From positions 1 through 23,238 of the IMG/VR virus record IMGVR_UViG_3300036830_000109: a stretch of DNA of 23,238 nt. One strand, 5' to 3'. A program made the translations under genes and the position numbers. Shown piece by piece: positions 1-23,238 of this stretch. Source of the DNA: a virus. The notes beneath the pieces were generated by a model. It was given only the letters and a program-made list of their open reading frames with translations. It had not been told where the DNA came from and ran no database searches. How positions within the stretch are numbered: the stretch's first letter is position 1; each line of letters begins with the position of its first letter.

Positions 1-24
1 GCTCATGACAGTACTGTCATGAGC
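1..24. repeat. perfect 24-nt palindrome over the capsid start codon
   Basis: The first 12 bases, GCTCATGACAGT, are followed immediately by their exact reverse complement. The result is a 24-nt perfect inverted repeat with no loop, centred between bases 12 and 13. The right arm contains the ATG (19-21) of the capsid gene. It could fold into a hairpin that hides the start codon, or bind a dimeric protein. Because it sits at the very edge of the window, a fold-back assembly artefact cannot be excluded. Confidence 0.85.
2..22 (+). CDS. possible 3' end of an upstream gene (partial)
   Basis: The frame starting at base 2 reads Leu-Met-Thr-Val-Leu-Ser and stops at TGA 20-22, overlapping the capsid ATG (19-21) as ATGA. 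If real, this is the tail of the preceding head gene (a decoration protein would fit the position), and translational coupling would explain why no Shine-Dalgarno sequence is visible before the capsid start. Too little is present to identify it. Confidence 0.2.
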   Translation, partial: LMTVLS

Positions 25-1080
25 GAAATCGACCTCTCCCAGATTTTCCCGTTCACTGCCACTCAACTCGGCGATCAGATCGACGTGATCCCGAATCTCT
101 ACGGTCTCGTCGGCGAACTCGGCCTGTTCCCCGAACAGGGTTCGTCCTCGCGCATCGTCGAATTGCGTTACGACAATCATATCCTGCGCGTACTGCCCGC
201 CAAGGAACGCGGCGCCCCCGGCACGCCGCAGCAATCGCGCACCGCCAAGTCGATCTTTGTGGAAATCCCGCATTTCCCCGAGGTGGACATGATCACGCCC
301 GCCGACATTCAGGATGTTTTGATCCAGGTCGGCAACACCAAGCGCCCGAGCACAGTCGCCGAGGAAGTCGGCAAGCGCCTGATCGATATCAAGCGCACGC
401 ATGACGTGACGCTGGAATGGCTGAAATGCACTGCCTTGCAGGGTCAAATCCTCGACGGCAATTCCAGCGAAATCTATGACCTCTACGATGTGTTCGGCGT
501 CGAAAAGGCGACTGTCTATTTCGATCTCGCGAACGCCGATGCCGATCCTCTCGCATCTTGCGCCGAGGTCTGGCAGGCCATCACCGGCAATCTGCTTGGC
601 GAGGTCATGACTGGCATCGAAGCGATCGTCGATCCGGCCTTTTTCCAGGCCTTGATCACGCATCCGAAAGTGCTGGCCTACTACCAGCAAGCCGAGCAGG
701 CTTTGGCGCTCGCCAACCTGATCCGCCAGGAGTCAACGGGCCAGATGTGGGGCCGCACCTTCCGTCATGGTCAGGTGTTGTTCCGCGAGTATTACGGCAC
801 CGCTCCTGTCAAATCGTCCCCGACCGCAGCGATCACCTCGACGCCGTTTTGGGCGAGCAACACCGGCACCGCTTATCCGCGCGGCACCAGCAAAATGCTG
901 CGCGTCTATAACGGTCCGGCGCACGATCTGCGCGAGGTCAACCGTCCTGGTGCTGCCGTCTATATCTCGCCGAAAATTCTCGACCACGGCGAGGGCATCG
1001 AACTCAAGTCGCAATCCAATCCGTTGCCCGTGGTGCGCCGTCCCGCCGCCATCGTGCAACTGTCTGGCGCGGCCGAGTAA
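19..1080 (+). CDS. major capsid protein, lambda gpE family
   Basis: This 353-aa protein has the length and pattern of the phage major capsid protein E family (lambda gpE-like, HK97 fold). It forms the shell of the head. Recognisable parts are the N-terminal segment ending FPFTATQLGDQIDVIPNLYG, the central stretch with KRTHDVTLEWLKCTALQGQI (about residues 126-145), and a C-terminal region rich in RPAAIVQL. No Shine-Dalgarno sequence lies in the 18 bases upstream, so the start may depend on coupling to an upstream gene, and it lies inside a perfect palindrome. A terminator follows 33 bases after the stop. The other recognisable structural genes are P2-like, so head and tail have different origins. 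The family call is firm; the exact start is less so. Confidence 0.9.
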   Translation: MSEIDLSQIFPFTATQLGDQIDVIPNLYGLVGELGLFPEQGSSSRIVELRYDNHILRVLPAKERGAPGTPQQSRTAKSIFVEIPHFPEVDMITPADIQDVLIQVGNTKRPSTVAEEVGKRLIDIKRTHDVTLEWLKCTALQGQILDGNSSEIYDLYDVFGVEKATVYFDLANADADPLASCAEVWQAITGNLLGEVMTGIEAIVDPAFFQALITHPKVLAYYQQAEQALALANLIRQESTGQMWGRTFRHGQVLFREYYGTAPVKSSPTAAITSTPFWASNTGTAYPRGTSKMLRVYNGPAHDLREVNRPGAAVYISPKILDHGEGIELKSQSNPLPVVRRPAAIVQLSGAAE

Positions 1081-1112
1081 GCGCAAAGGATTTTTTGCGG
1101 AACAATAAAACC

Positions 1113-1142
1113 CCGCCGGGCTTTGTGGCCCGGCGGCGTTTT
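1113..1142 (+). terminator. rho-independent terminator after the capsid gene
   Basis: A 9-bp GC-rich stem (CCGCCGGGC at 1113-1121 with GCCCGGCGG at 1128-1136) encloses a 6-nt loop and is followed by CGTTTT. An A-rich stretch (1104-1110) precedes it. A smaller hairpin (CGCAAA 1082-1087 with TTTGCG 1094-1099) lies just upstream. It probably attenuates rather than stops transcription, because the tail genes follow in the same direction, and would keep capsid mRNA more abundant than downstream mRNA. Confidence 0.8.
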
Positions 1143-1156
1143 GAAAGGGAGCTGCG

Positions 1157-1561
1157 ATGACATCTCCTTTTCAAGACGCCGTGCAAGCGGCATCGGCCTC
1201 GGTCGATGAAATCTATGGCGAGCAATTGCAAATCTCGCCGATGGTGCCAGGTCGATATCAGGGCGCCGTGCCCGATCCTGATCGGCAGATTTTTGTGGTC
1301 ACTGCCGATTTTCACTTCGCGCCGGATCGCATGAAAATCCTTTCGCACGCCCTCGCGGGCCGCGATTTCGACAAGCGCGTGACGCTGGCCGATACTTACG
1401 CAACCATCGACTGCGATTCACTTGCCGGCCGAGAGATTCGCGCCGGCGATATCGTGACGCGCCTCGAACAAAGCGGTCTCCCTCAATTCGAGGTCAGCTT
1501 GCCCGAGCCGATCGGCGTTCGGCGCATGAAATTGACGCTTGTGGTCAGGGAATCGCAATGA
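1157..1561 (+). CDS. hypothetical head-tail joining protein
   Basis: This 134-aa protein lies directly after the capsid gene, where E-type capsid phages usually encode a small head-tail connector or joining protein. Its second half looks beta-rich (alternating hydrophobic residues in QIFVVTADFHFAPD and RRMKLTLVVRES), with a DFDKRVTLADTYATIDCDSL stretch about residues 74-93. I see no diagnostic motif. The start has GGGAG (1147-1151) five bases upstream. The stop overlaps the next gene as ATGA, so the two are translationally coupled. The role is inferred from position only. Confidence 0.55.
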   Translation: MTSPFQDAVQAASASVDEIYGEQLQISPMVPGRYQGAVPDPDRQIFVVTADFHFAPDRMKILSHALAGRDFDKRVTLADTYATIDCDSLAGREIRAGDIVTRLEQSGLPQFEVSLPEPIGVRRMKLTLVVRESQ

Positions 1562-2406
1562 GCCTTGCCGTCGCCGCGCTGCGCATCGCGACCGTCAAGG
1601 CGCTCGATGTCGCCACATCCGCAGGCGACCGTGTTTATGATTCTGTGGTCGATCCTGTCGATCTATTGGGCGAAAAGGCCGAGCCAACCATTATCGTCTA
1701 TGCCGATGCCGGCACGATCGATATCAAGGATCGTGCGCTTTTCGAGGGAACACAGATCGTTGATCTGACCATCGAAATGTTCATTGGCCGCGCCATCGCT
1801 ATTGAGACCGGCGAAAATGAAGGCCAGATCGAGTTACAAATTCCGGCAACCGATGCCAGCTATGACAATTATCTGCGCTGCCTCGTCTATGAGGTCAACC
1901 GCGCGCTATTGCGGCGTGATGATCAAAGCCCCTGGCCCGATATTTGGGCGTCGCTGATCGCCCGCGGCGCGCAGGACAATCATAGCCAGTGGGATCGCGG
2001 CGCCAATGCCGATCATGGCCGTCGTTTTGCTTTCCTGCGGCTGGTTTATCGCTTCGAGGTGATGGCCGATCCGCTGCCCGGCCAGCCGGTTAATGATCTT
2101 TGGTCGCGCATCCTCAATGCAATGGATGCGGATGATGAATTGAAACAAATCAGCGCCTTTTGGCGCACGCTAATCACGTCGCCGGCGATACCTGATTGGC
2201 GCCAGGCGCAGGAACAACTCGGGCTGACCAACGAGGCGATCGGAGCACTTGGCCCCGCGCCGCTCGCTGGCGACGAGACCGACGCGGCGCCTGCCGCGAT
2301 TGAAATCGATGTCGTAACCGGCGCGGGCGCGACGATCGCTGCCGGTGCCGATGGCGCGACCATCGCGGAGGATAGCGGCGCGCCAGTTCCGATCGCGGAG
2401 GGCTGA
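1558..2406 (+). CDS. putative tail terminator / tail completion protein
   Basis: A 282-aa protein overlapping the previous gene by four bases (ATGA). The N-terminus (ALRIATVKALDVATSAGDRVYDS) followed by a Pro-flanked segment ending PTIIVYADAG resembles tail-terminator or minor tail proteins that sit at the head-proximal end of the tail. A helical WPDIWASLIARG segment lies near residues 125-136. The last 45 residues are Ala/Gly/Asp-rich low complexity with two GATIA copies, probably a flexible tail. It precedes gpV, where P2 has its tail completion genes R and S. That position supports a tail-completion role, but sequence evidence is weak. Confidence 0.55.
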   Translation: MSLAVAALRIATVKALDVATSAGDRVYDSVVDPVDLLGEKAEPTIIVYADAGTIDIKDRALFEGTQIVDLTIEMFIGRAIAIETGENEGQIELQIPATDASYDNYLRCLVYEVNRALLRRDDQSPWPDIWASLIARGAQDNHSQWDRGANADHGRRFAFLRLVYRFEVMADPLPGQPVNDLWSRILNAMDADDELKQISAFWRTLITSPAIPDWRQAQEQLGLTNEAIGALGPAPLAGDETDAAPAAIEIDVVTGAGATIAAGADGATIAEDSGAPVPIAEG

Positions 2407-2408
2407 TC

Positions 2409-3044
2409 ATGTCGCGGGTGCGTCAACTCGAACGCGAGGTCGCCGATCTGCATTCGCTTGCGCGCCGGCTTTTGTCCCGTCAGGCGATCACCGATGATCG
2501 TCTTGATAAAATGGTCCGGCATGGCAAGGTCACCGATGTCGATACGCAAAAGCAATTAGCGCGCATCGAAATCGGCAATAAGGATGGCGCAGTTCTTAAG
2601 TCGCCTTGGGTTCCTTACGCGCAGCATGCCGGCACCGACGGTCAGGGCGCCGGGCAAGGTTCGTACAAGTTTCATAATCCGCCGGTTGTCGGCCAGCAGA
2701 TGACATTGCTTTCGCCTAACGGCGAATTTCGGCAAGCCGTCATCATGCCGTTCACCTGGTACGATAAAGCGGCCTCGCCATCGCAAGCAACCGACGAGCA
2801 TGTGATCACTTACGGCAAACTCAAGATCACGCAAAAGCAGGATCACTATACGGTCGCCGTTGATCAGGTCTCGCTCGATATGTCGGCCGATACCGCAACG
2901 ATCAAGGCCGCGACCATCGTGCTCGATGGCGCGGTGAAACTCGGCGGCGCCGATGCGAGCCGCGAGCTGGCGCTGCGCGACTCGGTTGATAGCAACGGCG
3001 ACAAGCAGGTCAGCAATCTTTCGACCAAGGTGACGGCGGTTTAA
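2409..3044 (+). CDS. V: baseplate assembly protein V (central spike)
   Basis: At 211 aa this matches the length of P2 gpV. The family forms a trimeric spike at the tip of the tail tube that pierces the outer membrane. Seen here: an N-terminal helix (residues 1-36), an OB-fold-like region with KVTDVDTQKQLARIEIG, the SPWVPYAQHAG loop and QQMTLLSPNGEFRQAVIMP (about 40-115), then short alternating strands of a beta-helix (about 130-180). The tip segment (180-211) has no His-x-His pair like the metal site of P2 gpV. GGAGGG (2397-2402) lies six bases before the ATG. The next gene is gpJ; gpW, its usual neighbour, is missing here and found at 9901. Confidence 0.88.
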   Translation: MSRVRQLEREVADLHSLARRLLSRQAITDDRLDKMVRHGKVTDVDTQKQLARIEIGNKDGAVLKSPWVPYAQHAGTDGQGAGQGSYKFHNPPVVGQQMTLLSPNGEFRQAVIMPFTWYDKAASPSQATDEHVITYGKLKITQKQDHYTVAVDQVSLDMSADTATIKAATIVLDGAVKLGGADASRELALRDSVDSNGDKQVSNLSTKVTAV

Positions 3045-3065
3045 TCGCAAGGGCGGCTCGCGAAT

Positions 3066-3989
3066 ATGTCTGATCGTTTTCCCGACGCCTCGCTGGCGCT
3101 CAATTTATTGCCTGCGCCCGCCGTCATTGCGGCCGTTAATTATGAGACGATCCGCGCCGCTCGGATCGCCGATCTGGCCGCCCGATTGACGGCTGCCGGC
3201 GTTGCTTTCGACGTGCAGATGCTCGAAACCGATCCGAGCGTTGTGCTGCAAGAGGAGGGCGCTTATCGCGAGATGCTTAATCTCGCCGCCATCAATGACG
3301 CCGCCCGCGCCGTCATGATCCTTTATGCGCAAGGCCCTGATCAAGATGCGCTCTATGCACTGCTCGGCATTCGCCGCCTGGTGATCACCCCGGCCAGCGG
3401 ATCAACGCCGGCCGTCATGGAGGACGATGAAAGCTTCCGCGCCCGCGCGCAGATCGCGCTTGAAGGCACCGCGCCCGGCCTGACCGGCGGCGGTTACGCG
3501 CACATCGCCCTGCGCGCCTCGGCCGAGGTTCGCCGCGTCGCGCTGATCCGCGCGCCTGGCGGCGTGGTCAATGTGGTGCTGCAAGGCCGTATCAATGCCG
3601 ATGGCAGCGTGTCATCCGCGGCCGTGCAGGCGGTTGCCGCTGCGCTCAATGATGATTGGAGCGATGACGCCTCGACCGGCAGCCAATTGACCGATATTCC
3701 GATGGTGCGATCGGCAACGCCGCGCCCCTATGACATTGTTGCGCGCGCGATCGTGCCGCTCGGTCCGACGCTTGCAACCGTGCAGGCGCAATCGATCGCG
3801 GCCCTGACTGCCGCCGCCGCATCGCTGCAATTGATCGGCAACACTGTGCCGACTGACGCCCTGATCGCGGCCGGCCGCCTCGCGCCGATGACAAAATTCT
3901 ATCTGGATTCGCCGGCCGCTGATGTCGTTTGCGCGCCCGACGAGGCGCCTTACGCGCGCTCGATCTCGGTGACCGTGACCAACGGGTGA
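3066..3989 (+). CDS. J: baseplate protein J
   Basis: This 307-aa protein is close in length to P2 gpJ (about 300) and has the family pattern: the N-terminal segment FDVQMLETDPSVVLQEEGAY, then REMLNLAAINDAARAVMILYAQGPDQDALYALLGIRR, then DDESFRARAQIALEG and GTAPGLTGGGYAHIALRAS (about residues 117-160). gpJ forms the baseplate wedge with gpW and gpI and links the tube hub to the fibres. It follows gpV by 21 bases, and gpI follows immediately. The spacing of AAGGG (3049-3053) to the ATG is long, so translation may be weak. Confidence 0.9.
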   Translation: MSDRFPDASLALNLLPAPAVIAAVNYETIRAARIADLAARLTAAGVAFDVQMLETDPSVVLQEEGAYREMLNLAAINDAARAVMILYAQGPDQDALYALLGIRRLVITPASGSTPAVMEDDESFRARAQIALEGTAPGLTGGGYAHIALRASAEVRRVALIRAPGGVVNVVLQGRINADGSVSSAAVQAVAAALNDDWSDDASTGSQLTDIPMVRSATPRPYDIVARAIVPLGPTLATVQAQSIAALTAAAASLQLIGNTVPTDALIAAGRLAPMTKFYLDSPAADVVCAPDEAPYARSISVTVTNG

Positions 3990-3994
3990 CGCTG

Positions 3995-5206
3995 ATGCCT
4001 GAAACGTCGCTCTTGCCGCGAAATGCGACTCCTTGGGAACGCGCGCAATCGAATACCGATGCCGCGCGCTGGCCGCAGCCGACGCATCTGATCAAGGATG
4101 TCTGGAACCCGGAAACGTGCCCGGTTGAATTGCTGCCCTATCTTGCTGCCGGTCTTGGCCTCGAAATCTGGCACGATGATTGGGATGAAGCGACCAAACG
4201 CCAGGTTATCGCCGATATTTGGTGGCTTAAGCGAAATAAGACGAAACTCAAGGGCTTGCGCGAATACGCGGCGCTTGAGGGCGCCGAAATTGTCAAGGCC
4301 GTTCGTCCGCGCGACATGGTGTTCGCGGTCGATCCTTGGAGTCCAGCCGAGCGCGCCGCCATCGAGGCGGAGATGCCGCAAATTCATATCTTTCCGGCCG
4401 CGCCTGATTTTGCGGTCGAGATCGGGATGGCTTTTCTCGGCGACACGGCGGCCGGTTATGACCTGGTGCTGGCGCCCTCGGATGCCGGCGAACGGTTTTC
4501 CGAGCGTGGTGTGTTTGTCGATGGTGCGACCTCGATCCGCTGCACGGTCGAGGGCTTGCAAGGCATCGCCAGCGTATCGACGCGCGTTGCTCTCGCAACG
4601 CCAGCATCTGTCTCGCGGTTTTTCCTCAATCACGCGCTTGAGGGTGACGCGCTGTTCGATAACGATGCGAACCTGCGCATCATTTCGATCACGCCGGATC
4701 GCGACGCTCTGAATTTCGCCGTGCCTGTCGGCGCGGTGCCGTCAACGGTGCGGCCAGTTCCGAAAGCCGATCTTGTTCCCGCGCCGGTGGACATGGCTTT
4801 CGGATATCGCTTCGCGCTCGGTTATCTTTCGACGCTGTATCCGAACGATGCGGCCGCGCATAGTTATGACAGCCTCACTCTTTTCGATATTTCGCGCATC
4901 GGTACGCCCGGCGCTGCGGTGTCGTTTTGGGGCTGGTCGAGTTTCGGTTGCGCGCCGTACACCGCAGAATTGACGATGGCGATCGAACTTACCGGCGCGC
5001 CGTGGCCGTTCCCCGGTCCGCTCGGCCTCGCTGCGACGGTCGAACCCGATCTTGCGCCGTTCTGGAATACGCTCGCCGCGCTGCGTGTTGCGCAGGCCGA
5101 GCGCGATGCAGTCTATGTGTCAACCAAGCTTTACGAACCCATCACGTTCAACAGCGGGTTCTTATTCGGCCAATTCAACTTTGGCGATCTCAGAAAGGTA
5201 TCCTGA
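3995..5206 (+). CDS. I: baseplate / tail protein I, long form
   Basis: A P2 gpI-type tail protein. The N-terminal about 180 residues show the family pattern: SLLPRNATPWERAQSNTDA, then LIKDVWNPETCPVELLPYLA, WDEATKRQVIADIWWLKRN and KGLREYAALEGAE. I chose the ATG at 3995, five bases after the gpJ stop, because it begins the conserved region; an earlier in-frame start at 3929 would sit inside gpJ. The protein is 403 aa, more than twice P2 gpI (about 176). The extra C-terminal about 220 residues look beta-rich, are not of a family I recognise, and end EPITFNSGFLFGQFNFGDL. That extension probably bridges to the next protein or to fibres. Confidence 0.85.
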   Translation: MPETSLLPRNATPWERAQSNTDAARWPQPTHLIKDVWNPETCPVELLPYLAAGLGLEIWHDDWDEATKRQVIADIWWLKRNKTKLKGLREYAALEGAEIVKAVRPRDMVFAVDPWSPAERAAIEAEMPQIHIFPAAPDFAVEIGMAFLGDTAAGYDLVLAPSDAGERFSERGVFVDGATSIRCTVEGLQGIASVSTRVALATPASVSRFFLNHALEGDALFDNDANLRIISITPDRDALNFAVPVGAVPSTVRPVPKADLVPAPVDMAFGYRFALGYLSTLYPNDAAAHSYDSLTLFDISRIGTPGAAVSFWGWSSFGCAPYTAELTMAIELTGAPWPFPGPLGLAATVEPDLAPFWNTLAALRVAQAERDAVYVSTKLYEPITFNSGFLFGQFNFGDLRKVS

Positions 5207-5209
5207 GCC

Positions 5210-7501
5210 GTGGAAACAAAACGCAACTTCTCGAACTATCAGCAGGTCTCCCCGAGTGATCTGATGGCGATGCAGACCGATGCGGAGACCAGCATCGATA
5301 ATATCGTGCTGGACACGCTCATTCCGAACCGCGGCTATTCCGGTTTCGGTATTTCAAAAACCGGCCCTGCGCAGGTCACCATCCAGGCCGGCCGCCTCTA
5401 TGTGAACGGCAAGGTCTATGCCCTCACGACCACGACGGTCTATGACCTGACTCCGCTTTTGCCGGTTGCGGCCAATCGCATCGTCTCGGTCTATGTCTGG
5501 GGCAGCGAGCAGGACAGCAACGTCACCGCCGTCAATTTCCTTTCGCCGACGGACTCGACGCCGACCAATCCGGTCTATCGTCCGCAGCAAGTCGCGCTCG
5601 ATCATCTTCGCGTTGCCAATATCGGCAACGCCGCCGGCACCGAAAACCCGAATCCGTCCGCGCCGGTGCTGGACTCCACGTTGCTAACCGTTGCGACCGT
5701 CATGCTTTCGCCGACTGGCGTTGTCACGGCGTCCAATGTCGCCGGCGCCCAGGTGCCGAACCTGCAAGACGTGGATGCGCGTGTCGATAGTCTGGAAACG
5801 TGGGAGGCGGAAGCCGCCCCGGAAATCACATCGCTGGCCGCCGCGCTTTCGCGTCTGTCGAATAATACCAGCGTCAACTATCCGATCTCGGCCGACCAAT
5901 ATAGCCGCATCCTGGCGCGGCTCGCTACGGTCGAGGCCAAGGATGGCATTCCGAGCAACGCGCTCGATTCCGGCGCCGACTTTTTCCTCGACACTTCCGG
6001 TTCCGATCTCGCCAACGTGCTTTCATCGGTCAAGGTCGAGGAGGGCATTCGCTTCCCCGACGATGGTGCCAACGATCAGCCCTTGGAATTGTTCAATCCG
6101 CTCGATGCCAATGCGATGGTCAAGAATGGCGTGCTGTTCCCGGCCTATGACCGCTATCAGCGCCAGTCGATCGGTCCGATCACCGGCGCGATCCAGATGT
6201 CGGCCTATACCTACAGCACTACGGAGATCACGCAAAAGACGATGGCGCGCACGCGCATCCGCTACGGCACCGCATTCGATGTCTGCACTAACTCGGCATG
6301 GTGGGCGACCGGCAGCTATAATCCGATCACCAGCATTTTCACGCTGCCGGACGGCGAGACGTTCAACGTCACCTATAACAGCGCGCCCGCTGGTACGACC
6401 GGCCAGATCGACCATGTGATGATGCGCGTCACCGAGTTCTGGGTTGACACCGTTAACGTCAATTATTGGGATGTGGAGACCACGACCGGCACGCTCGCCG
6501 GCGCGCACATCGCCGAAACATTCCCCTGCGGTCAAGATACCTGGTTGGAGTCGATCGGCGTCTATTGCGCCAAACTCGATGCGACCGGCTCGGTGACCTT
6601 GCTGGTGTGCGAAGCAAACGCCAGCGGCCAACCCGACATCGATTCGGTGCTCGGCCAGGTGACGCTCGATTATTCCGCGCTGGCGCTCGCGCCGGCCGAA
6701 ACGATCTTCACGTTGCCGACGCCGGTTTATCTGCAAGCCGGCCAGCGTTACGCCTTTGTGCTGGTGTCCGGTGCCAACCACTTCATCGCCTCGGCCGACG
6801 GCACTTCATTCCCGCAAGGCACGCTATTCACCTTGACCGCCGGCGGCTACGCCGTTGCCGACCTGACCAAGCACATCGCGTTCAACCTGTATTCCTGCAA
6901 ATTCCGGCTGCCGCTGGTTTCGATCCAGATGCAGAATTTGCAGCTTGCAGGCGGTATGACATCGATCGACTTGCTCGCCGCCATGATCGCGCCAGGCTCG
7001 ACCGCATTGACCTGGGAAATCCAGCTTGCGGGCATCTGGACCCCGCTCAATTCGACCACGGTCGGCTTGCTCAATTCCGGCGGCGCGCTGCCGCCTAACG
7101 TGCCGATCCGCGGCACGTTCGCCGGCTCGCCCGATATCATGCCGGTCGTGAGCCTTACCACGTCGAACGTGCATGTCGCGCGCCCGAAAACGTCTCTCAC
7201 GCACATCACGACCGCGCGCGCGCGGCCATCATCGACCTCGATCCGCTGCACCGAACGCTATGAGGCGTTCGACCCGACCTTCCATGCTGCCTCGATGCAC
7301 TTGCTGACCGGCGGCACATTCGCAACCTCGACCGCGCCGGCGTCCTATTCCGATGTGACAAACGATGACGGCTCGATCGAGCGCACCTATGTCTGGAATC
7401 TCGGCGGTGCGGTCACCTCTTACAAACTCGAAACGCAAATGACCACGACCACGGCGCTCAAGACCGCCTTGGTGTCGTGGCTGAAAGATTGGGTGCTCTG
7501 A
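5210..7501 (+). CDS. large baseplate appendage / fibre-base protein, unassigned
   Basis: A 763-aa protein starting with GTG (5210-5212), three bases after the gpI stop. Its N-terminal part (residues 1-170) has the layout of baseplate-attached appendage proteins, with VTIQAGRLYVNGKVYAL and repeated short beta strands. A short helical linker follows (DVDARVDSLETWEAEAAPEI, about 190-209). The rest (about 250-763) is a long beta-rich region with PVYLQAGQRYAFVLVSGANHF near 505-525, a pattern seen in jelly-roll or carbohydrate-binding folds. Its position between gpI and the first fibre cassette, where P2 has H, suggests a fibre network or adsorption component. I cannot name the family. Confidence 0.75.
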   Translation: METKRNFSNYQQVSPSDLMAMQTDAETSIDNIVLDTLIPNRGYSGFGISKTGPAQVTIQAGRLYVNGKVYALTTTTVYDLTPLLPVAANRIVSVYVWGSEQDSNVTAVNFLSPTDSTPTNPVYRPQQVALDHLRVANIGNAAGTENPNPSAPVLDSTLLTVATVMLSPTGVVTASNVAGAQVPNLQDVDARVDSLETWEAEAAPEITSLAAALSRLSNNTSVNYPISADQYSRILARLATVEAKDGIPSNALDSGADFFLDTSGSDLANVLSSVKVEEGIRFPDDGANDQPLELFNPLDANAMVKNGVLFPAYDRYQRQSIGPITGAIQMSAYTYSTTEITQKTMARTRIRYGTAFDVCTNSAWWATGSYNPITSIFTLPDGETFNVTYNSAPAGTTGQIDHVMMRVTEFWVDTVNVNYWDVETTTGTLAGAHIAETFPCGQDTWLESIGVYCAKLDATGSVTLLVCEANASGQPDIDSVLGQVTLDYSALALAPAETIFTLPTPVYLQAGQRYAFVLVSGANHFIASADGTSFPQGTLFTLTAGGYAVADLTKHIAFNLYSCKFRLPLVSIQMQNLQLAGGMTSIDLLAAMIAPGSTALTWEIQLAGIWTPLNSTTVGLLNSGGALPPNVPIRGTFAGSPDIMPVVSLTTSNVHVARPKTSLTHITTARARPSSTSIRCTERYEAFDPTFHAASMHLLTGGTFATSTAPASYSDVTNDDGSIERTYVWNLGGAVTSYKLETQMTTTTALKTALVSWLKDWVL

Positions 7502-7502
7502 C

Positions 7503-7745
7503 ATGGCAACGCCTTCATCGAATCCCCCCGTCGTTTCCCCCGCCTCGCGCCGCCGGCCGGTGCCGCTCAAATCGCCAGGCCGGCCGGTGTCACCGATGCC
7601 GCTCACCGGCTTTTTCAGCGTGACTTTGAGCAAGGCGGTCGAGATCGAGGGTCACAACTATCGTCCCGGCGCGGTGCATACCGTTAACGGCGATGTGCTG
7701 AAAGCGATGGGGGACGCCGTTGTCACAAACCAGCCTGCCGCCTGA
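7503..7745 (+). CDS. small hypothetical protein
   Basis: An 80-aa protein starting one base after the preceding stop. The first 30 residues are Pro/Ser/Arg-rich and likely disordered. The rest (FFSVTLSKAVEIEGHNYRPG then AVHTVNGDVLKAMGDAVV) looks like the small beta-barrel proteins common in phage structural clusters. It overlaps the next gene by 26 bases. The function is unknown; the context is the fibre cassette. Confidence 0.6.
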   Translation: MATPSSNPPVVSPASRRRPVPLKSPGRPVSPMPLTGFFSVTLSKAVEIEGHNYRPGAVHTVNGDVLKAMGDAVVTNQPAA

Positions 7746-8244
7746 CCTCGATTTCGCCGCCAATCCGGCGGCGACGCCGGATCGCATGAATACCGCGATG
7801 GCGAACCTGCACGGCCGTCTCAGCGCGCTCGAAACCTACAAGCCGAATTTCGACGCTCTGCTCGCGCAGTTACAGCAGGTCGGTCTCTCGCGCATCAATG
7901 ATGCGCTGTTGCCGATCTATAATGAACTGGCGAGCCTTGCCAATCTCGGCACGCTGTTTTCGGCAACCAGCGCGTCATCGGTGCCGATCGCCACGGGTGC
8001 CGCGACCTTTATCATCGACGAGTCGATGCGCGGACAGTTTGCGCCGGCGGCATGGATTGCGGCGCAGGCGCCAGACGCTTCCGCTGCGGTCGCCGGCGAT
8101 GTCGTGAGTTATGACCGCACCACGGGCACGCTGATCGTGAACGTCTCCTATACCTTTGGCGATGGCACGCTCGACTCGTGGATCATCTCGCCAACGGCAC
8201 CGCCGCAGGTTTCAGTCGCCACGATCGACGGCGGCGCGCTCTAG
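7720..8244 (+). CDS. fibre-associated protein with C-terminal IDGG motif
   Basis: A 174-aa protein that I start at TTG 7720, because GGGGGA (7709-7714) lies five bases upstream and no better start exists before the conserved part. A helical region (residues about 20-75) is followed by a beta module, about 85-160, of the type used in phage fibres (ATFIIDESMRGQF, then DVVSYDRTTGTLIVNVSYTF). It ends VATIDGGAL, a terminal motif shared with two proteins of the second fibre cassette. It is probably a trimeric fibre segment or adaptor placed before the receptor-binding fibre. Confidence 0.65.
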   Translation: MSQTSLPPDLDFAANPAATPDRMNTAMANLHGRLSALETYKPNFDALLAQLQQVGLSRINDALLPIYNELASLANLGTLFSATSASSVPIATGAATFIIDESMRGQFAPAAWIAAQAPDASAAVAGDVVSYDRTTGTLIVNVSYTFGDGTLDSWIISPTAPPQVSVATIDGGAL

Positions 8245-8274
8245 TTTCCATTTCCGTCAACGGATCATCCGCGC

Positions 8275-9408
8275 ATGACGCAGACCATTCAATTGCGCCG
8301 CTCCTCGACGCCGGGCCATGTCCCGGCTTCGCTCGCGGACGGTGAAATCGGCATCAATAGCGCCGATAAAAAACTGTTCTACAAGGACTCCGGCGGGACG
8401 ATTCAATCGCTGCCGTTGTTCACGAATGCCGCGAATGGCTTGGCGGCGCTCGATGGCAGCGGCAAGATTTCGACCTCGATTCTGCCCGCCGCCGTGCTCG
8501 GTGATCTGCAATATCAGGGCACATGGAATGCAACCGCCAATTCGCCCGCGCTGGCGTCCGGTGTCGGCACCAAGGGTTATTATTACAAGGTGTCGGTTGC
8601 CGGCACCACGTCGGTCGACGGCAATGCCGTCTGGGGCGTTGGTGACTGGATTGTGTACGATGGCACGGCCTGGGACAAGATCGACAATAACAACGCGATC
8701 TCCTCGGTCGCCGGCCTGACCGGCGCGATTACCGCGGCCGCGCTCAAGACCGCGCTGGCGATTGCGAACACCGACGTTTCCGGTCTCGGCACCGCAGCGA
8801 CAAAAACCGTTGGCACTGCCGCTAACAATGTCGTGGCGCTCGATGGCGCGGCGAAATATCCCGCTGCCGATGGTTCGCAGATCACGAACTTGCCGCAGAC
8901 GCGCGTTCTCCTCGCGACACTGACAGCCGCGAACGTCGCCTATCTGAGTTACACGGCGCTTTCGACGGCCTACTCAAAATATGAATTTGAGTTTGACGGT
9001 CTGCGCCCCGCCAGCAACGGCGCGAAAGGTTATATGGCTGTCACGCAAGACGCCGGCGCGACGTGGAAGGATTCTACAAATAGTGCATATGGCGGCTCCG
9101 TTTCCGTCAATCCAAATGCCGGCAAGTGGATGTTTTTTATAAATAATATGTCCTCGGCCGCCGGCGGCACATTCGGTTCTATGTGGGTCAATGACCCGAC
9201 TGCTACCGATAGTCGTTATAAGTGCTTCTTCTGGAGTCTGTTTTATTATAATGCTGGCGATTGCTGTAACCCCGCCGGCTACTCTTTGGATAGCACTGTC
9301 GCGTACTACACCGCGAATGCGCTCGGCATTAACGGCATCAAATTTTTCCCTAGCTCCGGCAACTGGACCGATGGTGTGATCCGAGTATGGGGATGGAAAA
9401 CAACATGA
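8275..9408 (+). CDS. tail fibre / receptor-binding protein 1
   Basis: A 377-aa fibre. Residues 1-40 (TIQLRRSSTPGHVPASLADG then EIGINSADKKLFYKD) match the N-terminal domain found in the major tropism determinant and many fibres. Known shaft modules follow: LQYQGTWNATANSPALASG (about 78-96), GDWIVYDGTAWDKIDN (123-138), and DVSGLGTAATKTVGTAANNV (167-186) with DGSQITNLP (199-207). The C-terminal domain, about 208-377, is a separate unit rich in Tyr/Trp/Asn with a Cys-Cys pair (330-331), ending RVWGWKTT. It is probably the receptor-binding head. Its codons are visibly more AT-rich than the neighbours (runs such as TTTTTTATAAATAATATG), which suggests recent exchange. The stop overlaps the next start as ATGA. 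Confidence 0.85.
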   Translation: MTQTIQLRRSSTPGHVPASLADGEIGINSADKKLFYKDSGGTIQSLPLFTNAANGLAALDGSGKISTSILPAAVLGDLQYQGTWNATANSPALASGVGTKGYYYKVSVAGTTSVDGNAVWGVGDWIVYDGTAWDKIDNNNAISSVAGLTGAITAAALKTALAIANTDVSGLGTAATKTVGTAANNVVALDGAAKYPAADGSQITNLPQTRVLLATLTAANVAYLSYTALSTAYSKYEFEFDGLRPASNGAKGYMAVTQDAGATWKDSTNSAYGGSVSVNPNAGKWMFFINNMSSAAGGTFGSMWVNDPTATDSRYKCFFWSLFYYNAGDCCNPAGYSLDSTVAYYTANALGINGIKFFPSSGNWTDGVIRVWGWKTT

Positions 9409-9623
9409 GCCTTTTCCGAAAAGTTGACGGTGTTTTTGTTCCGCTGTCGGCGGACGATGAAGCCATCGCGCGTGCGGACGCAAATAATCTGTTCGCCAAT
9501 GATAGCGGTTACGAAATTTTACTATCCGCCGACGAGGCAACCGCCATCCGCGCGCGATGGGCTGCCAACCCGCCGGCGGTCGTGCAACAATCGCAAGGGA
9601 ATGGCGATGGTCAAGTCGCCTGA
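9405..9623 (+). CDS. small fibre-assembly-like protein
   Basis: A 72-aa protein whose ATG overlaps the fibre stop (ATGA), so it is translationally coupled to the fibre. In-frame ATGs at 9387 and 9393 lie inside the fibre gene and are less likely starts. The segment LLSADEATAIRARWAANPP resembles the C-terminal end of small phage tail-fibre assembly chaperones, which are usually encoded directly after their fibre. The similarity is short, so the role is inferred mainly from position. Confidence 0.6.
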   Translation: MSLFRKVDGVFVPLSADDEAIARADANNLFANDSGYEILLSADEATAIRARWAANPPAVVQQSQGNGDGQVA

Positions 9624-9894
9624 TAACGTCATCGAGATTTACGCCGAGCGCCGTTTTTTTGGACGGCAATATCACTTATCGGCCGGCGCCGGGCTGGCGC
9701 TGCACAATCACACCGAGGCCGACATTCACATGACGGTCATGCAAGCCGGCCGCGTCAAGATCAGCGGGCCGAACATCGCGCCGGTCGAGATCAGCGCGCC
9801 GGGCATCTTTAACTTTGTCGCCGGATCGCCGCATGAGATCGAGGCGCTTGTCGATGGCACTGTGATCTATAACCCGCTCAAAAATCCGGCCTAA
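9607..9894 (+). CDS. small cupin-fold protein
   Basis: A 95-aa single-domain cupin. I start it at ATG 9607, because AAGGGA (9595-9600) lies six bases upstream; the ATG at 9601 would be too close. The His-x-His pair in GLALHNHTEADIHMTV and a later PHEIEAL, which places a third His, fit the two cupin motifs and a metal site. The usual Glu of motif 1 is not clearly in register. It overlaps the preceding gene by 17 bases and precedes gpW. Its job in a fibre cassette is unknown: it may be structural, or act on a sugar or other ligand. Confidence 0.7.
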   Translation: MVKSPDNVIEIYAERRFFGRQYHLSAGAGLALHNHTEADIHMTVMQAGRVKISGPNIAPVEISAPGIFNFVAGSPHEIEALVDGTVIYNPLKNPA

Positions 9895-9900
9895 GACATC

Positions 9901-10320
9901 ATGCCGCAAATCGCGCCCATTCCCGGCACAGGCATCAACCGGGAAACCGGCGCCGTGCTCGCCGGCTGGCCGCATGTGCAGCAATCGCTCGGCGTGATTT
10001 TCTCGACCGCGTTCGGCGAGCGTGTCATGCGCCGCTGGTTTGGCTCGGCCGTGCCGGCGCTGCTTGGTCGCAACCTGATCAATTCGACGGTCCTGCGTTT
10101 TTGGACCGCTATCTGCACGGCGATCGACCTCTGGGAGCCGCGCTTCCGTATCACGAAAATCACGGCGCTCGCCTCGGCAACCGAGGCGCGCGCCGGCAAG
10201 ATCGGCTTTGCCCTCGTCGGCGTTTATTATCCGCGCGGGCATCTCGGCGATTACACGCTCGCCATTCCGAAAACCGTCACCATCGGCCGCGTCGGCACCT
10301 CGCTCGGCGTCGTTCCCTGA
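9901..10320 (+). CDS. W: baseplate wedge protein W (gp25-like)
   Basis: A 139-aa member of the GPW/gp25 family, which forms the baseplate wedge core and helps start sheath contraction. Seen: NRETGAVLAGWPHVQQSLGV, FSTAFGERVMRRWFGSAVPA and LLGRNLINSTVLRFWTAICT (about residues 13-93), followed by ALWEPRF-like IDLWEPRFRITKI. The family's RxxRPxFG element appears here as RVMRRWFGS. P2-type phages carry W between V and J; here it lies about 6 kb downstream, just before the sheath gene. No strong ribosome binding site is visible. Confidence 0.88.
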   Translation: MPQIAPIPGTGINRETGAVLAGWPHVQQSLGVIFSTAFGERVMRRWFGSAVPALLGRNLINSTVLRFWTAICTAIDLWEPRFRITKITALASATEARAGKIGFALVGVYYPRGHLGDYTLAIPKTVTIGRVGTSLGVVP

Positions 10321-10362
10321 CGGGCCTTTAGTCACACTTTCCAGACAAGGAGCAAGACGCCC

Positions 10363-11829
10363 ATGACCGAACCCGCTTTCGGCCTAAATATCAATCTCAT
10401 CGATACCGATCCGCTGCCGCCGACCTATGGCGATTTTTCGGTGATCGGCCTGGTGCTGCCGTCCGATGACGCCAACGCCACGACCTTCCCGCTCAATACG
10501 CCGGTCGATATCAACACCGGCGATCCGGCCACGTTGACCGCGCTCGGCTCCGGGCCGCTGGCGCAGGCGATCTTGCGCATCAATGCGCAGCTTGCCGACC
10601 TGCAACGCTCGGCCCGCGCCGTTGTGGTGCGCGTTGCGACCGGCGAAACCGACGATGCGACGATCGCCAATATCATCGGCGACCCGACCACCGGCACCGG
10701 CCTCTATGCGCTGCTCAAGGCGCCGCAGATGCTCGGCGTCACGCCACGCCTGATCGGCGCGCCAGGATTTACCGGCAAGACCAATTTCGCCATCCTGGCG
10801 CCCATGCCGATCTCGGCCGGCGGCGCCGATTACACGCATGCAACCGTCACATTCAATCCGGTCGGTGCAGCCGGCACGGTGCAATTCACTGGCGGCGCGG
10901 TCAGCGGCATTGCACTGACAAATCCCGGCAACTATCCCGAGGGCACCGTTGTCACCGCGGCCATTGCCGGTGACGGCAACGGCGCGACCGTCGGCACGCT
11001 CACGCTCGAACGGCTTGCCAATCCGATCTGCGCCGCGCTGCCGGCGATCCTCGAAGCCCTCATGGCGCATGCCATCGTCGGCGGCCCCGGCACCACCAAG
11101 ACCGACGCGATCGGCTGGCAGGGCACGCTAAATTCCAAGCGTCTCATTCCGGTCGATAATTGGGAAATCATCGCCGCAGGCGACGATACCGCCTATGAGG
11201 ACGGCGCCGCTTCGGCGCTCGGTATCGGCGTGCGTGTCGATTTCCAGCACAGCGGCTTTCCGTTTTGGTCATTCGCCAATCAGCCGGTGCAGGGTTTGCT
11301 CGGCCTCAAGCGCATCGATAGCTTTTCGCTGGTCGATGGCGCGACCGACGCGCAGGTCTTGCTTGCCGCCGGCGTCGGCGTCACCGTGCGCGGCGATCAT
11401 TCCGATACGTCGCTGACCGACTCCGGTTGGCAATTGATCTGCTACCGCAACGCCTCGACCGATGCGCAGTGGAATCTCTTGAACAAGACGCGCGGCCGCG
11501 ACTGCATCCACCTGGCATTGCTGCGCTCGATCCGCCAGCGCCTCGGCGTCGATAACGTCACGTTGCATGGCGTGCAGGCCGTGCTCAATGACATGACCGC
11601 GATTGCGGCCGACCTGACCAGCAAGGAATGCCTTATTGGCTGGTCGATCGGCTTTCGCTCGGCGGATAACACGATCGACAATCTGCGCGCCGGCAAGTTC
11701 ACGGTGTTTTTCGATGGCGAGCAGCCCGCGCCGATTTTGGAGGTCACCATCCAAAGCGGTCTCGACGAAAACGCGCTGCTTTCCGAAATGATCGCGCTCG
11801 ACACGCAATTGACCTCGGTCGGCGGCTGA
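10363..11829 (+). CDS. FI: contractile tail sheath protein FI
   Basis: A 488-aa sheath protein, longer than P2 FI (396). The C-terminal half has family features: LNSKRLIPVDNWEII, DFQHSGFPFWSFANQPVQGL (about residues 293-312), WNLLNKTRGRDCIHLALLRS, and the end VTIQSGLDENALLSEMI. About residues 140-219 form an added beta-rich module (DYTHATVTFNPVGAAGTV, then GGAVSGIALTNPGNYPEG, then GDGNGATVG) that separates APGFT (133-137) from AALPAILEALMAHAIVGGPG (224-243), normally near each other. AAGGAG (10347-10352) lies ten bases upstream, suggesting high expression. Confidence 0.92.
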   Translation: MTEPAFGLNINLIDTDPLPPTYGDFSVIGLVLPSDDANATTFPLNTPVDINTGDPATLTALGSGPLAQAILRINAQLADLQRSARAVVVRVATGETDDATIANIIGDPTTGTGLYALLKAPQMLGVTPRLIGAPGFTGKTNFAILAPMPISAGGADYTHATVTFNPVGAAGTVQFTGGAVSGIALTNPGNYPEGTVVTAAIAGDGNGATVGTLTLERLANPICAALPAILEALMAHAIVGGPGTTKTDAIGWQGTLNSKRLIPVDNWEIIAAGDDTAYEDGAASALGIGVRVDFQHSGFPFWSFANQPVQGLLGLKRIDSFSLVDGATDAQVLLAAGVGVTVRGDHSDTSLTDSGWQLICYRNASTDAQWNLLNKTRGRDCIHLALLRSIRQRLGVDNVTLHGVQAVLNDMTAIAADLTSKECLIGWSIGFRSADNTIDNLRAGKFTVFFDGEQPAPILEVTIQSGLDENALLSEMIALDTQLTSVGG

Positions 11830-11884
11830 TCGCCGCCGCACCCCGTAACCCGCACAACCTTCCGCAGTTAGGAGACCACGCGCC

Positions 11885-12415
11885 ATGCCGCTTTATATTC
11901 AAGAGGGCCTCAACCTTTACGTCGGCGACGACGGCCCGAACAATTCCAAGCATCTCAATTTGGAGGACGTGAAACTCCCCGAATTGGAGGAACTGACTCA
12001 GAGTTTCCACCCCGGCGGCGCGATCGGTCAGATCGAGGTCGGCGGCATGGGCCTCAAGGCGCTGGAAATGACTTTCAAGATCAAGGGTTGGGACCCGCAG
12101 GTCATGAGTCAGTTCGGCCTCTCGGGCGCCGCGCCGTTGTTCTACACCGTCTATGGCGTGGTGCGCGACAAGTCCGGCAATGCGCCGATCGAATTGAAGG
12201 GCGTTGCGCGCGGCAAGCTTACCCGCGTCAATAACGACAATCTCAAGCGCGGCGATCTGATGGGTAGCGATTTCAAGATCAGCGAATTGCTGCACTACGA
12301 ACTCTATTTCAACAAGGCGGAAAAGTTCTTTTACGATTGGCAGGCATCGACATGGCGCGTCGATGGTGTCGATCAGTATTCCGACGAGCGCACCATCCTG
12401 CGCATCCCAGGGTAA
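11885..12415 (+). CDS. FII: tail tube protein FII
   Basis: A 176-aa major tail tube protein, near the 172 aa of P2 FII. Recognisable: a start PLYIQEGLNLYVGDD, LEDVKLPELEELTQSFHPGG (about residues 26-45), GQIEVGGMGLKALEMTFKIK, and LLHYELYFNKAEKFFYDW near 143-160. It polymerises into the inner tube inside the FI sheath. The leader resembles that of FI, with AGGAG (11870-11874) also ten bases before the ATG. This fits high and balanced production of the two most abundant tail proteins. Confidence 0.92.
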   Translation: MPLYIQEGLNLYVGDDGPNNSKHLNLEDVKLPELEELTQSFHPGGAIGQIEVGGMGLKALEMTFKIKGWDPQVMSQFGLSGAAPLFYTVYGVVRDKSGNAPIELKGVARGKLTRVNNDNLKRGDLMGSDFKISELLHYELYFNKAEKFFYDWQASTWRVDGVDQYSDERTILRIPG

Positions 12416-12418
12416 CGG

Positions 12419-13648
12419 ATGGCGACGGCACCGGCTCAAGAGGCAGGCGCGCGCGCCGGCGGACATTTCCGCCGGGCGCTGGCCGCGCAGCTTGACGCCA
12501 CAATTGCCATCGCAACCGACATTGCCGACGAGGAGGGCGTCGATCTTACCGGCCTTTCAGGCGGCCATGCCTTTTTTGGATCTTCCGGTCTTTCGCCCGG
12601 ATCGAGCTTTTCGCCCGCGGTTGTACCATCGGCCACTCCACCGGCTTCCGGCGACTCGCAAAGCTTTGCCAATCCCGATCTTGTGCCGGATGCGATGCAC
12701 CGCCGCATCGATATCGGCGGCGGCGGTTTCGCGACCGATCGCTATAACAATCCTGGCGCACAGTGGCCGACCGAGCGCGCCGTTCGCTATGGCATGAGCG
12801 GCTATGGCGTGATCGGCGGCGGTAATAAAATCGCTGCTTTCCCGACGCCGGTTCACGGCGCCGCTGCCAATATGGATTTGCTGGCGCACCGCTATGCCGG
12901 CAAGACGATCGGCCAAGCCGCCCGCGAATGGTCCGGCGGCGGCCGTGGCGCGGTGCCAGGCTATTCATCTGACCAGCGCATCACGCCTGAATTAGCGCGC
13001 GACCCGAATTTTATGATCCCGTTCATGCGCTCGCATGTTGCCGGCGAGGGCACGCGCCGGCCGTTGACCGATCAGCAATGGGCCGATGCCTTTCGTCTCT
13101 ACCGCTCCGGCGGCCGTGGATGGGATGAGCGGTTGCCAGCACTGGCGGCCGCTGCGGCAAACGTCTCAGCGCCAGCCGGTGCGCCTGGCGCAGCGGTCGA
13201 TAGCGCGCTCGGCGAACTTGGTTTGCATGAGCGCCGCGATCGTGCGGCAGTTCGGCAATATCTCGCAACGGGCGGGTCGGGTCTTGATCCGGCTACAACG
13301 GCCTGGTGCGCGGCTTTCGTTAATTCCTCGCTGCAACAGCACGGCATCGAGGGCAGCCATTCCAATGTCGCGAATAGTTTTCAGCGATGGGGTGCCCCGG
13401 TTCATGACGGCGCGCAGCGCGGCGATGTGGTCGTTATTCCGCGCGGCCGCGGTCCTAACGAGACCGGGGGGCACGTCGGCCTTGCAACCGGCAATGTGCG
13501 CACCGATGCGCGCGGCAATCGCATGGTCGAGATGATCAGCGGCAATCGCCGCGATCGAGTCGAATTGAGTTGGGAACCTGAAAGTCGCGTCATGCTGCGC
13601 CGCGCCCGTGATACCGCGCCCGCGCCATCGGCTGTTGCCGCGCAATAA
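12419..13648 (+). CDS. tail-associated CHAP/NlpC-type murein hydrolase
   Basis: A 409-aa protein, three bases after FII. Residues 1-95 are low complexity. Residues about 108-232 form a domain starting RYNNPGAQWPTERAVRYG and containing FPTPVHGAAANMDLLAHRYA, a pattern found in phage tail-lysozyme-type proteins. Residues about 260-395 are a CHAP-like cysteine peptidase or amidase domain: TTAWCAAFVNSSLQQHGIEG with candidate Cys297, GGHVGLATG with His352, and SGNRRDRVEL with Asn376. It could cut peptidoglycan during genome entry, or during lysis. P2 has no gene between FII and E, so this is an insertion in the conserved order. No signal peptide is visible. Confidence 0.8.
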   Translation: MATAPAQEAGARAGGHFRRALAAQLDATIAIATDIADEEGVDLTGLSGGHAFFGSSGLSPGSSFSPAVVPSATPPASGDSQSFANPDLVPDAMHRRIDIGGGGFATDRYNNPGAQWPTERAVRYGMSGYGVIGGGNKIAAFPTPVHGAAANMDLLAHRYAGKTIGQAAREWSGGGRGAVPGYSSDQRITPELARDPNFMIPFMRSHVAGEGTRRPLTDQQWADAFRLYRSGGRGWDERLPALAAAAANVSAPAGAPGAAVDSALGELGLHERRDRAAVRQYLATGGSGLDPATTAWCAAFVNSSLQQHGIEGSHSNVANSFQRWGAPVHDGAQRGDVVVIPRGRGPNETGGHVGLATGNVRTDARGNRMVEMISGNRRDRVELSWEPESRVMLRRARDTAPAPSAVAAQ

Positions 13649-13677
13649 TTTTCGATCGACAAAGGAGAGCTACTGCC

Positions 13678-14067
13678 ATGAGCAAGACAAAGGAAAAACC
13701 GGCTGCCGCCGATCAGGTTGCCGCAGCCGCACCGGAATCTAAGTCGGCGCCGGTGATCGTTTTTGAAGGTGCCGACAAGCGTATCAAGCCGGTCGATCTG
13801 CAATGGCCGCTCACGATCGACGGCGTAACCTATCGGCAGATTTTTTTGCGGCGTCTCGCCGCCGGCGAGGTCGCGGCTTTCATCGACAAGATCACTGCGG
13901 CCGGCGTTGTTGCCGACGATGCCAAGGTACGCTTTCCGATTTATATCGATGTCGCTGGCAACGCGATCCCCGAAATGGTGATCGCCGCGCTCGACGATGA
14001 TGACGCCTTTGCATTGGATGAGGCCGCCCGCGATTTTTTGCCCCGACGGTTTCGCCCGACCTCATAG
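13678..14067 (+). CDS. E: tail assembly chaperone E (0-frame product)
   Basis: A 129-aa protein between tube and tape measure, the fixed place of the P2 gpE-type tail assembly chaperone. After an Ala/Lys-rich N-terminus it has KRIKPVDLQWPLTIDGVTYR, RRLAAGEVAAFIDKI and an acidic DDDDAFALDEAARDFLPRRF end. AAAGGAGAG precedes the ATG. Ribosomes that do not shift stop at TAG 14065-14067. Two in-frame T TTT TTG heptamers lie inside the gene (13842-13848 and 14034-14040); the second leads into the E' frame. The chaperone coats and shapes the tape measure before tube polymerisation and is absent from the virion. Confidence 0.88.
   Translation: MSKTKEKPAAADQVAAAAPESKSAPVIVFEGADKRIKPVDLQWPLTIDGVTYRQIFLRRLAAGEVAAFIDKITAAGVVADDAKVRFPIYIDVAGNAIPEMVIAALDDDDAFALDEAARDFLPRRFRPTS
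13842..13869 (+). promoter_or_regulatory. second in-frame slippery heptamer with close hairpin
   Basis: A second T TTT TTG (13842-13848) lies in the same register (codons ATT TTT TTG, residues 55-57 of gpE). Six bases later CTCGCC (13855-13860) pairs with GGCGAG (13864-13869) around a 3-nt loop, extendable by two G-T pairs. A slip here would add 50 residues and stop at TGA 13998-14000, giving a 107-aa product without E'. Whether it is used is unknown. Confidence 0.5.
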
Positions 14068-14071
14068 GGCG
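14034..14071 (+). promoter_or_regulatory. programmed -1 frameshift site (E/E')
   Basis: The slippery heptamer T TTT TTG occupies 14034-14040 in the correct register (codons GAT TTT TTG, residues 119-121 of gpE). A modest hairpin follows: CGCCC (14053-14057) with GGGCG (14067-14071), 12 bases downstream with a 9-nt loop. It may or may not stimulate the shift. The 0-frame stop TAG (14065-14067) is 24 bases past the heptamer. Confidence 0.82.
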
Positions 14072-14222
14072 CCGCTACGATCCTTTCCAATGGCGGAACT
14101 ATCGTGCCTATCTGAAAAGCACGATCGGTTGGTCGATGGCTGAAATGTCCGCGATGCCCTGGAATGATTTTATTGCCGAGCTTGAGGAAGCGCGGCGCAT
14201 GAGCGAACGTCGAGGCGACTGA
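14040..14222 (+). CDS. E': E' extension, made by -1 frameshift as gpE-E'
   Basis: The -1 frame is open from 14001 to TGA 14220-14222. After slipping at T TTT TTG (14034-14040) the ribosome re-reads G14040 and adds 60 residues: APTVSPDLIGRRYDPFQ, then WRNYRAYLKSTIGWSMAEMS, then AMPWNDFIAELEEARRMSER and RGD. The fusion would be 181 aa. The Trp- and acid-rich helical pattern resembles P2 E'. P2 uses the same TTTTTTG heptamer for its E+E' product. The stop overlaps the tape-measure ATG (TGATG). The extension is expected to bind the tape measure while the gpE part binds tube protein. No stand-alone start with a good ribosome site is seen. Confidence 0.85.
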   Translation, partial: APTVSPDLIGRRYDPFQWRNYRAYLKSTIGWSMAEMSAMPWNDFIAELEEARRMSERRGD

Positions 14223-16639
14223 TGGGCGAACTTGTTTCAACCCTGACCTTGCGGGTCGGCGACGAAATCTCCGCGCCGATTAAAAAGGCAGTGGAGTCGC
14301 TCAAGGGCTTCACGGTCACCGCGCGCGAACTCGACAAGGCGGTTAAACTCGATGCGTTGCGAGTAACGCAACAGCGGTTCCGCGCGGCAGCGACCGATGC
14401 GCTTGCGGCGCAGGTCAACGTCAAAAAGCTGGCGCAGGAATTTGCCGCGGCGGAAAACCCGACTAAGCAATTGTCGCGTGCGCTAGAACAAGCGCGCCAG
14501 CAAGCCTCGGCGACCGCACGCGCGGCCGAACAGCAATCGACCGCTTTCCGCCAGGCCCGCGTCGCCGCGCAGGAACTTGGCGTGCCGCTCAATATGGTCG
14601 CCAATGAGGAGCAACGGCTCCGCACAACGGCGATGGCCGCCACTGAGGCAATGGAACGCCAAGCCCGCACGGCGCAGACTTTAGGGTCGCGCCTGCGCTC
14701 CGGCCTTGGCAATGTTGCCTCGACACTCGCGCCGTTTTTCGGCCCTGTGATCCTGCACAAGACTGCGCAGGCAATGTCGGCCGGCAGTCATCTTGCATCG
14801 GAAACCGTGCGCCTGCGCGCCGCCGGCGTTCCCGAGGAGGATATCTCGCGCAGCCGCGATCTGTCATCGACGCTCGCTGCCCGTTATCCGAACTTGTCCC
14901 GCGCCGAAATTCTTGAGCGATACAAGGAAGCCCGCTCGGTCTTGCTACATTCCGAGGAGGCGCTGACCGAACTGCCGATCGTGGCGCAGACCAATTCGGC
15001 GCTTAAGGCGCTGGAAAAAGCCGGCCGCGTCGAGGCCGGATCGTCTCAGGGCCTCGGCTTCGCGCTTAAGGGCGGCGAGGTCTTAGGCCTCGCGCAGAAT
15101 CCAGCGCGCTTGCGCAGTTATCTTGACGCCTTTGTCAAAGCCAAGCAGGTCATGGGCGAACTGATCACGCCCGAGCAGATTTACGATTTCGCGACCAACG
15201 TCAAATCGTCCGGCGCGCTGTTGTCGGATCGATTTTTGCACACCACGGCGATGTCGCTGACCGGCGAGTTGCGCGGCATGCGCGCCGGCACCGGCATCGA
15301 TCAATTCATTAAGCAGATCACCGGCGGGTTCCAGGGGCAACAGCACTCGGCCGCCAAGGAATTTTTGTCGCTCGGGCTGCTTGGCCGAGGCGATTTCGAT
15401 CAAAGCAAAGGCGGTAAAATCCTTGGCCTCAAGCATGGCTCGCATGTTGCCGGCTGGAAATGGGCGCAAACCGATCCTGATTTTTGGGTAAAGAATTATC
15501 TTTTGCCCGCGATGAAAATGAAGGGCATTACCGACGAGCAGGAACAATTGGCGCTTGTCAAAAAGATGTTCACCTCATCGCGTGCTGCTGACATTGTTTC
15601 CAAGCTGATCACGCAAGCGCAGTCCTATGAAAATCACGCGAAACTCATGGGCGATGCCTCTGGCCTCAATTCCACAAACCTGTTCCGCGATGATCCCTTG
15701 GTGCAATTGCAATCGCTGACTGAGGCGGTCTCGAACTTTGCCGCTACGCTGACCGAGCCGATCATGACCACGGCCGCGCACGCGATGGATTACATCGCGC
15801 GCTCGGTTGCGGGATGGTCAGCCTCGCTCGATATGTTCGCCAAGGCGCATCCTGACCTGGCAAAGCTGCTCGGCGCCGGCACGGTTGCTGTCGGCGGTCT
15901 CGGCGGCGCAACGCTGACCTATGGATTGATCAAGGGGCTGACTAGCGGTTTCGGCCTTAAAGGTTCGGCCGCTGCACTCGACGGTTCGGCCGCCGCCTTG
16001 ACCCGCGCGGCCATCGCGCTTGGCGGCCAGAGCATCGCAACCGGCGGCGTCCCTGGCGCTGTTAATGGTGCGCGCAAATTTGCTGTTGCCCGCAAACTGG
16101 CATCGGCGCTCGGTGTTGCCGGTGCATTATACGGAGTCGACCAGGCTGTCTATGACAGCCTCGATCCCGACACAAAGCGCGCGATCGAAAAGCGCGAGGA
16201 TGGCATCAATTCAGTCGCGCCGTCCGCAGGCATGTCGAAAGCCGATGTGTTGCGGCGCTCATTTAATTCCGATCGCGCGCGACTTGGCATCCCGCCGGTC
16301 GGCGCATCGGTTCCGTCATCCGGCCTGCGGTTCGACTCGCCATCATCGGTCGGTGCCGGTTCAGCTTTAAGTGAGGTTGCCGCAACGCTCGGCGATAGTG
16401 CGCAAAATGCGCGTGCCGCCGGCGAGACCGTCGGCAAATCGTTCCGCCAGGGCTTCGCCGATGAAATGGATAAGGCGATCGCCGATGCGAATGCCGCGGT
16501 TTATCGCCTGGTCGCCATGCTTTCCTTTAGCGCATCGCCCGATCTGCGCCCGGTCGGCGCGGGCGCCGGAAGGGCAGGAAGTGGCTTGCAAGGCGAAATG
16601 AACCGGGGCTTGAGTGCCGACTATGGCGTCCGGCCGTAA
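14222..16639 (+). CDS. T: tail tape measure protein T
   Basis: An 805-aa protein, almost the length of P2 gpT (about 815), so a tail of P2-like length is expected. The N-terminal about 150 residues are Ala/Gln/Arg-rich helix, likely coiled coil (RALEQARQQASATARAAEQQ). Hydrophobic Gly/Ala-rich segments lie near residues 557-580 (LLGAGTVAVGGLGGATLTYG) and 594-640, consistent with the membrane-interacting part released at DNA ejection. The C-terminus ends in a Gly-rich stretch. The start ATG overlaps the E' stop, tying its translation to the chaperone. It sits between E/E' and U as in P2. Confidence 0.9.
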   Translation: MGELVSTLTLRVGDEISAPIKKAVESLKGFTVTARELDKAVKLDALRVTQQRFRAAATDALAAQVNVKKLAQEFAAAENPTKQLSRALEQARQQASATARAAEQQSTAFRQARVAAQELGVPLNMVANEEQRLRTTAMAATEAMERQARTAQTLGSRLRSGLGNVASTLAPFFGPVILHKTAQAMSAGSHLASETVRLRAAGVPEEDISRSRDLSSTLAARYPNLSRAEILERYKEARSVLLHSEEALTELPIVAQTNSALKALEKAGRVEAGSSQGLGFALKGGEVLGLAQNPARLRSYLDAFVKAKQVMGELITPEQIYDFATNVKSSGALLSDRFLHTTAMSLTGELRGMRAGTGIDQFIKQITGGFQGQQHSAAKEFLSLGLLGRGDFDQSKGGKILGLKHGSHVAGWKWAQTDPDFWVKNYLLPAMKMKGITDEQEQLALVKKMFTSSRAADIVSKLITQAQSYENHAKLMGDASGLNSTNLFRDDPLVQLQSLTEAVSNFAATLTEPIMTTAAHAMDYIARSVAGWSASLDMFAKAHPDLAKLLGAGTVAVGGLGGATLTYGLIKGLTSGFGLKGSAAALDGSAAALTRAAIALGGQSIATGGVPGAVNGARKFAVARKLASALGVAGALYGVDQAVYDSLDPDTKRAIEKREDGINSVAPSAGMSKADVLRRSFNSDRARLGIPPVGASVPSSGLRFDSPSSVGAGSALSEVAATLGDSAQNARAAGETVGKSFRQGFADEMDKAIADANAAVYRLVAMLSFSASPDLRPVGAGAGRAGSGLQGEMNRGLSADYGVRP

Positions 16640-16658
16640 CAACTAAGGTCGCACCGTC

Positions 16659-17108
16659 ATGCTGATGCAACTCGGCTCGGTAGTTTTCGAGATTGCGCCG
16701 ATTGGCCTTGATACGGTCGATCATGCCGGAGGCGCCAGTTTTGCCGCGCATGCCGTTCTCGGCGATATGCCGGCGCTTGAATTTACTGGCCCCGGCTCTG
16801 AGGATTGGAATATCCGCGCGACGCTGTTGCCGGAATTTTCGGCCAGCGTTGGCGCCGGCGATGGTCAGGCCGATCTTGCGGCATTGCACGCCATGCGAGT
16901 CTCAGGTGCCGCGCAATATCTCATGCGCGGCGATGGTACGCCGCTCGGTTGGGTGGTCTTGAAGCATGTTTCCGAACGATCACGCCGGCTCAATGCCACT
17001 GGCGTTGGTCGCATCATCGAGGTCGATGTCAGCGTGACCCGCACCTCACAGCCATCCGCCGACCAGGCCGCGGCTGCGCTCTTGTCCCTACTGCCGACCG
17101 ATCTGTGA
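16659..17108 (+). CDS. U: tail protein U
   Basis: A 149-aa gpU-type tail protein (P2 gpU about 159). Seen: MLMQLGSVVFEIAPIGLDTV at the start, PALEFTGPGSEDWNIRATLLPEF in the first half, then a DLAALHAMRVSGAAQYLMRG segment (about residues 69-88) and GWVVLKHVSERSRRLNATGV. The family is needed for tail completion. TAAGG (16644-16648) is ten bases before ATG 16659, favouring this start over ATG 16665. It is followed by X and D, the P2 order. Confidence 0.88.
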   Translation: MLMQLGSVVFEIAPIGLDTVDHAGGASFAAHAVLGDMPALEFTGPGSEDWNIRATLLPEFSASVGAGDGQADLAALHAMRVSGAAQYLMRGDGTPLGWVVLKHVSERSRRLNATGVGRIIEVDVSVTRTSQPSADQAAAALLSLLPTDL

Positions 17109-17118
17109 GGGTCATGCA

Positions 17119-17355
17119 ATGGCGTTCGATCGCTCGGTCTATGAAACCTATACCGTTGACGGTGCCGGGTTGACGCTCGATCAAATCATCTGGCGCCGCT
17201 ATCGCCGGCAGACTCCCGGTCTCGTCGAGGCCGTGCTTGATATGAATTACGGCCTTGCCGATCAAGGCCCGCTGCTCGCCCGTGGCAGCACGCTCAAGAT
17301 TCCGGTCGATAACCCGGCGACGCCGACCACGCGCCCCCTGGTGCGGTTGTGGTGA
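17119..17355 (+). CDS. X: tail protein X (LysM-like)
   Basis: A 78-aa protein with the gpX pattern: a YTVDGAGLTLDQIIWRRYRR LysM-type start, EAVLDMNYGLADQGPLLARG in the middle, and LKIP near the end. P2 gpX is about 67 aa. The LysM-like fold is thought to act at the baseplate or tail tip next to gpD. GAGG (17107-17110), overlapping the U stop, is eight bases before the ATG. Confidence 0.88.
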   Translation: MAFDRSVYETYTVDGAGLTLDQIIWRRYRRQTPGLVEAVLDMNYGLADQGPLLARGSTLKIPVDNPATPTTRPLVRLW

Positions 17356-17359
17356 CGCG

Positions 17360-18478
17360 ATGGCCGGATTCGGTGAGGCAGTTTTCGAGATCAGCATCGG
17401 CGGTAATGATGTCACCGAGCGATTCAATCCCATCCTGCAAAGTCTCGATGTTCACGATCACACCGGCGACACGACATCGACCGCCCGCGTAACGCTATCC
17501 GATGTCGATGGGCGCATTCTTATGCCCGGTATCGGCGACGGCATGACGGTCATGCTCGGTTGGGCGTCTGGCGATATTTCGCAAGTGTTCGACGGTACTG
17601 TCGATGACGTGCGATCGAAGGGCGGACGCGGTGAGGGTCGCACGCTAATGATCAGCGCGCATGGTTTCGACACCGCCGGCAAGGCGAAAGAGCCGCAGGA
17701 ATTTCATAAAGATAACGGCACGCTACAGGATTTCATGAGCACGGCCGCCGGCAACGCCGGTTTGAGTTTCCAGGCCGATGCGCAGATCGGTTCGATCAAT
17801 CGCGACTATTGGGCGGCCGGCACCGAGAGTTTTATTCATCTCGGCCAGCGCATCGCGCATGAGGTTGGCGCCGAGTTCAAAATCATCGCCGGTCAAGCCT
17901 ATATGTGGCCGCTCAATTCTCCGCTGTTCGGTCTCGCCGGCAGCGATGGCTCGGTGCGCGCTCAATGGGGCACCGGGGCCGGCACCGGCAATTTGCTTTC
18001 ATGGGACATCGCGCCGATCCTTGCGCGGCCCCGTTTCGCGCAAGCGCGCACGCGCTTTTATGATCGCCTCACAGCGGCATGGAAAGACCTATCGGTCGCC
18101 ATTCCGGCCGCCGCCGGCGGCACCGCCACGGCCACGCATACGCACCGCCAGACGCGCGCCGACCAGGACGAGGCGCAGAATCAAAGCGATGGCAACGATG
18201 CTAGTTCGCAACGCGAGGCCGGATCGGGTCACGTCGAAATCGTCGGCGAGCCGGCGGCAATGCCGGATGGCACGTGCGTCGTTTCCGGTGTACGGCCCGG
18301 CGTCGATGGCACCTATCGCATCGATGGCGTCAACCATCAGCTTAGTCGCGACGCCGGTTTTGTTACCCATCTCGACCTGAAACAGCCGCAAGGCGATGCC
18401 GGAACAGATTCGCGCTCACTCTCAATGCCGGCGACCGACGCCTCGCATGATGTCGTTATGCCGCCGGACGATCTCTAA
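17360..18478 (+). CDS. D: baseplate hub protein D
   Basis: A 372-aa protein of the P2 gpD / phage late control D family, which forms the hub joining tube to spike. I start at ATG 17360, four bases after the X stop; the frame is open further upstream, but that would overlap X. Seen: FEISIGGNDVTERFNPILQS and TARVTLSDVDGRILMPGIGD in the N-terminal domain, GHVEIVGEPAAMPDG and GVRPGVDGTYRIDGVNHQLS near residues 295-337, and VTHLDLKQPQG. A hydrophilic loop rich in Gln, Asp and Ser (about 258-293) separates the halves. It closes the P2-like tail block. Confidence 0.87.
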   Translation: MAGFGEAVFEISIGGNDVTERFNPILQSLDVHDHTGDTTSTARVTLSDVDGRILMPGIGDGMTVMLGWASGDISQVFDGTVDDVRSKGGRGEGRTLMISAHGFDTAGKAKEPQEFHKDNGTLQDFMSTAAGNAGLSFQADAQIGSINRDYWAAGTESFIHLGQRIAHEVGAEFKIIAGQAYMWPLNSPLFGLAGSDGSVRAQWGTGAGTGNLLSWDIAPILARPRFAQARTRFYDRLTAAWKDLSVAIPAAAGGTATATHTHRQTRADQDEAQNQSDGNDASSQREAGSGHVEIVGEPAAMPDGTCVVSGVRPGVDGTYRIDGVNHQLSRDAGFVTHLDLKQPQGDAGTDSRSLSMPATDASHDVVMPPDDL

Positions 18479-18514
18479 CCATTCACCGATCACCAGCCCC
18501 GGAAGATTCGCGCA

Positions 18515-18844
18515 ATGCCCCGCATCAACGTCGAGCGCATGCAAACGAATGCGGCTTGGTCATTGCCGCCCGTTCACTTTCAGTCTGGCATGCCGCCCGA
18601 TGATCTCGATATCTCGACTTGGACTCTCGGCGGCACTGCCAAGGGTGTGCAATCCTCTCTCGATCTGGCGCAGGCCGACCGGCTTTCGGCACCAGGCGGC
18701 GATCTACTGGTTGCCTTGAGCGCCGCCGATTGCGCCGCGCTCGGCGCCGGCCGCGTTGACATTGAGGTCCTGCGCTTATCGCCCGCGCCCGTGCGGCCGA
18801 TTCTGCGCTTTGCGATCGACAATCATGCCGGGGTGCAAGGATGA
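18515..18844 (+). CDS. hypothetical fibre-cassette protein
   Basis: A 109-aa protein opening the second fibre cassette. A likely beta-sandwich (LDISTWTLGGTAKGVQSSLD, then LLVALSAADCAALGAGRVDI, then EVLRLSPAPVRPILRFAID) resembles small phage proteins with a BppU- or Ig-like attachment domain. The match is general, not diagnostic. GGAAG lies before the ATG. Its stop overlaps the next start as ATGA. A role in joining fibres to the baseplate is inferred. Confidence 0.6.
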   Translation: MPRINVERMQTNAAWSLPPVHFQSGMPPDDLDISTWTLGGTAKGVQSSLDLAQADRLSAPGGDLLVALSAADCAALGAGRVDIEVLRLSPAPVRPILRFAIDNHAGVQG

Positions 18845-19029
18845 CTGCGCCTGTCATCATTCTCGCCGCCAATGATGTAATCGACATCTATGTGCCCGAC
18901 AATAGCGAGGGCATCCAAGCCGAATTTTTGAATATGTCAGGGCCGCCCGGTCCTGCCGGGCCAATCGGCCAGCAAGGACCGCAAGGTCTGCCAGCCGATC
19001 AGATTCCTATCGATGGAGGGAATTTCTAA
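18841..19029 (+). CDS. collagen-like miniprotein
   Basis: A 62-aa protein with six Gly-X-Y triplets at residues 34-51 (GPPGPAGPIGQQGPQGLP). The N-terminal 30 residues (PVIILAANDVIDIYV) look like a short beta-strand trimerising segment. It ends PIDGGNF. It starts by ATGA overlap with the previous gene and is in the same frame as the fibre that follows, separated by one TAA (19027-19029). GGAGGG (19015-19020), within the codons for DGG, serves as the fibre's ribosome binding site. A collagen triple helix may form a flexible stalk. Six triplets are few for a stable helix alone. Confidence 0.75.
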   Translation: MTAPVIILAANDVIDIYVPDNSEGIQAEFLNMSGPPGPAGPIGQQGPQGLPADQIPIDGGNF

Positions 19030-20223
19030 ATGTCGCAAACTGTCCGCATCAAACGCCGCGTCACTGGCGCACCAGGCGCGCCGTCAGGTCTTAAGACTGG
19101 CGAGCTGGCCTGGAACATGGTCGATAATATCGTCTATGGCGGCTTTGGCGATGATGGCTCCGGCAATGCCACAAGCGTCAAGCCGGTCGGCGGTCAGGGC
19201 ATCACGCTCGATCAATTCACCGCGCCGGCGGCCAATGTCGGCTTTAACAGCAAAAAGATCACATCGCTGGCCGATCCGTCATCGGCGCAAGACGCGATGA
19301 CCAAGGCTTATGCCGATGCGCATTATGCCGCCGCCTATACCGGCGGCACCGGCATCTCTATCGCCGCCGGTGTGATCAGCATCGACACCTCGCTTGTCGC
19401 GCGTATTGGCGTGACCGGGCTTAACTCTTTCGCTGCCCCTAGCGGTTCGGTTGGCATGGGAAGCCAGCGTATTACATCCCTCGCCGATCCGACCAGCGCG
19501 CAGGATGCCGCTACCAAGGCTTACGTCGATGCCAAGGCGCAAGGTCTTTCGCCGAAAATGTCGGTGCAGGCGGCGAGCGCGGCCGCACTAGCAGCAAACA
19601 CTTATAACAATGGCGCGTCCGGTGTCGGCGCCACGCTGACCGGCAATGCCAATGGCGCTTTGACCGTCGATGGCTATTCGCCCTCGGTCAATGATCGCAT
19701 CCTTGTGCAGAATGAGGCGGCCCCGGCGAATAACGGCATCTATACTCTCACACAAGCCGGCGACGGCTCGCATCCCTACATTCTGACCCGCGCAACCGAT
19801 GCCGATACATCGGCAAAAATCCTTGGCGCTTTCGTTTTCGTCGAGGGCGGTTCAGTCAACGCCGCATCGGGCTACACGCTGGCCTCGACCGGCCCGCTCA
19901 CGCTCGGCACCACGTCGATCAGCTTTACGCAATTCTCTGGTGCCGGCGAGGTTACCGCCGGCGTCGGCCTGTCGAAAACCGGCAATACGCTCTCGATCAG
20001 CGCAGCGTGGGTCGGGCAAACCTCGATCACCACGCTCGGCACGATCGCGACTGGTGTCTGGCATGGCACGATCGTCGGCCTGGCATACGGCGGCAGCGGC
20101 GCCGATCTGACCGCGTTGGCCGATGGCGCGCTGCTCAAAAAGAGCGGCACCGCTTTGGTCGCCGCGGTTGCCGATACCGATTACGCCACGCCGAGCAGCA
20201 CGATCGACGGCGGCACGTTCTAG
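19030..20223 (+). CDS. tail fibre protein 2
   Basis: A 397-aa fibre whose N-terminus (SQTVRIKRRVTGAPGAPSGL then KTGELAWNMVDNIVYGGFGD) is the same type as that of the first fibre. Two tail-fibre repeats follow (KKITSLADPSSAQDAMTKAY at 75-94 and QRITSLADPTSAQDAATKAY at 146-165). Next is a widespread fibre module (residues about 176-304: NTYNNGASGVGATLTGNANG, NGIYTLTQAGDGSHPYILTR, FTQFSG), then an ITTLGTIATGVWHGTIVG and YGGSG segment. It ends STIDGGTF. No distinct receptor-binding head follows the shaft modules, so another protein may cap it. ATG 19030 follows the previous stop without a gap. Confidence 0.85.
   Translation: MSQTVRIKRRVTGAPGAPSGLKTGELAWNMVDNIVYGGFGDDGSGNATSVKPVGGQGITLDQFTAPAANVGFNSKKITSLADPSSAQDAMTKAYADAHYAAAYTGGTGISIAAGVISIDTSLVARIGVTGLNSFAAPSGSVGMGSQRITSLADPTSAQDAATKAYVDAKAQGLSPKMSVQAASAAALAANTYNNGASGVGATLTGNANGALTVDGYSPSVNDRILVQNEAAPANNGIYTLTQAGDGSHPYILTRATDADTSAKILGAFVFVEGGSVNAASGYTLASTGPLTLGTTSISFTQFSGAGEVTAGVGLSKTGNTLSISAAWVGQTSITTLGTIATGVWHGTIVGLAYGGSGADLTALADGALLKKSGTALVAAVADTDYATPSSTIDGGTF
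19234..19317 (+). repeat. fibre repeat, copy 1
   Basis: This stretch encodes residues about 69-96 of fibre 2, the phage fibre repeat around ITSLADP and DAxTKAY. Copy 2 lies at 19444-19530. Protein identity is high, but third-codon positions differ, so the copies are not recent. Confidence 0.75.
19444..19530 (+). repeat. fibre repeat, copy 2
   Basis: This stretch encodes residues about 139-167 of fibre 2 and matches copy 1 around ITSLADP, SAQDA and TKAY. Such repeats form intertwined strands in trimeric fibres and are common recombination points between phages. Confidence 0.75.
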
Positions 20224-20268
20224 CGGCAACGCCGCGCTCAATCTCCGCAATCATCATTGGAGATCACT

Positions 20269-20739
20269 ATGCGACGTTTGCTCGCCATGTTCGGCGTTTG
20301 CTTTTTGCTGGCCGGATGCGTCACCGCATCAGATGCGCGCAGCGGATTGATCACTGTGCCGACCGCCGCCGGCATCGATATTACGGTCGCGCCTGGTTTT
20401 TCAGGCGCTATCCAAGGGTTTATCGGTGATCTTGTCGCCCGCGGTTATCATCCGAAAAAAATCCACTGCTTTTCGATGGCGCGCTCGCACGTCTCTAACT
20501 CGCTGCATCATTCCGGCAATGCGTGCGATTTCGATCAAAGCGGATGGGGCCGCACTGCGGCGCCGATGTATCACGTCTCTGATTTGGCGGCCAAGTGGGG
20601 CCTGCGCGATGGCGGAGAGTTTCGCGATTGGGGCCATATCGATAATGGCAAGCATCTTTCCCGCCAAGGTCGCCGTGAGGCCATCGGTGCAACACCGTTT
20701 TACGGCCCCACATCGCTCATGCTCGATTCTCATATCTAA
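20269..20739 (+). CDS. predicted lipoprotein M15-type murein peptidase
   Basis: A 156-aa protein starting at ATG 20269 with TTGGAGA just upstream; an in-frame TTG at 20257 lies in that site and is unlikely. Residues 1-17 (MRRLLAMFGVCFLLAGC) form a lipoprotein signal with lipobox LAGC and Cys17. The rest fits the M15 (VanY / L-Ala-D-Glu peptidase) fold: SxHxxGxAxD appears as SLHHSGNACD, with His80 and Asp87 as zinc ligands, and the later GEFRDWGHID supplies Glu117 or Asp120 and His123. It should cleave peptidoglycan stem peptides from a membrane-anchored, periplasm-facing position. It opens the lysis cassette. Confidence 0.78.
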   Translation: MRRLLAMFGVCFLLAGCVTASDARSGLITVPTAAGIDITVAPGFSGAIQGFIGDLVARGYHPKKIHCFSMARSHVSNSLHHSGNACDFDQSGWGRTAAPMYHVSDLAAKWGLRDGGEFRDWGHIDNGKHLSRQGRREAIGATPFYGPTSLMLDSHI

Positions 20740-20750
20740 CGGCGTTTTGC

Positions 20751-21224
20751 ATGTCATCGAGTGATAGTGATCAAAACGCCGATAGTGATCCTGCTCTCGA
20801 TCAGGCAATTCTCGCTCACGACGCGGCGCGTCAGGCTTACATCCTGCGCAACCGCGCGGTTCGCCGGATCATGGGCGTGGCAACCTTTGTCGTTTGGCTC
20901 GCCGGCAACGTGCTCATTATCAGCGCCGGCCTGGCGTTTGATGATGTCGCGCACCGCATCGCGGCGCTCGCAACCGTCATCGGTTCATTCGAGATGGCCG
21001 CAATGGGCGTTATCTCGATGTATTGGGGCGTCGGCGCTTTCGACAACCGAAGCATGATGGGCGGCGGCGGTATGTATGGCGGCGGAATGTACGGATCGAG
21101 TATTGGCGGCATGGGCGGCAGTTTCAATTCCGCGCCGATCGGCGGTCTGCCCTCTGCCCGACCGGCCGCCGGTCGACTGACTAAGACTCCGGTCGCTGCC
21201 GGCGGCGCTGTTCCGGCGGCCTGA
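20751..21224 (+). CDS. holin-like membrane protein
   Basis: A 157-aa protein with a charged N-terminus (residues 1-40), two hydrophobic segments (about 41-62 GVATFVVWLAGNVLIISAG and 71-95 ALATVIGSFEMAAMGVISMY) and a long Gly/Met/Tyr-rich tail with GGGMYG repeats. Two membrane spans in a small protein next to lysis enzymes suggest a class II holin, although the long C-terminal tail is unusual. The sequence alone does not prove pore formation; it could also be an antiholin or another membrane protein. Confidence 0.6.
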   Translation: MSSSDSDQNADSDPALDQAILAHDAARQAYILRNRAVRRIMGVATFVVWLAGNVLIISAGLAFDDVAHRIAALATVIGSFEMAAMGVISMYWGVGAFDNRSMMGGGGMYGGGMYGSSIGGMGGSFNSAPIGGLPSARPAAGRLTKTPVAAGGAVPAA

Positions 21225-21260
21225 TTTCAGTTTCAACGAAAATCCACAACGGAGGTTCCG

Positions 21261-21914
21261 ATGTCTCTCGACATCACCGATCCGATTCAAGACCTGTGGG
21301 CGGAATGCCCCGTGCCGCTCTTGCAGGGCATCATCGACACTGCCGATGATGTATTCGCCAAGTTCCAATTCACCGGCAACCGCTTGCGCATCCTTCATGC
21401 GATGACGCAATTCAGCGCCGAAACCGGCGGCGGCCGCCCGAGTGAATTGCAGGAAAACATGCACTACTCGGCCGAGCGCATGCGCCAGGTCTGGCCGCGG
21501 CGTTTCAAGATGATGAGCGATGCCGACTTGGCGCCGATGGTCGGCAATCCCGAGGCGTTGGCCGATTCTGTCTATGGCAGTCGCATGGGAAACAATCAGC
21601 CGGGCGATGGCTTTCGTTTCCGCGGTCAAGGCTTGTCGCAACTCACTGGCCGCGACAATTACGCGAAACTAAGCCCGATCGTCGGCATCGATCTTATCGC
21701 GCACCCGGAAGCATTGCTCGATCCGAGCACCGCATTCCTCTGCGGCGTCGCTGATTTCATTATGTGCGATTGCGTTCCGTATGCCGACCAGGATGATGTG
21801 CTCGCTGTTAGTGGCGCGCTCAATGTCGGGCATCCGAGCGTCACCGAGGCCGAGGTTGTCGGCTGGCAGGATCGCGAGCAGTGGTATCGAACATGGGCGG
21901 CGAGGCTCACATGA
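21261..21914 (+). CDS. endolysin, GH19 chitinase-like muramidase
   Basis: A 217-aa glycoside hydrolase family 19 endolysin, cutting the glycan strands of peptidoglycan. Family marks are HAMTQFSAETGGGRPSELQE (about residues 46-65) with Glu54 as the likely acid, ENMHYSAERMRQVWPRRF with Glu65 as a candidate second residue, NPEALADSVYGSRMGN, and GFRFRGQGLSQLTGRDNYAK (about 117-136). There is no signal peptide, so export would need a holin, which fits the preceding gene. GGAGG precedes the ATG. The stop overlaps the next start as ATGA. Confidence 0.9.
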   Translation: MSLDITDPIQDLWAECPVPLLQGIIDTADDVFAKFQFTGNRLRILHAMTQFSAETGGGRPSELQENMHYSAERMRQVWPRRFKMMSDADLAPMVGNPEALADSVYGSRMGNNQPGDGFRFRGQGLSQLTGRDNYAKLSPIVGIDLIAHPEALLDPSTAFLCGVADFIMCDCVPYADQDDVLAVSGALNVGHPSVTEAEVVGWQDREQWYRTWAARLT

Positions 21915-22342
21915 TGCGCATACTCCCCCTTGGACTCATTCTTGTCATCGGTCTCTGCGGGCATCCGGCTCGCGCGGACGTTCTGACCTCGATCGGTTGC
22001 GCAATCCTTCCGTCGCAATGCCAGATGCCGGTGCCTGCGCCGACGAGGCGTCTATCGAGCAAGCCTGTTGCACCAAAGCACGTTGCGACCAAGCCTGTGA
22101 AGGCCAAAGCCGTACAGGCGATGCCGGTGAAGGCGCCGCCATTGCATGCGGCCAGCGTCCCCACGCCAAAGCCAAGGCCTAAGCCTAAGCCGGTTAAATC
22201 TCGTCGCTCATCGCGCGCGGCGCAACACCCGCATCTCGACAAGAACGCTCGCACCCTTGACGTGCAGGTCAACGTCCCGGCGCGGCTGATGGCGCATAAG
22301 CCGCCGGCGAATCATAAGGGCCGCGCCAAAAAGCATCGCTGA
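21911..22342 (+). CDS. exported Lys/Pro-rich protein
   Basis: A 143-aa protein whose ATG 21911 overlaps the endolysin stop. An in-frame start at 21881 is less likely. Residues 1-22 are a signal peptide (MMRILPLGLILVIGLCGHPA then RA), with probable cleavage at ARA/DV. The mature part is strongly basic and Pro-rich (PTPKPRPKPKPVKSRRSSR) with Cys30 and Cys37. It could bind peptidoglycan, lipopolysaccharide or DNA in the periplasm. Its place between endolysin and spanins suggests a lysis accessory role. I recognise no family. Confidence 0.65.
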   Translation: MMRILPLGLILVIGLCGHPARADVLTSIGCAILPSQCQMPVPAPTRRLSSKPVAPKHVATKPVKAKAVQAMPVKAPPLHAASVPTPKPRPKPKPVKSRRSSRAAQHPHLDKNARTLDVQVNVPARLMAHKPPANHKGRAKKHR

Positions 22343-22365
22343 TCATCAACCAGGGATCACATCTC

Positions 22366-22899
22366 ATGCTCGCTATACTTGTCGCGGCTGTCAGTAGCCT
22401 CGGCCCGCTGGCGCTTGCTGGCGGACCGCTCGGCATCGCTCTTGCTTGGGGCGGTAGCTTTGTGGCGAATAAGACGGTCAAGATCGTCGCGATCTGCGCC
22501 GGTCTGCTCTTGCTGATCAGCGTGAGCGTCGGCCTGACCATCCACATCAAAAACCTTGAAGCCGATCGAGCGGCCTACAAGCTACTCAAGGCCGAGCATG
22601 AGTCGCTCGAAGCCTATTACGGTTGCCCGTTGCGCGCCGAGCATGAGCGCGATCTTGGCGCCTGCCTGACCGCCCGCGAGCGTGATGTAGAAAAGGCCCG
22701 CGCCGAAAAGCTTGCGGAATTGCAGCGCCAGGCTGCGCAAGCGCAAGCCGATCTGGCCGATGCCACGGCAAAAAACGAACAGCTATCGGGCGCGCTCGAT
22801 GATTTTATCAATAGCCGCGCCGCCGGCGGCGACGGCCCGGTGCCGCAGGTCTTGAAAGATTATTGGGCGCATGAGCGCGCCGAAAGGGGGCACCGATGA
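22366..22899 (+). CDS. inner-membrane spanin-like protein (Rz type)
   Basis: A 177-aa protein with two hydrophobic N-terminal segments (about residues 1-30 and 38-61, VAICAGLLLLISVSVGLTIH) followed by a long Ala/Glu/Lys-rich coiled coil (about 62-145) with Cys87 and Cys100. That is the layout of an i-spanin, except that lambda Rz has a single transmembrane segment. It overlaps the next, lipoprotein, gene by ATGA, the usual i-/o-spanin pairing. It would bridge the envelope and fuse the membranes at the last step of lysis. Confidence 0.7.
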   Translation: MLAILVAAVSSLGPLALAGGPLGIALAWGGSFVANKTVKIVAICAGLLLLISVSVGLTIHIKNLEADRAAYKLLKAEHESLEAYYGCPLRAEHERDLGACLTARERDVEKARAEKLAELQRQAAQAQADLADATAKNEQLSGALDDFINSRAAGGDGPVPQVLKDYWAHERAERGHR

Positions 22900-23207
22900 T
22901 GCGTGTCGCTATCTTGATGGCAATCGCGCTGGCGCTCGGCGGTTGCGTTACCGACCAGCCGGCCGCCCCATTAATGGCCGAGGTCATCGGCCCGACATTT
23001 TCGGAGAGTCAATTCGCCTGCGGCCAGCGGCCCTTGCCGCCAGATGATCCGAATGCTGTCGGTCCCGCCGCCGGCTCGGCCGCCGCGCATTACGAAAACC
23101 GGCTCGGCACCTGGGGGCAATCCTGCGCTAACCGGCTCACCGCGATCGGTGCGCAATTGAAATCGGCCGGCCAAGTGGTCACCGCAAATGCGGGGGCGGC
23201 GCGATGA
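22896..23207 (+). CDS. outer-membrane lipoprotein spanin-like (Rz1 type)
   Basis: A 103-aa protein with a lipoprotein signal ending LALGGC (Cys17 acylated), then CGQRPLPPDDP near residues 42-52 and a TWGQSCANRL segment with Cys77. The Pro-rich part and lipobox fit an o-spanin. It is longer than lambda Rz1 (60 aa) and out of frame with, rather than nested within, the i-spanin gene. AAAGGGGG (22883-22890) precedes ATG 22896; ATG 22899 is an alternative. The stop overlaps the next start as ATGA. Confidence 0.72.
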   Translation: MMRVAILMAIALALGGCVTDQPAAPLMAEVIGPTFSESQFACGQRPLPPDDPNAVGPAAGSAAAHYENRLGTWGQSCANRLTAIGAQLKSAGQVVTANAGAAR

Positions 23208-23238
23208 ATACGTTGCCCCCCGATGTTGCGCTATTCGT
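23204..23238 (+). CDS. start of a further gene (partial)
   Basis: ATG 23204 overlaps the o-spanin stop (ATGA) and reads MNTLPPDVALF before the window ends. The coupling suggests it belongs to the same operon. No function can be given from 11 residues. Confidence 0.5.
   Translation, partial: MNTLPPDVALF

Follow-up and report, generated by a model that had tools for sequence, protein, structure and literature searches.

A predicted lipoprotein with an M15/LAS-type zinc peptidase domain in the lysis cassette of a contractile-tailed phage

Results

Gene content of the lysis cassette

The window, meaning the whole stretch of DNA analysed here (23.2 kb of a viral record), holds tail and lysis genes of a phage with a contractile tail. 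The gene under study, whose product we call the window protein, directly precedes a holin candidate, followed by a GH19 endolysin and Rz/Rz1-like genes (Table 1). A GGAG lies 6 bases 5' of its ATG, which is a normal distance.

Table 1. Positions of the genes and sequence features in the window.
Feature	Position	Strand	Details
Tail-fibre-like gene	19030..20223	+	directly upstream; cassette boundary
Predicted lipoprotein with M15/LAS-fold zinc peptidase domain	20269..20739	+	156 aa
Lipobox region L13-L-A-G-C17	20305..20319	+	PS00013 match; +2 residue Val
Zinc motif S78-x-H80-x2-G83-x-A85-x-D87	20500..20529	+	predicted ligands H80, D87
Predicted catalytic acid D120 and third zinc ligand H123 (D-W-G-H)	20626..20637	+	
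Holin candidate	20751..21224	+	157 aa; hydrophobic segments 40-58 and 70-88; Gly/Met-rich tail
Soluble GH19-type endolysin	21261..21914	+	217 aa; phrog_181, 5.3e-38
Short exported Pro/Lys/Arg-rich protein	21911..22342	+	143 aa; signal-like N-terminus
i-spanin (Rz-like) candidate	22366..22899	+	N-terminal hydrophobic segments, charged periplasmic part; weak PHROG Rz matches
o-spanin (Rz1-like) candidate lipoprotein	22896..23207	+	LGGC lipobox; weak PHROG Rz1 matches, PS00013

The holin candidate had no family match. The GH19 protein was assigned to PHROG endolysin family 181 (5e-38) and contains no signal or TM segment, in agreement with the soluble endolysin of the initial annotation. That annotation had also placed the window gene beside the endolysin. 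The two do share a cassette, but they are not immediate neighbours, as the two-TM holin candidate lies between them. The Rz-like gene and the o-spanin candidate gene share 4 bases at the end of the former. The short exported protein, encoded between the endolysin and the spanin pair, has 27 Lys and Arg versus 3 Asp and Glu residues. Elsewhere in the window, the product of 12419-13648 carries a CHAP/NlpC-like C-terminal domain and matches the PHROG annotation 'baseplate hub subunit and tail lysozyme'; it is a second, virion-borne candidate for a wall enzyme.

Signal sequence and lipobox

The N-terminus of the window protein (MRRLLAMFGVCFLLAGC) satisfies the PROSITE lipoprotein rule, with LAGC at residues 14-17, and the clear lipobox claimed earlier was thus found. 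Only two of the 29 non-overlapping ORFs of the window match PS00013, namely this one and the o-spanin candidate. A positive n-region, a hydrophobic h-region, the lipobox and a Cys within positions 15-35 are all present, and the protein divides into a signal (1-16), Cys17, a short linker (18-25) and the domain (~26-136). Lipid anchoring is therefore predicted from the sequence.

In SAR endolysins, a weakly hydrophobic N-terminal signal anchor stays uncleaved. The window protein has a hydrophobic N-terminal segment, and the lipobox in it predicts cleavage. This is its single hydrophobic segment, meaning that the C-terminal TM segment of a u-spanin is absent, and this assignment was set aside. 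A virion protein was also set aside: the lipoprotein signal argues against it, although the tape-measure relatives described below are virion proteins.

In Escherichia coli, lipoproteins are retained in the inner membrane only with Asp at position +2, and alphaproteobacteria have no recognisable LolB (PMC4623201). As the +2 residue of the window protein is Val and not Asp, placement in the outer membrane is likely.

Assignment to the M15/LAS fold

With the window protein alone, neither the M15 models of Pfam and NCBIfam nor a PDB sequence search gave a match, and PHROG endolysin families were reached only below threshold (E 0.2-0.3). By tblastn, ~30% identity was found to domains inside tape-measure proteins of Rhizobium phages, which Pfam assigns to Peptidase_M15_4. 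A profile built from the window protein and these domains found the L-Ala-D-Glu endopeptidases 2vo9 (4e-8), 6akv and ChiX (5opz) in the PDB. When the profile of the family alignment A3 (20 sequences, window protein included) was compared with the tape-measure M15 domains by hhalign, the probability was 96.7% over 98 columns. Used alone, the family profile had no significant match in the PDB; 1lbu, a Streptomyces zinc carboxypeptidase, was rejected (E 0.54, with the motif only in the alignment). Large proteins of both Rhizobium and environmental phages, tape-measure proteins among them, also contained M15_4 domains (L002-L006, L019-L040).

AlphaFold models were built for the window protein (pLDDT 78) and for its phage relative L083 (pLDDT 84). 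The top PDB structural matches of both came from the M15/VanY/LdcB/hedgehog group, including VanYB and LdcB/DacB. The best VIA match was DacB (4nt9), with Z 8.8 (89 residues, 4.1 A) and Z 9.0 (100 residues, 4.5 A) for the two models. Foldseek against the PDB gave a probability of 0.99 but E-values of 0.01-0.02, and among viral models the best matches were M15 peptidases (E 5e-7). Z values of 8-9 are modest, yet the leading matches belong to one superfamily. Judged by profiles, the two predicted models and structure searches, the window protein belongs to the M15/LAS fold.

Zinc site and conserved cysteines

The zinc site reads S78-L-H80-H-S-G83-N-A85-C-D87, followed by D120-W-G-H123, and so contains both H80-x6-D87 and D120-x2-H123 (D/ExxH). 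H80, D87, D120 and H123 were invariant in A3 and, together with the first Cys pair, in alignment A5 (21 rows, including three distant relatives added). Since the ligands and the acid are invariant in both alignments, the motif is no chance match. The M15 zinc motifs of the initial annotation were thus borne out, and the zinc ligands are conserved, contrary to one of its refuting conditions. A chance ORF was set aside as well, the family being conserved.

The first Cys pair (C67/C86) was invariant among the aligned family members, and C86 falls inside the zinc motif. The second pair (116/121) was missing in the same four sequences (window, L085, L086 and L088). Because both Cys were lost together in exactly these four, they were read as a putative disulfide, and their joint loss is consistent with an oxidising periplasm.

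A zinc-binding but inactive M15/hedgehog-like lipoprotein with a binding or scaffold role would agree with the loss of Cys116/Cys121 in the window copy and with the hedgehog signalling domain, whose fold is the same and whose site is similar. However, all aligned members conserve D120 no less strictly than the zinc ligands, and we regard inactivity as improbable.

Phage and chromosomal relatives

Scans of viral and genome collections with the single sequence found nothing, and a scan of viral contigs for HxSGNACDF matched other M15-type endolysins only. Of 13 matches to a degenerate motif in genomes, two were true relatives (Rhodomicrobium udaipurense and a Hyphomicrobiales MAG, 46-50% identity). 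These two and two more genomes formed alignment A2, with which IMG/VR searches found 26 phage relatives; A3 added three more. In total, 29 phage and four chromosomal relatives (Rhodomicrobium-type bacteria) were found, sharing 32-54% identity and the same active site with the window protein. No match to the Rhodomicrobium-type protein was found in GenBank phages or PLSDB plasmids. In the DNA examined, L007-L010, the phages whose tail sheath is most similar, had no M15-like gene; L007 and L008 have GH19.

The gene is rare in cellular genomes: it was found in 4 of 397 genomes of the order (1e-5), 1 of 385 of the class and 4 of 8 of the family. Three further, weaker profile matches among the order's genomes lay inside proteins of 870-930 aa. 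All four chromosomal copies were flanked by ordinary, non-phage genes, meaning that the family is not solely for lysis. For the environmental phages of this family, the chromosomal homologues point to Hyphomicrobiales.

All relatives with a readable N-terminus had AxA-type (SPI) signal peptides, and a lipobox was found in none of them (L117-L119 included). The search for other lipobox M15 proteins in phages, suggested by the initial annotation, was therefore negative among these relatives. Its view that a lipoprotein lysin is unusual holds for the lipid anchor but not for Sec export, which is normal in this family.

The signals of the relatives favour a reading in which Cys17 is incidental and the window protein is, like them, a soluble periplasmic or signal-anchored enzyme. 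Against this, its LAGC satisfies the full lipoprotein rule, no good AxA site follows it, and the same cassette encodes a second lipoprotein (LGGC); we consider the non-lipidated form improbable.

Most relatives carry a His-rich linker after the signal peptide (e.g. HHHHRHHHH). Such a stretch between signal and M15 domain was seen in L073, L074 and L083-L105, with as many as 19 His among the first 90 residues in L105, and in the Rhodomicrobium-type chromosomal copies; it possibly serves zinc loading or control. The relative at L089:7323-8423 has an extra N-terminal domain with a YkuD-like H..SKGC motif, read by eye as an LD-transpeptidase look-alike; sequence searches of Pfam, PHROG and the PDB gave no match for it.

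Within the family, a lipobox occurs only in the window protein, which has lost both the His linker and one of the two putative disulfides. The tree placed it in a group with L083 and L086 (96/92) and gave it a long branch (1.29). The preferred reading of the lipid anchor is a change confined to this lineage, although a single long-branched row gives no date for it.

Linkage to endolysin genes

A recognised endolysin was found within 3 kb in nine of 16 independent contexts (0.5 to 2.8 kb off, or overlapping). It was GH19 in the window, L083 and L119, GH24 in L087, L098 and the L099 group, GH108 in L088 and L107, and a peptidoglycan-binding endolysin in L118. The three glycosidase families are unrelated to one another. 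In L098, L099 and L107, the gene overlaps the GH24 or GH108 endolysin gene. A rough binomial estimate gave P ~7e-4 against an 18% background, with the background rate and the division into 16 contexts both chosen for this analysis. No recognised endolysin was found nearby in L084, L089, L090, L108 and L117 (five of the 16 contexts), and the copies in L090, L108 and L117 sit among replication-type genes. Hence, the link of the family to lysis is frequent, not universal. Near the M15-like gene, L085:1666-2235 and L086:4382-4960 encode a common lysin candidate of 190 aa (67% identity); in L086, it had no match in Pfam or PHROG.

The phage copies outside the lysis region agree with an envelope-modifying accessory gene (moron) that is not a lysin and sits in the late region by chance. 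Such a product would trim peptidoglycan peptides like a carboxypeptidase or change the envelope during infection or lysogeny, e.g. by excluding other phages. It would fit the DD-/LD-carboxypeptidases among the best structural matches (VanYB, DacB/LdcB), Sec export, which means action before lysis, the chromosomal copies among ordinary genes, and pneumococcal DacB, a lipid-anchored LD-carboxypeptidase (PMC6202950). The overlap with GH24 or GH108 endolysin genes in several phages, the endolysins within 3 kb in nine of the 16 contexts and the position of the window gene directly before the holin candidate, endolysin and spanin genes speak against it. We rate an accessory gene as rather unlikely, though as a serious alternative.

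Discussion

Phage lysis models comprise cytoplasmic or SAR endolysins plus spanins. The Sec-exported M15-like phage proteins described here are a real, uncurated family that often accompanies an endolysin, without a Pfam, NCBIfam or PHROG family. Its members (L083-L108, L117-L119 and the Rhodomicrobium-type copies) share an identical active site, often near an endolysin, and have an SPI signal, usually a His-rich linker and mostly the second putative disulfide, whereas the window protein has a lipobox instead. Its relatives are exported without such an anchor, so that it represents an unusual variant within a family that is little known.

Among known systems, ChiX of Serratia marcescens, a phage-type LAS/M15 L-Ala-D-Glu endopeptidase (5opz; PMC5778951), likewise belongs to a lysis-type cassette. 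Its H68/D75/H123 and D120 (PMC5778951) are spaced as H80/D87/H123 and D120 of the window protein, with the ligands H and D seven apart and the catalytic D and the third ligand H three apart. The predicted folds of the window protein and L083 are similar to ChiX (Z 5.4 and 6.8), while sequence identity is only 14-15%. ChiX has no obvious signal peptide and needs the holin-like ChiW, whereas a Sec/lipoprotein signal is built into the window protein itself. The L-Ala-D-Glu endolysins Ply500 and LysB4 (2vo9, 6akv), reached by profile via the tape-measure M15 domains, have the same fold (Z 6.0-7.2); unlike the window protein, they are soluble, modular enzymes of Gram-positive phages and stay cytoplasmic until the holin opens. 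DacB/LdcB of Streptococcus pneumoniae, the best structural match, is a membrane lipoprotein with an M15 domain (PMC6202950), as predicted here, but it is a cellular, Gram-positive housekeeping enzyme that trims tetrapeptides. The tape-measure M15_4 domains (RHEph10, V1VFA-S and others; ~30% identity over the domain) lie within a virion protein of ~1500 aa, unlike the window protein. Rz1-type o-spanins are also small lipoproteins of phage lysis cassettes, but they have no enzyme domain, and the window cassette has a separate Rz/Rz1-like pair.

On balance, we slightly favour a Sec-exported, lipid-held M15/LAS zinc peptidase acting as an auxiliary wall enzyme of the lysis cassette. Computation shows the ORF, the lipobox, the fold, the complete and invariant active site, the family and, among relatives, the frequent linkage to endolysins; lipidation, outer-membrane location, catalysis, bond specificity and the likely role in lysis are what we infer. 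In this reading, Sec would export an M15/LAS-fold zinc peptidase, which signal peptidase II would cleave just ahead of Cys17; the lipid would then hold the protein, probably in the outer membrane and facing the peptidoglycan from outside. It would be produced along with the lysis cassette. Once released by the holin, the GH19 endolysin would cut glycan strands; in the same wall, the window protein would cut cross-links or peptide stems, and the Rz/Rz1-like spanins would act afterwards. The combination proposed initially, a lipoprotein with an M15-type zinc site in a cassette with GH19 and a spanin pair, stands as a prediction, and relatives often adjoin glycosidase endolysins.

Several results count against the auxiliary wall enzyme. 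The window protein alone is accepted by no curated family model, the relatives have no lipobox, five of the 16 contexts have no endolysin, and three copies lie among replication-type genes. The long branch and the lost second Cys pair make a changed function conceivable. Moreover, an enzyme exported ahead of the holin should not be strongly lytic. As export precedes holin firing, activity before lysis must be weak, regulated or non-lytic alone, which also fits a carboxypeptidase-like accessory gene. The activity before holin triggering raised in the initial annotation would apply to the whole family and argues for a weak, controlled or trimming activity.

Lipid-anchored M15 enzymes are known in cells, such as pneumococcal DacB (PMC6202950). 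Sec-exported phage endolysins are also known, namely SAR types and one with a cleavable signal in a Gram-positive phage (PMC6139136, PMC8879335). A literature search for lipoprotein endolysins or a lipid-anchored phage wall enzyme found no report among the papers covered, an absence that is weak evidence.

The Sec-exported M15-like family, often beside unrelated glycosidase endolysins and without a curated model, is a gap in annotation. It raises the question of how a wall peptidase is exported early without premature lysis, and the window member adds a predicted lipid anchor to this design. More specifically, and unlikely in our estimate, an outer-membrane-anchored phage peptidase would work from the wall's outer face, where it would cut peptidoglycan peptides or the links that join peptidoglycan and outer membrane. 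If true, GH19 would cut glycan from the inner side in cooperation with an enzyme that cuts peptides from the outer side, and the lysis cassette of a phage would contain a lipid-anchored wall enzyme that evolved from a broader M15-like phage family of soluble, exported proteins.
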